DNA of 64,000 bases, from NCBI GenBank assembly GCA_022821545.1, contig JAJEDJ010000034.1:62001-126000 (forward strand), given 5' to 3'. Below, piece by piece: positions 1 through 64,000 of the stretch; the first letter of the stretch is position 1, and each line of letters opens with the position of its first letter. The translations under genes were made by a program, and so were the position numbers. The notes beneath the pieces are model-generated. The model had not been told where the DNA came from. It was given only the letters and a program-made list of their open reading frames with translations, and made no database searches. The stretch comes from Caldilineaceae bacterium. Its GTDB lineage: Bacteria > Chloroflexota > Anaerolineae > Caldilineales > Caldilineaceae.

Positions 1-1404
1 CACGTAGAGATCGGCTCCCAGGTTTCGCCCGCCCTTGGTTAAGATGTGGCGGTACTTGGGTCGCATGTTCACGAGGGGGCGCAAACTGGATGAGTAGCAG
101 CAGCCGCTGCCGTCTGAGTGATTGTCGTAAAGAGACACTGCGAATTCGGGCCGCTGTGCAAGGTAATGATCGAGTGGGTCCTGGGTGAACCTCCCTTCCG
201 GCTGGGAGGCGAAAAAGGTCTGGCCCGCCTCCATCCGGTCATTCGCGTAGGCCAGATAAGTGAACGTGGGGACAAGGAACAGGATTGGCCCCCCTGCGTC
301 GCCGCGTGGAGGCCGAATGATGAACGGGACGTGGTCTTCCCGCCCATCTCCATCCAGGCGCGCTGCATAGATTCCGCTGCGCAGACCCTCCGGCACTGTA
401 AACTCGAAGTCGGGCTGCCACCCTGCGTCCTCGAGATCATCCTGATGAAAGTGAATGGCGCCGTACTCATCGGTAGCCTGCTTGAAGTCGGCCTCGGTCG
501 ATGTCCAGTTGCGGCCGGTCACGGCGCGGGTGGGCAAGTTTACGGCGGCGCCATGCATCCGGTGAGGACCGGTGTCCACTACACGCGCCGAAGACTGATC
601 GCGTGAAAAGTCCCAGCACGCGGCAAGGTCGACCCCTGCCACCTCTTCTGGCGCAATCTCCCGTCTCAGCAGCTCGATCTCGCCGACAGTCAACGCACGG
701 CTGAAAATGCGGGGGCTGTCGATCTTGCCGTTAAAGAGCCCGAGTGCCGCCCTGTTGTTTGCCGGATCCCTCTCAAGGCTTGACGCGGCAATGAGCAAAG
801 GCTGGCTATTGCGGCAGCGGACGCGGCCCTGCACGGTCTTTTCGAGAGTGATCGAAGAACTGTCGGAGGGCCAGTCGGAGATCTGCCACTGGACCAGAAC
901 CAGCCTTCCGGTCTGGCTATCGAAAGAGGCGGCGGCGAAATACCACTCGCGTGCCCTCAGCGTACGGTCTGTCGTGAACCTGGAGCTGGCGCCGCTATCG
1001 CCCAACCAGAGCTCAAGTGCCCCTGCCTCCCCAATTGCCAGGCTTATACCGCAACCGTCGGAGGACCACTTACTCAGGACCCCCTGCGCCTCTCCAATGT
1101 GAGGCGTGGTCGGCCAGATCCAGGCCTGGAGCGTAAAACTGGTTAACTCATCCAGCAATGCGCAATCGGATACAACGACAAATGAACCGGCGCGGGCGAT
1201 CTGACGCCGGCCTGGCCTGGAGCCGTCGATTGCCGTCTTCACAAGTTCTTCCTTGAAGCCGGGCCCGGCCGGGTTCTGATCGCCGTGAATCAGGCGAACC
1301 AGGGTCGAGTTGTAGCTCGGCAGGTCCGTACTCACCATGCAACAAATCTCTTCGCCTGGAGCGACGCTCAATTTGTCGGTGTAGCCTGTTAACTCGGCTG
1401 TCAT
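1..1404 (-). CDS. N,N-dimethylformamidase-like large (beta) subunit, 3' end cut by window edge
   Basis: The minus strand is open from an ATG at 1404 to base 1 with no stop (468 codons), so the gene is real but its 3' end lies outside the window. A good ribosome site (GGAGG, 1411-1415) sits 6 nt before the start. The N-terminus (MTAELTGYTDKLSV..PGEEI) starts like DmfA2-family proteins. Residues about 65-245 look like a LamG/concanavalin-type beta-sandwich (LTSFTLQAWIWP, GLFNGKIDSPRIFSRAL). The following part carries family signatures: PILFLVPTFTYLAYAND and DNHSDGSG followed by LRP..NMRPKYR. In characterised enzymes the large subunit contains the metal centre and hydrolyses N,N-dimethylformamide to dimethylamine and formate, together with a small subunit. 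No small-subunit gene is visible, and the true substrate of this homologue is not known. Confidence 0.8.
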   Translation of the reverse strand, partial: MTAELTGYTDKLSVAPGEEICCMVSTDLPSYNSTLVRLIHGDQNPAGPGFKEELVKTAIDGSRPGRRQIARAGSFVVVSDCALLDELTSFTLQAWIWPTTPHIGEAQGVLSKWSSDGCGISLAIGEAGALELWLGDSGASSRFTTDRTLRAREWYFAAASFDSQTGRLVLVQWQISDWPSDSSSITLEKTVQGRVRCRNSQPLLIAASSLERDPANNRAALGLFNGKIDSPRIFSRALTVGEIELLRREIAPEEVAGVDLAACWDFSRDQSSARVVDTGPHRMHGAAVNLPTRAVTGRNWTSTEADFKQATDEYGAIHFHQDDLEDAGWQPDFEFTVPEGLRSGIYAARLDGDGREDHVPFIIRPPRGDAGGPILFLVPTFTYLAYANDRMEAGQTFFASQPEGRFTQDPLDHYLAQRPEFAVSLYDNHSDGSGCCYSSSLRPLVNMRPKYRHILTKGGRNLGADLYV

Positions 1405-1751
1405 TCTAAACCTCCATGTCCCCTGACAAACGGTGAACTGCGTCGACTCTGAACGGATTCCGTGGACATCTTGGAAACCTGGTATCGCCGGCACACTGAC
1501 TTCCGTTTCGACTGACCCAGGGAAAATCTAGCACAGACGGCCTCGCCATTCAAGTGGAGTTTCTGGGGTGCGGGTGGGACCTCTTCCGCGTGTCAGATTT
1601 AACGGGTTGCCCTTCCAACGGTGTGGATATCCTGGCGTCAGGTTTCCGTGAATCGGCCCCTCTGTGTTACTGTAGGAGTCAGATCGGGTGGACGAATCTT
1701 CGGCAATGATTTCATGAAGTTACTTTCATAATTGAAAGTGCCAACCGCCAG
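1405..1751. other. Divergent intergenic region between the DMFase-like gene and copA
   Basis: No convincing open reading frame is seen in these 347 bases. They hold the ribosome site of the minus-strand DMFase-like gene at the left edge and a perfect 7-bp inverted repeat just before copA at the right edge. The rest shows no structure I can support. Confidence 0.5.
1722..1739. promoter_or_regulatory. Palindrome in front of copA, candidate metal-responsive operator
   Basis: ACTTTCA-TAAT-TGAAAGT is a perfect 7-bp inverted repeat ending 12 nt before the copA start codon. It contains CATAAT (1727-1732), a possible -10 element, so a bound repressor would block transcription. It does not match the CopY operator (TACANNTGTA) and I cannot assign a regulator family. 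No regulator gene is adjacent. Confidence 0.4.
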
Positions 1752-4385
1752 ATGAACGAAACAAAGCAATTGACAGTCCCCGTAATCGGAATGACCTGTC
1801 TCGGTTGCGCGGCTTCGGTGGAAGCCGGCAGCAAGAAGACTGGGGCGGTGGAAGAGGCTGAGGTCAACTTTGCCAGCGAGCGGCTGACTTTGACCGTCAA
1901 CGCCGGTCAACAGCCGGCGAATGAAGTGCTGGCGGAAGTGCGCCAGCAGGTCGAACGCGCCGGTTACAAGATCCCCACGCTGACTCTATCGCTGCCAGTC
2001 ATCGGAATGTCGTGCGTCGCCTGTGCCAATGCCATTGAGAAGGCTGTCGGAGAGGTTGACGGTGTGGTCTATGCCAGCGTTAACTTTGCGGCGGAGCAGG
2101 CAAATGTCGAGTATGTGAGCGGGTTGGGGTCACGCGCTCCGATCGTGGAGGCCATTCGCAAGGCGGGATACGATACAATTGCGGTGGCTTCGCCTTCGAC
2201 CGAAGCGCCGCCCGTGGTCGGTGCGACTGGCGCTGCCGGTGCGCCCGCCGCTGCCCAAGTCGCCTCAAACGGGGGCGGTCCCGTTCCCGTGCAATCAACG
2301 CATCAGGTCTTCGATGAGGCCGAAGAAGATGCTGAGGCGGCGGCGCGCGCGGCGGCTATTCAGCATGAGTTCGTTCGCTTGCTTGTGGGCGTCATTTTTT
2401 CGCTTCCGCTGCTAATAATCAGCATGGGGCGGGACTTCGGACTCTTCGGCGCATGGATGCAAGGCGCCTGGGTCAACTGGCTCCTCTTCCTGCTGGCCAC
2501 GCCGGTGCAGTTCTTCGTCGGCTGGGACTACTATGTGGGCGCGTTCAAGAGCCTGCGCAATCGCAGCGCCAATATGGACGTTCTTGTAGCGATGGGCACG
2601 ACGGTTGCCTACCTCTTCAGCCTGGCGGTGCTGGCTGCCACTACCGTCGGCAGCGGCCTGCTTGGCGCACATGTCTATTTCGAGACTTCGGCGGTCATCA
2701 TTACGCTAGTTGTCCTGGGCAAACTTCTGGAGGCGAGAGCCAAAGGCCGTACGAGCGCGGCAATCAAGGAGTTGATCGGTCTGCAGAGCCGGACGGCGCG
2801 AGTGCTGCGCGACGGGCAGGAAATTGACCTCCCGGTCGAGGAGGTTCTGGTCGGGGACATGATTATCGTTCGCCCGGGCGAGAGAATTCCGGTCGACGGT
2901 TTCGTCGTTTCGGGAGAGTCCAGCGTCGACGAGAGCATGTTTACCGGCGAGAGCATGCCGGTGGACAAGGAGGCGGGCGACGGCGTTTTCGGGGCGACCC
3001 TGAATGGTCGCGGTCTGCTGCGAATCGAAGCGACCAAAGTCGGTCGCGAAACGGCCCTGGCGCAGATTATCAGGCTGGTAGAGGAGGCCCAGGGCAGCAA
3101 GGCGCCGATTCAGAGAATGGTTGACCAGGTTGCGGCCTACTTTGTGCCGGCTGTGATCGCCCTGGCGGGCGTGACGTTTGTGGTCTGGATGTTTGCAGGG
3201 GCGGGATTTGTGGCTGCCCTGCTGAGAGTGGTCGCGGTTCTGGTGATCGCCTGTCCCTGCGCGATGGGTCTGGCCACGCCCACCTCTATCATGGTCGGCA
3301 TTGGCAAGGGCGCCGGTATGGGCGTCCTGTTCAGAAACAGCATGGCCCTCGAACATACGCAAAAGCTCACGGCTGTCCTTTTGGACAAGACCGGGACGAT
3401 TACCCTGGGTGAACCTGCAGTCACCGACCTGGTGGTGAGCCGCGAGAATCCTCGAATGGGCTTTGACCGGACTGAAGCGCAGTTGCCCTCCCCAGCGGAA
3501 CGAACTGATCTGCTGAGGCTCGCGGCTTCGGCCGAGCGCGGGTCGGAGCATCCTCTCGGCGAGGCGATTGTGCGGGCGGCGCAGGCAAACGGTCTGGATC
3601 TGGCAGAACCCGCCCGCTTTGAAGCGCTTGCCGGCCACGGTGTCGCGGCGGATGTTGAAGAGAAACAGGTCCTGCTCGGCAATCTTAGGCTGATGGAACA
3701 GGAAGGTGTCGACCTGAACGGGCTTGTGCCCCAATATGAGGAACTTCAGGCCGAAGCCAAGTCCACGGTCTGGCTGGCCGTGAACGGCCGGGCCGCGGCG
3801 TTGATCGCGGTGGCCGACACGGTGAAAGAGGGTTCCGCGGAGGCTGTAGCCTCTCTGCGGAAGATGGGACTCACTGTCGCCATGCTGACCGGCGACAACC
3901 AGGCCACTGCCGACGCGATTGCCCGGGAGGTGGGCATCAACCGCGTGTTCGCGGAGCTGCTGCCCGGCCAAAAGGTCGAACAGGTCAAGGAGATGCAGGC
4001 GGAAGGGTTTTGGGTGGCCATGCTTGGTGACGGCATCAACGATGCGCCCGCCTTGGCGCAGGCTGACGTTGGCATCGCCATCGGTGCTGGCACGGACCTG
4101 GCGATGGAGGCGGCTGACGTGACCCTCATCCGAGGCGACCTGCGCAGCGTTCCTCATGCGATCCTGCTGTCCCAGGCAACGATGCGAAACATCAGGCAGA
4201 ACCTGAGTTGGGCCTTTGGCTACAACGTCGCCCTGATTCCGATTGCAGCCGGCATCTTGGCGCCTTTCGTCTGGGCGCCGCCGTTTCTGCAGCAGCTCCA
4301 CCCGATTCTGGCGGCCGCTGCCATGGCCTTTTCGAGTGTAAGCGTCGTAATCAATGCCCTTCGTCTTCGCCAGCTCCAGCTGTAA
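1752..4385 (+). CDS. copA: Copper-type heavy-metal-translocating P-type ATPase (P1B)
   Basis: This 877-residue membrane ATPase pumps soft metal ions, probably Cu(I), out of the cytoplasm. Two N-terminal HMA domains carry GMTCLGC (C16, C19) and GMSCVAC (C88, C91). They are followed by an Ala/Pro-rich linker (about 150-200) and the transmembrane core. The metal-site motif CPC is at 501-503 ([12 protein letters not shown]), the phosphorylated Asp is D545 in DKTGT, and SEHPLGEA and [12 protein letters not shown] mark the nucleotide-binding and hinge regions. CPC with this core points to Cu/Ag rather than Zn/Cd. No Shine-Dalgarno sequence precedes the ATG. The gene is 28 nt upstream of ccmF, suggesting linkage of copper handling with cytochrome/oxidase maturation, although that is inference. 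A short insert (about 566-580) precedes the nucleotide-binding domain. Confidence 0.93.
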
Positions 4386-4413
4386 CGGACCTTGAACGGG
4401 CCATGAACCGGCG

Positions 4414-6504
4414 ATGATATTTGACTTCGCTTACTTGACGCTCGTGCTGGCCCTGATCCTCTGTGCGTTTGGCATGGCGGCAGGGTTCTGGGGAGGCCGG
4501 CTGGACTCAAGTGGAGCAGCACAGGGCGCCGCAACGTCAGGGCAGAGTAAACCTTCCGAAACAGGTCCTGTATCTGCCTGGGGTCACAGGCTGGCGGCGG
4601 CCAGCTTCCGCACGATTTATGCTGTTTGCGGACTGGTAGGAATCTCGGCGGTTATCCTGTGGTACGGTCTCCTGACAGACCAGTTTCAGATCGCCTACAT
4701 TTGGAACAGTTCCGAGCGAACTCTACCCACCTTCTACAAGTTCGCCGCCATCTGGGGCGGTCAGGCCGGTAGTCTCCTCTTCTGGACTCTCCTGCTCAGT
4801 CTGTTCAGTACAGCGGCGGCGCTGACATTTCGAACGAGTCAGCGCACGCTGATGCCCTACGTCAACGGCACGCTGCTGGCGATACTCCTGTTTTTCCTGG
4901 TCCTGCTGGTCTTCAGCGCCAACCCCTTTGAACAGATTGGCGTTGTGCCTGGTGATGGGCGCGGACTGAACCCCCTGCTCCAGAACTACTGGATGGTGAT
5001 CCACCCGGTCATGCTATATTTGGGCTGGGTTGGGCTGAGTGTACCCTTCGCCTTTGCCGTCGCCGCCCTGTTGAGCAGGCGTCTGGACCGGCGCTGGGTG
5101 CGAACCGTGCGGCGCTGGACGCTGATCCCCTGGATGTTTCTCTCGGCGGGCATCATCATGGGCAGCCAGTGGGCCTACATGGAGCTGGGCTGGGGCGGGT
5201 ACTGGGCCTGGGACCCGGTGGAGAACGCCAGCTTCCTTCCCTGGCTGACCGCGACGGCGTTTTTGCACAGTATCATCATCCAGGAGCAGCGCGGCATTCT
5301 GAAGGTGTGGAACGTCACGCTGATATGGCTGACCTTTACCCTGGTCATCCTCGGTACCTTCACGACGCGCAGCGGCATTTTGAGCAGCGTTCACAGCTTC
5401 GCGCAGAGTCCGGTGGGCCCCTATTTCCTTGTTTTCCTGGCGGTGATTACGGTCGGGTTCCTGCTGCTTCTCTTTCAGCGCCTGCCCTTCCTGCAAGGCG
5501 AAAACGTGATCGACTCGATCTCGAGCCGGGAGGGGGCCTTCCTGGCCAATAACTGGCTGTTCGCCGGTATTGCTTTTGTTGTGCTGTGGGGTACCTTCTA
5601 CCCCATGTTCAGCGAGATCCTGACGGGAGAACGGATCTCGGTAGCGGCCCCATGGTTTAACCGCGTGGCGGGTCCTCTTTTCCTGCTGCTGTTTGTTCTG
5701 ATGGGCGTCGGACCCCTGCTGGGATGGCGGCGAACGGGCGCTAAGGCGCTGCGAAGACAGTTCACGTGGCCTCTGGCGGCAGCGCTGATATCGGTTCCCT
5801 TTCTGCTTTTCACAAGCCGCAACGTATTTCCGATTGTGGGGTTCACCGTCTGCATCTTCGTGGCGGCGGCGATTATCCAGGAGTTTGCCCGCGGCGCTAT
5901 TGCGCGGCGGCGGTCAAGAGGGGAACAGTTGCCCGCCGCTCTATGGGGTCTGATCCGCCGCAACGGACGCCGCTACGGGGGATACGTTATTCATTTTGGC
6001 ATCGTGCTGATTGGGGTCGCCATCATTGGAAACGAGTTCTACCAGTCGACCACACACGTCACATTGACCAGAGGGGACTCGGTCGAGCTTGCCGGATATA
6101 CGCTGAAATATGTCGCGCTCGAATCGGAGCAGAGGAGCAACCATACCGAAATCAGGGCCAATCTCAACGTGTCCGATGCGTCGTCCGGCCGGCCGCTGGG
6201 AAAGATCTTCCCCCGCCGCAACATCTATGAAAAGACGCCGGACCAGCCAACGAGCGAAGTCGGTCTGCGTATGACCCCTGCTGAAGACGTATATGTGATT
6301 CTCAACGGCTGGGAAGGCGACGGGAGCAGCGCGACTTTCACCGTTTACATCAATCCCCTCACGATGTGGATGTGGGTCGGCGGGCTCCTCGTTGTGTTTG
6401 GCACGCTTGTCAGCGTGTGGCCCCATCCGCTGTCCGCGCCTTCCTCCCGCGAGTTGACCTCCCCTCTGCCTGAAGGAGCGGCGGCCGGTCAGGCGGCGGC
6501 CTGA
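4414..6504 (+). CDS. ccmF: Cytochrome c-type biogenesis protein CcmF (haem lyase subunit)
   Basis: A 696-residue polytopic membrane protein of the CcmF/NrfE family, which attaches haem to apocytochromes c at the outer face of the membrane in System I. It is recognised by the WWD haem-handling motif around residues 260-270 ([16 protein letters not shown]), by [15 protein letters not shown] shortly after, and by about 14-15 hydrophobic segments. The C-terminal soluble loop (about 540-650) precedes a final membrane segment and a Ser/Pro-rich tail. The gene begins 28 nt after copA and is followed at 6606 by a CcmI-like protein, so a small cytochrome-maturation unit is present. CcmA, B, C, E and H are not in the window. 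A lipoprotein cytochrome c with a CIGCH motif is encoded at 22815, a possible client. Confidence 0.93.
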
Positions 6505-6605
6505 AGCAGGGGCGCCCTGGCTGCTCCGCCGTGTAGAACAGTGCCCTCTAAAGTACTCCCGGACAGGGTATCCCGTTTCTGCGTCCACGGATTTGACTGG
6601 AAACC

Positions 6606-7007
6606 ATGTGGGTAACAATGTTGCTGATCGGTGTAGTTGGCATAGCGGCCGTGGGATACGTCGTCTGGCCTCTGTTCGGCCGGACACAGACCTCGATCTC
6701 GACCGAAGGCGAGCGGCTGGCCGATCTGCTTGCCCGCAAAGAGGTCGCACTGGAGGCGATCAGGGAGCTTGAGTTCGATCACGGTGTCGGCAAGATCGAA
6801 GACGCAGACTTCGTGCGTTTCAACAGGATTCTGCGTAACAGGGCGTTGAGACTGATCGAACAGTTGGACGCGCAGTACGACGGTACGAACGCTTCGGGGG
6901 AGCCGCCCATTCAGCTGAATGAACGGCTGGAACTCGATATTCTGAATCGGCGCAGGGTAGAGGAACTGCACGCGAATGAAGGCGGCAGTCGTTTACGGGA
7001 AGAATGA
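6606..7007 (+). CDS. CcmI-like small membrane protein
   Basis: 133 residues. One N-terminal membrane segment (about 3-21, ending VVWPLFG) is followed by a charged helical region resembling the N-terminal domain of CcmI/CycH: LLARKEVALEAIRELEFD followed by GVGKIEDADF. In CcmI this part anchors a TPR domain that holds apocytochrome c for the haem lyase; here the TPR domain is absent and the chain ends with a Glu/Arg-rich tail. Position 101 nt after ccmF supports a role in cytochrome maturation. The end overlaps the next gene by 32 nt in another frame. The function is inferred from a short similarity plus context. Confidence 0.6.
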   Translation: MWVTMLLIGVVGIAAVGYVVWPLFGRTQTSISTEGERLADLLARKEVALEAIRELEFDHGVGKIEDADFVRFNRILRNRALRLIEQLDAQYDGTNASGEPPIQLNERLELDILNRRRVEELHANEGGSRLREE

Positions 7008-8013
7008 GATCAGAATAGCCGAGGTCCCGCGGCCCCGTCCCGGCAAAGGGGAGGTGGTCGTGAAGGTCAGGGCGTCCGGCGTCTGCGCAACCGACGTCAA
7101 GATCCTGGGCGGCGCCGGGACGCCTGCCGAACTTCCCGCGATACTGGGGCATGAAGTGGCCGGTACAGTCGCTGAGTTGGGCGCCGGAGCCGGGGAGACC
7201 GGCCTGCATGTCGGCCAGCGCGTGGCCGTGTATCCGATTGCGGCCTGCGGCGAGTGCCTGTATTGCCGCCGGGGCCGCAACAGTCTCTGCCTCCATGAGC
7301 ATGGGCTGGGACATGGCGACGACGGCGGATTCGCCGAGTTTGTGAGGATCCCGGCGGAGATTGTCGCGTTGGGCGGGGTCATCGACGTCGGTGACATGCC
7401 GTTCGATCTGGCAGCGATGATCGAGCCGGTCTCCTGTTGCCTGGCGGCCGCCGAGCAGTGCGGCACGAAAGCAGGTGATACCGTAGTCGTGGTAGGAGCG
7501 GGCCCCTTGGGTCTTTTGCACACAGCCGTGTCGAAGGCACTGGGCGCCCGCGTGGTCTGCATAGACATGAACGAGGCCCGGCTGGCCAGTGCGCTAAGGC
7601 TGGGCGCGATGAAGGTGGTCAATCCGGAGAAGGAAGACGCGGCGGCCGTCGTGCGCGATCTGACTGAGGTCGGCGCCGACGTTGTCATTGCGGCTGTCGG
7701 CATCCCGCAGGTGATGGAGAGCTATCTGCCGCTCGTGCGCAACGGTGGTGTCTTCAATGTGTTTGGTGGTACGCCCCGTGGTGAGATGATGACCGTTGAT
7801 CCCCGCTGGATCCATTACGGAGAGATCACTCTGACCGGGACCTTTGCCTCGTCTGTCAAGCAGTTCCACAAAGCATTCGATTTTGTCGGCAGCCGCGCTG
7901 AGGAGATCGAGACGGTGATTTCGACGCGGTGCGGGCTGGATGACATCCTGGCGGCAGTGCGGCGCGTACAGACAGGTAAGGGGACCAAAACCGTCCTGCA
8001 GTTTCCGGAGTGA
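6976..8013 (+). CDS. Zinc-dependent alcohol dehydrogenase family protein (MDR, sorbitol/threonine dehydrogenase-like)
   Basis: 345 residues, the usual length of medium-chain dehydrogenases. Catalytic zinc ligands are visible as C37 (SGVCATDV) and H59-E60 (GHEVAG); the structural zinc site is C91, C94, C97 and C105 (CGECLYCRRGRNSLC). The Rossmann motif is VVVGAGPLGLL near 171-181. The enzyme should oxidise a sugar alcohol, hydroxy-amino acid or similar secondary alcohol with NAD(P)+; the exact substrate cannot be read from sequence. The start codon lies inside the end of the CcmI-like gene (32-nt overlap) with AGAGGA about 11 nt upstream, so translation is probably coupled. It is followed 36 nt later by the MBL-fold gene. 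Confidence 0.88.
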   Translation: MKAAVVYGKNEIRIAEVPRPRPGKGEVVVKVRASGVCATDVKILGGAGTPAELPAILGHEVAGTVAELGAGAGETGLHVGQRVAVYPIAACGECLYCRRGRNSLCLHEHGLGHGDDGGFAEFVRIPAEIVALGGVIDVGDMPFDLAAMIEPVSCCLAAAEQCGTKAGDTVVVVGAGPLGLLHTAVSKALGARVVCIDMNEARLASALRLGAMKVVNPEKEDAAAVVRDLTEVGADVVIAAVGIPQVMESYLPLVRNGGVFNVFGGTPRGEMMTVDPRWIHYGEITLTGTFASSVKQFHKAFDFVGSRAEEIETVISTRCGLDDILAAVRRVQTGKGTKTVLQFPE

Positions 8014-8049
8014 CCCTAACCCGGCCGTAGAAACTCCAAGAGGGAGAGC

Positions 8050-8781
8050 ATGAGAATCAAGTGGTATGCACATGCCTGCCTGCGAATCGAAGGCGGCGGC
8101 GTCAGCATCATTACCGACCCCTATACGCCGCACAAGTCCGGATTTGCAGCTGTAACCGAGACCGCGGACATCGTCGTGCGTAGCTCCGATGACGACTCCG
8201 CCCACGCCAACGCGGCGATGATCCCGGGAGATCCCGAGGTGGTAACGGCCACGCATCTTCTGAGTTTTCCAGACGGGGACGGTCCGGGCCCCGGCCGCGT
8301 GCCGGGCCGGCAGCCCCAGGATTCGGCTTTCTTGACACGAGCGGGAGTCCGATTCAGGGCTATCCCTGCGATGGAGTCGATGCGCGTAAAGCTGCAACCG
8401 CGCGACAACGCGATCTACTGTTTTGAAGTTGAAGGGATCCACCTCGTACATTTCGGCGACGTGGGCAATCGCCTAGAGCCTTGGCAGCTGGATCAGATGG
8501 GCGCCGTGGACGTGGCGATCGTTCCTACGGGCGGCCCGCCCACGATAGAGTTGCCGGACCTCCATGATGCCCTGGACATCTTGCGTCCTGCCGTCACAAT
8601 TCCGATGCACTATGAACTGCCGGGCTGCAAGTTTCCCAGGATGGCCGACGTTAAGGAGTTCACGCAGCGATATTTGCCGGAACGTGTCCGCTGGGCAGAA
8701 GCTCCGGAAGTCGAGCTAACCAAGGCCGCCCTGCCTGATGAGCCCGAAGTGTGGGTGCTGCAGGCGACCTCAGCCGGGTAG
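8050..8781 (+). CDS. MBL-fold hydrolase-like protein with a degenerate metal motif
   Basis: 243 residues, with GAGGGAG 6-7 nt before the ATG. The fold is read from an N-terminal strand with MRIKWYAHACLRI, a central HFGDVG and a C-terminal IPMHYEL, the pattern of the UPF0173/L-ascorbate-6-phosphate-lactonase-like branch of the metallo-beta-lactamase superfamily. The first metal motif, normally H-x-H-x-D-H, reads SSDDDSAH after DIVVR, so two of the metal histidines appear to be replaced, while the last His is kept. H8, the Asp of GDVG and the His of MHYE remain. It may use fewer metal ions or be non-catalytic. A Gly/Pro-rich insertion (about 76-90) follows the degenerate motif. Likely co-transcribed with the upstream dehydrogenase. 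Confidence 0.72.
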   Translation: MRIKWYAHACLRIEGGGVSIITDPYTPHKSGFAAVTETADIVVRSSDDDSAHANAAMIPGDPEVVTATHLLSFPDGDGPGPGRVPGRQPQDSAFLTRAGVRFRAIPAMESMRVKLQPRDNAIYCFEVEGIHLVHFGDVGNRLEPWQLDQMGAVDVAIVPTGGPPTIELPDLHDALDILRPAVTIPMHYELPGCKFPRMADVKEFTQRYLPERVRWAEAPEVELTKAALPDEPEVWVLQATSAG

Positions 8782-8833
8782 ACGCCCTCGCAACGGCTAA
8801 CATTCTGAAGCATGCCGCGGAACGGGCGGGGCA

Positions 8834-10114
8834 TTAACCCGCGTCGTGGCTCTCTCTCGTTGCCGATTGAGACTGTGTTCGCTGACCGCCGGCTAGAAGC
8901 GGGGCCGATGCCGCCGCAGCCACGCTGACCAGCGTCGCCGCAAAATAGAGCCCCGACAGTCCGGCCCCGTCCAGAATCAGCCCGAGAATCCAGCTCCCCA
9001 TTCCGATTCCAAGATCGAAGGCCAGGTAGAAACCGGCCGTGGCGCGACCGCGCTGCGCCGATGGCATCCGGTCCACACAGATGGCAATCAGGGCAGGGTG
9101 ACAGATGCCGGAGCCTATGCCGATCAGCGCGGCGCTGCCGGCAAGAACGGGCATATTGGCCGCAACCGCGAGGCCCGCCAAGCCGGCGGCACAAATGATC
9201 AGGGCAGGTAGAAGGACCTGGCCGCGATTGGGTCTGTCCAGCAGCCGTCCGGTCAGAATGCGGGTGACGACAATCGAGACGCCGTACACGGCATAGGCCG
9301 GACCTGCCGAGGCCAGCTCCCTGCGTTCCGCCAGCAGAGGAAGAAAAGCGAAGAGGGCGCCGAAGCTGACGCCGAAGAGCGCGGTCGTGAGCATCGGACC
9401 CCGAAGCGGTCGCGGCAGCGAGGCCAGTTGGCCGAAACTGAAACTGCCGCCCACCTGCCTGCCAGCCGCTGGTATTGCCCGCCAGACGAGTGCGCCGGCA
9501 AGAAGAGATAGCCCCGAGCTCAAAAAGAAGGCGCTGTGACCTATGCCTCGGCCCCAAATGGGGCACAGGCCATCGCCGCCGACGGCACTGGAACCGTCAC
9601 CGGCTTGAATGCACCAGGTGGGGCACTGGGAAGCCGGACAGCCGAACTGAGGGGCAAGCCAGTCCAGCCCGGCGCTGACCGCGGCCGGGGTCAAAGTAAT
9701 GGCGACATTGGCGGCCACCCCGAAGAGCGCGAGGGCGGCGCCCCTGCGCTGCGGTTCCGCCAGGTCGGCGACGAGAGCGGTGGCCGCGGTCGTAAAAGTG
9801 ACGTAACCCGCTGCCTGGAGTACGCGCAGTCCGAACAGCAGCGCCGGACTGGATGCGAAGCTCATCAGCGCGGCGCCGGCAGCCAGGGAGACCGTACCGA
9901 ACAGAATGACAGGGCGCCGGCCCAGATGGTCGCTGACGGCCCCTGTCAGCGGACGTCCAACCAGGGAGGCTACGCCAAAAGCCCCCAGGACCAGTCCAAT
10001 CTGCCAGTCGGGTAACCCGGCTGCCTCCAGGTACAGGGGAATCGGAACCAGGAGGGCGTAGAAGGCGGCAAAGAACAGCAGCGCCGCCGACCAGACCGTC
10101 CAGTACCTGCTCAC
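8834..10114 (-). CDS. MFS transporter coupled to arsM, with a cysteine-rich external loop
   Basis: 426 residues with about 12 hydrophobic segments; GAVSDHLGRRP after the second is the MFS loop 2-3 motif. The start is GTG at 10114, which overlaps the arsM stop codon (GTGA), so the two proteins are translationally coupled. The loop between segments 5 and 6, expected to face outside, is unusually long (about 153-194) and holds C159, C164, C168 and C184 in a repeated CP[T/I]W context. Methylated or inorganic trivalent arsenic binds thiols, so export of an arsenic species is a plausible role, by analogy with ArsK-type MFS pumps. This is inference from context and cysteines; the core sequence alone only supports a generic MFS exporter. 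Confidence 0.78.
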   Translation of the reverse strand: MSRYWTVWSAALLFFAAFYALLVPIPLYLEAAGLPDWQIGLVLGAFGVASLVGRPLTGAVSDHLGRRPVILFGTVSLAAGAALMSFASSPALLFGLRVLQAAGYVTFTTAATALVADLAEPQRRGAALALFGVAANVAITLTPAAVSAGLDWLAPQFGCPASQCPTWCIQAGDGSSAVGGDGLCPIWGRGIGHSAFFLSSGLSLLAGALVWRAIPAAGRQVGGSFSFGQLASLPRPLRGPMLTTALFGVSFGALFAFLPLLAERRELASAGPAYAVYGVSIVVTRILTGRLLDRPNRGQVLLPALIICAAGLAGLAVAANMPVLAGSAALIGIGSGICHPALIAICVDRMPSAQRGRATAGFYLAFDLGIGMGSWILGLILDGAGLSGLYFAATLVSVAAAASAPLLAGGQRTQSQSATRESHDAG

Positions 10115-11010
10115 CGGCTGGGCTTACGCGCCTGAATGCTGCTGCTGGTAAAGCGATGGAGCAGCTCTTGCAGCTGGGCCGGTTCGAGGTCTGAGAGTGC
10201 CGAGGGCCGGTCGCGTGTGAAATCGGCGGGCGCATAACGCTGCTCGATCGTGATGGCGATTTCTTCAAAGCCGGCCGCCTGCAGGAGTGCGCTGAATTCG
10301 CTGATGGTCAGCGCGCCGGCGATGCAACCGGCCCAGCTCAATCCGGCCCGAATCTGTTCCTCGCTGACCGGCAGCCCGCCAAGATCGCCGTCGACGACAA
10401 TGTCCGAAATCGCGATGCGTCCTCCCGGCTTGAGCACGCGAAAGGCCTCATTGAGGACCCTGCCTTTGTCGGCAGTGAGATTGATGACGCAGTTGGAGAT
10501 GATCACGTCGACCGCATTGGGCGGCAATGGAAGTTCCTCCAGGTCTCCCTTTCGAAACTCCACGTTCGTCGCGCCTGCCTTATCGGCGTTGCGCCCGGCC
10601 AGCTCGAGCATCCTGTCGTTCATGTCCACGCCGTAAACGAAGCCGTCTTTACCGACCTGGCGGGCTGCCAGCAGTACGTCCAATCCTCCGCCTGAACCGA
10701 GATCGAGTACCGTTTCGCCGGGCCGCAAGGAGGCGATCGCGTTCGGATTGCCGCACCCTCTGCTGCTGTTTACGGCGGCGTCGGGCAGCTGGCTCAAATC
10801 TTCAACTGCGTAGTACTCGCTGCCGCAACAGCCCTGCGATCCGCCGCCGTTCAACTGCAGTTCGGCAACATCTCCATAGTAGGACAGGACCTCGTCGCGG
10901 ATGGCCTGCGGGTCCTCAAGTGCAACGGCTGACGACTTTTCTGCTGTTCCGCAGCAGCCGGCTGGCTGCAACTCTTTCGGCTTTTGCCGTGCCTCGGTAT
11001 GAACTGACAT
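10111..11010 (-). CDS. arsM: Arsenite S-adenosylmethionine methyltransferase
   Basis: 299 residues, a normal size for ArsM. The SAM-binding motif is VLDLGSGGGLDVLLAA (about 101-116), followed by ISNCVINL with C164 and AGCIAGAL with C219, the two cysteines that bind As(III) in characterised ArsM proteins. Further cysteines are at C19-C20, C61-C62 (GCCGSEYY) and C86 (SRGCGNP), typical of the family. The enzyme methylates As(III) to mono-, di- and trimethyl species using SAM and thiols in the cytoplasm. The downstream MFS gene overlaps by 4 nt, making a two-gene detoxification unit. No arsR is adjacent; the upstream 190 bp hold only an imperfect palindrome around CATATG (about 11026-11038). Confidence 0.93.
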   Translation of the reverse strand: MSVHTEARQKPKELQPAGCCGTAEKSSAVALEDPQAIRDEVLSYYGDVAELQLNGGGSQGCCGSEYYAVEDLSQLPDAAVNSSRGCGNPNAIASLRPGETVLDLGSGGGLDVLLAARQVGKDGFVYGVDMNDRMLELAGRNADKAGATNVEFRKGDLEELPLPPNAVDVIISNCVINLTADKGRVLNEAFRVLKPGGRIAISDIVVDGDLGGLPVSEEQIRAGLSWAGCIAGALTISEFSALLQAAGFEEIAITIEQRYAPADFTRDRPSALSDLEPAQLQELLHRFTSSSIQARKPSR

Positions 11011-11182
11011 GGGCTGTTTCTCCCTAATCGCATATGATTGACTGCAAACCTGTCTAAGGCCCTATGCAATGAAGCTCCCTGGACCGAAAACTACTGTCTG
11101 CCACAAACCCTAACCCTTACACTGATGTGTGTCAATTTTCCCCTATCTCCTCGCTTTACCCTGTGAAATCAAACACGAATCG

Positions 11183-11191
11183 TGGTAGAAT
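11183..11191 (+). promoter_or_regulatory. Extended -10 promoter for xseA, implying a near-leaderless mRNA
   Basis: TGGTAGAAT fits an extended -10 (TGn plus TAGAAT at 11186-11191). It ends only 9 nt before the xseA ATG and there is no Shine-Dalgarno sequence (TTCCGCCACC precedes the ATG), so the transcript would start within a few bases of the start codon. Confidence 0.45.
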
Positions 11192-11200
11192 TCCGCCACC

Positions 11201-12514
11201 ATGAATCCACTGACGATAACGCAACTGACCGCACACGTAACATCACTGTTCGAGCAGGACGAGCTGCTCCGGGACGTCTGGGTCTTGGCCGAAGTCAGCC
11301 GCTGGACGAGAGCGGCCAGCGGCCACATCTACTTCAGCATGAAGGACAGCGGCGCGGTCATCAATTCTGTGATGTGGCGCGGAAACGCGCACCGGCATTC
11401 CTGGCTCCCCCAGGAGGGCGACCAGGTACTGGCGCACGGGCACGTGACCGTCTATCCCGAGCGCGGCCAGTACCAGTTCTATGCAAACGAAGTCCGACCT
11501 GCGGGACGGGGCCAGCTCTATGCACAGTTCGAGGCGCTCAAGGAAAGGCTCGCCGGCGAAGGCCTGTTCGACCAGGCGCGCAAGCGTCCGCTTCCGGATT
11601 CGCCCCGCCGGTTGGGAATCGTAACCAGCCAGAGCGCGGCGGCGTTTCAGGACGTGTTGCGCGTCCTGGCCCAGCGCTGGCCGCTGGCAGAGGCGGTCCT
11701 GTTTCCGACGCAAGTCCAGGGCGCCGAGGCGCCCGGACAGATCGTTGCTGCTCTCGCCGCCGCGAACCGATTCACGGGAGAAGCGGAAGCTCCCGTCGCC
11801 CACTCCAATGAACTCGCCGACCTGCCCCTTTTGTCCACCGGCAACGGGAACAGCAGGTCTTTTGATTCGGCGGCAGGGAAAGCAGGACGTGGTGAAGGGA
11901 CACTGGACACAATTCTGCTCGTACGCGGTGGCGGTTCGATCGAGGACCTGTGGGCTTTCAACGAGGAACAGGTCGCCTATGCCGTCGCCGAGAGCAATGT
12001 GCCGGTCGTGACCGGAATCGGCCACGAGACCGACTTCACGATTGCCGACTTTGTCGCCGACCTGCGGGCGCCGACGCCCACGGGAGCGGCGGTTGCGGCG
12101 ACGCCCGACCGCCGGGAGTTGCTGGGCGGAGTCAGGCAAACTCGACTGTGGCTGCTCAGTGCCGGCTTTGAGGAGGTCTCTGGTCGGAGAGTGCAGTGGC
12201 AGGACCTGCGCCGCCGGTTGGTGCGGAATGCGCCCTCGCGGCAGATCGATCTTGCGAGACAGCGGTTGGATGAGATCGAGGAACGGCTGAGGCGCGTCAC
12301 GGCAAGCGAGCTGCGCCGCCGCAAAGAGCAGCTGGAATCCTTGAAAGCGCGGCTCGAGGGCCTCAATCCTTCCGGCGTCCTGTCACGCGGTTATAGCATC
12401 GTGCAGAAGAGTGACGGGGCGGTCGTGAGTGCGCCTGGCCAGTCAGCCGTTGGTGAGCGGCTGCTTGTACGCTCGGCAGGTGGGGCCTACCCGGTTCTGC
12501 GCGAGAGCGACTGA
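11201..12514 (+). CDS. xseA: Exodeoxyribonuclease VII large subunit
   Basis: 437 residues. The N-terminal OB-fold (VWVLAEVSRWTRAASGHIYFSMKD, about 25-50) binds single-stranded DNA. The catalytic domain includes GIVTSQSAAAFQDVL, LVRGGGSIEDLWAFNE and GIGHETDFTIADFVAD with the following APTPTGAA. The C-terminal third is a charged coiled coil. With XseB, it degrades single-stranded DNA from both ends and works in mismatch and crosslink repair. A family-atypical low-complexity insert of about 45 residues (about 186-230) precedes LLVRGGGS. The small subunit gene xseB, often next to xseA, is not found downstream: the 93-bp gap leads to a convergent gene. Confidence 0.93.
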   Translation: MNPLTITQLTAHVTSLFEQDELLRDVWVLAEVSRWTRAASGHIYFSMKDSGAVINSVMWRGNAHRHSWLPQEGDQVLAHGHVTVYPERGQYQFYANEVRPAGRGQLYAQFEALKERLAGEGLFDQARKRPLPDSPRRLGIVTSQSAAAFQDVLRVLAQRWPLAEAVLFPTQVQGAEAPGQIVAALAAANRFTGEAEAPVAHSNELADLPLLSTGNGNSRSFDSAAGKAGRGEGTLDTILLVRGGGSIEDLWAFNEEQVAYAVAESNVPVVTGIGHETDFTIADFVADLRAPTPTGAAVAATPDRRELLGGVRQTRLWLLSAGFEEVSGRRVQWQDLRRRLVRNAPSRQIDLARQRLDEIEERLRRVTASELRRRKEQLESLKARLEGLNPSGVLSRGYSIVQKSDGAVVSAPGQSAVGERLLVRSAGGAYPVLRESD

Positions 12515-12607
12515 GCTGTAGGCGATCCGGAATTCAACCGGCGAAATCCAGTGCGCTTTCTGCGCGCTCTTGCACCCATCAGGAAAACAGAAGGATTCAA
12601 GCGGGAC

Positions 12608-13999
12608 TCACGCGGCCTGTTTCAACGATCCGCGGAGTTCGTCGATCGCGGGATCGATCTCCTCGATCTTTCCGTACTCCTCATCCCAAAATACCTGGCT
12701 GGCCATGCTCTCGATCAGGTCGCTGCCGTAACCGAAACGGGTCCACAGGTCATGTTTCATCGTCTGCAGCCGTTCATGTTTACCGGGCCGGTTGAGATCG
12801 TTTATCTCGCCGACTGATGCGCCCAGAAATACGGATTTTGCCCAGGCCTCCAGCGTATCCATGTCCGGCCTGCCGCCATGTCGCTGGTAAAGGTCGGCGC
12901 TGACCGATGGATAGCGGTCGTAGCTGTCGGTGGCAATGGTGACGACGTTGTCCTGCGGGCCTAGACCGAGATACTTGGCGGTCTTGATAGCGCCGATGAT
13001 GTTGCAGATGCAACTGGGGCCGAACTTGCCCTGCAGTGATCGTGCTGCCTGACTTTCCAACCCGAGGCGGTCGACAAGAACTTCCGTCCCCGTCTGGGCT
13101 ACTTCCATCCCCTGGACGGTCTCCTCGTCGTTGATGAGCATGAGGAGATCGGTGTTGTATATGTTGTGGATCAACGTAACCATCTTGTCGCCGATGCCCT
13201 CGATGCGGTGCTGGCCCTGGCCGCCGTCGAACAGCGTCGAGCATTGGCGCGGTTCAAGGGCCACAATGCGGGCGTCGGGGTAGAGAGACTTGACGTGGTC
13301 CCCGGCAGCGAGCGTGCCGGCGCTGCCGGGCGCGCTGACAAATGCGGCGACCTGGCCGTTGCCGACGTCTGCGGCGGCCTTTTCAACGGCGTCCCCGGTG
13401 ACGTGACGATGGAAGCGATAGTTTGGCATCAGCTCGAACTGCGCGAGGACAACATACATTTCCGGCTTGCTGACGTATTCGCTGTGTGTGCGCTCCAGCG
13501 TCAGAATAACGTCCGACTCGGTACCGGGTGTCAGGTCCAGTTCTCCTCCGTACCTGCGGATCCGTTCGTAGCGTTCCTGGCTCATCGTGTCGGGCATTAC
13601 GACAACTGCCCGGTAGCCCTTCAGCGCGCTGACGTAGGCCGTACCGATGCCGAAATTGCCTGTGCTGGGGCCGATGATGCTGCGGTCTCCCGGTCTGAGA
13701 CCGTTAAGCGCCTCGGCTTCCGCCAGTGTCGTATAGGCCGGCCCGACCTTCATCGAACCGCTGGGAAACTTGCGCCCGCTGAGAACGATGACATTGGCCT
13801 GGACTCCTGTCAGTTCCTTCGGCAGGATGATCCGCTCCACGTCCGTGCCGGTGTTCTTCCAGTTGATATTGAAGAGGTTCAAGGGGGCCAGTTCGTCTGT
13901 GGCGGGGACGGATGCCGCTTCCTTCCGAACGCTGGCAGGGAGCAGTGTCGGGTCGCGCATCTCTTCGTAGGTTGGGCCGGGTACGATTGGTCGGTTCAC
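12608..13999 (-). CDS. PLP-dependent cysteine synthase/threonine synthase-like enzyme (beta-family)
   Basis: 463 residues of the fold-type II PLP family. The cofactor lysine is probably K84 in SGRKFPSGSMKVGPAY, and the phosphate-binding loop appears as PSTGNFGIGTAY, matching the S/T-G-N-x-G pattern. The sequence is longer than O-acetylserine sulfhydrylase (about 310) and resembles the group annotated only as pyridoxal-phosphate-dependent protein subunit beta; the substrate is unknown. It is the last gene of a minus-strand run starting at threonine synthase (17166) and containing an ABC exporter, with a 48-bp gap to the permease. Co-occurrence with thrC suggests amino-acid metabolism, but I cannot name the reaction. 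Confidence 0.78.
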   Translation of the reverse strand: MNRPIVPGPTYEEMRDPTLLPASVRKEAASVPATDELAPLNLFNINWKNTGTDVERIILPKELTGVQANVIVLSGRKFPSGSMKVGPAYTTLAEAEALNGLRPGDRSIIGPSTGNFGIGTAYVSALKGYRAVVVMPDTMSQERYERIRRYGGELDLTPGTESDVILTLERTHSEYVSKPEMYVVLAQFELMPNYRFHRHVTGDAVEKAAADVGNGQVAAFVSAPGSAGTLAAGDHVKSLYPDARIVALEPRQCSTLFDGGQGQHRIEGIGDKMVTLIHNIYNTDLLMLINDEETVQGMEVAQTGTEVLVDRLGLESQAARSLQGKFGPSCICNIIGAIKTAKYLGLGPQDNVVTIATDSYDRYPSVSADLYQRHGGRPDMDTLEAWAKSVFLGASVGEINDLNRPGKHERLQTMKHDLWTRFGYGSDLIESMASQVFWDEEYGKIEEIDPAIDELRGSLKQAA

Positions 14000-14047
14000 C
14001 GAAAATACTCCCCTTGAAACTGATAAAATCGCGCCGCCTCTAACGTC

Positions 14048-14806
14048 TCAGTCCTCACGCCAGTCCATCTTGCGATCGACCAGCCAGAAACTGATTATAA
14101 TGCAGGCAGCCAATACGGCGGAGTCCAATAGGAGACGTGAGGTAAGGGGGCCCAAAAGGACTTGGCGCAAGGCAGAGGCGGCATAGGTAGCCGGGCTTAG
14201 GAAGCCGAGCCAGACCAGCCAGCCGGGCAGGCGGTCCGGCGGGATCAGGACAGGTCCGATCGCCAACATCAGTATCGTCAGTAACCGTCCTACGGCCGCG
14301 GCTTCTTCCGGGGTTCGAAAGCTGACGCCCATCAGCGCGCCGATCCCTGCCAGCGGAAGGGCGCACAGCGGAACGACCAGGAGGGCCAGCGGATGAATTT
14401 GAAGTTCCAGCCCCAGAATCCATGCTCCACCGGCGAGGACAACGAACATTGAAGGTAAGAACAGGATGAAGAAAGCCGAAGACGCCGCAAGAATCAGTAC
14501 GTTCTTACGAATGGGAAGGGTGGCGAAATAGTCCAGGCTGCCGGCCATTTTCAAGTAAGCGAAGTGGCTTATCAACTTTCCCATGTGTTCAAAGAGCAGC
14601 GCCATGACCAGATTCCCGACCAGTACGAAGGAAAGCGCGCTGGCGCCCAACTCACGAGCAAATGAGCCGAGCAGCACTATCCCAAACATGGGCAGGACCG
14701 TTCCTGTCAAGGCAAGGTTTCGCCAGCCCCACCTCCAGTTGCTTAACTCAATGAGAAACAAGTCCCAGAACTGCAGATGGACAGGCAGGGGCAGTCGAGT
14801 CTTCAT
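14048..14806 (-). CDS. ABC-2 type transporter permease
   Basis: 252 residues from the ATG at 14806, which shares one base with the stop codon of the ATPase gene (TGATG); a TTG one codon upstream is an alternative. Six hydrophobic stretches are visible (for example LALTGTVLPMFGIVLLGSF and LLTILMLAIGPVLIP), and PATYAASALRQVLLG near the end is typical of ABC-2 permeases. With the preceding ATPase it forms an exporter of the drug/polyketide/lipid type; cargo cannot be predicted. Coupled start, same strand and short gaps show one operon. Confidence 0.82.
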   Translation of the reverse strand: MKTRLPLPVHLQFWDLFLIELSNWRWGWRNLALTGTVLPMFGIVLLGSFARELGASALSFVLVGNLVMALLFEHMGKLISHFAYLKMAGSLDYFATLPIRKNVLILAASSAFFILFLPSMFVVLAGGAWILGLELQIHPLALLVVPLCALPLAGIGALMGVSFRTPEEAAAVGRLLTILMLAIGPVLIPPDRLPGWLVWLGFLSPATYAASALRQVLLGPLTSRLLLDSAVLAACIIISFWLVDRKMDWRED

Positions 14807-15720
14807 CAAGTGTAATGTAGATAGAGGTCTTCCAGCGTCGCGGATTGGAGCTGGAAGTCGTCGATTCGTGAGAAGTCCAGCCCCGACAGTGCGGCCTCAA
14901 CCTGGTGCTGTTCAAGTCCAACTATCCAGTGATCTTCTGACAGCTTCTGCGGATGTAAACCTGAGGGAAGGTCAGGAGGCGAATCCGGCTGAAAGCGTAA
15001 CTCCAGTCGAAGCTGCTGGTCCAGCTGTTTCTTCAGTTCCGACGGTTTTCCCAGAGCCACCAGCCGCGCTTTGTGCATGATGCCTACCTGTTGAATTATT
15101 TTCTCTGCCTCAATCGCGTCGTGGGTGATGAAAATGATAGTGGTGCCCCGTTCGCTGTTTTCTGCACGAAGGGTCTCCCAGACGTGCCTTCGCCTCTGCG
15201 GAGACAGTTCATTGGTAGGTTCATCCAGAATGAGAATCGGCGGCTGCCCGGCCATGGCTGCGGCCAGCTGCAACAAGCGCTGTTGACCACCTGAAAGCCG
15301 CGAACAGAGTTCAGTTCGAATGTCAAGGAGATCCCACAGTCGCAAGAGACGCTCCCGTTCGCGTTTCGATTCCTGGCGATCGCAGCCTCGTAGATGCGAA
15401 GTGAAGTACAGGGCCTCGCTCACAGTCAGCGAGTTAAGCGTGCGAGCAGTCTGAGGCATATAACCGACGTACCTCGGTACCAGCAAAGGATCCTCCTGAA
15501 CAGGTCGGCCGTTAAGATAGACGCCGCCCCTTGTAGGACGCAAGAGGTTCGCCATCTGCTTTACCAATGTACTCTTGCCTGCGCCGTTGTCTCCCAAAAT
15601 CCCAAAGATTTCGCCCCGTTGCACGCAAAAACTGACTTCGTCGTTGGCCGGCCTGTTTTTCCCTGGGTATGTTTTCGTAAGCCGAGAGACCGAATAGACG
15701 CTGTTGAATCTGTTCTTCAT
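14806..15720 (-). CDS. ABC transporter ATP-binding protein (ABC-2 exporter type)
   Basis: 304 residues counted from the ATG at 15720. The same frame is open upstream to a TTG at 15753, and neither start has a clear ribosome site. Walker A GDNGAGKS, Q-loop GYMPQTAR, signature RLSGGQQRLLQLAAAM, Walker B ILILDEPTNELSP and the switch His in FITHDA are all present. The C-terminal tail (LRLELRFQP...) is typical of the exporter ATPases that end with a regulatory extension. It powers the permease encoded directly downstream (overlap 1 nt). The 60-bp gap to threonine synthase leaves room for readthrough from thrC. Confidence 0.88.
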   Translation of the reverse strand: MKNRFNSVYSVSRLTKTYPGKNRPANDEVSFCVQRGEIFGILGDNGAGKSTLVKQMANLLRPTRGGVYLNGRPVQEDPLLVPRYVGYMPQTARTLNSLTVSEALYFTSHLRGCDRQESKRERERLLRLWDLLDIRTELCSRLSGGQQRLLQLAAAMAGQPPILILDEPTNELSPQRRRHVWETLRAENSERGTTIIFITHDAIEAEKIIQQVGIMHKARLVALGKPSELKKQLDQQLRLELRFQPDSPPDLPSGLHPQKLSEDHWIVGLEQHQVEAALSGLDFSRIDDFQLQSATLEDLYLHYT

Positions 15721-15813
15721 GGTACGAGGGACATGTGGCAGGTAGGCCCGCAAGAGTAGAAAGGAAAGGTATTGGGCTGTCTGTTAGCGGAAGGGGCCTA
15801 CGTAAACGCAGGC

Positions 15814-17166
15814 TCAAATCTTAAGGCTCTCTGCTACAGCATCTAACGAAGGTGGTACGACTTTCGGTTCCCCTGCGATCCGCATGGCCGCAGGCACATC
15901 CTTGAGCCCGCTGCCAGTGCTGATGACGACTATCGTTTCACCGAGGTCGAGCAGGCCCTGGCGCACGGCCTGTTGGAGGCCTGCCAGGGCGGTAGCGCCG
16001 GCCGGTTCCGCAAAGACGCCGCCCAAGCGCGCCAGCGGCAAAATCGCCTGAAGAATCGCCTCGTCTTCGACAAGCAGAAAAGCGCCTCCGCTTGCGCGTA
16101 CCGCCCGCAGCGCCTTGGTCGCGTCGCGCGGTTCGTTCACGCTGATTGAATCGGCGACTGTCTCAGCTAAGACGCGCCGGGGCACTTCCAGATCGTCGCG
16201 CCAGGCGTTGTGAATGGCTGCGCTGGCAGTGGACTGTACACCAAATACGCGCGGCACGGCATCGGTCCAACCGAGCCTCTTCAGTTCCCAGAATCCCTTG
16301 TAGACCCCGCCAATGATCGATCCGTCGCCCACTGGGACGAAGACGGAGTCGGGCGCAACGAACTGAGTGGCAGGACTGTAATTCTCCCTTCTACCGGAGG
16401 AATCTTCTGCCTCGGAGAGCTGGGCGGCGATTTCGAAGCTTACAGTCTTCTTCCCTTCCGTCATGAAGGGGTTGTAGCCAGTGTTGCGATTATACCAGCC
16501 GAACTCTTCACAGGCGCGCACGCACAGATCAAAGGCGTCGTCATACGTGCCGTCGACGGCGAGGACCCGGCTGCCATAGACAAGGAGTTGTGCGATCTTT
16601 GCCTGCGGCGCGGAATGGGGAACGAAGATGATGGATTCATGTGCGGCCGCGGCGCTCATCGCAGCCAGCGCGGCTGCAGCGTTGCCTGTGCTGGCGGTGG
16701 CAACGACCTCGCGGCCGGTTTCGCGGGCGCGGGCGACGGCGATGGCGGAAGCCCGGTCCTTTAGGGAGCCGGACGGGTTGCGTCCATCGTCCTTTATGTA
16801 GAGACATTGGAGGCCCAGGGCATCGGCGAGCCGGTCTGCGCGTAGCAACGGAGTGTCTCCCGCAGGCAGAGGCGGGAGAGATTCCGGCCCCACAGGCAGC
16901 AAGGGCCACCACCTTTCAATGGTGCGAGTCGTCGGATGTGACGAAGCGGCGGTTGGATTCGTGCGGCTGGAGTAGGATGGATCTGAGGGCTTGGTTCGTA
17001 TAGAAGCTATCGCCGTGTAGTTGTAGAAAGCGTCAAGGTGGCCCAGGTCGCTGCCGCGGTTGGGACGGCAGGGGCAGACGTAGTCGACCGAACCCGGCTG
17101 GAACGTGCGGCCGCAGCGAAGACAGCGAAGACCTGCGAAAGAGGAGTCTGGGCGGTGTGTTGACAT
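15814..17166 (-). CDS. thrC: Threonine synthase
   Basis: 450 residues. An N-terminal zinc-ribbon-like segment (C15, C18, C31, C33) is followed by a Ser/Thr-rich linker (about 55-80), then the PLP domain. The cofactor lysine is K136 in GRNPSGSLKDRAS, and ASTGNAAAALAA is the phosphate-binding loop. The GxGS element near the C-terminus is STGSGLKD. The enzyme converts O-phosphohomoserine to threonine. A second insert of about 20 residues (SEAEDSSGRRENYSPAT) sits before FVPVGDGSIIGG. An AGGGG ribosome site lies very near the ATG. First gene of the minus-strand run down to the PLP enzyme at 12608; the upstream 269 bp are shared with the divergent glycosyltransferase. Confidence 0.9.
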   Translation of the reverse strand: MSTHRPDSSFAGLRCLRCGRTFQPGSVDYVCPCRPNRGSDLGHLDAFYNYTAIASIRTKPSDPSYSSRTNPTAASSHPTTRTIERWWPLLPVGPESLPPLPAGDTPLLRADRLADALGLQCLYIKDDGRNPSGSLKDRASAIAVARARETGREVVATASTGNAAAALAAMSAAAAHESIIFVPHSAPQAKIAQLLVYGSRVLAVDGTYDDAFDLCVRACEEFGWYNRNTGYNPFMTEGKKTVSFEIAAQLSEAEDSSGRRENYSPATQFVAPDSVFVPVGDGSIIGGVYKGFWELKRLGWTDAVPRVFGVQSTASAAIHNAWRDDLEVPRRVLAETVADSISVNEPRDATKALRAVRASGGAFLLVEDEAILQAILPLARLGGVFAEPAGATALAGLQQAVRQGLLDLGETIVVISTGSGLKDVPAAMRIAGEPKVVPPSLDAVAESLKI

Positions 17167-17207
17167 GTCCCCTATTTCTTTCCTATGGCTTTATCTTTCT
17201 TTCAGTA

Positions 17208-17216
17208 TGGTATAGT
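17208..17216 (+). promoter_or_regulatory. Extended -10 promoter candidate for the GT4 gene
   Basis: TGGTATAGT fits an extended -10 hexamer (TATAGT, 17211-17216) in the divergent thrC/GT4 intergenic region. The -35 region is weak. It would give a leader of about 210 nt before the GT4 start at 17436. No stable secondary structure was recognised in that leader. Confidence 0.4.
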
Positions 17217-17435
17217 AGGAGTCACGGGTTCGTTTGGCAAGTCGATATCAAACTCTGAGGCAATTGCAACATTCCCTTTCCTGCAACGTAAACAGAAATG
17301 TAACTGTGGGAGGCAGTTGGCCGACCGGTAGAACTCCTCTGGCTTGTTGGGAGCGGAAGATTGCCGGGTCCGTAACGCCTTCCACCGCAAATCTGTAATC
17401 GCCGGCTTACTGGGAAGGAGTCGAAAGAAAACCCA

Positions 17436-18572
17436 ATGCGAATTGCCCTCTTTAGCGACGTATACAAGCCCCACATAAACGGTGTCGTAAACCACGTGGG
17501 ACTGTTGAAGGAACACTTCGATCGATGGGGTGAGCAGGTCTATCTTTTTGTCCCCGAACAGGACAAGAAGACGGTGGACGAGAACAACGTCATCCGCCTG
17601 CCCAGCATACCGATCGCTGACACAGGCTACCATCTGACCGTGCGGGTTGACTCGCGCTGCCGGGATATCCTGAAGCTGATGGACGTGATTCACGTTCACC
17701 ATCCCTTTATCAGCGGCAGCTTCGGTCTCAACTTTTCGCGGCGCTACGACATTCCACTGGTCTTCACCAGCCATACCCGCTACGACCTGTACGTGCAGCA
17801 GCACCTGCCACTTGTGCCGGATACCCTTTCCGACACGGCCCTGCACGCCTTCTTCCAGCGATTCAGCCAGCGCTGCAGCGCAGTCATCGCCCCCAGCCGG
17901 AGCGCCGCGGCGGTCATGCAGACTTGGGGAATCCAGGGGCGCGTTGCCGTCATTCCGAACGGCATCGAGTTGGGGCAGTTTCATAGCCCGGAGCAGGAGG
18001 CGACCCGCACCGAATTCAGGATCCCCGAGAATGCCGTTGTGGGCGTCTATGTAGGGCGTATCAGCCAGGAAAAGGCGGTAGACCGCCTCTTGGGCATTTT
18101 CTCTGCCTTGAGAGAAGAAATTCCCACCCTTCACCTGCTTCTTGTCGGGGGCGGCCCCAGCCTGGATGACTGCCGTCAGCTTGCCCGCTTGTCCGGGATG
18201 GAAGGGCGCGTGACCTTCACGGGGCCGATTTCATACGAACGGATCGGCGGCGTGCTTGGCGTGGCCGACTTCTTTGTGTCCGCAAGTGTAAGCGAGGTGC
18301 ATCCGCTGACATTCATCGAAGCCGCGGCCGCCGGTCTGCCGTCCATCGGTATCGATTCCCCCGGCGTAGCCGACATGATCGTGGACGAAAAGACCGGCTT
18401 TCTCACGGACGATAACGACCTGAGCTTCGGCCTTCGCATAATGAAAATGGCGCAGGACCCTCAGTTGAGGCGGCAGATGGGCTGTGCGGCGCGACAATAC
18501 AGTCAACGCTTCTCCGCACATCACAATGCACGCGAAGTCCTCGGGCTGTATCAGTCGGTACAGGAGCAATAG
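17436..18572 (+). CDS. Family 4 glycosyltransferase (GT-B fold, MgtA/diglucosyl-lipid type)
   Basis: 378 residues with the GT4 layout: N-terminal acceptor domain starting MRIALFSDVYKPHINGVV, HVHHPF and FTSHTRYDLY in the middle, and a C-terminal nucleotide-sugar domain with VYVGRISQEKAVDRLL, LLVGGGPS and the E-x7-E region SEVHPLTFIEAAAAGLP. The N-terminal pattern is closest to enzymes that glycosylate diacylglycerol or phosphatidylinositol, so a role in membrane glycolipids is a reasonable inference. AAGGAG lies 15 nt before the ATG, a rather long spacing. It is divergent from thrC and followed by the PIN-TRAM gene with its own promoter. Confidence 0.88.
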   Translation: MRIALFSDVYKPHINGVVNHVGLLKEHFDRWGEQVYLFVPEQDKKTVDENNVIRLPSIPIADTGYHLTVRVDSRCRDILKLMDVIHVHHPFISGSFGLNFSRRYDIPLVFTSHTRYDLYVQQHLPLVPDTLSDTALHAFFQRFSQRCSAVIAPSRSAAAVMQTWGIQGRVAVIPNGIELGQFHSPEQEATRTEFRIPENAVVGVYVGRISQEKAVDRLLGIFSALREEIPTLHLLLVGGGPSLDDCRQLARLSGMEGRVTFTGPISYERIGGVLGVADFFVSASVSEVHPLTFIEAAAAGLPSIGIDSPGVADMIVDEKTGFLTDDNDLSFGLRIMKMAQDPQLRRQMGCAARQYSQRFSAHHNAREVLGLYQSVQEQ

Positions 18573-18685
18573 TCCGGGAGGAAAAGAGTTCGGAATTTGC
18601 TGCGTCGCATCAATAGGCGACACGGAAATCCGTTCCCCGATGTGGGTACGCATTCGCACCTGCTTTCGGATAGAGAAATCCGGCA

Positions 18686-18714
18686 TTGCGCTCTATTTTG
18701 AGATGCTGTATTAT
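18686..18714 (+). promoter_or_regulatory. Sigma-70-type promoter for the PIN-TRAM gene
   Basis: TTGCGC (18686-18691), 17-bp spacer, TATTAT (18709-18714). The start codon at 18762 is 47 nt further on. Spacing and -10 are good, the -35 is a 4/6 match. Confidence 0.55.
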
Positions 18715-18761
18715 GAATTCATTGCGGTTTTTTCAATTTGCCTCGTCAGGGGAGTTTCGAT

Positions 18762-19889
18762 ATGCGTTGGGCGTTGCTGCTAAGGGGGCTGGTCACCTTT
18801 GTTTTTGTCCTGCTGGGATGGGAACTGGGCAGGCAATTAACGGGTGTGGAGGCTCTTGAGAGTTTAACGCTCTCGTCAGCGCGCCTGATTGTTCCTCTCG
18901 TTATCTTCAGCGGCGTTGTAGGGCTTGTCGGCGCCCCCTGGCTGACAGTCAAGCCGGCAAATGCGCTGCGGTCGAGTCTAAGACAGATTCCCACTGTGCA
19001 GCTCATGGCTGCGACTATCGGCATGGCAATCGGGTTAGCCATCGCCGCGCTCCTGGCCTATCCTCTGTCCCTTCTGCCCAATCCTTTCGGTACAATTCTG
19101 CCCTTTGTCGGCGTCATCGTTATGGGCTATCTGGGCGTAACGATGATGGTCCTGCGCCATCGGGAAATACTTAGCTTCTTCCGATTCCCGAATGGAGAAG
19201 AAGACGGCCGGGATTTGCCAAAGCTGCCTCTCTTCGCGAAAGGCGGGCGCCCGCAATACTCGGACACGATGCTTTTGGACACCAGCGTAATCATCGATGG
19301 ACGCATCGCCGACGTGGCCGAGACGGGCTTCCTTTGGGCGATCCTCGCGGTTCCAAGATTCATTCTCAATGAACTCCAATATATCGCGGATTCGGCGGAA
19401 GTCTTGCGGCGCAACCGCGGCAGGAGGGGCCTTGAGATTCTCGACCGGCTGCAGAAGATTGATGGCGTCAATATCGTCTTTCTGGACCAGGACCCCTCCG
19501 AAGCGCAGCAGGTGGACGAAAAGCTGGTTGTTCTGGCCCGGGAGATGAGCGCAGCCATCGTTACCAATGACTACAATTTGAATCGGGTGGCCAAACTGCA
19601 GGGCGTTCGCGTCTTGAACATCAACGAATTGGCCAATGCCGTCAAGTCTGTGGTCCTCCCCGGTGAAGAGATGACGATCCATGTGATTCAGGAAGGTAAA
19701 GAGATGAACCAGGGCGTCGGCTATCTCGACGACGGGACGATGGTCGTCGTCGAACAGGGCAGGCGTCACATGGGTGTGCGGCTCTCTGTACGTGTCACGA
19801 AGGTGTTGCAGACCAACGCCGGCCGACTTATTTTTGCCGTTCCGGAGGATGTACAGGAACGCCGCAGGGCATACGAGTCGGTCCGCTGA
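18762..19889 (+). CDS. PIN/TRAM domain membrane protein (YacL-like)
   Basis: 375 residues from the ATG at 18762, chosen because AGGGGAG precedes it at the right distance; an in-frame TTG at 18738 is less likely. Four hydrophobic segments fill the first about 130 residues. A PIN nuclease-like domain follows ([16 protein letters not shown], then [17 protein letters not shown], with the acidic residues expected for Mg binding). A C-terminal TRAM RNA-binding domain covers about 310-365. The family, known from YacL of Bacillus and many Gram-positive-type genomes, is thought to act on RNA at the membrane, but its role is poorly defined. Here it lies 50 bp upstream of cysS, a common arrangement in which translation genes follow. 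Confidence 0.88.
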
Positions 19890-19939
19890 ACAGGCGAGAA
19901 TCTACAAACCAACCGGGTGAGCCAACGACAGGAACACCG

Positions 19940-21352
19940 ATGACGCTCAACATCTACAATACGCTGACTCGCCGGCGGGAACCATTTGAAACCTTGGAAG
20001 AAGGACGCGTCCGCATGTACGTCTGTGGGCCCACAGTTTACGCTGACGCCCACATCGGCCACGCGATGAGTGCAATCGTCTTTGACGTGATCCGGCGCTA
20101 CCTGGAGTTCGCCGGCTATGAAGTAACCTACGTCACGAACTTTACCGATGTGGATGACAAGATAATCGTCCGCGCCCAGGAGACGGGCCAGGATCCATTT
20201 GAGTTGGCGCAGTACTTTACCGACAAATACTTGACGCATCTGAGTGATCTCAACATCAAGCCGGCAGACACCTATCCCCGCGTGACGAGCGAAATATCAA
20301 ATATCATTCGAGCGATTGAGAGTCTGGGTGAGACTGACTACGCCTACGCCGTGGATGGCAGCGTCTATTTTCGGGTCGACAAAGACGACGATTACGGAAA
20401 GCTGAGCCGGCGCCGTCAGGAAGATGCCGTAGCCGGAACTCGCGTCGCAGGGGAAGAGGGCAAGGAGAATGAGGCGGATTTTGCTCTTTGGAAGGGCGCC
20501 AAGGAGGGCGAGCCGTCGTGGGACAGCCCGTGGGGCGCCGGCCGTCCCGGCTGGCACATAGAATGTTCGGTCATGTGCTTGCACCATCTTGGCGAGATGA
20601 TCGACATTCACGGCGGCGGCAATGACCTGGTTTTCCCGCACCACGAAAACGAAATTGCGCAGAGCGAAAGTCTCACCGGGAAACCGTTTGCCCGTTACTG
20701 GGTCCACAATGGGATGCTACAGTTGTCGGGCGAGAAGATGAGCAAATCGATAGGAAACCTGGTCACCATCGACAGTTTTCTGCAACAGCACTCGGCCGAC
20801 GCGCTGCGGATGCTGATCTTTTCGGGACACTATCGCAAGCCGGTCTCGTATTCGGAAGAATCCATCGAGGCGGCGGAACGGAGCACGGCCCGCTTGAGAG
20901 GGGGACTGCGTCCGCCATCCGGGACCGTCGCCGTGGGCGGCAAGGCCAGCAACCTGCGAGAGGTGACCGAGTCTGCTCGCAGCGGCTTCTGCCAGGCGAT
21001 GGACGATGATTTCAATACGAGCGCGGCTCTTTCTCACCTGTTTGAGCTTGTGAGGGCCATCAATACGGCCCGTGCCGCGGGTATTTCCGGCCCATTCTTT
21101 CAGGCTGCACAGGATACCCTGCGTGAACTGGCAGGCGTCCTGGGCTTGTCGCTGACCGAGCCGGGCGGCCCTGAGGACAACGTTCTGGCGGCCAAACCGT
21201 TTATCGACCTGCTCGTGTCAGTGCGGACTGCCATGCGAGAGCAAAAACAGTGGGCGATGGCCGACATGGTTCGCGATGGATTGGCCGTTCACGCCGTCCA
21301 GTTGGAGGATACACCGAACGGAACGACCTGGCGGATTGAGGACGCCAGGTGA
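19940..21352 (+). CDS. cysS: Cysteinyl-tRNA synthetase
   Basis: 470 residues, a normal length. Class I motifs are clear: [19 protein letters not shown] (HIGH and the first zinc Cys) and [10 protein letters not shown] (KMSKS). Other zinc ligands lie in [11 protein letters not shown] and [10 protein letters not shown]. The enzyme charges tRNA-Cys with cysteine using ATP. AGGA lies 7-8 nt before the ATG. A Gly/Pro insert ([18 protein letters not shown]) lies in the C-terminal helical domain. The stop codon overlaps the GTG start of rlmB by 4 nt, so the two are coupled. Confidence 0.96.
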
Positions 21353-22119
21353 GCGAACTGCTCGTGGGCCGGCACGCCGTCCTGGAGTCTTTGCGGGCAC
21401 GCCGCAGGCACTACTACCGGCTGTGGTTGGAAGGCGACGGCCAGACCGCACCCAAGGGAAGCCTCGCCGAAATCGTACGGCTGGCCCAAAAAATCAGCCT
21501 CCCAACGCGGCACGTGGAAGGCGGCATCTTCGACCGCATTCGCCGCGCGCAGTTGAATCCCCAGGGCGTTGCCCTCGAAACCGGCCCCTTTCCCTACGCA
21601 GAACTGGAAGATGTACTCTCCCTGGCGAACGGGAAATCGGAACCCCTGCTTCTCGTACTGGATCATCTGGAGGACCCTCGCAATCTTGGCACCCTGTTTC
21701 GCAGCGGTGAGGCTTTCGGGGTGGATGGCGTCATTCTGCCGGAGCGCCGGGCCGCCGGAATTACGCCGGCGGTCAGCAATGCCTCATCGGGGGCGGTGGA
21801 GCACATTCCCGTTGCCCTGGTGGGTAACGTCAACAGAACCATCGACCGACTCAAGAAACTGAACATCTGGACGGTCGGGTTGGACCTGGGTCAGGATGCC
21901 ATCCCACTTTCCGATGCGGACCTGAGCGGGCCTTTGGCAGTGGTCGTCGGCAATGAGGGCAAGGGCCTGAGCCGGCTGGCGCGTGAGAAGTGCGACTTCT
22001 GTGTTACGATTCCGATGGCAGGCGCGGTGGAGAGTTTGAACGCGGCAATCGCGGGAAGCATCGTGCTTTTCCAGGCATTTCAGGCGCGTTTGCCGCTGAA
22101 AAACGCCGGTAATGAGTAG
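21349..22119 (+). CDS. rlmB: 23S rRNA (guanosine-2'-O-)-methyltransferase, TrmH/SpoU family
   Basis: 256 residues, starting with GTG inside the cysS stop (GTGA). An N-terminal substrate-binding domain ([14 protein letters not shown] at the start) precedes the SPOUT methyltransferase with its three motifs: [33 protein letters not shown] and [16 protein letters not shown], which form the knotted SAM site. RlmB methylates G2251 of 23S rRNA; some members of this family act on other positions, so the exact target is a family-level inference. Placement right after cysS is common in bacteria. Confidence 0.92.
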
Positions 22120-22216
22120 GCAATTTCAGGTCTATACGCCATGAATGCCATTTCGCAGGCGGGGGGCCATCGTGAGGTCCGTGGAAACTACGAACGCAAA
22201 ACGCCTTCCGTGACGT

Positions 22217-22576
22217 TCAGCTGCGAAGCCACTCCTTCGGACGCCTGCCCGGCATCTCTTCTCTGCTTTGGGGCCAGCCTACAGTCTCCTCGATCTTCCG
22301 CGCCAGAGTGAAGTCCAATTCGGTCAGTCCTCCGGCGTCATGCGTCGTCAGGTAGACTTCAACTGAGCGATAGTTGAGAACCAGCCTGGGATGGTGGTAG
22401 GCGGCCTCCGACAGGAAGCCGATGGCATTGGCCGTCATCAGCGTTACCCGCCAGTTGGCTGTATCGTAGCGCCGGTACAACTGCTCCTCGCGAGCCTCCC
22501 ATTCCGGAAGGTGTTTTTCCAGTAACCGGCGGGCCTCCCCCCTGTTGATCCTGTCTTCGTTGAGCCTGTCTTCCAC
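22217..22576 (-). CDS. Pterin-4a-carbinolamine dehydratase
   Basis: 119 residues. The start is GTG at 22576 with an AGGGGG ribosome site 6 nt upstream. The family signature is complete: AAYHHPRLVLNYRSVEVYLTT as a run of conserved positions (two adjacent His, Tyr, Val) followed by HDAGGLTELDFTLA. The enzyme dehydrates 4a-hydroxytetrahydropterin, recycling the cofactor of aromatic amino acid hydroxylases; in many bacteria without such hydroxylases its role is unclear. The gene stands alone between rlmB (convergent) and the divergent cytochrome gene. No hydroxylase is in the window. A beta-RFAP synthase homologue elsewhere in the window also concerns pterin-type cofactors, but no direct link is shown. 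Confidence 0.9.
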   Translation of the reverse strand: MEDRLNEDRINRGEARRLLEKHLPEWEAREEQLYRRYDTANWRVTLMTANAIGFLSEAAYHHPRLVLNYRSVEVYLTTHDAGGLTELDFTLARKIEETVGWPQSREEMPGRRPKEWLRS

Positions 22577-22736
22577 TGGTTCCCCCTTTTTGCTTTGCCT
22601 TGATTTGACTGAGACGTGTTACCGCTGTGACCTGCCAAAGTTCGATCACTGCCGTTTCGAACCATCCGTTTCCCATCTGATTCGTGAAATCTGTTTCAAG
22701 CGGTTTCCCAATGCGGTAAAGTTACTCGACATGTTA

Positions 22737-22742
22737 TATAAT
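22737..22742 (+). promoter_or_regulatory. TATAAT -10 element upstream of the cytochrome c gene
   Basis: A consensus -10 hexamer lies 72 nt before the start at 22815. No good -35 is present at 16-18 bp, so this is a single-element call. Confidence 0.35.
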
Positions 22743-22814
22743 AGCGCCTGGATTTCGTGACATTCCTATTCACAGTTGCAGCTGTTTCGCTTCACCTCTT
22801 GACGGAGACAGTGA

Positions 22815-23354
22815 ATGGTACGTCGTAAGTCTTTCCTGTTTGCCATAATCAGCCTTCTTCTTGCACTTGCTGTAGTCAGCGCATGTGCGCCGAACCCTCG
22901 ACTGCAGCTGATTTCGCCCGACATGGTTGTCCTGGCAGAGGGCGAAGCCTTTGTGCCCCCAACGCCGACGCCGCGGCCGCGTATCGCCGGTCTCAGCGAT
23001 GAGGAGATTCTGGCAGGGTTGCCGAATGCTGTCGTCTCGTTGATTCCAGGCGATGCTGAAAGGGGACTGGACCTGACCGTACCCCATAACTGCATCGGTT
23101 GTCATGTAACGGACAACAGCCTGATAGATGTGGCGCCGACTTGGTTGGAAATCGCCGATACCGCTGTCGGGCGTGCTGAGCAGTTGGGACTTGCCGGGCC
23201 GGCCATGTATCTCTACACGAGCATCATCAACCCGAACGACTACATCGTCAACGGATATACTTCGGACGTGATGCCTGAAACATACTCCGAAGATCTGAGC
23301 GAGCAGGACCTGGCGGACCTTTTGACCTACCTGCTTTCGCTCCGAGTTGAGTAA
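22815..23354 (+). CDS. Lipoprotein c-type cytochrome
   Basis: 179 residues. The N-terminus is a lipoprotein signal (hydrophobic core 8-20, lipobox with C24 in VVSAC). A Pro/Thr linker follows, then one haem site, C93-I-G-C96-H97, and a likely axial methionine M153 in DVMPETYS. The C-terminal helix (SEQDLADLLTYLLSL) is the usual end of a class I cytochrome. It would be lipid-anchored outside the membrane and carry electrons between respiratory complexes. Maturation needs a cytochrome assembly system; ccmF is encoded at 4414. The gene has its own promoter region, divergent from the pterin dehydratase. Confidence 0.9.
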   Translation: MVRRKSFLFAIISLLLALAVVSACAPNPRLQLISPDMVVLAEGEAFVPPTPTPRPRIAGLSDEEILAGLPNAVVSLIPGDAERGLDLTVPHNCIGCHVTDNSLIDVAPTWLEIADTAVGRAEQLGLAGPAMYLYTSIINPNDYIVNGYTSDVMPETYSEDLSEQDLADLLTYLLSLRVE

Positions 23355-23518
23355 ACGCTTGCGGGCAGAAAACTGACCTGCCCCGTCCAGTGAAGCCAGC
23401 CGTCCTTCATGGATGAACTCGGAATCATAGGACGGGTCGACGAATTGAAACTGTTCTAATCTTGGGCATAGGGAGCCGGGCTACTTTGCGAGTTCGGCTC
23501 CGTTCGCGTCAGTGCCTG

Positions 23519-24496
23519 TCAAACAGTAGTATTCAGGTTGCCGGAAGGGAGGAGGGTAGCGCGCAGGGCCTGGATGTCGCCTGGAGATGTGCGGCAACAC
23601 CCGCCAATGAGACCGGCGCCCGCGGCTTTCCAGGAGTCGGCCAGTTCAGTCAACTGTACCGGCTCGTTGCCGGCAGCCCATGAATGGGTGGCGCTCTCCC
23701 AAAGTTCCCCGCTATTGGGATAACAGACGAGAAGCTTGTCGGTCTTCTCACGGGCCTTTTGCAGCAGCGGTTCAGCGAAGCGCGGCGCAGTGCAGTTCAG
23801 ACCGACGGCAACGACGGTTGGACAGCTGCCGGCCAGTGCGGCGCAAGAGCCGTAATCCTCACCGCCGCACACTTCTTCCCCGTTGCGGCAGCTGAAACTC
23901 AGCCAGGCCGGCGTGTCTCTGTATTCGTCCAACAGCTCCACCAGGACCTCACCTTCCTGGTAACAAGGGATCGTCTCACAGGCCAGAAGGTCTGGTTCGG
24001 CCTTAAGCAACGCTTCCAGCCGCGGGCGGTGCCACGCCTTCAGTTCGCGGTTGGAGATGCCGTAGTTGCCGCGATACTCTGAGCCGTCGGCCAGGTAAGC
24101 GCCGAAGCTGCCCACGGATGCGGCGACCAGGGGACGCCTCCGTCCTGCTCTTTCGGCGGAATCCTGTAGTTCGATCCAGAACCTGTCACGGGCCTGCCGC
24201 GCGATGCGTACGCTGCTTTGTAGCAGGTCTTCGCTCTCTTCTCGATTGAGACCCCGTCGGGCAAATCCCTCGAAACTGGCCTGATAACTTGCGCTGACCG
24301 CGACGTCTGCGCCCGCCAGGAAATAGTCAAAATGGAGCTGGCCGACCATCTCCGGATCTTCGATGAGCAACCTGGCCGACCACAGCTCATCCCGCAGATC
24401 GGCGCCCCTCCGCTCCAATTCCGTCGCCAATGCGCCGTCGAGAATGACGACGCCCTGTTCTGCCAGGAAGGGCTGCAGAGGGTCGTCCGAGATCAT
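23519..24496 (-). CDS. Homocysteine S-methyltransferase family protein
   Basis: 325 residues. The zinc-site motifs of the family are present: GLNCTAP (first Cys) and IGGCCRTSP (the Cys pair), together with the N-terminal DGALATELERRG and SASYQASFEGF. Enzymes of this type move a methyl group from S-methylmethionine or SAM to homocysteine, giving methionine. It is translationally coupled to the upstream aminopeptidase (ATGA overlap, 24493-24496), which could supply amino acids, but there is no known pathway link. MmuM is the closest characterised type; the methyl donor cannot be read from sequence. Confidence 0.9.
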   Translation of the reverse strand: MISDDPLQPFLAEQGVVILDGALATELERRGADLRDELWSARLLIEDPEMVGQLHFDYFLAGADVAVSASYQASFEGFARRGLNREESEDLLQSSVRIARQARDRFWIELQDSAERAGRRRPLVAASVGSFGAYLADGSEYRGNYGISNRELKAWHRPRLEALLKAEPDLLACETIPCYQEGEVLVELLDEYRDTPAWLSFSCRNGEEVCGGEDYGSCAALAGSCPTVVAVGLNCTAPRFAEPLLQKAREKTDKLLVCYPNSGELWESATHSWAAGNEPVQLTELADSWKAAGAGLIGGCCRTSPGDIQALRATLLPSGNLNTTV

Positions 24497-25809
24497 GCCA
24501 GGACGGCCGCCGTGTAGCGGCCCTGTCGCATGATTTCGAGATCGGACCCGTCGCTGAGATGGCCGGTGACGTCGAGCGTGGCCGTGCCGATCATGACGTC
24601 CAGGTGAAGTTCGGAGTTGTTTACGCCCGCTTCGAGAAGCGCCTCCTCAGAGAGCTCGGCGCCGCCTTCGAGCCCAATCGGGTAGGCCTTGCCAAACGCG
24701 ATGTGGCAGGCCGCGTTTTCGTCGAAGAGCGTATTGTAGTACGTCAGGCCGCTGCGGAAGATGGGCGAGGAAATGTCGACGAGAGCGACTTCGCCAAGAT
24801 GGCGGGTGCCTTCGACTGCGAAGAACTGTTCGTATGTTTCCTGGTCTTCGCCGGCCGCAAAGTCGACGACCAGGCCGTCCTCGAAGCGGAAGGAGACCTC
24901 TTTCACTTCGCGGCGGAAGGGAAAGCTGGGGCGAGAGGTGCGTGTCCAGCCGTTGACGCGCAGGCGATGCGGTGTGGTGAACAGCTCCTCGGTAGGAATG
25001 TTGGGGAGAAACACGGGCGGCCCGGAAGCCTCGCTCTCCGCTCCAGCTGCCGGATCCTGGCCTGCCCCCGCGCCCAGGCCGCTGGTCCCGCCGGCCCAGT
25101 GAGGCCGGTCGGTCAGGCCGATTGTCAGGTCGGTTGAAGGTCTGCCGTCGGGTCCCGGCGCCGGGTCGAAAAAGTGGAGGGCGCGAACCTGCTTGGATTG
25201 AAGCGTGTCGCGGGCCTTTGCCAGGTTCCCGAGATGAGTTTGCCAGGCGTCAAGCGGGTCTTCTGCGTCCAGCCGGATGATGCGGCGGATCTCCTCCCAG
25301 AAGCGGGCCAGGGCCTGGTCTGCAGGAAGATCCGGGAAGACCTTCTGCGCCCAGGCGGGCGTGGGCAGGGCGGCCACGTTCCACTGCTGCTTCATCTCCA
25401 TCATGGAGGACCGCCAGGCCATAGTCGCGCGGTACTCGGCGGTCTGCAGGATGCGAAGCTTGTTGGGATCGATCTGGGCGGGCAGCCCAGGATCCTCTTC
25501 GCCGACCAGGCTGATGGCGGCCCACTTTTCATCCTTCCGCTCCCCGGCGATGGCTTCAACGTAGGCGGGAAGATGCTCCAGCTGTTCCTCGGAACACTTG
25601 CGTGCGCGTATGCTCTGCAGACGCATGTCGCTATATTCAATGGCGACAAACTGGGCGCCCGCATCGTATGCGGCGGAGGCCAGTGCCAGCGCGAACTCGC
25701 GATGTACGGGTTCCGTGCGGATGTCGAGTGACTGGCCCGGCTGCAGATTGACGCCTAGTCGGATCAGAAGGTTGGCGTACTGTTTGATGTCCCTTTCGGA
25801 ATATGTCAT
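24493..25809 (-). CDS. M29-family aminopeptidase (AmpS/PepS-like)
   Basis: 438 residues from the ATG at 25809 (MTYSERDIKQYANLLIRLGV); the frame is open further upstream but that part shows no family similarity. Family features are YANLLIRLGVNLQPGQSL, the metal-site region with NIPTEELFTTPH, and the C-terminal NNSELHLDVMIGTATLDVTG. M29 enzymes are dinuclear-metal aminopeptidases that release N-terminal residues from peptides in the cytoplasm. An Ala/Gly-rich insert of about 25 residues (SGLGAGAGQDPAAGAESEAS) lies just before the metal-site region, at an unusual place. The stop overlaps the start of the homocysteine methyltransferase gene. Confidence 0.9.
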   Translation of the reverse strand: MTYSERDIKQYANLLIRLGVNLQPGQSLDIRTEPVHREFALALASAAYDAGAQFVAIEYSDMRLQSIRARKCSEEQLEHLPAYVEAIAGERKDEKWAAISLVGEEDPGLPAQIDPNKLRILQTAEYRATMAWRSSMMEMKQQWNVAALPTPAWAQKVFPDLPADQALARFWEEIRRIIRLDAEDPLDAWQTHLGNLAKARDTLQSKQVRALHFFDPAPGPDGRPSTDLTIGLTDRPHWAGGTSGLGAGAGQDPAAGAESEASGPPVFLPNIPTEELFTTPHRLRVNGWTRTSRPSFPFRREVKEVSFRFEDGLVVDFAAGEDQETYEQFFAVEGTRHLGEVALVDISSPIFRSGLTYYNTLFDENAACHIAFGKAYPIGLEGGAELSEEALLEAGVNNSELHLDVMIGTATLDVTGHLSDGSDLEIMRQGRYTAAVLA

Positions 25810-25873
25810 GTGAGCGCCTGGTCCTGTGTACTGTGTGAGGCGGTAACCTGCAACGAAAAGAATGGCTGTGAAC

Positions 25874-25902
25874 TTGACAATCCGGGGGCCCCTATCTACA
25901 AT
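25874..25902 (+). promoter_or_regulatory. Promoter of the tRNA-Lys gene
   Basis: TTGACA (25874-25879), exactly 17 bp, TACAAT (25897-25902): a near-consensus sigma-70 promoter. The tRNA begins 14 nt after the -10. Confidence 0.85.
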
Positions 25903-25916
25903 GTGCTCTGGCTGAC

Positions 25917-25989
25917 GGCCCACTAGCTCAACTGGCAGAGCAGCGGACTCTTAATCCGCGGGTTCGGGGTTCGAATCCCTGGTGGGTCA
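25917..25989 (+). tRNA. tRNA-Lys (anticodon CTT)
   Basis: The 73-nt sequence folds as a full cloverleaf. Acceptor GGCCCAC pairs with GTGGGTC (one G-T pair), D stem GCTC/GAGC, anticodon stem GCGGA/TCCGC around loop CTCTTAA, and T arm CGGGG-TTCGAAT-CCCTG. The discriminator is A and CCA is not encoded. The anticodon CTT reads AAG (Lys). It has its own strong promoter and stands alone, convergent with rpmG. Confidence 0.96.
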
Positions 25990-26098
25990 CTCCAAAGTGG
26001 GTGGGCTCGTAAGGGTCCCCTGCTTTTTTCATGGGAATTGCTTGGAGATTCCGAAGAAGGAAAAGCGCCTGCGGACTCCGGAACCGTCTAAATAACAG

Positions 26099-26134
26099 AA
26101 ACCCGCTGCTCTGAGAATGTCTGGCAGCGGGTTT
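26099..26134. terminator. Stem-loop between tRNA-Lys and rpmG, probably a bidirectional terminator
   Basis: AAACCCGCTGC (26099-26109) and GCAGCGGGTTT (26124-26134) form a perfect 11-bp stem with a 14-nt loop. It lies between two convergent transcripts. Short T runs are present on both exits (GGGTTT on each strand), so it can end both. Confidence 0.7.
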
Positions 26135-26217
26135 CAAATTGCATGTGGTTGTGAAGCCGGGAACAATGTCGCGACACGAGAGCGCGGCGCGTTCAGGTCA
26201 ACGCCTCGGCGCCGTTG

Positions 26218-26379
26218 TCACCTTGTTTCTCGGTAAACGACATGCTTTCGCAAGACGGGATCGTATTTCTTCAATTCCAGTCTCTTGTCGTTGTTGCGGC
26301 GGTTCTTCGATGTCAGATAGAGATGATGGCTCTCGGTGCTGCGCATCTTCACTAGCTGACGTGGTCCTTTCTTGGCCAT
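26218..26379 (-). CDS. rpmG: 50S ribosomal protein L33
   Basis: A 53-residue protein read on the minus strand from ATG at 26379 to TGA at 26218, with GGAG 7 nt upstream. The sequence starts [19 protein letters not shown] and contains [10 protein letters not shown] and LELKKYDP, clear L33 signatures. No cysteine is present, so this is the zinc-independent form. It binds near the E site of the large ribosomal subunit. The gene stands alone, with its own promoter (26427-26455) and a terminator stem-loop downstream (26099-26134). Bacteria often pair rpmG with secE or rpmB; neither is nearby. Confidence 0.94.
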
Positions 26380-26426
26380 TTTCGACTCCGATTCACTTCT
26401 TTAGAATGCTGTCTGTGTCGCCCGAA

Positions 26427-26455
26427 ATTATAGATGTTTCGAGCGCAGATGGCAA
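26427..26455 (-). promoter_or_regulatory. Promoter of rpmG
   Basis: Read on the minus strand: TTGCCA (26455-26450), 17-bp spacer, TATAAT (26432-26427). The -10 is perfect and the start codon follows 47 nt later. Confidence 0.7.
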
Positions 26456-26502
26456 ATGTCCACAGCTTGGCGATGCTGGAGAAATCTCCGAAAGTTCAGG
26501 CG

Positions 26503-26530
26503 TTGCTCCGTCACCGCTTTACGCTACAAT
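26503..26530 (+). promoter_or_regulatory. Promoter candidate for the Gfo/Idh/MocA gene
   Basis: TTGCTC (26503-26508), 16-bp spacer, TACAAT (26525-26530), 114 nt before the start codon. Confidence 0.45.
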
Positions 26531-26644
26531 GGAAGGCGTTCGAAAATGCCTGCGGAAAGTGCGAGTGCAATTTGCCCCCGGAAGGTACTCCAATAGTGCC
26601 GAGAAGCCGGTTTATCGAAATGGAATGGAGATAGAGGAGCCAAG

Positions 26645-27799
26645 ATGACTGTACCTGTGCGCGTCGCCCTGATGGGACTGGGGCAGCGGGGGCTGCAACA
26701 CCTGAACTCTCTTTGGGCTCTGCAGGAGGAGGGCGCGGTCCGGCTGACAGTCCTGGCTGACGCATTTTCCGCCAATCTGGATGCAGGCAAGATCAGCAGC
26801 TATGTGGATGGCTTTCGCCCCGAAGGCATATTGCATACAACAGACTTTGAGGAGCTTCTGGGCCGGGAACAAGATGCTCTTTACGTCTGCATTCCGCCGA
26901 ATGTTCACTCAGGAGAGGTTGTTCGCGCGGCCCAGGCAGGTCTGCATCTGTTCGTCGAGAAACCGATGAGCCTCTATCTGGATGAGGCGCTGGACATGGA
27001 AGCCGCGATTACGGAGGCCGGAGTGCTCTGTACTGCCGGGTTCCAGCAGCGCTTTGACGGTCGACACGAAGCCGTCCACCGCCATCTGCGCGCGGGCAGG
27101 CGGCCGCTGATGGCCTGCTACACCTATCATGGGGCGCTGGAAGGGCACAACGTCAAGCATCACCAGACCGAGTTGCACGGGGGGCCGGGCAACCGGGTTT
27201 GGACGGCGAACCGGGCATGGAGCGGAATGACCGTGGTCGAAGGCGGAATCCATCTGCTCGATCTCTGGCGCTACTGGTTCGGCGACGTCGAGTGGGTTCA
27301 GGCCCACTACCAGCACCGGCCGCAGGAAGATGTCCTGGAGGAGGCGGACAATCCCTACACGTACACCGCTCTTTTTGGCTTTGCCGGAGGACCGGTGGGG
27401 ACGATGACGCTATCGCGGCTGCGGAAGGTATATGCAGACCACATGGACCATCAGGTGCTGTGGACTGAGGGACGGGCTGAGATCTCCTGGGAGGGCGTTA
27501 CCGCCTACGAATACAATGGCGCCTACCCTCCGGCGCAGCCGCCCCTGCAGGATGCCGTCGCGAAAACGCTCTTCAAAGGGCGGGGCGGCGACGATACGTT
27601 TGCCATCAGCCGGGTCTTCGTGCAGGCGATCGCAGAGGGCCGTCCGGAGCTGATCCGCTCGCCTTTCGGCGATGCCATGAACAGCCTCGCGGCCGTTATC
27701 GGGGCAAACGTATCGGATGAGTTGGGCGGTGAGCGAGTGGACATTGACCGGTTGTTGAGCGAAGACAGGTTCGCAACATACAGGCAAAAGCCCAGGTAG
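26645..27799 (+). CDS. Gfo/Idh/MocA-family oxidoreductase
   Basis: 384 residues with GAGG about 9 nt before the ATG. The N-terminal Rossmann fold starts VRVALMGLGQRGLQHL; EKPMSLYLDEA marks the conserved E-K-P motif that positions the nicotinamide and catalytic lysine. The C-terminal alpha/beta domain contains GGIHLLDLWRYWFGDVEWV, a usual substrate-side element. Family members oxidise or epimerise sugars, inositols or related compounds with NAD(P). It is followed 22 bp later by a D-2-hydroxyacid dehydrogenase, and the two likely act in the same sugar or sugar-acid route. The substrate is unknown. Confidence 0.9.
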   Translation: MTVPVRVALMGLGQRGLQHLNSLWALQEEGAVRLTVLADAFSANLDAGKISSYVDGFRPEGILHTTDFEELLGREQDALYVCIPPNVHSGEVVRAAQAGLHLFVEKPMSLYLDEALDMEAAITEAGVLCTAGFQQRFDGRHEAVHRHLRAGRRPLMACYTYHGALEGHNVKHHQTELHGGPGNRVWTANRAWSGMTVVEGGIHLLDLWRYWFGDVEWVQAHYQHRPQEDVLEEADNPYTYTALFGFAGGPVGTMTLSRLRKVYADHMDHQVLWTEGRAEISWEGVTAYEYNGAYPPAQPPLQDAVAKTLFKGRGGDDTFAISRVFVQAIAEGRPELIRSPFGDAMNSLAAVIGANVSDELGGERVDIDRLLSEDRFATYRQKPR

Positions 27800-27821
27800 C
27801 TAACGGAAAGGAACGACATCG

Positions 27822-28766
27822 ATGAACTTTCTCATCTACCCACCGCTTACTCCGGAGGAACTAGAGCAGGTGCGGGCAGTTTCGCCGGATTTGGAGATTG
27901 TAAACGCGCTGACCGAGGCGGAGGCGCTCGCCGCGATTCCCCAGGCCGTCGGCATGTACGGTGACCTTACCCCGGCGCTTCTGGAGCGGGCCGAGAGCCT
28001 GCGCTGGTTGCAGACGCCGGTCGCCGGACTGGAGCGCTACATGTTCCCGGAGCTTGCGAAAAGCGATGTCGTGGTCAGCAACATGGCGAAGATTTACAGT
28101 GACATGATCGCCGACCACGCCTTCTGCTTTATTCTGATGTTCGCCCGCGGTATACATCTCTACATGCGGCGCCAGATCCGGGGCGAGTGGCGAAAGGGCA
28201 CGCCGGTCCGTCATTTGGGCGATTGCACGCTGGGAGTAATCGGTCTGGGGGGCATCGGTTCAGAGCTGGCCCGTCGGGGTAAGGCGCACGACATGCGCGT
28301 GATCGCGGTCGATGCGCGGCCGGACGCGGCGCCGGGCCGGGATCTGGACGCGCTATGGCCGCAGGAGCGGCTGCACGATCTGATGGCGGAAGCGGACTTT
28401 GCGGTCAGTTGCGTCCCGCAAACGCCCGAAACGGTCGGTCTGATCGGCGCCGCTGAAATCGGGCGGATGAAACCGTCGGCCTACCTGATAAATATCAGCC
28501 GTGGCGTCGTTGTCAAACTGGACGCTCTGGTTGCAGCCCTGGAATCAGGTGGAATTGCGGGCGCCGCGCTGGATGTATACGAGACGGAGCCGCTGCCGGC
28601 GGATCATCCGTTGTGGAAGATGGAGAACGTCATCCTTACCCCGCATGTCGCCGCGGACAATCCCCACGTGCCCCAGCGCCGTATCGACACGCTGCGGGAC
28701 AACCTGCGCCGCTATCTGGCTGGAGAAACGCCCCGAAACATCGTGGACAAGCGCCGCCTGTTTTAG
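27822..28766 (+). CDS. D-2-hydroxyacid dehydrogenase (NAD-dependent)
   Basis: 314 residues. The cofactor motif is GVIGLGGIGSELARRG. Catalytic residues appear in order: Arg in NISRGVVV, Glu in DVYETEPLP, His in LTPHVAADN. The N-terminal part (MNFLIYPPLTPEELEQVR) is the split substrate domain. Family members interconvert 2-oxoacids and D-2-hydroxyacids (glyoxylate, hydroxypyruvate, phosphoglycerate and others). The short length without ACT domain argues against SerA. AAGG lies upstream of the ATG and the gene follows the Gfo/Idh/MocA gene by 22 bp. Confidence 0.9.
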   Translation: MNFLIYPPLTPEELEQVRAVSPDLEIVNALTEAEALAAIPQAVGMYGDLTPALLERAESLRWLQTPVAGLERYMFPELAKSDVVVSNMAKIYSDMIADHAFCFILMFARGIHLYMRRQIRGEWRKGTPVRHLGDCTLGVIGLGGIGSELARRGKAHDMRVIAVDARPDAAPGRDLDALWPQERLHDLMAEADFAVSCVPQTPETVGLIGAAEIGRMKPSAYLINISRGVVVKLDALVAALESGGIAGAALDVYETEPLPADHPLWKMENVILTPHVAADNPHVPQRRIDTLRDNLRRYLAGETPRNIVDKRRLF

Positions 28767-28780
28767 GCTTGGTTGCCCAG

Positions 28781-28831
28781 GCTTTCTGTCCTGTCACGCT
28801 TTCTGTCCAGTCACGCTTTCTGTCCTGTCAC
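28781..28831. repeat. Three tandem 17-bp repeats between convergent genes
   Basis: GCTTTCTGTCCTGTCAC occurs three times head to tail (28781-28797, 28798-28814, 28815-28831), the second copy with one change (A for T). The block lies 14 bp after the dehydrogenase stop and 20 bp before the livF stop. No dyad is present inside the unit, so it is not a simple terminator. Confidence 0.85.
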
Positions 28832-28851
28832 GATTGCGCGCCGCCGTTTCG

Positions 28852-29601
28852 TCAGATGCCGAGGTAGGCTTCTGCCACCTGCGGGTCCGCCAGAAGGTCT
28901 CGTGCAGCGCCGCTCAGAACGATATTGCCGGTTTCGAGGACGTAGCCGCGGTTGGCCACCTGCAGCGCCGCCTGGGCGTTCTGTTCCACGAGCAGGATCG
29001 TCGTACCTTGGGCATTGATTTCGCGGATAATCTGGAAAATCTGCTGCACGAGGATTGGGGCCAGCCCCATTGAGGGCTCGTCCAGGAGCAGGATGCGGGG
29101 ACTGCTCATGAGCGCGCGTCCAATGGCCAGCATCTGCTGTTCGCCGCCGGACAGTGTGCCTCCGGGCTGACTGAGGCGTTCCTGGAGGCGGGGGAACAGT
29201 TCGAGGACGCGATCGAGATCGCCGCTGATGCCGTCGCGATCTGTACGCGCGAAAGCGCCCATCGCGAGGTTCTCCCGTACCGAGAGGCGGGCGAAAATCT
29301 TCCGCCCTTCCGGTGATTGGGAGACGCCCAGTCTGGCGACTTCGTGGGCAGGCAGCCGGTCCAAACGTAGGTCATGTTCGCCGCCGGCTGAAGGACTGCG
29401 CCGGCTGTGGTCTCCCTCCTGGAGGTAAATCGCCCCGGCGCGGGCGGACAGAACACCGCTGATTGTATTGAGCGTGGTCGTTTTCCCCGCCCCGTTCGAC
29501 CCGATTAGCGTGACGATTTCACCTTCATTCACGGTCAGAGATATACCTTTGAGGGCGTGAATGTGGCCGTAGTAGGTGTGGACCGATTCCAGAGTCAGCA
29601 T
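28852..29601 (-). CDS. livF: Branched-chain amino acid ABC transporter ATP-binding protein
   Basis: 249 residues. Walker A GSNGAGKT, signature TLSGGEQQMLAIGRALM, Walker B ILLLDEPSMGLAP and the switch His region LLVEQNAQAAL are present; the start MLTLESVHTYYGHIHALKG is typical of LivF. The protein hydrolyses ATP at the cytoplasmic face to drive the LivHM permease. An insert of about 18 residues (YLQEGDHSRRSPSAGGEHD) follows the Walker A region, where LivF normally has a short turn. It is the last gene of the liv unit, 3 bp after livG. Confidence 0.93.
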   Translation of the reverse strand: MLTLESVHTYYGHIHALKGISLTVNEGEIVTLIGSNGAGKTTTLNTISGVLSARAGAIYLQEGDHSRRSPSAGGEHDLRLDRLPAHEVARLGVSQSPEGRKIFARLSVRENLAMGAFARTDRDGISGDLDRVLELFPRLQERLSQPGGTLSGGEQQMLAIGRALMSSPRILLLDEPSMGLAPILVQQIFQIIREINAQGTTILLVEQNAQAALQVANRGYVLETGNIVLSGAARDLLADPQVAEAYLGI

Positions 29602-29604
29602 TGT

Positions 29605-30405
29605 CTAATGGACTGCCTTCACGGCTGCTTCCTGCACAGCGACCTCCGGGCCAAGGTAGGCCTCTATCACCCTCGCGTTTGAGCGGACCTCCTCGGGCGT
29701 GCCTTCGGCGATCTTCTCTCCGTAATCCAGAACGGCCACACTTTCAGAGATGCTCATCACCACCTTCATGTCGTGTTCGATCAGGAACACTGTGATTCCC
29801 TTTTCGTCGCGCAGCCTGTGGACGAGATCCATCATGCTGTCGGTCTCGCTGGGATTCATGCCGGCAGCCGGCTCGTCCAGGAGTAGCAATGACGGGCGGC
29901 TCCCCAGGGCCCGTGCGACCTCAAGCAGTCGCTGGTCCCCGTAAGGCAGATTGGTGGAGACGACCTCTTCACGACCGCTCAGGCCGACGAAGTCGAGCAA
30001 CTCGCGTCCGAATTCCCGGGCAGCGCGTTCCTCCGCCTGCTGGCGGGATGTCCGCAAGACCGCGCTCCAATGGGATGCCTGCAGCCGCAAATGCTGGCCG
30101 ACGAGGACGTTTTCGAGCGCGGTCATTCTGCCAAAAAGGCGGATGTTCTGATAGGTACGGGCCACGCCGCGGTCGATGATCTCGTCGGGGCGCAGGCCGA
30201 TCAGTGAACGCCCGCTGAACAGTATCTCTCCGCCTTCAGGCCGGTGCAGTCCTGTCATACAGTTGAATAAAGTCGTCTTGCCGGCGCCGTTGGGGCCGAT
30301 CAGCGACGTGATGGAACGCTCGGCGATGTCCAGATCGACACTGTCGACGGCAGTCAGGCCGCCAAAGACCTTGGTAACCTGCTGAATGCTGAGCAGGGCC
30401 GTCAT
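29605..30405 (-). CDS. livG: Branched-chain amino acid ABC transporter ATP-binding protein
   Basis: 266 residues. Walker A GPNGAGKTTLFNCMTG, the LivG-type IRLFGRMTALENVLVGQH, signature NLPYGDQRLLEVARAL (the LivG variant of LSGGQ), Walker B LLLLDEPAAGMNPSE and FLIEHDMKVVM are all seen. AGGGAGGAGG is a strong ribosome site and the ATG overlaps the livM stop (ATGA). It pairs with LivF as the second ATPase of the importer. Confidence 0.94.
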   Translation of the reverse strand: MTALLSIQQVTKVFGGLTAVDSVDLDIAERSITSLIGPNGAGKTTLFNCMTGLHRPEGGEILFSGRSLIGLRPDEIIDRGVARTYQNIRLFGRMTALENVLVGQHLRLQASHWSAVLRTSRQQAEERAAREFGRELLDFVGLSGREEVVSTNLPYGDQRLLEVARALGSRPSLLLLDEPAAGMNPSETDSMMDLVHRLRDEKGITVFLIEHDMKVVMSISESVAVLDYGEKIAEGTPEEVRSNARVIEAYLGPEVAVQEAAVKAVH

Positions 30406-32327
30406 GGATCCTCCTCCCTTACGCCGGCGCCCTTTGCAAGAGCCTCTCCATTCTCCCGCAAGCCGGGATCTTCCTCCCGCAGTTCCGGTTCGCCGGCCGC
30501 GCCCGCCTCCTCGGGATCCGGTGACTGTATCCTCCGGCGGGCGGAGGGCAGGATCCCGTCAGGGCGCACAATCATCATTATGACAAGAAGGGCAGCGAAG
30601 GTGACGATCCGGTACTCGTCAACGCCCCGCAAAACTTCCGGCAACCCTTTGAGCGCGAGAGCCCCCAATACGATGCCGGCGGGGCTGCCGATGCCGCCGA
30701 CAATGATGAGCGCCAGGGCGTCAATTGAGACAAATAGCGAGAAATTCTCTGGGAAGATATTGATCTGCCTTGCCGCATAGAGCTGACCCGCCATTCCGGC
30801 AAAGGTAGCGCCGATGGCGAAGGCGAGCAGTTTGGTGCGTACGAGATGGACGCCTGTCGCCTCGGCTACGTCTTCGTCTTCCTGCATGGCAAACCACGCG
30901 CGTCCGAGCCGGGATTCGTTCAACCGGGTGGCGACAAAGGCAACCAGGGCCGAGCTGACCAGGGCCAGCAGAAAGATCCAGCCTTGCGAACTGAGTAGAC
31001 CGAATGTAACATCAACAGGTGTATGGCCAAATAGCGCCGGCTGAGAGATTTCGAGGATACCTCGGGGGCCATTGGTCAGCTCGCCCAGATTTAGCATGAA
31101 GAGGCGGATGATTTCGCCGAAGCCAAGCGTTACGATGGCAAGATAGTCGCCCCGCAAACGCAGGACAGGTATGCCCAGAAGTATGCCTCCCACAGCGGCT
31201 GTCAACATGGCGACCGGCAGCGCCATCCAGTAACCCAGCAGGGGACTCTCGGGAGAGATGCCCAGGAGGATGAGCAAGCCGCTGATATAGGGCGAGGAAA
31301 AGGGTGCCGAGAGGAAGGCATAGGTGTACGCGCCGATGGCAAAAAAGGCCACATAGCCCAGGTCCAGCAGCCCTGCGTAGCCGACCACGATGTTCAGCCC
31401 GAGGCCCATCATGACAAAGATGAAGACAAGGCCCATAACGGAGTTTTGAAACTGATCGAGGATGAAGGGCATCGAGAATACGCCAAGGCCGAGCAAAACC
31501 GCAACCGCCATCTGTTCCCGCCCCGGTCGCGAAAGGCGCAATGTGAACAGTCCGCTTCCGGTGGCGATTAAGGTGAGAAGCAGACGGACAGTCCCCTCAT
31601 TCGTTCCGAAAGCCGTTACGCCGGGGAGTCCAAGCCACGCGATGTAAGCGAGCAGGACAAAAGGTAGTGCCATGCCCGCGAAGCGGCCGGCGGACGTAAG
31701 AGTCGCGCCGGACAGATGCGTTGTCAGGCGGTCGAGAAACGCTGCCTGTTTCAGACCGTAGCCTCCCCCGGCCGCCGTCAGCCCGGCAAGAACGCCCGCG
31801 CCCGCGAACAAGAGGACCTGAAAGATGAATCGAATGAACGAGACATCTGATTGGGCAATCTGTCCTGGACTTACGCCGATCAATGCGGCAACGTTGAGAG
31901 GGACAATCTTGTCCAAAACAGGTTGGATGGCAATGCCGTTGCCCATGGCCGCGGCAAAGATGCCGCTCACGATTGCGATCAGCAGACCGGTTGTCAGACC
32001 TGCCAGCAGGCCGTACAGGATAGGAGCTGTGCCGGAGTGCGTGTGTAGGAGGTCGCGCAAGCGTGACCCTTTTGAAGCCGCTCGCGGGCCGATCTCCCAG
32101 CCCGGTTTGTCATCGAAACTGTCCTGCCTTTGTCCTGTTGCCTCTCTGGACGGTTCGTTCGATTCACGGCGCAATTTCAGCCAAAAGAACAGCGCGGCAA
32201 TTAGCGCCAGCACCGGCAGGGCCGGGCCGCCTATGCGTCCGGGAATGCCGATGAGGATAAGGTAGCTCAGGAAAGCGAAGGCGATAAGGCCGGTTCTGAC
32301 GGCTCCTGTCGCAGTTTCGAGAGGCAT
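30402..32327 (-). CDS. livM: Branched-chain amino acid ABC permease with long N-terminal extension
   Basis: 641 residues, against about 300-430 for most LivM proteins. The C-terminal half is a standard LivM core (MGLGLNIVVGYAGLLDLGYVAFFAIGAYT, ATGVHLVRTKLLAFAIGATFAGMAG). The first about 300 residues add several further hydrophobic segments broken by a hydrophilic stretch (about 55-95, rich in Glu, Arg, Ser). A Glu/Pro-rich tail follows the core. Extended LivM proteins occur in several bacterial groups; the extra domain has no assigned role. The ATG shares one base with the livH stop (TGATG). Confidence 0.9.
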   Translation of the reverse strand: MPLETATGAVRTGLIAFAFLSYLILIGIPGRIGGPALPVLALIAALFFWLKLRRESNEPSREATGQRQDSFDDKPGWEIGPRAASKGSRLRDLLHTHSGTAPILYGLLAGLTTGLLIAIVSGIFAAAMGNGIAIQPVLDKIVPLNVAALIGVSPGQIAQSDVSFIRFIFQVLLFAGAGVLAGLTAAGGGYGLKQAAFLDRLTTHLSGATLTSAGRFAGMALPFVLLAYIAWLGLPGVTAFGTNEGTVRLLLTLIATGSGLFTLRLSRPGREQMAVAVLLGLGVFSMPFILDQFQNSVMGLVFIFVMMGLGLNIVVGYAGLLDLGYVAFFAIGAYTYAFLSAPFSSPYISGLLILLGISPESPLLGYWMALPVAMLTAAVGGILLGIPVLRLRGDYLAIVTLGFGEIIRLFMLNLGELTNGPRGILEISQPALFGHTPVDVTFGLLSSQGWIFLLALVSSALVAFVATRLNESRLGRAWFAMQEDEDVAEATGVHLVRTKLLAFAIGATFAGMAGQLYAARQINIFPENFSLFVSIDALALIIVGGIGSPAGIVLGALALKGLPEVLRGVDEYRIVTFAALLVIMMIVRPDGILPSARRRIQSPDPEEAGAAGEPELREEDPGLRENGEALAKGAGVREEDP

Positions 32328-33400
32328 CAGGCTTTTTTCTCACTCAGTACTTCACCAAACAGGCCGGTAGGCCGGAAGATAAGGATGAGCACGAGCAATG
32401 TAAAGGCGATGACGTCCTTGTATTCCGTTGGGATGCCCAGGGCGCTTGGCCCGATCGCCTCGATCAGGCCGAGGATGAGCGCGCCGAACATGGCCCCGGG
32501 GATGTTGCCGATGCCGCCGAGAACCGCGGCCGTGAAGGCTTTCAGGCCCGGAATGAAGCCGCTGTTGAACTTTACAACCGTGTTGTGAAAGCCGAGCATG
32601 ACGCCCGCCGCGCCCGCAAGCGCCGACCCCAGCATGAATGTCACGACGATCACGGCGTTCACGTCGACGCCCATCAGTGAGGCGGTCGAGCGATCTTCGG
32701 CCACCGCCCGCATGGCGCGTCCCAGCTTTGTTCGCTGGATGATGAAAAATAAGGCCAGCATGAGGAGGATGGACGTGACGAAGATAATGGCCCCCGTGTA
32801 CGGGATGAATACGTCTCCCAGCCGCAGACCCCCTGAGATGAGTGCCGGTTTCCGATAACTGTGCGGACTGACGCCGAAGATCAGGAGCACCGAGTATTGC
32901 AGGAAGAGGGAGGCGCCGATTGCGCTGATTAAGGGGACCAGCCGCGGGGCCTGGCGCAGGGGTCGGTAGGCCAGGCGTTCCAGCGTGACGCCGATCACGA
33001 CCGATGCCGCCATTCCTACGAACATGATCAAGAGCAGGGCAACCACCACCACCGGCCACGGTCCTTCCATCCAGCCGCGGGCCTGCGCGAATTGGAGGGC
33101 GAAAAAGCCGGTGATGCCGCCGATCATCATGACTTCGCCGTGGGCGAAGTTGATCATGAAGAGGATCCCGTATACGAGCGTATAGCCCAGTGCCACCAGG
33201 GCATAGACTCCGCCCAGAACCAGGCCGTTTAGAGCCTGGGAGATCCAGAAGGAGACCGGATAGCCCTCCGCCAGCCCAACTGTGGTCACCCTCCAGATCA
33301 CGAGTAAAACGATGGCAACGCCAAGCGCACGGGTAAACTGTTTCAAGGCGGCGCGGCCGTCCGTACCTGCCGCCTGAGCCTTCACCGGGCTGGAAGTCAT
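32327..33400 (-). CDS. livH: Branched-chain amino acid ABC permease
   Basis: 357 residues with about eight membrane segments. Signatures include GLVLGGVYALVALGYTLVYGILFMINFAHGEVMMIG split over the second and third segments, MRAVAEDRSTASLMGVDVN (the loop that contacts the ATPase) and KAFTAAVLGGIGNIPGAMFGA. With LivM it forms the membrane channel. The gene begins 75 bp after the binding-protein gene, behind a strong stem-loop, and ends inside the livM start. Confidence 0.94.
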   Translation of the reverse strand: MTSSPVKAQAAGTDGRAALKQFTRALGVAIVLLVIWRVTTVGLAEGYPVSFWISQALNGLVLGGVYALVALGYTLVYGILFMINFAHGEVMMIGGITGFFALQFAQARGWMEGPWPVVVVALLLIMFVGMAASVVIGVTLERLAYRPLRQAPRLVPLISAIGASLFLQYSVLLIFGVSPHSYRKPALISGGLRLGDVFIPYTGAIIFVTSILLMLALFFIIQRTKLGRAMRAVAEDRSTASLMGVDVNAVIVVTFMLGSALAGAAGVMLGFHNTVVKFNSGFIPGLKAFTAAVLGGIGNIPGAMFGALILGLIEAIGPSALGIPTEYKDVIAFTLLVLILIFRPTGLFGEVLSEKKA

Positions 33401-33433
33401 TGTCGTGTTCGAGGAGTTGATGGGGAGTCGAGC

Positions 33434-33461
33434 GGGGAGGAAACGCGAGCGTTCCCTCCCC
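33434..33461. promoter_or_regulatory. Stem-loop between the Liv binding-protein gene and livH
   Basis: GGGGAGGAAACG and CGTTCCCTCCCC form a 12-bp stem (one G-T or A-C type mismatch position depending on strand) around a 4-nt loop CGAG. It lies 15 bp after the binding-protein stop. Such structures usually protect the abundant binding-protein mRNA and reduce readthrough into the permease genes. No T-run follows on the minus strand, so it is not a clean terminator. Confidence 0.6.
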
Positions 33462-33475
33462 TTACGTATGGAGAA

Positions 33476-34732
33476 TTACTCCATGCCGAAACCGGAAACC
33501 TGGCTGAAATCGCCGTCCATGACCTGGAAGATCTGGACGCCGCCGGCGCCGCATTCTCCCATGCTGTCGCACTTGATCGTGCCGGTCAAGCCTTCGAACG
33601 CATCGACCGAGCGGATTGCGGAGATCAGCTCTTCTCTGTCAATTACCAGGTTGCCGCTGTCGTCGACCGAGGCAACCGCCGCTATTGCGGCAGCGAGCAG
33701 CTTCACGGAGTCGTAGCTCTGGCTGTGGAAGGGACCGAGATCGTCGGGGCTGACGCCGTACTTTTCCATGTACTTTGCGTCGAATTCCGCGTTCATCTCT
33801 TCGGAATCTGCGCCGGCAACGAAGGAAATGTATGTGCCCTCAGACGCGTCGCCTGCGGCTTCGAGGTACTGCTTGGTGTAAGCGCCGTCAACGCTCATGA
33901 ATGCCGTCTCCTCGAGGCCGGGCGTTTCCGTCATCTGCTGGGCGATGAGGCCCGCTTCGGTGGAATACCCGCCGAAGAAGATGGCCTGCGGCCCGTCAGC
34001 GCCAACTTTGGCCAGCAGGGCGCGAAAATCGGTATCGCCCACCTGGACGCCCTCGAAACCCGTTACCTCGCCTCCCATCTCCATGACGTTGTTCTGGAAG
34101 ATTTCGGCCAGACCCTTGCCATAGTCCGAATTGTCGTGAACGACGGCGACTGTGGTGATGCCAAGATCGCTGACGACAAAGGCGGCGTCGGTGGCCCCCT
34201 GCAGGGCGTCGCTCAAGGCAACGCGGTTACAGACGTCGCAGTCCGCAGAGGTAATGTCCGGATTGGTCGCGCTGGGGCTGACGAAGGGGATCCGCGCCTC
34301 CTGCAGGATCGGAACGAGGCCGAATGTTTCCCCGGAGCAGGTGCCGCCGGTGACTGCGACAATAGTTTCGTCGGCGGCGAACTTGTTGCCCACGTTAGTG
34401 CCCTGCGTTCCATCGCATGCGCCGTCTTCGGCGACCAGCTCAAACATGAAGCCTTCGAGGCCACCCATCGCATTCAGGTCATCGACGGCGAGTTCCGCAC
34501 CATGGCGGATGTTCAGGCCGGGGTCGGGAATCGGGCCGGTGAGGGCGAAGGATCCACCGATTCGGATCATGCTCCCTGAGGCAATTACCACCTTTCCACT
34601 CATGTCGGCGGCGGCCTCTTCCATGGGCGCTTCTTCTGCCGGGGCTTCTGCGGCCGGTGGTGCTGCCGCACATGCGGCCAACATCAATGCCGCAACCAGG
34701 AACAGACTGACAATTGCGAGTCTCTTAGCCAT
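33476..34732 (-). CDS. Branched-chain amino acid ABC transporter substrate-binding lipoprotein
   Basis: 418 residues from the ATG at 34732, chosen for AAGGAGG 6 nt upstream; the frame is open for 63 more codons but without a ribosome site or signal. The lipobox is LAAC with C21, followed by an Ala/Pro/Glu linker. The mature part matches LivJ-type binding proteins: GGSFALTGPIPDPGLNIRHG at the start, AVTGGTCSGETFG, VAVVHDNSDYGKGLAEIF and the C-terminal AIRSVDAFEGLTGTI. It captures amino acids (or short amides or urea in some homologues) outside the membrane and delivers them to LivHM. First gene of the operon, with its own promoter. Confidence 0.92.
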   Translation of the reverse strand: MAKRLAIVSLFLVAALMLAACAAAPPAAEAPAEEAPMEEAAADMSGKVVIASGSMIRIGGSFALTGPIPDPGLNIRHGAELAVDDLNAMGGLEGFMFELVAEDGACDGTQGTNVGNKFAADETIVAVTGGTCSGETFGLVPILQEARIPFVSPSATNPDITSADCDVCNRVALSDALQGATDAAFVVSDLGITTVAVVHDNSDYGKGLAEIFQNNVMEMGGEVTGFEGVQVGDTDFRALLAKVGADGPQAIFFGGYSTEAGLIAQQMTETPGLEETAFMSVDGAYTKQYLEAAGDASEGTYISFVAGADSEEMNAEFDAKYMEKYGVSPDDLGPFHSQSYDSVKLLAAAIAAVASVDDSGNLVIDREELISAIRSVDAFEGLTGTIKCDSMGECGAGGVQIFQVMDGDFSQVSGFGME

Positions 34733-35042
34733 TTGAACCTCCTTGGTCAAACTGCGCTCTAAGTAATGTGATGATTTGCCCTTTGCCTGCGAACTCCGGA
34801 ACAGAATCGCAATTGAAATGTTCCAGGAGCGGGACTTCTGAATAACAATTATAGTGTAGTCAAATGAAATCAGGCAAAGCCTCATTTCCAGGGACGGGAA
34901 TCGTCCAAATGCCGAAAACATGATACAATCCGGCTACGCAGCCCAACTATAATCCATTCCTATTGGCTGATAAAGACCATAGTGGAATGAGGATGCCGTT
35001 TGACGCTTCTTTGCGCTTCTACAATTCTGCCTTACCCTTCGC
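34733..35042. other. Divergent promoter region between the Liv operon and the ABC-F gene
   Basis: No gene is seen. It contains the Liv operon promoter (34848-34877, minus strand) and, on the plus side, TACAAT (35020-35025) only 17 nt before the ABC-F start with a TTGACG at an unsuitable 14-bp spacing. Confidence 0.5.
34848..34877 (-). promoter_or_regulatory. Promoter of the Liv operon
   Basis: Minus strand: TTGCCT (34877-34872), 18-bp spacer, TATAAT (34853-34848). The -10 is perfect. The leader to the binding-protein ATG is about 110 nt. Confidence 0.6.
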
Positions 35043-37094
35043 ATGAGTCTCCTGGTTGCCAACGAAATCTCAAAGAACTACGGCGATCTCGACGTGCTCG
35101 AAAACGTGAGTGTCCGCATCGAGTACGGGGACAGGATCGGTCTTGTTGGACATAACGGGGCGGGCAAGACAAGCCTTCTCAGGGCCCTGGGCCGGGTTGA
35201 TGCCACTGTAGGCGGCGACCTATTCATCGCCCAGGGTACGCGGATTGGCTACCTTTCACAAGACCCGCCGCCTGCAGGAAATCGCACTCTCTTCGATGAC
35301 CTGAAATCCGTCTTCGCCGACCTGCTGGCCGAAGGAGAACAGCTTCGCCGCCTGGAAGCAAGGATGACGGAGCTGGCCCAGTGCGAGCAGGACGTGGCAG
35401 AGTTGATTTCGCGCTATGGCCTGCAACAGGAGGCCTTTGAACGGGCCGGCGGCTACGCCGTCGACCAGCGGATTCGCTTCGTCCTTGGCGGTCTCGGCCT
35501 GCAGGAGTCTCTGTGGCAGGCGCCGTTGTCCCACCTCAGCGGCGGCCAGCGGACGCGAGCGTCTCTGGGCCGCCTGCTCCTGGAGGAGCCGGACCTGCTA
35601 CTGCTGGACGAGCCTACCAACCACTTGGATGTGCGGTCGATGGCCTGGCTGGAAGGTGTTCTGATCGGGTGGAAAGGCGCGCTCGTTGTTGTTTCCCACG
35701 ACAGATTCTTTCTTGATACGGTTGCAACCAGGATCTGGGACCTTGCCTACCGCCGGGTGGAAGCCTACCGCGGCAACTACAGCCACTATCGCCTGCAGCG
35801 TGAGGAGCGCCGCGTCCGCTGGCGAAAGGAATATGACCGCCAGCAGGAGTTCATTCGCGAGACGCAGGCCTTTGTGCGCCGCTACAAGGCAGGCCAGCGG
35901 ACCAGGGAAGCACAGGGAAGAGAGACGAGGCTGAACAGGTTCCTGAAAGAAGAAGCCCTGCCTCCCCCTCCGACCGACCAGTTCATCCGGCTCCCTCTGC
36001 GTGCCGACGCCCGCGGCGGGGACCTGGTAATGCGGACCCGTAAGTTAATCGCCGGGTACACGAAAGGCTCCGTCGAAACGGGGACCGGTCCTGAGAGTTC
36101 GCTCCGTCAGGCGCAGGGGCGAGCCGTTCGCCAGGGCCGTTTGCGGCCCATGCGCAGCCTCTCCGCGACCGACACGCCCATTCTGAAAGTACCCGATCTC
36201 GACCTCCATCGAGGGCACGTGGCAGCTCTCATAGGCCCTAACGGCGCGGGCAAGACGACGTTCGTGCGTACTGTGCTGGAGGAGCTGGAACCTCTCGGCG
36301 GCAGAGTGGAGATGGGCGCCTCGGTTGATGTTGGGTATCTTGCCCAGCGGCACATTGGTAGCGGCTACGGGTTGATGAAGGGCGGTCAGACCGTCCTGGA
36401 CGCCCTAATCGAGATAAAGCGGCTTCCCACCGAGAGCGCGCGTACCTATTTGGGCCAGTTTCTTTTCAAAGGGGATGACGTCTACCAGAGCATCGAAAGC
36501 CTTTCAGGGGGCCAGCGCAGCCGCATCGCGCTGGCGCGGCTGACTCTTCAGGGCGCCAATTTTCTGCTTCTGGACGAACCGACGAACCATCTGGACCTGG
36601 ACAGCCAGGAGATACTTCAGCACGCTCTGCGCCAGTTTGACGGCACCATTCTGCTCGTCACCCACGACCGTGCGCTTATTGACGCACTGGCTACGCAGAT
36701 TTGGCAGGTGACGCCAGGAACCGGAGACCGTCCTGGGCAACTGGAAGTCTTCAAAGGCACGTGGAAGCAGTGGCAAGCGGAAAGGCTGAACGTCGAAAAG
36801 AAGGACTCTCCAGATCCGGTAGAGGTCGTGCCCACCGCTACGGAGGAGGAGTGGAATCGGCAAAGAGAGGCGCGACGGCGTCGGCGGCGAGCAGAACGGC
36901 ATGAACAGGCTGTCGCCGACACCGAGGAAAAGGTCGCACGGATGGAAAGCAAATTGAAGGAAGTTGAGGAGAGAATGGCCCAGGCAAGCGCATCTCAGGA
37001 TTTCGAAGAGTTGCGGGCGTTGCAGGACCGGCACAGGGCGGTCTCTCAGCGGCTGGAGGAGCTGATGGATGAATGGGCTGCCCTGGCAGCGTGA
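35043..37094 (+). CDS. ABC-F family ATPase (translation or antibiotic-resistance factor)
   Basis: 683 residues with two ATPase domains and no membrane segment. Domain 1: GHNGAGKTSLLRAL, LSGGQRTRASLGRLLL, LLLLDEPTNHLD. Domain 2: GPNGAGKTTFVRTV, LSGGQRSRIALARL, LLLDEPTNHLD. The linker between them (about 245-300) is the charged P-site tRNA interaction motif, and a C-terminal coiled coil covers about 600-680. ABC-F proteins bind the ribosome E site and rescue stalled or drug-blocked translation; this one is closest to the Uup/Ybit-like size class. An insert of about 35 residues (about 344-380), containing SLRQAQGRAVRQGRLRP, interrupts the first strands of domain 2. No ribosome site precedes the ATG. 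Confidence 0.88.
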   Translation: MSLLVANEISKNYGDLDVLENVSVRIEYGDRIGLVGHNGAGKTSLLRALGRVDATVGGDLFIAQGTRIGYLSQDPPPAGNRTLFDDLKSVFADLLAEGEQLRRLEARMTELAQCEQDVAELISRYGLQQEAFERAGGYAVDQRIRFVLGGLGLQESLWQAPLSHLSGGQRTRASLGRLLLEEPDLLLLDEPTNHLDVRSMAWLEGVLIGWKGALVVVSHDRFFLDTVATRIWDLAYRRVEAYRGNYSHYRLQREERRVRWRKEYDRQQEFIRETQAFVRRYKAGQRTREAQGRETRLNRFLKEEALPPPPTDQFIRLPLRADARGGDLVMRTRKLIAGYTKGSVETGTGPESSLRQAQGRAVRQGRLRPMRSLSATDTPILKVPDLDLHRGHVAALIGPNGAGKTTFVRTVLEELEPLGGRVEMGASVDVGYLAQRHIGSGYGLMKGGQTVLDALIEIKRLPTESARTYLGQFLFKGDDVYQSIESLSGGQRSRIALARLTLQGANFLLLDEPTNHLDLDSQEILQHALRQFDGTILLVTHDRALIDALATQIWQVTPGTGDRPGQLEVFKGTWKQWQAERLNVEKKDSPDPVEVVPTATEEEWNRQREARRRRRRAERHEQAVADTEEKVARMESKLKEVEERMAQASASQDFEELRALQDRHRAVSQRLEELMDEWAALAA

Positions 37095-37099
37095 CCAGC

Positions 37100-37129
37100 T
37101 TGTCAGCAGTCCGGGCTTTCAGCTAAAAT
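37100..37129 (+). promoter_or_regulatory. Promoter of coaE
   Basis: TTGTCA (37100-37105), 18-bp spacer, TAAAAT (37124-37129), 43 nt before the coaE ATG. Confidence 0.55.
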
Positions 37130-37172
37130 AGGGCTCAATCGGGACAACCAATTGCAAAGGGCTTAATCGGAA

Positions 37173-37805
37173 ATGTCGCGAAAATCGCTGGTTATTGGGC
37201 TTACGGGGAATATCGCCACGGGCAAGAGCACGATTCTCAACTACCTGATGGAGAAATGTGCCTTTATCATTGACGCTGACAAACTGGGCCACCGCGTGAT
37301 CGAGCCTGGGGGCCAGGCCTACGATGCGGTCGTACGCACTTTTGGCCGGGAGATTCTGCGCGAAGACGGCGCCATCGATCGTAAGAAACTTGGCAAAATC
37401 GTCTTCTCCAATCCCATTGACCTTGGCAGGCTTGAAAAAATCGTCCACCCGAAAATCTTTGATTTGGGCAAGCAGGAAATTGACGAAAACGAATCACCCG
37501 TAATCGTGCTCGAGGCCATCAAGCTGCTTGAAGCCGGGCTGATGTCGACCCTCTGCGATGAAATCTGGGTGGTCACGTCAAGCCTCACAACGCAGCTGCG
37601 GCGCCTTTTGGAGGCCCGGCTTATGGAAGAAACCGAGGCCCGCCGCATGATCGATCTGCAGCCGCCGCAGGCGGCCAAGGTCAACCAGGCCGATCGCGTC
37701 ATCGAGAACGACGGCAGTCTTGCGGAGTTGCACGCCCAGTTGGACGCCATCTGGGAAGACCTGAAACGAAGATATCCACGGCGCATGACTGCCCTGGCGC
37801 GATAA
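37173..37805 (+). CDS. coaE: Dephospho-CoA kinase
   Basis: 210 residues, the usual size. The P-loop is GLTGNIATGKST (9-20), followed by IIDADKLGHRVIEPGGQAYD, a conserved CoaE segment that binds dephospho-CoA, and the lid/base region SSLTTQLRRLLEAR and DLQPPQAAKVNQADRVIEN, matching the usual Q-x-x-x-x-K-x-x-A-D pattern. It performs the last step of coenzyme A synthesis, adding the 3'-phosphate. It is followed 16 bp later by a small membrane protein and dnaJ, probably in one transcript. Confidence 0.95.
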   Translation: MSRKSLVIGLTGNIATGKSTILNYLMEKCAFIIDADKLGHRVIEPGGQAYDAVVRTFGREILREDGAIDRKKLGKIVFSNPIDLGRLEKIVHPKIFDLGKQEIDENESPVIVLEAIKLLEAGLMSTLCDEIWVVTSSLTTQLRRLLEARLMEETEARRMIDLQPPQAAKVNQADRVIENDGSLAELHAQLDAIWEDLKRRYPRRMTALAR

Positions 37806-37821
37806 AGGAGTCCGTACCGAC

Positions 37822-38013
37822 ATGGACTTTCTGAAGCGGTTCTGGGCCGACCATACAGTCTTGTCAAACTGGGCTGTACTTGCTGTCGGCTTTGTGGTGA
37901 TACTGCTTTTCAGCGCACGCGGCGTAGGGTTTGACGGCGCGCAGTGGGCGGCTCTGATCGGAGTAACCGTTGGCCTTGCCGGGCTGTGCGCCTGGATCAT
38001 TAGTTGGGAATAG
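37822..38013 (+). CDS. Small two-segment membrane protein
   Basis: 63 residues with GGAG about 12 nt before the ATG. Two hydrophobic segments (about 18-33 and 42-61) are joined by a short loop [10 protein letters not shown] do not recognise a family. Tight spacing (16 bp after coaE, 4 bp before dnaJ) supports that it is expressed. It may be a lineage-specific protein. Confidence 0.7.
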
Positions 38014-38017
38014 CTAC

Positions 38018-39139
38018 ATGAGCGAAAAGCGCGACTATTACGAAGTGCTTGGCATTGAACGGGGCGCTGATGAACAGAAGCTGAAGCGGGCCTTCCGTAA
38101 GCTGGCACAGCAGTATCACCCGGACGTCAACCCGGATGCTGATGCCGAGGCCAAGTTCAAGGAGATAAACGAAGCCTACCAGGTCTTGAGCGACCCGCAG
38201 AAGCGGGCAGTCTATGACCGCTTTGGGCATTCCGGCCTGGGCGGATCCGGTGGGTTTAGCGATTTCAACCAGGGATTTGGCGACCTCGGCAGCATTTTCG
38301 AGGAGGTCTTCGGATTTGGCGGTATGGGGCGCGGCAGTCGGCGGACGCCGCGGCGTGGGGCGGACCTGCGGGTAGACGTCAGACTAAGCTTCGAGGATGC
38401 TGTCTTTGGCGCCCAGGAGGAGATCGAAGTGCCCCGCATGGAGGACTGTGACTATTGTCAGGGCAGCGGCGCGGAGCCCGGCACCACGCCCGTACGATGT
38501 TCGACGTGCGGCGGCAGCGGAGAGGTGCAGCGACGTCAGCAGAGTCCTCTCTTTGGAACAATCGTTACCGCAACAACCTGCCCTGCCTGCCATGGCGAAG
38601 GCGAACTGGTTTCCAAGGCTTGCAGCCGCTGCAATGGACGCAAACGAGTTCAGGTGTCCCGCACAATAAAGGTAAATGTACCCGCGGGCGTCGACAACGG
38701 AACGCGAATCCGCTTAGCCGGAGAGGGCGAGGCCGGAATGTTGGGCGGCCCCCGCGGCAATCTCTACGTCTTGATCAGCGTTGAGGATCATCCCCAGTTT
38801 GTGCGCGATGAATTTGATATTCATCTGGAACTGCCGATCACCTTCGCTCAGGCAACTCTCGGTGCAACTGTAGAAATCCCGACTCTGGGCGGCGGGACCG
38901 AAAGTCTCGACATTCCTGCCGGGACGCAGACCGGGCAAAGTTTCCGTAAAGCGGGGATGGGAATCGCCCGACTGCAACGCAGCGGGCGTGGAGACATGAT
39001 AATAACGGTGAAGCTGGTCACGCCAACCGACCTGACGGAAGAGCAGGAGATGCTGATGCGGCAACTGGCCGAAAGCCTGGGAGATGAAGTAAATGAGCCG
39101 CGTCGCGGACTTCTGGACCGGATCCTGAGACCGGAATAG
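38018..39139 (+). CDS. dnaJ: Chaperone protein DnaJ
   Basis: 373 residues from the ATG at 38018; the frame is open 16 codons further but that stretch is not J-domain like. The J domain is complete ([23 protein letters not shown] in YHPDVNPD). A Gly/Phe region (about 76-112) follows, then four zinc-finger repeats: [24 protein letters not shown] and CSRCNGRK. The last deviates from CxxCxGxG at its end. The C-terminal substrate domains close with [16 protein letters not shown]. DnaJ delivers unfolded proteins to DnaK and stimulates its ATPase. dnaK and grpE are not in the window. Confidence 0.95.
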
Positions 39140-39194
39140 GACGGCGCCAGAATGCGCCTGCCTGTATGCAGTCGTGTTTTGCTCCTCTGCCTGG

Positions 39195-39404
39195 AACTGA
39201 GAACAAAGCAAGAACGAGCGCCCCACACAGGGCCAGCAGGTTTCCCTCCAGATTCTCCATCTGAAACGCCGGCATCCGCCCCCGAGTAACAACCATCGCC
39301 ACGACGCAGAAACTGATCGCGATCGCAATCAGGCGTAGGGACGACAGCTTCTGGCCTAAGAGGGGCACGGCTAACATACTGACCAGGATGGGCTAGGTGT
39401 AGGC
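39195..39404 (-). pseudogene. Remnant of an EamA/DMT-family transporter gene
   Basis: The minus strand reads AYT-stop-PILVSMLAVPLLGQKLSS and then VVAMVVTRG and NLLALCGALVLALFSV, which match the usual EamA core (AYTWPI..LLGE.L) with the expected Trp codon TGG changed to TAG (39393-39395) and another stop just upstream (39405-39407). Homology ends near 39195, before the frame runs into dnaJ. It is a fragment of about 70 codons between dnaJ and prmA, so the rest of the gene has been lost. Confidence 0.65.
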
Positions 39405-39452
39405 CTATCTACTATCGCGCCGGGAACTGCAGGCGGTCGAAAGCGAATCTGA

Positions 39453-40430
39453 ATGAAACCGGATGAGCTGGTCGAGATAGCAATTGAAGTCGATGGCGAA
39501 GCGGCTGAAGCGGTGGTGGAGCTGTTCAATCGCTGCAACGGCGGCGACTGGGTCGAGGACAGTGCCGAGGGCGAGGCTTCCGGCGGCGGGGCGGTTCTGG
39601 AGTCGACCGGCTATGACGATCTCGGAAACCCGGTGGCAGGCGAGTACAGGACGGTGGTGAAGACTTACCTGAAGCCGGGCCCGCGCGGCAGGAGAATTCA
39701 GCGGAAGATTGAAGAGGGACTCTGGCATCTGCGCCTTCTCTATCCCATGCCCGAACCGGTTGCGCGGGTCGTTAAGGAGGAAGACTGGGCGCATGCCTGG
39801 AAGCGGCACTACAAGCCGATGCGCATTGGGCGACGCGTGCTGCTGACTCCCGCATGGGAGAAGCCGGACCCGCTCCCCAACGACCTGCTGGTGCGGCTTG
39901 AGCCGGGCATGGCATTTGGCACCGGGCTGCACCCGACGACGCGGCTCTGTGTGGCCGCGCTCGAGGAGTGGGTTCAGCCGGGAGATGCGTTTCTGGATGT
40001 GGGTACGGGTAGCGGTGTTCTCTCCATTGTGGCGGCAAAGCTGGGCGCGAGGCCGGTTTGGGCGACCGACATCGACCCGCTGGCGGTTCGGGCCGCGAAG
40101 GAAAACGCGTTGAGAAACGGTATCGCGCTTGCTCCCGGCATCTTTCGCGTTGAGCAAGGATCGATACCGGCCGGGCAAACCGGCCGCTTCAACGTAATTG
40201 CGGCCAATATCCTTGCAGAGGTCCTGGTCGGACTGTTCGATGGGACCTTCGAGACCGTTACTCTCGCCGAGCCTTTGGCGCCGGGCGGCCGCCTGATACT
40301 GTCGGGCATCCTGGAGGAGAAATCGGAGATGGTTCTGTCGGCTGCAGCCCGTCACGGGCTTAAAGAGGTGGAGCGCAGACGGGAGGCGGACTGGGTCTCC
40401 CTGGTTGTGCGAAGCGAAGATGCCGGGTGA
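39453..40430 (+). CDS. prmA: Ribosomal protein L11 methyltransferase
   Basis: 325 residues. The N-terminal L11-binding domain precedes the methyltransferase domain with FGTGLHPTTRLCVAAL, DVGTGSGVLSIVAAKLGA (SAM motif I), ATDIDPLAVRAAKENA and NVIAANILAEVL, all typical of PrmA. It trimethylates L11 at several sites. A long insert with Gly/Glu residues (about 36-55) lies in the N-terminal domain. The stop overlaps the start of rsmE, so the two modification enzymes are coupled. Confidence 0.94.
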   Translation: MKPDELVEIAIEVDGEAAEAVVELFNRCNGGDWVEDSAEGEASGGGAVLESTGYDDLGNPVAGEYRTVVKTYLKPGPRGRRIQRKIEEGLWHLRLLYPMPEPVARVVKEEDWAHAWKRHYKPMRIGRRVLLTPAWEKPDPLPNDLLVRLEPGMAFGTGLHPTTRLCVAALEEWVQPGDAFLDVGTGSGVLSIVAAKLGARPVWATDIDPLAVRAAKENALRNGIALAPGIFRVEQGSIPAGQTGRFNVIAANILAEVLVGLFDGTFETVTLAEPLAPGGRLILSGILEEKSEMVLSAAARHGLKEVERRREADWVSLVVRSEDAG

Positions 40431-41181
40431 AAAGGGCGGCGAAACCTGCGGCGATCATTGGTTCTTTTTGTCGGACCTGCGCGCCGTCCCCGGTCGGCAA
40501 GTCGACCTGGCGCCAATTTCCCACCAGCTGCGCAACGTCCTGCGCTTGGAGCGCGGCAGCGTGATCACGCTTCTCGACGGCAGCGGCGCGGCCTATCCTA
40601 CGCGCATCGAATCCCTGGATGCCGGGAAGGCGGCGGGTCGCGTTGTGGCCAAGCAGCTTGTGGGCAGCGAGCCCGGCATGGAGTTGACCCTTTTTCAGTG
40701 CGTTTTGAAACGGGAGCGCTTCGAGTGGGTCTTGCAGAAGGGCACGGAACTGGGAGTGAGCCGGTTTGTGCCTGTAATCAGCAGCCGAACGGTGGTGCGC
40801 CCGGCAGCGAGGCTGCTGTCAAAATACCAACGCTGGGGCGCGATAGTTCGCGAGGCGGCCGAGCAGAGCCGCCGCGGCCGCCTTCCCGCCGTCGAAGATC
40901 CGCTGCACTGGGATGAAGCCCTTGATCAAGGCGCCGGGCTCCGTCTGTTGGCCTGGGAGGAGGCGTGCGGGAACAGTTCCGGCCTCCATCCTGGAATCGC
41001 CGGTGCAAGGGAAGTCTCGGTCCTGGTGGGGCCGGAAGGCGGCATCAGTCAGGAAGAGGCAACTGCGGCAACTGAGCGAGGGTGGCGCCCAATCTCTCTC
41101 GGGCCGCGAGTCCTGCGCGCTGAGACTGCCGCCGTCGCTGCCGCGACCGTCGTCTTGCATCTTTCCGGCGCGTTAGGTTGA
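40420..41181 (+). CDS. rsmE: 16S rRNA (uracil(1498)-N(3))-methyltransferase
   Basis: 253 residues from the ATG at 40420, which lies inside the end of prmA; an upstream TTG at 40405 is less likely. The N-terminal PUA-like domain (HQLRNVLRLERGSVITLLDGSG) is followed by the SPOUT knot with QKGTELGVSRFVPV, GPEGGISQEEA and LGPRVLRAETAAVAA, diagnostic of RsmE. It methylates U1498 in 16S rRNA. Pairing with prmA is widespread in bacteria. Confidence 0.94.
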   Translation: MPGEKGGETCGDHWFFLSDLRAVPGRQVDLAPISHQLRNVLRLERGSVITLLDGSGAAYPTRIESLDAGKAAGRVVAKQLVGSEPGMELTLFQCVLKRERFEWVLQKGTELGVSRFVPVISSRTVVRPAARLLSKYQRWGAIVREAAEQSRRGRLPAVEDPLHWDEALDQGAGLRLLAWEEACGNSSGLHPGIAGAREVSVLVGPEGGISQEEATAATERGWRPISLGPRVLRAETAAVAAATVVLHLSGALG

Positions 41182-41237
41182 TTCTCTGCTGCCCTGAACA
41201 ACCTAAAGGTGCGACTGGCACGACCGGCATCAACTTC

Positions 41238-41267
41238 TTGACAGGCCCGTTGCTTTCATCGTACACT
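41238..41267 (+). promoter_or_regulatory. Promoter candidate for the sugar ABC operon
   Basis: TTGACA (41238-41243), 18-bp spacer, TACACT (41262-41267). The -35 is perfect, the -10 matches at four positions. Confidence 0.5.
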
Positions 41268-41510
41268 TGCCCCGTCCCAACAGATGGTCAACGAGGTCAG
41301 ATGCCCGTAGCCATCCGATTCAAATTTCTCGTTCCCTCAATCGTTCCCAACGCCCCGTTCCGTTTACGCAGCCGCGGCAGAACTGTCTGGGGCCTCCAAT
41401 CTCAGCATTGCAAACAGGACTGACGCTTCGTCAAACACAACTGTTGTATATTGAACGGTTCTCTCGGCGCTGGCAGGTAAGTTTTCACCCTGCTGCGAGG
41501 CGCCTGAGAG

Positions 41511-41530
41511 CCTGTCAAATACCTGACAAG
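41511..41530. promoter_or_regulatory. Inverted repeat near the start of the sugar ABC operon, candidate operator
   Basis: TGTCA (41513-41517) and TGACA (41524-41528) are separated by 6 bp, with AGAGCC and GGCTCT flanking at 41507-41512 and 41537-41542. It could be a repressor site or a leader hairpin. No regulator gene is adjacent. Confidence 0.35.
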
Positions 41531-41577
41531 ACTGAGCGGCTCTAATTTTCCATCAACCAGGACAAAGGAGAGGTACG

Positions 41578-42681
41578 ATGAAGAGCAAGAAGTATCTTTT
41601 GGTGGCCTTGGTTTTGGCCCTTGCCGTTATCGTTTTAACGGCGTGCGAGACCCAGACCGTTGAAGTTGAGGTGACGCGAGTCGTGGACGTTACGGCGACG
41701 CCCAGGGCCGTCACCTTCCATGAAGCGTCGACGATCGAGGAAATGACTTCGCCGCACCAGTGTAAGCCTTTGGCAACATTGCCCACCGAATTCTCCCAGC
41801 CTTGGCGACTAGGATTCATCAATCCCAACTTGGCGCACCCATTCTTCGGTGAGTGGTCGGGCGCCATGAAGACGGCTGCCGAATTCTACGGGGTGGAGTT
41901 CTTCGAGTCGGACGCGGCCGGCGACTACTCGACTGAACCGGACCTGCTGGAGACGCTTCTGCTGAACGACCTGAGCATCGTGGGCGCACACGGCCCCAAC
42001 GTGTATGAAGGCCTTGCGCTGCGGGCGCTCGACGAAGGCATTCAGTTCATTGGAATCGACAACGGCCCCAGCGAGTATACGCCTATCGTATACGGTATCC
42101 CTGACGGGATCGCCGGTATGAAGGGTGCGGAGTTGCTGGTCGAGGGCGTAAGAAAGCGCCAGCAGGAGGATTGGGCCGGCCGCGAGCTCTTCTTCATCGA
42201 GTTGACCCACGGCGGCATCCCTGCCTGCGTCACGCGCACCGGTTCGGCTGCATCCACCTTCCAGGAAGCGATGGAATTGGATGACGACCATGTCCTCATG
42301 GCGGACCTGACCACGGGCCGCTCGGCTGAAGATATGGTGAACGATGCCATGACGGCCAATCCTGACGGCGTTTTTGCCATGATTCCCTGCTGGGACGGCC
42401 TCGGCATCGGTCCCTATAACGCTGTAGCTGAAGCCGGTAACGAAGCGGACGTCATGCTCGTTACGCTGGGCGGCGATGAACCGCCGGCCAAGTTCCTCAA
42501 GACGCGGCCGATGGGCTATTACGGCTTCATCGAGTTCCAGCCTTACTGTGAGGGTTGGGGCTGGGTCGAGGTGGCGCTCGCCACACTGGAAGGCCTGCCG
42601 TTTGAGACCTACCAGGTACGCAAGGCGATTACCCAGGAGACGGTCGATCAGCGCTACGCAGAACTGTACGAGTCCGAGTAG
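41578..42681 (+). CDS. Sugar ABC transporter substrate-binding lipoprotein (Frc/Rbs type)
   Basis: 367 residues. The signal ends in a lipobox LTAC (C23); the following short linker ETQTVEVEVTRVVDVTATP is typical of lipid-anchored binding proteins. The mature part looks like a periplasmic-binding-protein type I fold: LGFINPNLAHPFFGEWSGAMKTAAE at the first lobe, GIDNGPSEYTPIVYGIPDGIAGMKGAEL, and VRKAITQETVDQRYAELY at the end. The first lobe start resembles ribose/fructose/xylose binders. AAAGGAGAGG lies just before the ATG. It starts an operon with two permeases and one ATPase; the sugar is not predictable. Confidence 0.88.
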   Translation: MKSKKYLLVALVLALAVIVLTACETQTVEVEVTRVVDVTATPRAVTFHEASTIEEMTSPHQCKPLATLPTEFSQPWRLGFINPNLAHPFFGEWSGAMKTAAEFYGVEFFESDAAGDYSTEPDLLETLLLNDLSIVGAHGPNVYEGLALRALDEGIQFIGIDNGPSEYTPIVYGIPDGIAGMKGAELLVEGVRKRQQEDWAGRELFFIELTHGGIPACVTRTGSAASTFQEAMELDDDHVLMADLTTGRSAEDMVNDAMTANPDGVFAMIPCWDGLGIGPYNAVAEAGNEADVMLVTLGGDEPPAKFLKTRPMGYYGFIEFQPYCEGWGWVEVALATLEGLPFETYQVRKAITQETVDQRYAELYESE

Positions 42682-42707
42682 GACCGGCGCTCATAGGATA
42701 GGACTTT

Positions 42708-42736
42708 GAGGGTGGGGCTCGTTCGGCCTCACCCTC
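42708..42736. promoter_or_regulatory. Stem-loop after the sugar-binding-protein gene
   Basis: GAGGGTGGGGC (42708-42718) pairs with GCCTCACCCTC (42726-42736), 11 bp with one G-T pair, loop TCGTTCG. It starts 26 bp after the stop codon, before the permease genes. The same arrangement occurs in the Liv operon (33434-33461). It probably stabilises the binding-protein message and limits readthrough. Confidence 0.65.
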
Positions 42737-42741
42737 TACTG

Positions 42742-42807
42742 TATTAGAACCAACTCCTATTTGAACCAACTCTTATTTGAACCAACTCTGTATTTGAACC
42801 AAACTCC
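42742..42807. repeat. Four tandem 16-17-bp repeats upstream of the first sugar permease
   Basis: Four head-to-tail copies of TATTTGAACCAACTC with a variable last one or two bases (42742-42757, 42758-42773, 42774-42790, 42791-42807). The first copy has TATTAG. The block directly follows a stem-loop and ends 30 bp before the permease start. It has no inner dyad. Confidence 0.85.
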
Positions 42808-42837
42808 ACATTTCGGCGCAAGGGGTAGCGGAAGGGC

Positions 42838-43854
42838 ATGGCATCGGGAAGTCCGATACAGCGGGCTGGTTCGCGAATTTCCGGCGGCGACGGCAGGAAT
42901 CGCCGCAGACTGATTATCCAGTTTCTGTTGGACAATGGACTGTTCATTGCCTTCGTACTGGAACTGATCTTGTTCGCGGTGGCGGCCCCGGATCTCTTCA
43001 TCAGATCGAGAACGTTGGAGGCGATCCTCCGCCTGAGCGGGCCGGCTGGAATCGTGCTGGCCTCGTACACGATTACTCTGATCTCCGGACAGATCGACCT
43101 GTCTACCGCACAGGTCGGAGGCATGGCCTCCCTCATGTTTGCGGCCGTTTTCCAGCTGCTGGAGTGGCCGCTCGGCGTTGCGCTTGCCCTCACTGTGGTG
43201 CTGACGATTGCCGTCGGCCTGCTGAGCAGCTACCTTATCAAGCAGGGCATTCCCTCATTTGTCTCCACACTGGCCGTCGGCGTCGTCTGCGGGGGAATCG
43301 GCTTCCTTATCATTAACCTGACCAATCAGCCGGGCATGATCAGGTTGGTACGACCGCCGTTGCGCGACATTGCCAATTTCGAAGTCATTGGCGTCCCGTT
43401 TGTCATTCCGCTGATGTTTGTCGCTTACGCCGTCGGCTGGGTCGTATTGAACCAGACCCGGTTCGGTGCCCACATCTATGCCATGGGCGGGAATCCGGCC
43501 GCGGCGGCTCTCAACGGCATCAATGCCATCCGGATTGCGCGGATTGTGTTGGTTGTGAATGCGGTCATCACCGGCATGGCCGGGATTCTCATTGCAGGCC
43601 GCCAGCTGGCCGCCCAACCGGGCGTCGAGGGCCTGGGTCAGTCGCTGACAGCCGCGCTCTTCGCCGGTGTGGCGCTGTCCGGGGGCAGCGGCAAGATTGA
43701 GCGAACGCTGATCGGTCTCCTGTTCTTGTCTACATTGACGATAGGATTGGGCATCCTCAACGTTGCGGCTCCGGTGCGGCAGCTGATTTTCGGGTCAGCG
43801 TTTGTTTTCGCCATTCTGCTGGACAGTATCCGCCAGCAGTTGGCAACACGATAG
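42838..43854 (+). CDS. Sugar ABC transporter permease (RbsC/FrcC family)
   Basis: 338 residues with about 8-10 membrane segments. Family signals include IVLASYTITLISGQIDLSTAQVGGMA (the RbsC-type G-x-D-L-S motif) and THFGAHIYAMGGNP-like QTRFGAHIYAMGGNPAAAAL, followed by ALFAGVALSGGSGKIERTL. It forms a channel half with the next permease. Start at ATG 42838; the preceding 30 bp follow a tandem repeat. Confidence 0.88.
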   Translation: MASGSPIQRAGSRISGGDGRNRRRLIIQFLLDNGLFIAFVLELILFAVAAPDLFIRSRTLEAILRLSGPAGIVLASYTITLISGQIDLSTAQVGGMASLMFAAVFQLLEWPLGVALALTVVLTIAVGLLSSYLIKQGIPSFVSTLAVGVVCGGIGFLIINLTNQPGMIRLVRPPLRDIANFEVIGVPFVIPLMFVAYAVGWVVLNQTRFGAHIYAMGGNPAAAALNGINAIRIARIVLVVNAVITGMAGILIAGRQLAAQPGVEGLGQSLTAALFAGVALSGGSGKIERTLIGLLFLSTLTIGLGILNVAAPVRQLIFGSAFVFAILLDSIRQQLATR

Positions 43855-43865
43855 GGGACGGGCAG

Positions 43866-44861
43866 GTGTTGGGTCGACTCACCCAGGGCGAACTGGCGAT
43901 AAAGGGGCGGAGGCGGGAGCAGCTCCTGTTCATGATGGACAACGGCATCTATGTCGTAACCGTCCTCTTGTTCATCGTCTTTGTCTTTCTTGCGCCCTAC
44001 TTCTTCACCCCCCGCAACCTTGTCAACATTCTGATCAGTGCGTCGCTGGCCGGCATCGTTACGGCGGGCTACACCGTGGCGATTCTGGCTGGGCAGATCG
44101 ACACGTCGACGCAGGGTGTCCTTGCGGTCGCAACGGTAACGACGGCCCTCCTGTTCGAAGAATTGGGCTTCTCGCTCCCCATGACGGTGATTTTCGCGCT
44201 CCTGGCCGGCATCGCCGCTGGGCTTTTCAACGGGCTGATAGTTGTCAACGGGAAAATCGTTGCCTTCGTTGCAACGCTGGCCACGCAGGGAGTGATGCTG
44301 GCGATCGCTCTGTTTCTCAGCGGAGGCCAGACTATAACGATCGCCCGTGAGGGGCTGCAGGAGGCGGTTTTCATACGCGTGTTCGGGATCCCCTCCTCTG
44401 TCTGGATCATGTTCCTCTGCTATATCGTCGGCTACGTCTTGCTAACCCAGACAAAGTTGGGCGCTCACATTTACGCCACCGGGGCCGACTATCGAGCCTC
44501 GCTCCTGAGCGGCGTTCCAGTAGATCGCGTGATCCGAATCGCCCTCGTGATTTCGGCCCTGACCGCGGCGCTGACTGCCGTCCTGGTAACGGCCAGAGCG
44601 AAGCAGTCAGCCATGTTTGGGTTGGCCATAGCCGGCAGCGTGGATTTCGTCACGGCTCTCACGGCCGTGCTGCTGGGCGGATTCAGCCTTTTTGGCGGGG
44701 TTGGGCGCATCGAAAGAAATCTTGTAGCCGTCCTGTTTCTGACGATTCTGGGCAACGGTCTGCAGCTGATGAATGTGCCTACCGGAATCATTCTGATTGT
44801 CCGTGGTTTTGCGCTGGTCCTGGCCGTCATCCTCAGTGTGCTGCGGGCGCGCATGACCTGA
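43866..44861 (+). CDS. Sugar ABC transporter permease (RbsC/FrcC family), second copy
   Basis: 331 residues, 11 bp after the first permease, start GTG at 43866. It carries GIVTAGYTVAILAGQIDTSTQGVLA, TKLGAHIYATGADYRASLLSGVPVDR and AVLLGGFSLFGGVGRIERN. It is related to the first permease over its whole length but clearly diverged, so the importer probably has a heterodimeric channel instead of the usual RbsC homodimer. Confidence 0.86.
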   Translation: MLGRLTQGELAIKGRRREQLLFMMDNGIYVVTVLLFIVFVFLAPYFFTPRNLVNILISASLAGIVTAGYTVAILAGQIDTSTQGVLAVATVTTALLFEELGFSLPMTVIFALLAGIAAGLFNGLIVVNGKIVAFVATLATQGVMLAIALFLSGGQTITIAREGLQEAVFIRVFGIPSSVWIMFLCYIVGYVLLTQTKLGAHIYATGADYRASLLSGVPVDRVIRIALVISALTAALTAVLVTARAKQSAMFGLAIAGSVDFVTALTAVLLGGFSLFGGVGRIERNLVAVLFLTILGNGLQLMNVPTGIILIVRGFALVLAVILSVLRARMT

Positions 44862-44895
44862 ATCCTGGTTGCTGACGTCGAATTCGGAGTAGCGT

Positions 44896-45645
44896 ATGGC
44901 GAGTGACGAAGTAATTCTGGAGACGATCGATCTGGACAAGTCGTTCGGCGCAGTGCATGCCGTTCGAACGGTCAGTTGGAAGGTATACGCAGGGCGCGTA
45001 AACGCCCTCGTCGGCGATAACGGCGCCGGTAAGTCCACTCTGATCAAATTGATCAGCGGGGCCTTGCAACCGAACGCCGGGGGATTTCGAGTGCGCGGCC
45101 AGGAGACCCGCATCGGAGGGCCTGCCGGAGCGTTCGGACTTGGCATCGCCGCCGTCTACCAGGACTTGGCGCTGGTCGAAAACCGCGACGTGGTGATGAA
45201 CATGTTTCTCGGCAGTGAATTGACCCGCGGGCCGGGGCAGATCTTTCTCGATCACAAGGGCATGCTGCGGCAGGCGCACGAGGTGCTCGACGACATCCAC
45301 GCCCGCATTCCCAATGTTCGTGAAATGGTTCGCAACCTCTCCGGCGGCCAGCGTCAGGCGGTCGCGGTCGGCCGCGCCTTGATCCGCGGTGGCGAAATCA
45401 TCATAATGGACGAGCCGACGGCTGCATTGGGCGTGGAGCAGACCCAGGAAGTCCTGCAGCTCATCGACACGTTGCGGGCCCAGGGCAAGACGATTATTCT
45501 CATCAGCCACAACATTCAACAGGTCTTCGAAATCGCCGATTTCATTTCAGTCATGTTTCACGGAGAGCTAATTGGGACGCGTCCCAGGGATGAGGCGACC
45601 GAGGCCGATGTCGTCGCTATGATTATGGGAAAACGCTCCCCATAG
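44896..45645 (+). CDS. Sugar ABC transporter ATP-binding protein (single-domain, FrcA type)
   Basis: 249 residues with one ATPase domain, not the double domain of RbsA/XylG. Walker A GDNGAGKST, signature NLSGGQRQAVAVGRALIRGG, Walker B IIMDEPTAALGVEQT and switch region LISHNIQQVFEIAD are complete. MASDEVILETIDLDKSFGAVHAV is the usual start. It works as a homodimer below the two permeases. The order binding protein, two permeases, ATPase makes the importer complete. Confidence 0.9.
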   Translation: MASDEVILETIDLDKSFGAVHAVRTVSWKVYAGRVNALVGDNGAGKSTLIKLISGALQPNAGGFRVRGQETRIGGPAGAFGLGIAAVYQDLALVENRDVVMNMFLGSELTRGPGQIFLDHKGMLRQAHEVLDDIHARIPNVREMVRNLSGGQRQAVAVGRALIRGGEIIIMDEPTAALGVEQTQEVLQLIDTLRAQGKTIILISHNIQQVFEIADFISVMFHGELIGTRPRDEATEADVVAMIMGKRSP

Positions 45646-45666
45646 CATGTAGGCTTCGAGGCGGCC

Positions 45667-48636
45667 ATGTTGAGGCGAATGTGGGCAAACTTCTCCAGGC
45701 GAATCGGCCCTGCTCTCAGTCCCGTTCTGCTGGCCGCCAAGCGACTGAAAGCCGAAGCCTGGCTGGCAGCGGCAATCTCAATCGGGCTCCTGGCCGCCGT
45801 CGCCTTCACCACCAGCATTCCCACATACAGCAACGCCGTATATGTCCGTCTGTTGCGCAAAGAGTTACACGAAAAAACCAAGAACTACCCTCCCTTCTCA
45901 TTCATGTTTCACTTTCTCGGAGCCAAACATGGCTACGCCGAATGGGATGAACTTCGGTCTGTAGACAGTTTCCTGACGAAACAGGCGGCAGGCGATTTGG
46001 GGCTGCCCCGCATCGTCGACGTCCGGTTCTTCCAGACAGTGCCCTTCTCCATTTTTCCCCGGGACTCAGAGACAAGAGCGATAGCGCACTCACCCACCGC
46101 AGATCTGAGTTTCGCCTTTCAGAGTGACCTCGAACGGAAGATAACAATACTGGAAGGTCGGTTCCCTGCAGGCGGGGGTCTGTTTTCGAGCCGCACCGAT
46201 CCTGTCGAGGTCATCATTAACGTCAGTCTGGCCGAAAAGATGGGCTGGCAGGTCGGCGAGACATTCGTCGCCCTATCGAAAGTGAGTGCTGACTCCGAAG
46301 ATCTCCCGGACCAGATCCCCTTCCTGGTCGTGGGCGTCTGGCAGATGGCGGACCGGCGCGATGAGTACTGGTTCTATAACCCTTTCGCCCTCATCAGAAG
46401 TCAGCTGCTTGTGTCGGAGGAGACTTTCTCCAGGCGGATAGGCGCCTTCCTGAAAGGAGAAATCGCAGTCGGCGCCTGGTACATGGTCCTCGACGGCGAA
46501 CAGTTTGAAGTCCGAGAGGCCGGCGCGTTTCTGGAGAGGCTGCGGCGAGTCGAGCAGCGGGCGGCCGCCCTACTGACCGGTACATCTCTGCTTGTTGCGC
46601 CCAGCAGCTCCGGACTGCAACGGTATCAGCGGGCTGCCCAGGCAATGACGCAATCCCTGTTTGTCATCGCGCTGCCGATTTTCGGTTCGATCGCGGCCTA
46701 TCTCTGGCTTGTGTCCGGCGTATACGTGGAGAGGCGGCGAGCGGAGATTTCACTGTTGCGCAGTCGCGGCGCGTCGGCAAGCCAGATTGCCGTCATGGTC
46801 GTGTTGGAGGCGCTGGTAATGGGCGGGATCGCCTGGGCCGGCGGCGTGCCGGTCGGCAGCAGAGTAGCCCAGGTTATCGACAGGACGCAAGGATTTCTTG
46901 AATTCGGCGGAGCGTCCTCATCCCCCATGACGATCACCCCGTCGGTCGAGCGCATCGCCATTCTTACGGTCGGGTTAGCGCTTCTCTTCATATTGGTACC
47001 TACATTGGGCGCGACCCGCCACACGCTGGCCTCCTACCGGCGAGAGCGCGCCCGCGGCCGCTGGAAATGGCGGCACGGTTTGGGCCTCGACCTGCTCATC
47101 TTTCTTGCCGCCGGCTACGGCATGTACAGGCTCCGCAGCGAGGGCGGCCTCGTATCGCTGGGAACGGACGACGCTGAGGCCGTCGGACCAGTGCTCGATC
47201 CTCTGCTCTTTATCACTCCGGTTCTCTGGCTGCTTGGATTCGCGCTGTTGGGTGTGCGCTTTCTGACGCCCCTCATGCTGACGATATCCTGGATCTCCAG
47301 GCGGCTGGAAGGACTGGGGCTGCTGCTCGCAGTGCGCCGGCTGGCCCGTTCAACGGGCAGCTACCGCATCCCTCTGCTGCTTCTCATACTGACGCTCAGT
47401 TTGGCAGTGTTCACGGCTTCGCTGGCCCAGTCGATGAGCAGACAGATCGTTGCCGAAATCCGTTACCGCTTCGGGGCCGATATGCGATTGACGGAAGTGG
47501 GAGAAAGCATAGAGATCGATCCCCTGGGGCTCTCGTCCGCAAGCAACGCCGAAAATGCCGATTCAGAAGACATTCAGCAGGAATCGACGTCCGCGCAAGG
47601 ATACACTTCGTGGTCCTTTCTGCCTCTCGCTGAACACCGCAATGCCCCAGGCGTGCAGGCTGTTGCAAGAGTTGGGAGATACAAAGCGCTCGCCGAGGTG
47701 GGGCAGTGGAAACAGGAAGGCCGCTTTATGGGGATTGACCGGACAGACTTTCCCGAAGTCGTCTTCTGGCGAACTGACTTTGCGCGCAGCAGCCTGGGTT
47801 CGCTGATGAATGCCCTGGCGCTGGCGCCGAACGGCGTTCTGGTCCCCAACAGCTTCTTGCGTCGGATGGCTCTCAAACAAGGAGACAGTCTGCGAGTCGT
47901 AGTGTCGATCCCCGAGCAGCGGAAGGAGCTGACGTGGGTGGAGACCCCGATCGACTTCCAGATCGTCGGCAGCTTCGATAGGTTTCCATCCTGGGAACCT
48001 GAACAAGGGCCTGCCATTGTGGGCAACCTGGATTTCGTATTTGCGAACGCGGGAGGACAGTTTCCCTTCGATGTCTGGTTGAGGACCGATCCCGATCCGG
48101 ATTACCTGCTGATCGAACGGGAGCTGAAAGATAAGGGCTTTCGCATACTGGGTTGGGAAGCGCCTGGCCCCCTGGTTTTGCAGGCGCTGCGCCGACCCGA
48201 ATTTCAGGGTGTCGTTGGCCTGCTCTCTATCGGCTTCGTTGCCTGCACGTTGCTGACCATACTGGGATTTGCCCTTTTCACCGTGTCGTCGTTCCGTGAT
48301 CGGGCAATCGAGACTGGTGTCTTGCGCGCCCTTGGGTTCACGCCCCAGGAGGTCATTTCGCTTATGGGATGGGAGTTGACCGTCCTGCTCCTGTTTGGTC
48401 TGACAGTGGGTACGGGGATCGGCATCTGGACAAGCGGCGTTTTCATTCCCCTTCTGCAGACCGGCATCGACCCCATGCCGACGCTTCTGCCTCTGGCCCC
48501 GCAGATCGCCTGGCCCCGCGTTTACCAGGTCTACCTGATACTGGGGATTCTTTACATCTGCTCCACGGCTTTACTGACAATCTCACTGATGCGATCGCAA
48601 GTTACGCAGGCCATCAAAATGGGTGAGACGGTCTGA
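45667..48636 (+). CDS. Large FtsX-like ABC permease
   Basis: 989 residues. Membrane segments occur near 32-50, in the middle (about 330-350, 375-400, 430-450, 470-490, 530-560, 580-600) and at the C-terminus (about 860-890, 910-940, 960-980). The FtsX-type signatures are VYVERRRAEISLLRSRGASASQIAVMVVLEAL and, at the end, VSSFRDRAIETGVLRALGFTPQEVISLMGWEL; two such units suggest a duplicated MacB/LolC-type core with large external domains. No ATPase gene of the matching type is adjacent; the preceding ATPase at 44896 belongs to the sugar importer. The gene starts 21 bp after that operon. Function (lipoprotein, lipid or peptide transport) is unknown. Confidence 0.82.
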   Translation: MLRRMWANFSRRIGPALSPVLLAAKRLKAEAWLAAAISIGLLAAVAFTTSIPTYSNAVYVRLLRKELHEKTKNYPPFSFMFHFLGAKHGYAEWDELRSVDSFLTKQAAGDLGLPRIVDVRFFQTVPFSIFPRDSETRAIAHSPTADLSFAFQSDLERKITILEGRFPAGGGLFSSRTDPVEVIINVSLAEKMGWQVGETFVALSKVSADSEDLPDQIPFLVVGVWQMADRRDEYWFYNPFALIRSQLLVSEETFSRRIGAFLKGEIAVGAWYMVLDGEQFEVREAGAFLERLRRVEQRAAALLTGTSLLVAPSSSGLQRYQRAAQAMTQSLFVIALPIFGSIAAYLWLVSGVYVERRRAEISLLRSRGASASQIAVMVVLEALVMGGIAWAGGVPVGSRVAQVIDRTQGFLEFGGASSSPMTITPSVERIAILTVGLALLFILVPTLGATRHTLASYRRERARGRWKWRHGLGLDLLIFLAAGYGMYRLRSEGGLVSLGTDDAEAVGPVLDPLLFITPVLWLLGFALLGVRFLTPLMLTISWISRRLEGLGLLLAVRRLARSTGSYRIPLLLLILTLSLAVFTASLAQSMSRQIVAEIRYRFGADMRLTEVGESIEIDPLGLSSASNAENADSEDIQQESTSAQGYTSWSFLPLAEHRNAPGVQAVARVGRYKALAEVGQWKQEGRFMGIDRTDFPEVVFWRTDFARSSLGSLMNALALAPNGVLVPNSFLRRMALKQGDSLRVVVSIPEQRKELTWVETPIDFQIVGSFDRFPSWEPEQGPAIVGNLDFVFANAGGQFPFDVWLRTDPDPDYLLIERELKDKGFRILGWEAPGPLVLQALRRPEFQGVVGLLSIGFVACTLLTILGFALFTVSSFRDRAIETGVLRALGFTPQEVISLMGWELTVLLLFGLTVGTGIGIWTSGVFIPLLQTGIDPMPTLLPLAPQIAWPRVYQVYLILGILYICSTALLTISLMRSQVTQAIKMGETV

Positions 48637-48756
48637 CGGCTGTTTCAACTTTCGGGAAGCCGCTTCGGTCTGAGAATGTCCGCAAGCGGAACGGCCCCTT
48701 TTGCCGGGAAAACGTCGGAAACTCAGTTGAACCGTACCCTCTGAAGAACAACTACA

Positions 48757-49752
48757 ATGCAAGAAACTGAAATTCAGACACCCGCCCGCCTTCACTTCGG
48801 CCTTCTTGACCTGCACGGCGGTCTGGGCAGAATTGATGGCGGCATCGGCCTGGCTCTCGAACAACCCAGGACCGTCATTTCCGTCAAACGCAACCCGGAG
48901 TGTGAGGCGTTCTGCCCCCTGGATCCGGGATTCGAAAGTCGCCTGGAGGCAGCCATTCGCGCTGTCTGCGGTCACTATGGCTTGCCGGGTGTTGCTGTTT
49001 CCGTCAAGGAAAGGGCGCGGCCCCACTCAGGCCTTGGCAGCGCCTCGCAAACGCTTGTAGGCGCTGGAATTGCCATATGCGCGCTTCACGGTTTCAGACC
49101 GCCTGCAGCCGAAATCGCTGGTCTGGTCGGGCGGGGTGGGACCTCCGGCATTGGCATTGGGGCGATCGAGCACGGCGGCTTCATATTGGATGGAGGGCAC
49201 CGTTTTCGGCGGGGCGAGGGAAGCAAGTCCGGGTTCTCGCCCTCGTCAGCGTCTGTCGGTGTGCCGCCGCCGCCTCTGTTGGCACGCTATGAGTTTCCTC
49301 CTTGGGACATACTGATCGTCATTCCCCGGGGGGAAGGCGCAAGCGGAAACCGCGAGCGGGACCTGTTTGAGGAGGCCTGCCCGGTTCCGGCCGCGGACGT
49401 GGAGAAGATGTGCCGGATTCTTCTGTCGCAGATGCTGCCTGCCGTTGTGGAAGCGGACCTGCCTACTTTCGGGGCGGCGATGGAGGCCTACCAACGCTAT
49501 GGATTCAAGGTGATTGAAGTGGAGACGCAGAGTCCCCTTCTCGCGGAGTGCTCCGAATTCCTGCGTTCAGGCGGAGGCCTGGGCGTCGGCATGAGCAGTT
49601 GGGGTCCAACCCTCTATGCCTTCGGAGAAGACCTCTCGTCTCTTCGCGACGATTCTGAACGGTGGTTGGCGTCCAACGGCGGGGGCCAGGTCATCTTGAC
49701 CAGGGCAAACAACACCGGATACAAGATCCTGAATGGATCGGGAGACGCCTGA
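48757..49752 (+). CDS. Beta-ribofuranosylaminobenzene 5'-phosphate synthase-like protein (GHMP superfamily)
   Basis: 331 residues. Start TPARLHFGLLDLHGGLGRIDGGIGLAL and the GHMP motif HSGLGSASQT (90-99) agree with beta-RFAP synthases, as does GRGGTSGIGIGAIEHGG near 125-141. In archaea and some bacteria the enzyme joins p-aminobenzoate or 4-hydroxybenzoate with PRPP to start the methanopterin side chain. In bacteria it is mostly known from H4MPT-using methylotrophs and some Planctomycetes; here no other H4MPT gene is visible. An insert FRRGEGSKSGFSPSSASVG (about 150-168) is unusual. The TrpF-like gene starts 100 bp downstream; both families handle aminobenzoate ribosides. Confidence 0.85.
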   Translation: MQETEIQTPARLHFGLLDLHGGLGRIDGGIGLALEQPRTVISVKRNPECEAFCPLDPGFESRLEAAIRAVCGHYGLPGVAVSVKERARPHSGLGSASQTLVGAGIAICALHGFRPPAAEIAGLVGRGGTSGIGIGAIEHGGFILDGGHRFRRGEGSKSGFSPSSASVGVPPPPLLARYEFPPWDILIVIPRGEGASGNRERDLFEEACPVPAADVEKMCRILLSQMLPAVVEADLPTFGAAMEAYQRYGFKVIEVETQSPLLAECSEFLRSGGGLGVGMSSWGPTLYAFGEDLSSLRDDSERWLASNGGGQVILTRANNTGYKILNGSGDA

Positions 49753-49852
49753 AGACTGCAGGACGGCAAGCGCAGTGTGTCAAAAGCCTGCCGCAATTGT
49801 ATGGGACGGGAAGGCACTCCGTGAGGAGTCCGGCGAAAGCGGAGCGAAAGAG

Positions 49853-50506
49853 ATGACGGTCCTCAAACTATGCGGCACGACAAACGCGGCCGATGCTCGA
49901 CTGGCCCGTGGAGCAGATTTCTGCGGTATGCTGGTTGGCGTGGATTGGTCGGAACGGAGCCTGACATTGGAGCAGGCCGGGCAGGTGGCAGAGGCTTCTG
50001 GCACAAGGAACGTCATCTTGCTCTGTAATCCGAGCGCGGCGTTTGCTGAGGAAGTAGCCAGGGCCCTGCGCCCTTACGCCTTGCAGCTTCTCTGCCATGA
50101 ACGACCGGCGCTTGTTTCGGTGTTGAAGGAACTGTTGTCTTGTGAGATTTGGAAGACTGTTCATCTGCCGTTGCCGGACGGGCAGGCCGCGCCCGAGGCG
50201 TATGCCGAAGCCGGCGCAGATGCCCTTCTGGTGGATTCTGTTGACCTGAGCGAGGGCTTTGAGCGGCTGGGGGGAACCGGGAAAGTGGGCGACTGGGCCG
50301 CGGTTGCTGCGCTGAAAGAGAAGATCGACATTCCCGTTTTTCTGGCAGGAGGGATCGGTCCGGAAAACGTCGCCGACGCGGTCCGAACGGTACGGCCCTA
50401 CGGAATTGACCTGTGCAGCGGTGTGGAGATGCGGCGGGGACGACGGGACCCCGAGAAAGTTAAGAGGCTGGTGCGCAGCTTTCGGCAGGCGGTGGCGGAA
50501 GTTTAA
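49853..50506 (+). CDS. Phosphoribosylanthranilate isomerase-like (TrpF family)
   Basis: 217 residues from the ATG at 49853 (GGAG 8 nt upstream); the frame is open further but overlaps the previous gene with no similarity. The (beta/alpha)8 fold of TrpF is recognised by KLCGTT (C7, catalytic base region), GADALLVDSV (D128, likely general acid) and VFLAGGIGPENVADAV then GIDLCSGVEMRRG. Deviations: the usual SPR after GFVF is SERS, and QLHG is QLLCHE. A tryptophan-pathway role is possible, but no other trp gene is near, and the diverged binding loops and position after a beta-RFAP synthase homologue allow another phosphoribosyl-aryl substrate. Stop codon overlaps the convergent hydrolase stop (TTAA at 50503-50506). 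Confidence 0.75.
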   Translation: MTVLKLCGTTNAADARLARGADFCGMLVGVDWSERSLTLEQAGQVAEASGTRNVILLCNPSAAFAEEVARALRPYALQLLCHERPALVSVLKELLSCEIWKTVHLPLPDGQAAPEAYAEAGADALLVDSVDLSEGFERLGGTGKVGDWAAVAALKEKIDIPVFLAGGIGPENVADAVRTVRPYGIDLCSGVEMRRGRRDPEKVKRLVRSFRQAVAEV

Positions 50507-51315
50507 TTCTGCTGTTGCAGTTCAAAACCTTCGCCGGAAGTCCGCCGCGCTAATGGTGCGCGGCCTGCCATGTCGGGGAAGGTAGGATCGGGGAGACCCT
50601 CGCCTTCGGCCAAGAGTTGCTCTGCAATTGCTCGCATCCCGTGCTGGCTGGTTATCAGCGCCTGGTGTCGAAGCGTCCACACTGCCAAGTTTCGAGCAAA
50701 GGGCATCCGAGAGCTGTGAGGCGGCAGAATCATGAGGTCGAAGGGGCTCCAAATGGAAACGAACGGAATGCTGGCGAGGCTATCGGCGTCGGCATTCAGA
50801 TCCTGAAGGAATGGACTGTTGGGACGCAGTTGTACGGCTCCGGGTAGACTGCTGGCGAACGCCATCATCGTGCCGTAGTGGGGCGCGGCTACGGTTAGCA
50901 GGCGACTGGTCCGGGCCAGTCCTCCCAAGCGCTGAATATAGTAGCGTGCTACGATGCCGCCAAGGCTGAACGCGACGAAGTCCAGTTTCTGATGCGAAAT
51001 AAAGCTTCTGTCAATGAAATCTGCCAGCTGTTGGGCAAGCGTTTCCAGTGGAACGCTGCAATCGCTTGGCGCTAGTGTTACCGCATGGGGCTCCAGCCCC
51101 AGGTCGGACAGGTATGAGGCTAGAGGGCTGAAGACCGATGCTTCATCCTTATAGCCGTGAACCAGAACAGTGCGGTTCCGACGCTGCTGTTCTAGGGGAG
51201 AAAATGGTGGTGACGGTACCGCTTCCTCGAAGCTTTGACCCGCGGGCGGCAGTTCCCATACGGACTGGGCGGCGTTCTGGTACTGCTGCCACAAGCGGTT
51301 GCGAATCTGCGACAT
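50503..51315 (-). CDS. Alpha/beta hydrolase (lipase/PGAP1-like)
   Basis: 270 residues without signal peptide. The oxyanion region is VLVHGYKDEASVFSPLASYL, and the nucleophile elbow is DFVAFSLGGIVARYYIQ, typical of lipases and lactonizing esterases. A His in LITSQHGM near the C-terminus can complete the triad; the acidic residue is probably the Asp in SIWSPFDLMI. Substrate is unknown. Upstream (51378-51393) is a short palindrome TTTCAG-GAAG-CTGAAA. It is convergent with the TrpF-like gene, sharing the TTAA stop region. Confidence 0.82.
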   Translation of the reverse strand: MSQIRNRLWQQYQNAAQSVWELPPAGQSFEEAVPSPPFSPLEQQRRNRTVLVHGYKDEASVFSPLASYLSDLGLEPHAVTLAPSDCSVPLETLAQQLADFIDRSFISHQKLDFVAFSLGGIVARYYIQRLGGLARTSRLLTVAAPHYGTMMAFASSLPGAVQLRPNSPFLQDLNADADSLASIPFVSIWSPFDLMILPPHSSRMPFARNLAVWTLRHQALITSQHGMRAIAEQLLAEGEGLPDPTFPDMAGRAPLARRTSGEGFELQQQN

Positions 51316-51585
51316 TTTGATTGCTGCTCCTTTGGAATTTGACTGTCCTGTGCTGAACTTCTACTGTATCATAGTTCTTTCAGGAAGCTGAAACAGCCGA
51401 TTTCCCTGCGATTCCTCGGGAGCGGGTCTTTAGCATTTCCTCTCTATCGGTTAGAATACGAGCCTGACCAACTGCAGCAAAGGAATCCGCGTCAGGTAGA
51501 AAGAGACATCGTTCACCCCCCGCTTTTTTGCGGCGAGGCCAAATATCCAGGAGTTCGAGAAAACAGACTTTAGGGAGGAAATATA

Positions 51586-52050
51586 ATGACTGAACTCACA
51601 GCCGGCTCCCCCGCCCCAACCTTCGAGGCAAAGACCGACAGCGGCGACACAGTCAATCTTGCCGACTATCGTGGACGCAAAGTCGTACTCTACTTTTATC
51701 CCAAGGACGACACGCCGGGTTGTACAACGCAATCCTGCGGATTCCGTGACATACATGCGGAGTTTGAGGAGAAGAATGCAGTCGTCTTCGGCATCAGCCC
51801 CGACGGACAGGAAAGCCACGAAAAGTTTCGGACAAAGTTCGATCTGCCCTTTACACTATTGGTGGATGAGGACCACTCAATAGCCGAAGCCTACGGCGTT
51901 TGGGGCGAACGAAAGATGTACGGACGCACCTTCATGGGAATCAATCGGAGTCACTTTGTCATCGACGAACGAGGTGACCTGATCGAGGCTTCATACAGCG
52001 TTGCACCTGCCGACAGTCCGACCGGCGCGCTCTTGTCAGTGTCGCAGTAG
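51586..52050 (+). CDS. bcp: Thioredoxin-dependent peroxiredoxin (Bcp/PrxQ)
   Basis: 154 residues, with GGGAGGA just before the ATG. The motif YPKDDTPGCTTQSCGFRD gives peroxidatic C46 and resolving C51, the atypical 2-Cys pattern of PrxQ. VFGISPDGQESHEKF and FMGINRSHFVIDERG are further family marks. The enzyme reduces hydrogen peroxide and organic peroxides using thioredoxin. Its promoter region includes TAGAAT near 51450. Confidence 0.94.
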   Translation: MTELTAGSPAPTFEAKTDSGDTVNLADYRGRKVVLYFYPKDDTPGCTTQSCGFRDIHAEFEEKNAVVFGISPDGQESHEKFRTKFDLPFTLLVDEDHSIAEAYGVWGERKMYGRTFMGINRSHFVIDERGDLIEASYSVAPADSPTGALLSVSQ

Positions 52051-52163
52051 CAAGTGGGGCTCGCTGTGAAGGCGGACAGGTGGCCTTGGTCCCGTTTCGG
52101 CGCCGCATTCCTGGCGACCCCTCTACGGCGGCTGAACCCGGCGGCCGGATCCTGCGGTATCCC

Positions 52164-52355
52164 TCAACCGCCGTAGACCCTCCACAGGCCGTACGCAAAA
52201 TAGATGGCGACGACGATCACCAACAGGGTCAGGATCGTATCCCACTGATTCCGAATTCGCTTGATCTCTGACCAGAATGTTTTCGGCTTTATCAGGAAGA
52301 TAAAGACGAAAAGGACGATCAGGAGGAGTACCAGCGGTATTCGTCGGAAGGTCAC
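52164..52355 (-). CDS. Small two-segment membrane protein
   Basis: 63 residues starting with GTG at 52355. Two hydrophobic segments (about 6-22 and 42-58) flank a charged loop KTFWSEIKRIRNQWDT. No ribosome site is seen, and only 25 bp separate it from the divergent gene at 52381, so transcription from a shared promoter is tight. I do not recognise the family; the amphipathic charge pattern makes a real protein more likely than chance. Confidence 0.55.
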   Translation of the reverse strand: MTFRRIPLVLLLIVLFVFIFLIKPKTFWSEIKRIRNQWDTILTLLVIVVAIYFAYGLWRVYGG

Positions 52356-52380
52356 GGGAGTTCGGTCTCGCTAATATCCA

Positions 52381-53058
52381 ATGATGGTTGGTCCGTGGCT
52401 ATTAGAGCAATTGACAGCGAGTCCGGCGCGTGCGGCCCTCTGGCTTGCGCTGAGCTTTGTGTTGTCCGGCACGGCAACTCTGGTCACTCGACTGTTCGCG
52501 CCGGAACTGGAACGGCCTGTTCGGATTGTGCGATGGATTCATATCCCGTACTTGGGGCTGATCCTGGGGGCTCTGTCTCCCCGCTTAATGGGGCTGACAA
52601 TTGTAGGATGGGATTCGCGATACATCGTAGGCGTGGTCTTGCTCGCGGGTCTACTGTTCCTCCTGGTTCTGATTCGCATATGGCTGCACACTGAAACTAG
52701 CCATACTGGCGGCGCCATACCGACCGGCCGCTCCTGGAGTCCTTCGCTCTTCGAGAGCTGCGCCCAGGAGTTTCATTGGTGCTTTCTACGTGCGGCCGTG
52801 TGGGACTTCCTACTCATCTTTGCGTCTGCTTCGCTATCCCCCCACTATTGGGCCGTATGGATCGGAGCTGCCATCTCCCTGCCCGGAATCCACATTCAGC
52901 CCGTTCCTCTCTCGGACCGGCTCTTGACTACAGTGGTCCTCTTGGCAACCTCGAGCCTTTTCCTCGTTACGCAAAGCTTTTGGCTGTGTTGCTTTCTTCA
53001 CTTGGGAATCCGGGTTATCCTTCTGTGGAGCCAGCCTTCCCGGCAAGGGGCCTTGTGA
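52381..53058 (+). CDS. Polytopic membrane protein of unknown function
   Basis: 225 residues with about six hydrophobic segments (near 15-35, 53-70, 82-102, 138-155, 160-172, 183-215). No metal motif or known domain is seen. No ribosome site precedes the ATG pair at 52381. Its neighbours are small membrane proteins on the other strand, so no role can be inferred. Confidence 0.6.
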   Translation: MMVGPWLLEQLTASPARAALWLALSFVLSGTATLVTRLFAPELERPVRIVRWIHIPYLGLILGALSPRLMGLTIVGWDSRYIVGVVLLAGLLFLLVLIRIWLHTETSHTGGAIPTGRSWSPSLFESCAQEFHWCFLRAAVWDFLLIFASASLSPHYWAVWIGAAISLPGIHIQPVPLSDRLLTTVVLLATSSLFLVTQSFWLCCFLHLGIRVILLWSQPSRQGAL

Positions 53059-53095
53059 ACTGGATCTGCCGGTGAGCATGGTCCGGATGCAGCAG

Positions 53096-53386
53096 CTAGA
53101 GGAATAGCCCTACCAAAAGCATCAATACAAAGAGCGCCGCCGAGACGATTAACAGCTGCTTCAGGTCCGAAAAGACTCGACCATACTCTACGTTCCAATC
53201 GGCCTGACTCTTGGCGGACTGAACCGGCTCCGCTTGGGTGGGTTGACTTGAGGCGCCAGGCTCACCGTTAGGCGGAGCCGCCGCGCCTGATTCCTCGTCC
53301 CTGTCACGATTGGCGCGCAGTTCGCTGAAGCTTCGAGGGTTGGCTCTGCTGGGGCTGTGGCGGCGTCTGCGACTGCGTCGTGCCAT
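53096..53386 (-). CDS. Single-span membrane protein with basic N-terminus
   Basis: 96 residues. The first ten are almost all Arg/Ser/His, followed by a disordered Ser/Glu/Pro region. The end is a conserved-looking DWNVEYGRVFSDLKQLL and one C-terminal membrane segment (about 78-96). AAGGA precedes the ATG. The layout fits a tail-anchored protein with a cytoplasmic, perhaps nucleic-acid-binding, tail; the family is unknown to me. It lies 170 bp downstream of the PPTase gene on the same strand. Confidence 0.6.
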   Translation of the reverse strand: MARRSRRRRHSPSRANPRSFSELRANRDRDEESGAAAPPNGEPGASSQPTQAEPVQSAKSQADWNVEYGRVFSDLKQLLIVSAALFVLMLLVGLFL

Positions 53387-53556
53387 CTGTTCTTGTCCTT
53401 CTTGTGTTCGAATTGGGTAACGCTACTTCCAAGTCGTAATTATACCGTAGGTCATTTTGCATATCCCAACTTCAGGAGTGTAGGTAGACTCTTAATATCC
53501 CTGCAACCCGAAGAGGGGCGTCCGCTTCCCGGCCGCCTGTCCCACAGGACTCAAGG

Positions 53557-54357
53557 TCAAGCGGGCGAAAAGTAGCGGATATCGAGCAGCTTCTGGCGGG
53601 TGGCCAAGGATCCGACGTAACCGTCTGGCAAGGCCAGACGGTAAAGGTGGAAGCCCCTCTTGCAGTGGACGCCGCCTTCTTCCCAAGCCGGCTCCTGGTG
53701 ATCGGCAAGCTCCTCCAATTCTAGCTGTCCTGTAAGTAGCTGCAGTCCGACGCCTTCAGCCTTAACAATGGCTTCACGGCGTGTCCATGCCCGCAAGAAC
53801 CTGAGACTTCGTTCAGGTTCAGCCGCACGTTCGAAGTGCTCCAGTTCGCGCGGCGTCAGACTGTAGGATTTCAGCCCGTCGGCAACTGGCGGGGTTCTCA
53901 GCTGTTCAATGTCAATACCTACCGGTTGTTGCAGACAGATCGCAAGTGCCGCCAGTTCACCCGAATCGGAGAGGTTGAACTGAAGGTCCGCGGCGAGTTC
54001 AGGGGCGAGGAAGGGCTTGCCGTGCGGGTTGTATACGAACCTGACATTTTGCGGCTGCTGGTCCACGTAACGGCCGATGATTCGTCGCAGCATGCCGCGT
54101 CGCACGATGAAGCGGCGTGCCGGCAAGTGCGAAGCATGGCGCCCGACCCGCCTCCATTCATCGGCTGACAACACCTCTTCATACCGGGACAGGCGTCTCC
54201 GATCGACGTCCAGGTTCCATGTCCAAACGTGCAGCGCGTCCGCATCCAGTGGCGGCGCGCCGCAAACTGATCTACCCCAGTTCCTCGTTCCGGTCCCGCT
54301 TAAGAGACCGCGCGTCGCCCTTTCCACAGAGGCCCTCCAAATCGCCAGTGCCACCAC
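53557..54357 (-). CDS. 4'-phosphopantetheinyl transferase (Sfp type)
   Basis: 266 residues from the GTG at 54357; a GTG at about 54327 is an alternative and the first 35 residues are outside the usual Sfp domain. The three family motifs are visible: NPHGKPFL then FNLSDSGELAALAI, GIDIEQL (Mg-binding Asp/Glu) and RAWTRREAIVKAEGVGL. The enzyme transfers phosphopantetheine from CoA to carrier proteins of fatty acid, polyketide or peptide synthesis. It overlaps the end of the GT2 gene by 58 nt in another frame and is last in the carotenoid operon, which is unusual: no carrier-protein-dependent synthase is in the window. Confidence 0.85.
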   Translation of the reverse strand: MVALAIWRASVERATRGLLSGTGTRNWGRSVCGAPPLDADALHVWTWNLDVDRRRLSRYEEVLSADEWRRVGRHASHLPARRFIVRRGMLRRIIGRYVDQQPQNVRFVYNPHGKPFLAPELAADLQFNLSDSGELAALAICLQQPVGIDIEQLRTPPVADGLKSYSLTPRELEHFERAAEPERSLRFLRAWTRREAIVKAEGVGLQLLTGQLELEELADHQEPAWEEGGVHCKRGFHLYRLALPDGYVGSLATRQKLLDIRYFSPA

Positions 54358-55430
54358 AGTGACTGGGCGGCGATAGCGGTCATCAGCAACACCGCAACAG
54401 GCAACAGAGGCGCGTCACCGGCGCGTTGGCCCGTGCGCCAGGCCGTCAGGGCGCGAACGAAGATACCGGCGCAGACGAGAAGAAGCGCCCAGTAAGGGTG
54501 CCAGGGAACGGCGGTTCCTGAGAATCCAACTATCAGCAGTCCCCATGGGACCAGGAAGACAACCCAATGAAACACTGTGGCGGCAAGCAGGCCGGCGGTT
54601 CCCCCGAACCCGGCGAGGATATTCTTCGCAAAGCCCTCGCGCACAGTGCGCCAGTCTCGGTACATTCGACAGGTGATGAGCCCATTCGCCTCTGCCATGC
54701 GCAGAGGCAGGCCCGCCCTCTTTGCCCGGCGAGCCAGTCCGATATCATCCAGAATGTTGTCTCGTACCGAGGCGTGGCCTCCCAGCCTGTCATAGGCGGT
54801 TCGCCGCAATGCGATGCACTGGCCATTGGCAGCTGCCAGCAGGGGGAAAGATGTGCGGTGGACCGCGACCGCCGGCAGGTAGGCGTGGATAGCGAAAGCC
54901 ATCAGCGGTACGCAGAGGCGTTCAGGCCAGGACACGGTCTTTTGGCTTGGCATGACGGCAAGCATATCGGCGCCGGAGCGGTCCAGCTCGCACAGCAGAG
55001 CGGCCAGGGCGCGATTGTGCCAGCGCACGTCGGCGTCAGCGAAGATGAGGATCTCTCCACTTGCCTCTCCAGCCAGCTGATGACATGCCCAACTCTTTCC
55101 CAGCCAGCCGCCGGGTATGGGACCGCCTCTGAAGATTCGGAGGCGGTTGTCATTCCCGGAGGCATCCAATGCAGCTCTTTCAGTGCCGTCTTCAGAACCG
55201 TCGTCCAGGATCAGGAGCTCCCAGCAGGGATAGGACTGCTGCAAAATGCTTCTGACCGTTGCTCCAATGACGGCGGCTTCATTTCGCGCCGGAACCAATA
55301 CCGATACGCTGGCGGCGATGCCGGCGGCGTTGCAATCCCGAAGACCGGGAAATGCCGCCAGGTTCGACAGCAGGATCAGTATCATTCCACTGAGCGCGGC
55401 GGAGGCCAGGATAAGAAGCAGAACTGTCAT
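54300..55430 (-). CDS. Family 2 glycosyltransferase of the carotenoid cluster (CruG/CrtQ-like)
   Basis: 376 residues. An N-terminal membrane segment (about 3-24) is followed by the GT-A domain: SVLVPARNEAAVIG, LLILDDGSEDGTE, IPGGWLGKSWACHQLA, FADADVRWH (DxD-type) and the acceptor base region NILDDIGLARRAKRAG. C-terminal membrane segments (about 278-300, 306-325, 344-362) place the active site at the membrane. The GGWLGK and DADV patterns are those of carotenoid glycosyltransferases such as CrtQ and CruG. CruG glycosylates the 2'-hydroxyl of CruF-made carotenoids in cyanobacteria; adjacency to cruF here supports a similar job. The ATG overlaps the plsY stop. Confidence 0.82.
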   Translation of the reverse strand: MTVLLLILASAALSGMILILLSNLAAFPGLRDCNAAGIAASVSVLVPARNEAAVIGATVRSILQQSYPCWELLILDDGSEDGTERAALDASGNDNRLRIFRGGPIPGGWLGKSWACHQLAGEASGEILIFADADVRWHNRALAALLCELDRSGADMLAVMPSQKTVSWPERLCVPLMAFAIHAYLPAVAVHRTSFPLLAAANGQCIALRRTAYDRLGGHASVRDNILDDIGLARRAKRAGLPLRMAEANGLITCRMYRDWRTVREGFAKNILAGFGGTAGLLAATVFHWVVFLVPWGLLIVGFSGTAVPWHPYWALLLVCAGIFVRALTAWRTGQRAGDAPLLPVAVLLMTAIAAQSLWWHWRFGGPLWKGRRAVS

Positions 55431-56014
55431 CTCAGTGCGGGAAGTCGAATCTCAGGACGTTGGGCCAGGTCGAGCCGGTGTTTCCAAGCCAGTATCAGGC
55501 CGTTGCCAATCCAGACGGGCAGAATGGCCCCGAGCGGACCGGTCAACGCCAGGAACGCCAGCAGGCCGCAGAAAGCGCATATCACTGCCCAGCCGTCGAT
55601 AGAAATCGTGAAGTAGGTGAGCAACAGCAGCGCGCCAAAAACGAAGAGGGTACTCCACCCGGTCAAGCCGGCCCAGATGCCGAAGGTGACCGCTACCGCC
55701 TTCCCGCCCTGGAAACGAAGCAAGAATGAGAAAGCGTGGCCTGCTACTGCCGCCAAAGCCGCCCCTGCCAGTGCCGCATCGGGCAGATCCCCGAACCTCT
55801 GCGCGGCGAGCACAGGCAGACAGCCTTTCAGCCCGTCGAGAATAATTACCGCGACGCCCAACGTTCTGCCTCCGGCGCGCATCACATTCGTGCCGCCTGG
55901 ATTGCCGTCACCAAAGTGCCGGATCTCTTTGTCCAGGATAAGACCTCCCAGCCAGACGGAAAAGGGCAAACTGCCGCAAAGGTAGGCAGTCAATATCCAG
56001 AGAATGACATTCAT
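55427..56014 (-). CDS. plsY: Acyl-phosphate glycerol-3-phosphate acyltransferase family
   Basis: 195 residues from the ATG at 56014, overlapping the cruF stop (ATGA); the frame is open upstream but without similarity. Motifs of PlsY are complete: SLPFSVWLGG, FGDGNPGGTNVMRAGG, LDGLKGCLPVL and RFQGGKAVAVTFG. PlsY adds an acyl group from acyl-phosphate to glycerol-3-phosphate in the membrane. Within a carotenoid glycoside operon it may serve normal lipid synthesis or acylate the glycosylated pigment, as separate acyltransferases do in other carotenoid-ester pathways; the second is only an idea. Confidence 0.9.
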   Translation of the reverse strand: MNVILWILTAYLCGSLPFSVWLGGLILDKEIRHFGDGNPGGTNVMRAGGRTLGVAVIILDGLKGCLPVLAAQRFGDLPDAALAGAALAAVAGHAFSFLLRFQGGKAVAVTFGIWAGLTGWSTLFVFGALLLLTYFTISIDGWAVICAFCGLLAFLALTGPLGAILPVWIGNGLILAWKHRLDLAQRPEIRLPALR

Positions 56015-56787
56015 GCGTGAGAGGCGAGCGCTTGCAGCCACGCCAGGGCAACAAAGACGCCCATTCCCATAAATCCGGCTGCAGCCGCGCCGGGCAGTGC
56101 GAAGTACACTCCCAACCCCACCGAGTTCAGCAACCAGACGGTCGTATAGACAAGGAGAAGAGCTTCTACTGGAAGTGACTTGGTTGGAGCGAAGGAAGAA
56201 AGTCCGAAAACGACTGCGGCGGCAACCAGGATCCAGCCAAGGAAGTTGATGATGGGGATCCCGAAGTAGATGCCGGGAGATTCCCATCGCCACAGGTTCC
56301 ACTCCACCATCTGCGGATCAAGAAAGAGGTCCCATGCCGCGAAGGCCAGCCCTGCAGTGAGCGCCGTTGCTGCCCTGTGTATCCACTCGCGGGAGTGGTC
56401 GGCGCCGCGAATTCTCGAACAAATAAGCGTCCCGACAGCCCAGGCGGGGGGTATCATCATCAGCCACGCAACGGGTACCTGTACAGGTACCCCGCCAATT
56501 TGGGGTTGGAGAGCATCCGTATAGGCGTAGTCACCGAATGGCAATCCGGTACTGTGGCCGATGAATTCGGCCAGCCAGGCAGTCGCGACGATGATGAGGC
56601 CGGTACTGAGAGTCACCCGTCCTCTAAAGGCGGGAAACAGCAGGTTGAGAACCAATCCAACCTGAACGAGGACCGAGAGTGACAGCGCAATCAGTAGGGT
56701 AGGCCGATTGCCCAGACGAAGAATGTGGGGAATAAGAACTGTCAGGAACAGCCACAGGCAGTACAGAATTCGACTCGACAGTTTCAT
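56011..56787 (-). CDS. cruF: Carotenoid 1',2'-hydratase family protein (CruF)
   Basis: 258 residues from the ATG at 56787 (GAGGAG 4 nt before the ATG). Seven to eight membrane segments; EFIGHSTGLPFGDYAYTDALQP, PVAWLMMIP and AAWDLFLDPQMVEWNLWRWE are the family signatures. CruF adds water to the psi end of gamma-carotene or lycopene, giving a 1'-hydroxy group. The next genes encode PlsY and a GT2 glycosyltransferase, so the hydroxylated carotenoid is probably glycosylated. The homologous archaeal protein is a bisanhydrobacterioruberin hydratase; the exact end group modified here is inferred. Confidence 0.88.
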   Translation of the reverse strand: MKLSSRILYCLWLFLTVLIPHILRLGNRPTLLIALSLSVLVQVGLVLNLLFPAFRGRVTLSTGLIIVATAWLAEFIGHSTGLPFGDYAYTDALQPQIGGVPVQVPVAWLMMIPPAWAVGTLICSRIRGADHSREWIHRAATALTAGLAFAAWDLFLDPQMVEWNLWRWESPGIYFGIPIINFLGWILVAAAVVFGLSSFAPTKSLPVEALLLVYTTVWLLNSVGLGVYFALPGAAAAGFMGMGVFVALAWLQALASHA

Positions 56788-56873
56788 CTGACTCCTCAAC
56801 GCGTTGAGAAGCAGGACTGTTTTCGCGGGATACGATCCCAATGGGTCGCAGCCGGAAAACCGCCGGAGGCAGC

Positions 56874-57656
56874 TCATTGGCAGATTTCACCCTCCCCCAA
56901 CAGGAATGCCAGAAGCCGTGTCAGCCACGAACATCGCGGCGTCGCTTGTCCGGCTTCAGCAGCATCTGACTGTGAAGGCTCAGACTCTTGGGTAAGTTCG
57001 GCGGCGGAGGTAACAGCACTGTCGGATTCAGCCGACGGCTGCAATGTCACCGGCGTCCAATACTCTTTCAGCTTGCGGGCAAAGGCCGGGTCTCCCCCTT
57101 GAACCTCCCGCTGTCCGACAACGAGAGTATACCGGCCCACCGATCCCTGGGGATCCCAGACTACTACCTTGACTTCGCCTTGGACAGGGAAGGTGATTCG
57201 ACGGCGTTGCCGCTGCCAGTAGGCAGTGCGGCTGAATGGCTCGAAAAAGATCGTAGCGTCTGTCGCCTCCAACACGACGGCTCCTTCTTGGCCTGCGACG
57301 AGCGGGAGGGCATCGGTTGGCAGACCTGAGGTTGAATCTCCTTCCAGTCCGGCGGCAACTACGCCAATGTAGGGCGCGAACTGATCCTGCCCCTCGATCT
57401 GAGGGATGGTCATGCCGATTTCAACGGTCTGTCTGGCGGAAACGCTGAATGCAAAGAAATCGACGTCTCCGGGCCTTTCCAGGGTACCAAACAGCGCCGT
57501 TGATATTTCAGGAGCGCTGACCAACTTCGGCGTGCTGGCGGTAGTATCCGTGTCCTCAAAAAAGGGTTGATGTGCCAGGGCGGCTTCAAATGCAAATAGG
57601 ACGCAAAACACGGTCAACAGCAAGATGATAAATCGAGGCGCGGCTGCTGGATTCAT
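56874..57656 (-). CDS. Secreted PPC-like domain protein inside the carotenoid operon
   Basis: 260 residues from the ATG at 57656 (AGGAGGGCGG upstream; the ATG overlaps the lycopene cyclase stop, ATGA). A signal peptide ends near EAALAHQP. Residues about 50-110 resemble a pre-peptidase C-terminal (PPC) beta domain: FGTLERPGDVDFFAFSVSAR and VEIGMTIPQI. A second beta region with VVLEATDATIFF and VVVWDPQGSVGRYTLVVGQ follows. The tail is Ser/Glu-rich and ends in a hydrophobic segment WLTRLLAFLLGEG, possibly an anchor. No enzyme motif is seen. Coupling to lycopene cyclase suggests a role at the outer surface, perhaps in pigment-rich membrane, but this is not shown. Confidence 0.75.
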   Translation of the reverse strand: MNPAAAPRFIILLLTVFCVLFAFEAALAHQPFFEDTDTTASTPKLVSAPEISTALFGTLERPGDVDFFAFSVSARQTVEIGMTIPQIEGQDQFAPYIGVVAAGLEGDSTSGLPTDALPLVAGQEGAVVLEATDATIFFEPFSRTAYWQRQRRRITFPVQGEVKVVVWDPQGSVGRYTLVVGQREVQGGDPAFARKLKEYWTPVTLQPSAESDSAVTSAAELTQESEPSQSDAAEAGQATPRCSWLTRLLAFLLGEGEICQ

Positions 57657-58444
57657 TCCGCCCTCCTGAAGCTGGTCGGGATCCATCGGGCCCGTTGGTG
57701 GCTCTGTCTGGCGATCACCAGAGTCACGCCAAACACGACCATCGCTGTCGTTAAGAGAAAGAAAATGAACTCTTCCAGCGGAAGAATCCCGCCGAGTGCG
57801 AATCCGAGCGACTGCTGAGGGTCAATCGTCCATGTACCGGAGTGGATGGCAACGGCGTCCGCCAGGGACAAATAGAGAGTTCCCAACAGAACAGTCCACA
57901 GGACTTGCCGCCGGTAGTGCCAGAGAATGTCGGCGCCGAAAACCAGCTGAACCGAGAGAGGTACTATCCCCCAAGCCAGTTCCAGCCCCAGGTACGTGCT
58001 CTGAGGGCTTCCTGCGCCCAGCAAGAACAAGGCATACAGCCAGATGGCAAGAGTCAACCCGGCTGAACCCAGGCGAAGCCGGGGATGCGAACGAAAGGAA
58101 TGGTCTGACGGCGGCAACAGGCGTGCCGCCGCCAGAAGGGCCAGGCTCAGGAGCGCTGTCTGTCCCGCAAAGAACAGGTATTCCTCGAGCGGCACATAGC
58201 CGAAAGTGATGCCAAGTACGAGGTCCGGATCGTACCACCAGACCTTGGTAGCGACGAGATAGTTGTCCCAGGGCGACGTGTAGAGTAGTGCCAGCAGCAC
58301 ATGGGCCCCGACAACTGGAGTGGCAGGCCATGCCCGCAGCGAAGAGGGAAGCGGCGACCCTTGTCTGCGAAGCAACCAGTTCAAGAATGCGAAGAAGAGG
58401 GCGGGAATGCAGATGAAGAGCGAAAGGAATGCTAGGTAGGCCAT
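57653..58444 (-). CDS. Fused heterodimer-type lycopene cyclase (CrtYc-CrtYd domains)
   Basis: 263 residues with about seven membrane segments. The duplicated motif PLEEYLFF (near residue 85) and PLEEFIFF (near 225) shows two fused cyclase domains, as in fungal and archaeal CrtY-type and in Myxococcus/actinobacterial CrtYc-CrtYd pairs. WWYDPDLVLG and SGTWTIDPQQSLG are further conserved elements. The enzyme closes one or both psi ends of lycopene to beta-rings without oxidising a cofactor. With CruF on the other end the product would be a gamma-carotene type. The start has only a weak AGGCGAG site; the gene lies 103 bp downstream of the regulator. Confidence 0.9.
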   Translation of the reverse strand: MAYLAFLSLFICIPALFFAFLNWLLRRQGSPLPSSLRAWPATPVVGAHVLLALLYTSPWDNYLVATKVWWYDPDLVLGITFGYVPLEEYLFFAGQTALLSLALLAAARLLPPSDHSFRSHPRLRLGSAGLTLAIWLYALFLLGAGSPQSTYLGLELAWGIVPLSVQLVFGADILWHYRRQVLWTVLLGTLYLSLADAVAIHSGTWTIDPQQSLGFALGGILPLEEFIFFLLTTAMVVFGVTLVIARQSHQRARWIPTSFRRAE

Positions 58445-58547
58445 TCTCGCCTGGTGGCAGGTGCAGCCTTTGGGCTCGGGCCTCCTGGTGTCTGGCCGCT
58501 AAGTCGCTGGCCGGTCAGAATTGGCCCAAACCGTTGAGCTGCCCGGT

Positions 58548-59915
58548 CTAGCTCTCGCTGTAACTCTGCCGCACGTCCTTGCCAAGAGTCTCCAGCATGC
58601 AGACGATGGGTTCGCCTTCGACGCCCAGAACCGCCCGGACTGCAAATATGCCCAGACTCAGATACTCTTCCAGGATCGACAGAGGTATGTTGCGGGACTC
58701 CAGAAAGGTACAAATCCATTCAGCTTCCAAAGAGACCAGCGATGGGTCGCCCAAACGCAGCGCTGACATCATTGCGCTGTTGATGCTGTAGAATGGCCGT
58801 CCCAGCCTTGCCCATTCGGGAGGCGTTCCCCGCTCTGCGCCTAAGACAAGCGCCGAGATTCTGTGCAGGTTCGCCCGATAGCTGGAAATCAGGTCATCGA
58901 ATCTGTTGACAGGAGGCGCTGCGCTGGCCAGGTCGCCTGCTCTCGACAGTAAGGATTCGACTCTGCTTCCGGCCTGAAGCAGATCGGGCCCCAGGAAATC
59001 TCCGGGTACATTGCTCCGGATAACTTCAGAGAGATTGAATATGCGTCCTCCAAATGCAACGGGAACACCTTGCAGGTTTATCAACTCGCTCATATCCAGC
59101 AGACTCCCCGCTGACCGAAGCTGCTGGGAAACGAGTACGACGAGATCGGGTTGGATTCCTGATAGCGTTATTTCCATCTCGCTCTGTGAGAGATTCTCTC
59201 CCAGAAAGACGGTCCCAAACCCCTTCCGCTTGAGGATGAGTTGAAGAATCGCCAAGCCGAAAGTGTGACTCTCTCCGTGCGGACACGCCAGCAGTACGAG
59301 ACCGGGCCTGGTGGGCGGAGGGCAAGCGCCCAGCAGGATCTTGATGCTCTGCATTGCCTCGGAGGCGGCAAAGGCAACTTGCTGTGTAGTTGCTCTGCCG
59401 GCATGCCAGTCCTCTCCTAACTGGCGAAGTCCTCTGCAGAGCACGTGAAGGCAAACGGTTTCGACAGGGAAAAGGGCAAATGCCTGGGAAAGAATGCGCT
59501 GTGCCCCAAATTCATCGAACGCAGTGCAGGCTGACGTCCACTCAATGCAAGCAACTGAAATCTGGTCGTCGACAAAACTGCTTTCTGCGGCTTCGATAAG
59601 CGCGGCTTCCGACCAGAGGTTTCCATAAGCATAAGGGTCGGGAGCCGGCGCCTGCTCCTGGAGAGGGTCTCGCCCTTCACTCTCCAATATCTGCCAGCGT
59701 TCGGCGGCGCGGCTGATACTGAGGCCTTCCAACCGGCGCTGATTCAACCAACGGAGAGTTTCGATATCACGCCGTGAGTAGATGCGGTGTCCGCCGGAAC
59801 TGCGTGCCGGCCTGGGAATACCGTATCGGCGTTCCCAGGCCCGTAGCGTTTCCGCTTTAATGCCCGTCTCTCGGACAACGGCTTTCAGATTGAAGGACGG
59901 CGTTTTCGTACTCAC
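58548..59915 (-). CDS. MerR/B12-binding regulator (CarH/LitR-like) with altered cap motif
   Basis: 455 residues, starting GTG at 59915. The MerR helix-turn-helix covers about 8-75 (AETLRAWERRYGIPRPARSSGGHRIYS). A helical cap domain (about 100-195) and a Rossmann B12-binding domain (about 203-320) follow; E215-S-H217-T-F-G220 fits the E-x-H-x-x-G cobalamin motif of CarH. In Thermus CarH the cap motif is W-x9-E-H; here W170 is kept (GEDWHAGRATTQQVA) but the Glu-His pair is V180-A181. A further C-terminal domain of about 130 residues with no recognised fold is extra. CarH-type proteins repress carotenoid genes in the dark and release DNA on light-driven cobalamin cleavage; light response here is uncertain. 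Confidence 0.88.
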   Translation of the reverse strand: MSTKTPSFNLKAVVRETGIKAETLRAWERRYGIPRPARSSGGHRIYSRRDIETLRWLNQRRLEGLSISRAAERWQILESEGRDPLQEQAPAPDPYAYGNLWSEAALIEAAESSFVDDQISVACIEWTSACTAFDEFGAQRILSQAFALFPVETVCLHVLCRGLRQLGEDWHAGRATTQQVAFAASEAMQSIKILLGACPPPTRPGLVLLACPHGESHTFGLAILQLILKRKGFGTVFLGENLSQSEMEITLSGIQPDLVVLVSQQLRSAGSLLDMSELINLQGVPVAFGGRIFNLSEVIRSNVPGDFLGPDLLQAGSRVESLLSRAGDLASAAPPVNRFDDLISSYRANLHRISALVLGAERGTPPEWARLGRPFYSINSAMMSALRLGDPSLVSLEAEWICTFLESRNIPLSILEEYLSLGIFAVRAVLGVEGEPIVCMLETLGKDVRQSYSES

Positions 59916-59955
59916 TTGTACATGTACTCCTTCGTACCTGTACGCTGCGTTACCT
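59908..59955. promoter_or_regulatory. Three tandem 16-bp GTAC repeats, candidate operator of the B12 regulator
   Basis: Units GTACTCACTTGTACAT (59908-59923), GTACTCCTTCGTACCT (59924-59939) and GTACGCTGCGTTACCT (59940-59955) follow head to tail. GTAC starts at 59908, 59918, 59924, 59934 and 59940, and a TTAC at 59950, giving a strict 10/6/10/6/10 spacing. The block overlaps the GTG start of the regulator gene and the ribosome site (AAGGAG on the minus strand), and lies just downstream of its likely promoter, so binding would block the gene's own expression. MerR/CarH proteins are known to bind tandem repeats, which supports the call. Confidence 0.7.
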
Positions 59956-59987
59956 GCAGGCGCGGGGTCTAACTACAAAACCATGAC

Positions 59988-60016
59988 ATATTACGCACTT
60001 TTTACCAGAAAAACAA
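59988..60016 (-). promoter_or_regulatory. Promoter candidate for the B12 regulator gene
   Basis: Minus strand: TTGTTT (60016-60011), 17-bp spacer, TAATAT (59993-59988). The tandem GTAC repeats lie between this promoter and the GTG start. Confidence 0.5.
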
Positions 60017-60283
60017 ATTACAAATGCTCAACGTCTGCATACCAGTCGTGTAGTTTTCGCCCGCTGCCCTATTATATGCAAAATCTATACAATGTATCAA
60101 AGAATGGTTTGCAGGAATTGCCACTGTCAGGATTGTGGGTTATACTCAATTCCGGGCCAAGAAAAGCGAACGAAACTACACCCAATCATCTCTATCCAGG
60201 ATACACACAGGGCTGCCCGCGCCTTCCTTGTACGGGCAAAAGAAGCAAGTCGAACGGGTAGACTATCGAAAAGCGGAGGTCCC

Positions 60284-60312
60284 TTGACTTGAGTGGCCTG
60301 GTACAGTACTTT
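60284..60312 (+). promoter_or_regulatory. Promoter of crtB overlapped by a GTAC element
   Basis: TTGACT (60284-60289), 17-bp spacer, TACTTT (60307-60312). GTACAGTAC (60301-60309) covers the -10, and CTGTAT follows at 60317. This resembles the GTAC elements near the regulator, so the same protein may control crtB, although the spacing differs from the tandem block. Confidence 0.5.
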
Positions 60313-60381
60313 AGGACTGTATGGGTTGTGATCGACTGATTAGGCGTTAAAGGGATCTTTTCTGCGAGCAAAGGCGCTCCA

Positions 60382-61374
60382 ATGACTCTGAAAATTCGCG
60401 ACTGGGAGCGTCCTCTGCTCTCACGCGCCTATGAAGCCGGGCAGGTGTATGGTCCAATACCGCTTCCCGATGTCGGGGACAAAAAGGAGTTGGACAGGGC
60501 CTACAACTTCTGTGAAGCGGTTACTGCGGCAAACAGCCGTTCCTTCTTTACTGCCTCTCGCTTTCTCCCAAAGGAGAAGCGGCGTTCAGTGCGTGCCCTC
60601 TACGCATTTTGTCGCAAGAGTGATGACATAGTCGACAGGCCGCCCAGTGGAAGCGGCGACCCCGCTGCCGTGCGTGAAGCGCTTGCATCCTGGCAGTCGC
60701 GTTCACTCACGCAGAAGGCCGACCATAAGGATCCCGTCGCCCTGGCCTGGTCTGACGCTCGGCGGCAGTATGGTATTCCGCCGCGCTACGCCGAGCAGCT
60801 CATCCAGGGCGTTGCCCGGGACATAACGGAAAGCCGCTACCAGACATTCGCCGACCTGACCAGCTATTGCTACGGAGTAGCTGCAACAGTTGGGCTGATG
60901 AGTATGCACATCATTGGCTTTTCCGGAATTGAAGCCATTCCCTATGCGCTGAAATTGGGCGTGGCGCTGCAGTTGACGAATGTGCTGAGAGATGTGGGCG
61001 AGGACTGGGAGGCCGGGCGGCTCTACCTTCCCCTAGACGACCTGCGCAAATTCGGCCTCGACGAAATGGACGTAGAGGCTGGCGTCGTTGACGATCGCTG
61101 GCGGGCGTTTATGCGTTTTCAGATTGGCCGTACTCGTCAACTTTATAGCGAAGCTTGGCCTGGTATCGCGTTAATTCACGCCGACGGCCGTTTCGCAATC
61201 GCCGCCGCGGCTGACCTCTACCGTGCCATTCTCACTGATATCGAAGCGCACGACTACGATGTCTTCTCGCGGCGGGCCCATGTCAATGCGTGGGGCAAGC
61301 TGAGGCGGCTTCCGGCGATCTGGTGGAGCTGCAAGACATTACGTGCTCCAGTGACGAACAGCCGGACAGAGTAA
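60382..61374 (+). CDS. crtB: Phytoene synthase
   Basis: 330 residues. The two Asp-rich motifs are clear: [12 protein letters not shown] and [18 protein letters not shown]. They bind Mg and the diphosphates of two geranylgeranyl-diphosphate molecules, which are joined to phytoene. [11 protein letters not shown] and [10 protein letters not shown] are typical C-terminal elements. AAAGG precedes the ATG. It is the first committed gene of the C40 pathway and is divergent from the regulator and modification operon. The desaturase gene (crtI or crtP/Q) is not in the window, so lycopene must be made by genes elsewhere. Confidence 0.94.
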
Positions 61375-61711
61375 ATACCAACCTGGAATCCGACACGAGA
61401 ACTCAGTTCCTCGGCAGATCCTGACCTGACGCAGTGTCGGCCCGCTTCATTCATGGGTCCACCCTAACGGCATTGCCTGCAAAACGCAGACCCCGTAAAT
61501 TGACAATCACTCCTGTAGTCGCTACAATTCTCCCGCTCCCGGCCTGCAAGCGCGGCCTATATTGGGCATCCGGCGTTGATCTTTGAGGTAATTTGGACTG
61601 TAAGGCGAAACCCTCCCCCCTTCGTCTCACGCCTTGGCCGGGACTGCCTCACCTTCGTTGTTTTCTCTCTTTTCTCCCGCGGGCCGCGCGCCGGTGGGCA
61701 AGAACAGGTTT
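61375..61711. other. Intergenic region upstream of the oligopeptide ABC genes
   Basis: No gene is supported. It holds a strong sigma-70 promoter (61500-61528). The frame of the ATPase is open from a TTG at 61634, so the leader may be shorter than drawn. Confidence 0.5.
61500..61528 (+). promoter_or_regulatory. Promoter of the oligopeptide ABC genes
   Basis: TTGACA (61500-61505), 17-bp spacer, TACAAT (61523-61528): near-consensus sigma-70, similar in quality to the tRNA-Lys promoter. Confidence 0.8.
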
Positions 61712-62758
61712 ATGACCTCGAGTCGGCAGGCGCCGTCGCGTGCGGCGACAAAAGAAAATGGCGACGCGGACGACACCATCCTCGAACTGCGGGACCTGAA
61801 GACATACTTCTTTCTTGAAAGGGGCGTTGTCAAGGCAGTAGACGGTGTAAACGTCTCCGTAGGACGTAGAAAGACCCTGGGCGTTGTCGGCGAGAGCGGG
61901 TGCGGCAAAAGCGTCACCTTTCGCTCGGTGATGCGGTTGATTCAGTCTCCGCCGGGCAAGATCGTAGAAGGTGAGATCCTCCTTCACCGCAAAGACGGCG
62001 ACACGGTCGATATCGTCAAACTGGATCCGGGTAGCCGCCGCTTGCGCGACATTCGCGGCGCCGAAATCGCCATGATCTTTCAGGAGCCGATGACGTCGCT
62101 CAACCCTCTTCATCCGGTGGGAAAGCAGATCTCGGAATCGGTCCTCCTGCATCAGAACTTAACGCGCCGGGCGGCGTTGGAGCGGGCCGAAGAGATGCTG
62201 GACAGGGTTCATATCGCCGACCCCGGCCGCCGCATCGGCGAATACCCGCATCAGCTGAGTGGAGGCATGCGTCAGCGCGTCATGATCGCACTGGCGCTTA
62301 GCTGTAATCCGTCGATCCTGATTGCCGATGAGCCGACCACTGCTCTTGACGTAACGGTCCAGGCACAGATCCTCGATCTGATGAGAGAACTGCAGGACGA
62401 CTTCGATTCGGCGATAGTGCTGATCACCCATAACCTGGGCGTCGTTTCGCAGATGGCCGACCACGTGGCCGTCATGTACCTGGGACGGGTCGTAGAGTAT
62501 GCGCCGGTCTCCCAAATCTTCCACAACCCCAAGCATCCCTATACAATCGGGCTTCTCAACTCCGTTCCGGTGCTGGGCAGGAAGGAGGAGAATCGGCTGG
62601 TGCCCATCACGGGAATGGTGCCCAGTCCAATGGAAGAAATCCGCGGTTGCGCCTTTGCCCAGCGTTGTCCCGAGGCCATGGAGATCTGCTGGGAGCGGAC
62701 ACCGGAATTCAATCAGCATGAGCCCGGGCATTTCGCTGCCTGCTGGCTGCACGACTGA
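61712..62758 (+). CDS. Oligopeptide/dipeptide ABC transporter ATP-binding protein (DppD/OppD type)
   Basis: 348 residues from the ATG at 61712; an in-frame TTG at 61634 would add 26 residues without similarity. Walker A VGESGCGKSVTFRSVM, the family stretch IFQEPMTSLNPLHPVGKQI, signature QLSGGMRQRVMIALAL, Walker B LIADEPTTALDVTVQ and the C-terminal cysteine-containing CAFAQRCPEAMEICW (Fe-S-like motif of OppD/DppD) are present. It drives peptide uptake. Normally two ATPases and two permeases follow a binding protein; here this ATPase precedes the binding-protein gene at 62915, so gene order is unusual or another part lies to the right. Confidence 0.88.
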   Translation: MTSSRQAPSRAATKENGDADDTILELRDLKTYFFLERGVVKAVDGVNVSVGRRKTLGVVGESGCGKSVTFRSVMRLIQSPPGKIVEGEILLHRKDGDTVDIVKLDPGSRRLRDIRGAEIAMIFQEPMTSLNPLHPVGKQISESVLLHQNLTRRAALERAEEMLDRVHIADPGRRIGEYPHQLSGGMRQRVMIALALSCNPSILIADEPTTALDVTVQAQILDLMRELQDDFDSAIVLITHNLGVVSQMADHVAVMYLGRVVEYAPVSQIFHNPKHPYTIGLLNSVPVLGRKEENRLVPITGMVPSPMEEIRGCAFAQRCPEAMEICWERTPEFNQHEPGHFAACWLHD

Positions 62759-62798
62759 CGTGGAGTTTCATCACTGTTTGCCTTGGTGCAATGCGCCG

Positions 62799-62817
62799 CA
62801 GAATTCAACGAATTCTG
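62799..62817. promoter_or_regulatory. Perfect stem-loop between the ATPase and binding-protein genes
   Basis: CAGAATTC (62799-62806) and GAATTCTG (62810-62817) form an 8-bp perfect stem with an AAC loop; flanking GCGC on both sides (62794-62797, 62821-62824) can extend it. No T-run follows. It may separate the ATPase message from the binding-protein message. Confidence 0.5.
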
Positions 62818-62914
62818 AACGCGCCGCTTCAAAATAGCCATCCTGTTGCCATGTCGCGTCGCCGAAGGCGCGAACCGGCGATTTCCTATAAACACCTTCA
62901 AAGGAGGTAAGTAA

Positions 62915-64000
62915 ATGTCTGGTAACCGAAAGAGAATGATCTTTTTCATGCTTTCGCTCTTGCTTGTCACGGCGATGCTGGTCAACGCCTGTGGCGGCGG
63001 AGACAGCGAACCGGCAGCCGCCGAGGCCCCGGCTGAAGAAGAGGCCGCGCCGGCCGCTGAGGCTGAAGCGGAGGAAGAAGACACCGAAGAGGCAATGGCG
63101 GAAGTCGACCTTTCTCCGTCCGAGTATCCTGAGCCGCAAATGATCGTTGGCAGCCGTGCAGTGCAGAAGCTGCCCCTGGACCAGATCCTGACCTACAAGG
63201 CTCTGGATTCTTACAACGAGCCTGAATGGGTGAGCGAGCTTGTGGCCGAAGGCGTACTGCCGCCGGTCGAAGAGCGCCTGCCTGTTGAGCCGCGCGTGAT
63301 TCTTGAGAGCGGCATGGCCGACGGGATCGGCGTCTACGGCGGTGTCTGGCGCGACTTCTCCGCCTGCCCGACCGAAGGCTACAACCGCGGCGCAGGACAG
63401 AGCGCCGGTTGGTTCGGTATTGAGGCCGCGGCCTTCGCGTCGCTGCTCAAGTCCGGCCCCATCTATCGTCGCTCCGATTCGCTCGAGCCGCTGCCCTACC
63501 TGGCGAAAAGCTGGGAATGGAGCGAAGACGGCCATGAGCTGACCATGAAAATCATCGAAGGCGCCAAGTGGTCGGACGGTCACCCCTTCACCACGGCTGA
63601 TGTCCTGTTCACGTGGGAGGACATGATCGTCGATGCAAACGTGCAGTCGCCCAAGGGCGCGTCCGCATGGATCTTTGAAGATCAAATGACGCAGCTTGAG
63701 GTAATCGACGACTACACCTTCAAGTTTGTCTTCCCGGTCGCCTTCCCCGTTCAGTCCCTCTTCCAGATGGACGAGGGCGATTTCCACATCTCGCCGGCCC
63801 ATATCCTCAAGCCGCTCCATCCCAAGTACAACAGCGATATGGACTATGTCGACTTTGAAGCGGCAATGCCCCCGGACAAGACGCCCGTTGTGCTGGGCGA
63901 GTTTGTGCCGGTTGAGTACATCACCGACGAGCTGATGATCCTGCGCCGCAACCCCTACTACTGGGGCGTTGACGAAGCCGGCAACCAGCTTCCCTATCTG
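62915..64000 (+). CDS. Oligopeptide ABC transporter substrate-binding lipoprotein (SBP family 5), 3' end cut by window edge
   Basis: 362 codons are seen with no stop, so the gene continues to the right. AAGGAGG lies 7 nt before the ATG. The signal ends in LVNAC (C26), followed by GGG and a long Ala/Glu-rich linker (about 30-70). The mature part has the SBP_bac_5 layout: GVYGGVWRDFS, SLEPLPYLAKSWEWSEDGHELTMKI, GAKWSDGHPFTTADVLFTWEDM and LRRNPYYWGVDEAGNQLPYL. Family members bind peptides, nickel, or sugars. The extended N-terminal domain (about 70-130, VEERLPVEPRVI) marks the long Chloroflexota-type group of these proteins; the substrate is unknown. Confidence 0.9.
   Translation, partial: MSGNRKRMIFFMLSLLLVTAMLVNACGGGDSEPAAAEAPAEEEAAPAAEAEAEEEDTEEAMAEVDLSPSEYPEPQMIVGSRAVQKLPLDQILTYKALDSYNEPEWVSELVAEGVLPPVEERLPVEPRVILESGMADGIGVYGGVWRDFSACPTEGYNRGAGQSAGWFGIEAAAFASLLKSGPIYRRSDSLEPLPYLAKSWEWSEDGHELTMKIIEGAKWSDGHPFTTADVLFTWEDMIVDANVQSPKGASAWIFEDQMTQLEVIDDYTFKFVFPVAFPVQSLFQMDEGDFHISPAHILKPLHPKYNSDMDYVDFEAAMPPDKTPVVLGEFVPVEYITDELMILRRNPYYWGVDEAGNQLPYL

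Follow-up and report, generated by a model that had tools for sequence, protein, structure and literature searches.

The 64,000-nucleotide window analyzed here, part of a Caldilineaceae bacterium contig, encodes on its reverse strand a 455-residue regulator (58548..59915, GTG start) in which a MerR domain is followed by a B12-binding domain and a photoglobin domain. Given its neighbors, the gene does head a carotenoid operon, as the initial annotation held: lycopene cyclase, CruF-like and family 2 glycosyltransferase genes and a divergent crtB were all found. The gene immediately downstream encodes lycopene cyclase (57653..58444) and is followed on the same strand by a gene for a conserved, probably exported protein of 270 aa that belongs to no Pfam or NCBIfam family (56874..57686), a gene of the CruF-like carotenoid hydratase family (56011..56877; Caroten_synth, 1e-36), an open reading frame for a PlsY-type acyltransferase whose true start is probably further in (55427..56302), a CruG/HpnB-like glycosyltransferase of family 2 (54300..55430) and a gene of the 4'-phosphopantetheinyl transferase superfamily (53557..54357), with which the syntenic block ends. 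On the forward strand, crtB (phytoene synthase) is encoded divergently at 60382..61374. The source genome (G000, 4.87 Mb) contains one copy of the regulator gene; two further loci, L002 and L003, examined as candidate second CarH copies among the B12-binding-domain matches, appear from their sequences to encode ordinary methyltransferase corrinoid proteins.

As far as the contigs extend, the gene order in the genus is divergent crtB, regulator, lycopene cyclase, the 270-aa gene, the CruF-like gene or a gap, PlsY, glycosyltransferase and phosphopantetheinyl transferase. The 270-aa gene adjoins the regulator throughout the genus and also in two Caldilineaceae relatives (L068 and L069; 47-50% identity). 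In four genus members (L156, L157, L158 and L161), no CruF was recognized, although PlsY and the 270-aa gene are still separated by a gap of similar size; CruF is replaced or strongly diverged there. In one complete genome of the genus (G004), the block comprising regulator, lycopene cyclase, CruF, PlsY and glycosyltransferase is absent, with a scrap of the phosphopantetheinyl transferase gene left and crtB retained (L175, 8000-10850), which amounts to a natural deletion; a whole-genome search found no lycopene cyclase there. Given that this genome lost the operon along with the regulator while crtB stayed, the regulator is linked to its own operon and not to crtB. In another genus member (G012), the operon is lost and crtB is missing as well.

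The MerR DNA-binding domain occupies residues 8-76 (59688..59894; this and all other features within the gene are on the reverse strand), with a MerR_1 match at residues 9-72 (3e-13), and its recognition helix, RAWERRYG, has the R-x-W-E-R-R-Y pattern of CarH and CarA. The cobalamin domain, delimited on the basis of Pfam matches and the predicted structure, consists of a four-helix bundle (residues 116-198, 59322..59570; B12-binding_2 match at residues 128-190) and a Rossmann part (residues 204-330, 58926..59306). The Pfam B12-binding match to the latter, at residues 206-306, scores 28.8 bits, below the curated cut-off of 32.1, and alignments make the region unambiguous; this part is modeled with a pLDDT over 90, and the protein does not have the layout of class II LitR (four-helix bundle only). 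The best PDB match in a phmmer search is TtCarH/LitR (2e-23), followed by photocobilins, AerR and methionine synthase; against the NCBIfam CarH model, NF052513, the regulator scores 108.8 bits, the cut-off being 400.

The pocket reads G-E-D-W170-H-x8-V180-A181, plus E215-S-H217-x-x-G220. The cap Trp W170 and the lower-ligand residues E215, H217 and G220 (59256..59273) are seen in the alignment, as the initial annotation claimed, and both the E/D-x-H-x-x-G motif and the GG of CarH (GG289-290) are present. Next to W170, H171 aligns with H132 of TtCarH, the upper ligand of the light state (PMC10442372); W170 and H171 together span 59403..59408. At the place of the Glu-His pair of the relatives, the regulator has V180-A181 (59373..59378), so that the Wx9EH of CarH becomes W-x9-V-A; this reading, likewise made in the initial annotation, holds in alignments to TtCarH and to 100 long forms (defined below). 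A Glu-His pair hidden by an alignment gap is ruled out, the alignment to TtCarH (PDB 3WHP/5C8D) being gap-free through the motif. The SignatureFinder signature of light-responsive cobalamin domains comprises GxxW, EH, GxxH and GxxxP (PMC11796333); GxxW and GxxH are present in the regulator, whereas EH and GxxxP are absent, the latter position reading G239-E-N-L-S243 (59187..59201). The Pro of GxxxP is retained in 6 of the 15 genus members and lost in 9, and P243 is found in 82 of 85 proteins outside the genus.

Given the absence of the Glu-His pair from a corrinoid-type MerR protein that heads a carotenoid operon, a role as a classical light sensor of the CarH kind is unlikely for the regulator. 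A modified version, in which the protein still senses light through AdoCbl (adenosylcobalamin), with V180/S181 and the co-changed Q186/Q189 as an alternative adenosyl pocket, also appears quite improbable. The carotenoid operon setting, the retained Trp and lower His and the co-changed helix are compatible with it, CtMerR and photocobilins show that the light chemistry tolerates variation around H132, and every one of the 17 genus genomes encodes an adenosyltransferase (PF01923), so that cobalamin is handled and AdoCbl can be made. However, every CarH homologue studied is reported to conserve Wx9EH, for which experiments have demonstrated a role in the binding of AdoCbl (PMC8156234), HaAI-2E, which lacks the light signature, bound OHCbl only, and more than the Glu-His pair is gone, given the losses of GxxxP in the genus. 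As far as sequence alone can tell, V-A/S pockets might still accept AdoCbl.

A search of 120 related genomes yielded a match in 56. Long forms are those that share the C-terminal domain of the regulator, and short forms stop after the B12 domain; the alignment consists of 100 distinct long forms of the class Anaerolineae, 85 from outside the genus and 15 from within. The family belongs to Anaerolineae, judging from its named loci (Litorilinea, Promineifilum, Thermoflexus, Caldilineaceae and others); long forms outside the genus also frequently adjoin crtB, and MerR-photoglobin regulators, as predicted from sequence, are widespread in this class, often next to that gene. The pattern W..EH..H217 is present in all 85 long forms outside the genus, as is the photocobilin version of the motif, W-(9/10)x-EH, which the regulator lacks. 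Within the genus, V180 is found in 15/15 genes, and residue 181 is Ala, Ser or Thr in 14 and His in one (L017, 51% identical to the regulator, which reads V-H); a second search of the 17 genus genomes recovered the same 15 genes. Given that the pair is universal outside the genus and lost throughout it, the pattern is far from chance and no sequencing artefact.

In the phylogenetic tree, the 15 genus genes form a single clade (SH-aLRT 100) that is nested within the EH-bearing forms and adjoins Caldilineaceae relatives (98), with L017 as the earliest branch. Given that the genus is one clade inside an EH-bearing family, the loss of the Glu-His pair is derived and was probably stepwise; in the simplest history, Glu would have been lost on the genus stem and His after the divergence of L017.

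The initial annotation also pointed to about 130 extra residues at the C-terminus. The extension, of about 125 residues, is present, but its nature was missed: profile alignment and structure comparison identify it as a photoglobin (phycobiliprotein-like) domain at residues 338-450 (58566..58904). By sequence alone, nothing credible was found for this domain, either in Pfam or with a domain-only profile against the PDB; the full-length profile aligns on through the photocobilin globin domain. The AlphaFold2 model of the regulator, built with 65 sequences, has a pLDDT of 91.4, and for residues 114-455 of this model the best PDB structure matches are the photocobilins 8J2X and 8J2W (VIA Z 30.8, rmsd 2.4-2.5 over 319-327 residues), with 8J2Y at Z 29.7; CarH cobalamin domains score about 22 and their matches end near residue 329. 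Modeled alone, the C-terminal domain has five helices (pLDDT 90.6) and matches allophycocyanins, the biliverdin-binding smURFP, the ApcE bilin domain and 8J2X (Z 12.8, rmsd 2.5 over 118 residues), a Z value that is moderate for a helical domain, the strong evidence being the joint match with the B12 domain. Given this joint match to photocobilins, the extension is a photoglobin domain, and photocobilins, not CarH, are the closest solved relatives of the regulator.

The photocobilins SasPcob and AbDPcob (PDB 8J2W, 8J2X, 8J2Y; PMC10979010) have the same cobalamin-then-photoglobin order and packing (Z 30.8, rmsd 2.4 over 319 residues) and share with the regulator GxxW, the lower-ligand His and Trp296 (W400 here); unlike them, the regulator has a MerR domain in front, no EH, no equivalent of Asp270 and no heme oxygenase found in its genome. 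In SasPcob, Trp296 contacts ring D of the bilin and forms a hydrogen bond with the corrin ring (PMC10979010), and W400 is retained in all 15 genus members and in 82 of the 85 others. For Asp270, which anchors the bilin in SasPcob, the regulator offers no counterpart, having no acidic residue at 368-389, and across the family alignment there is neither a conserved acidic residue in this region nor a conserved Cys. A search for heme oxygenase PF01126, with a control that was positive in 3 of 14 known genomes, found none in the 47 genomes covered, among which are all 17 genus genomes. Because both an Asp270 counterpart and a PF01126 heme oxygenase were not found, the latter being indirect evidence, bilin binding by the regulator is doubtful, and the photoglobin domain may serve structurally. 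A takeover of light sensing by the photoglobin after the cobalamin pocket lost adenosyl could account for the clear phycobiliprotein-like fold beside the corrin site and for the retention of W400, but these same absences, together with the finding that BV alone gave no photoresponse in SasPcob, make it very improbable.

Estimates of dN/dS for close genus pairs, obtained by an unrefined counting method, are 0.10-0.25 for the whole gene, 0.05-0.25 for the four-helix bundle, 0.06-0.28 for the C-terminal domain and 0-0.13 for the DNA-binding domain, similar to those of EH-bearing pairs; the pocket helices are under purifying selection. The considerable length of the stem branch leading to the genus (0.74 changes per site) and the loss of the operon in two genus members could be read as signs that the regulator is decaying into a pseudogene, but the low dN/dS of the gene and of its four-helix bundle, the intact gene in 15 of 15 cases, the conserved synteny and a start-site element that is invariant in 14 genes render this hardly credible. 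Nine positions that are conserved in EH forms are altered in the genus (45, 71, 180, 181, 186, 189, 222, 263 and 422), four of which, 180, 181, 186 and 189, are on the EH (adenosyl) helix. The corrin-site residues W170, E215, H217, G232, G289 and G290 are retained in all 15 genus members, as is P199, which, like G232, was matched by numbering to the CarH dimer-dimer interface.

Residue 171 is His in 13 of the 15 genus members compared with 7 of 85 elsewhere, where Tyr dominates; in two genus members it is replaced by Leu, so that a fixed bis-His state is not general. TtCarH His132 becomes the upper ligand after light, and CarH uses this ligand switch only after illumination (PMC10442372). Only tentatively, we put forward the idea that evolution converted the photoreceptor into a sensor of redox or oxygen that works through cobalamin independently of light; with adenosyl gone, an H171-cobalt-H217 ligand switch would be the resting signal mechanism of a DNA-binding repressor.

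Immediately before the start codon, the inverted repeat GTACAGGTAC-GAAGGA-GTACATGTAC surrounds the ribosome-binding site (59918..59943, reverse strand). In the 14 V-[AST] genes it is invariant, reading GTACAnGTAC-N6-GTACnTGTAC, and its spacing to the start codon is constant; a pattern search found it to be unique in its own genome, and it is absent from all other genes of the family, including L017. The RNA of the palindrome can fold as a hairpin with the Shine-Dalgarno sequence in the loop (z -2.7, no compensatory support). A second palindrome inside the cruF gene, at 56475-56490, was probably produced by codon chance. Further upstream, a consensus scan detected a promoter-like TTGATA-N18-TATAAT directed at the regulator (60071..60100, reverse strand; 11/12 matches), inside which, on the forward strand, lies a degenerate direct repeat of the CarH type, TATGCA-N5-TATACA (60071..60092; 7/8 positions, weak by itself). 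In six V-[AST] relatives within the genus, the pattern of the direct-repeat operator (11-bp TnnACA) is matched at 8/8 positions on the crtB strand. Upstream of EH-bearing genes, the 11-bp TnnACA repeat occurs in 36 of 83 regions compared with 0.93 expected, the maximum in 100 shuffles being 4, and period 11 alone stands out. L017 retains the direct repeat, and where the gap can be read, most genus members still have a direct-repeat-like element, located 155-783 bp upstream and on the opposite strand. A clean operator switch from direct repeat to palindrome is weakened by these persisting elements, and the claim is limited to the GTAC palindrome being new and its presence coinciding with His loss. 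Given the direct-repeat-like element in the crtB-regulator gap of most genus members, CarH-style DNA binding may persist. At 60283-60321, crtB has a conserved promoter-like element of its own (CTTGACT...AGTATTTTGGGACTGTA); the GTAC palindrome is missing from it, and a different regulator may operate at this site.

Compared with known systems, class I CarH/LitR (TtCarH, PDB 5C8D; PMC8156234) shares with the regulator the MerR and cobalamin domains, W170, H171 (H132), H217 (H177), the Gly/Pro of the dimer-dimer interface and the carotenoid operon, whereas the regulator lacks EH and GxxxP and has the extra photoglobin. CarH itself forms an AdoCbl-dependent tetramer, which dissociates in the light. 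AerR/PpaA of purple bacteria (PDB 7TE2; PMC9144470) has the Trp cap over the upper face and the lower-ligand His, as in the regulator, but contains no DNA-binding domain and works on CrtJ; AerR binds cobalamin with -OH or other non-adenosyl upper ligands and has no adenosyl requirement (PMC9144470). CarA of Myxococcus xanthus (PMC9304148) is a paralogue of the photoreceptor CarH with a broken Wx9EH, and both CarA and the regulator keep the MerR domain and the B12 motif; at 288 residues, CarA is too short for a photoglobin.

CarA also provides the model for the main rival explanation, a B12-independent repressor in which the cobalamin domain is a dimerization scaffold and another protein relieves repression. 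Myxococcus CarA arose from CarH via partial loss of Wx9EH and is B12-independent (PMC9304148, PMC8156234), and a palindromic site fits a dimeric MerR protein better than the CarH tetramer on direct repeats (PMC8156234). The pattern of loss is the opposite, however: CarA lost the Trp and flanking residues and kept EH, whereas the regulator kept the Trp and lost EH. Moreover, the Trp, the lower His, the GG motif and the globin-corrin contact Trp, all kept in 15/15 genus members, would not be needed by a mere scaffold, and no antirepressor candidate was identified. We consider a CarA-like repressor unlikely, if worth keeping in view.

Taken together, the alignments, the tree and the structure models show the regulator to be a genus-specific descendant of a MerR - cobalamin-domain - photoglobin family that is often found next to carotenoid genes in Anaerolineae and whose other members keep the full AdoCbl light-switch pocket. 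Given that the Glu-His pair of this pocket is lost yet the gene is kept by selection, the regulator probably senses something other than the AdoCbl light reaction; we infer that this would be another corrinoid form or some other signal, as favored by the conserved W170, H217, GG289-290 and W400 and by purifying selection. With moderate confidence, we interpret the protein as once having been a B12 light switch; it would still bind a corrinoid, would operate without AdoCbl photolysis and would autoregulate the carotenoid operon. Under this scenario, the corrinoid would be bound base-off, with H217 below and the W170 cap above, and a small upper ligand (water/hydroxide, methyl or H171) would replace adenosyl, so that no CarH-type light-driven loss of adenosyl would occur. 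The main function of the regulator would be autoregulatory repression of the carotenoid-modification operon to which it belongs, via the palindrome at the ribosome-binding site, its putative target. Like that of AerR-type proteins, its output would follow the status of cobalamin or redox rather than AdoCbl photolysis.

Neither the individual modules (MerR, B12 and photoglobin) nor their combination goes beyond what is known, fusions of HTH and bilin domains to cobalamin domains having been reported; the literature searched yielded no case of a whole genus that lacks the Glu-His pair, includes an intermediate and is under selection. The family amounts to a natural experiment on the disabling and reuse of a B12 photoreceptor, in three states: the EH-bearing sister group, the V-H intermediate and the 14 members in which the conversion is complete and selection still acts. 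Ligand choice across these states would reveal the residues on which the light-switch role of adenosylcobalamin depends, and the comparison would also show what else a cobalamin-DNA regulator can sense.

Among the short forms, two CarH-type homologues (L061 and L062, from genomes G018 and G040) have the Trp, EH and lower-ligand His all degraded, apparently a second, independent loss of the B12 site. In Thermanaerothrix, two short CarH-type genes, L135 and L138, are arranged in tandem and possibly represent a CarA/CarH-like pair.
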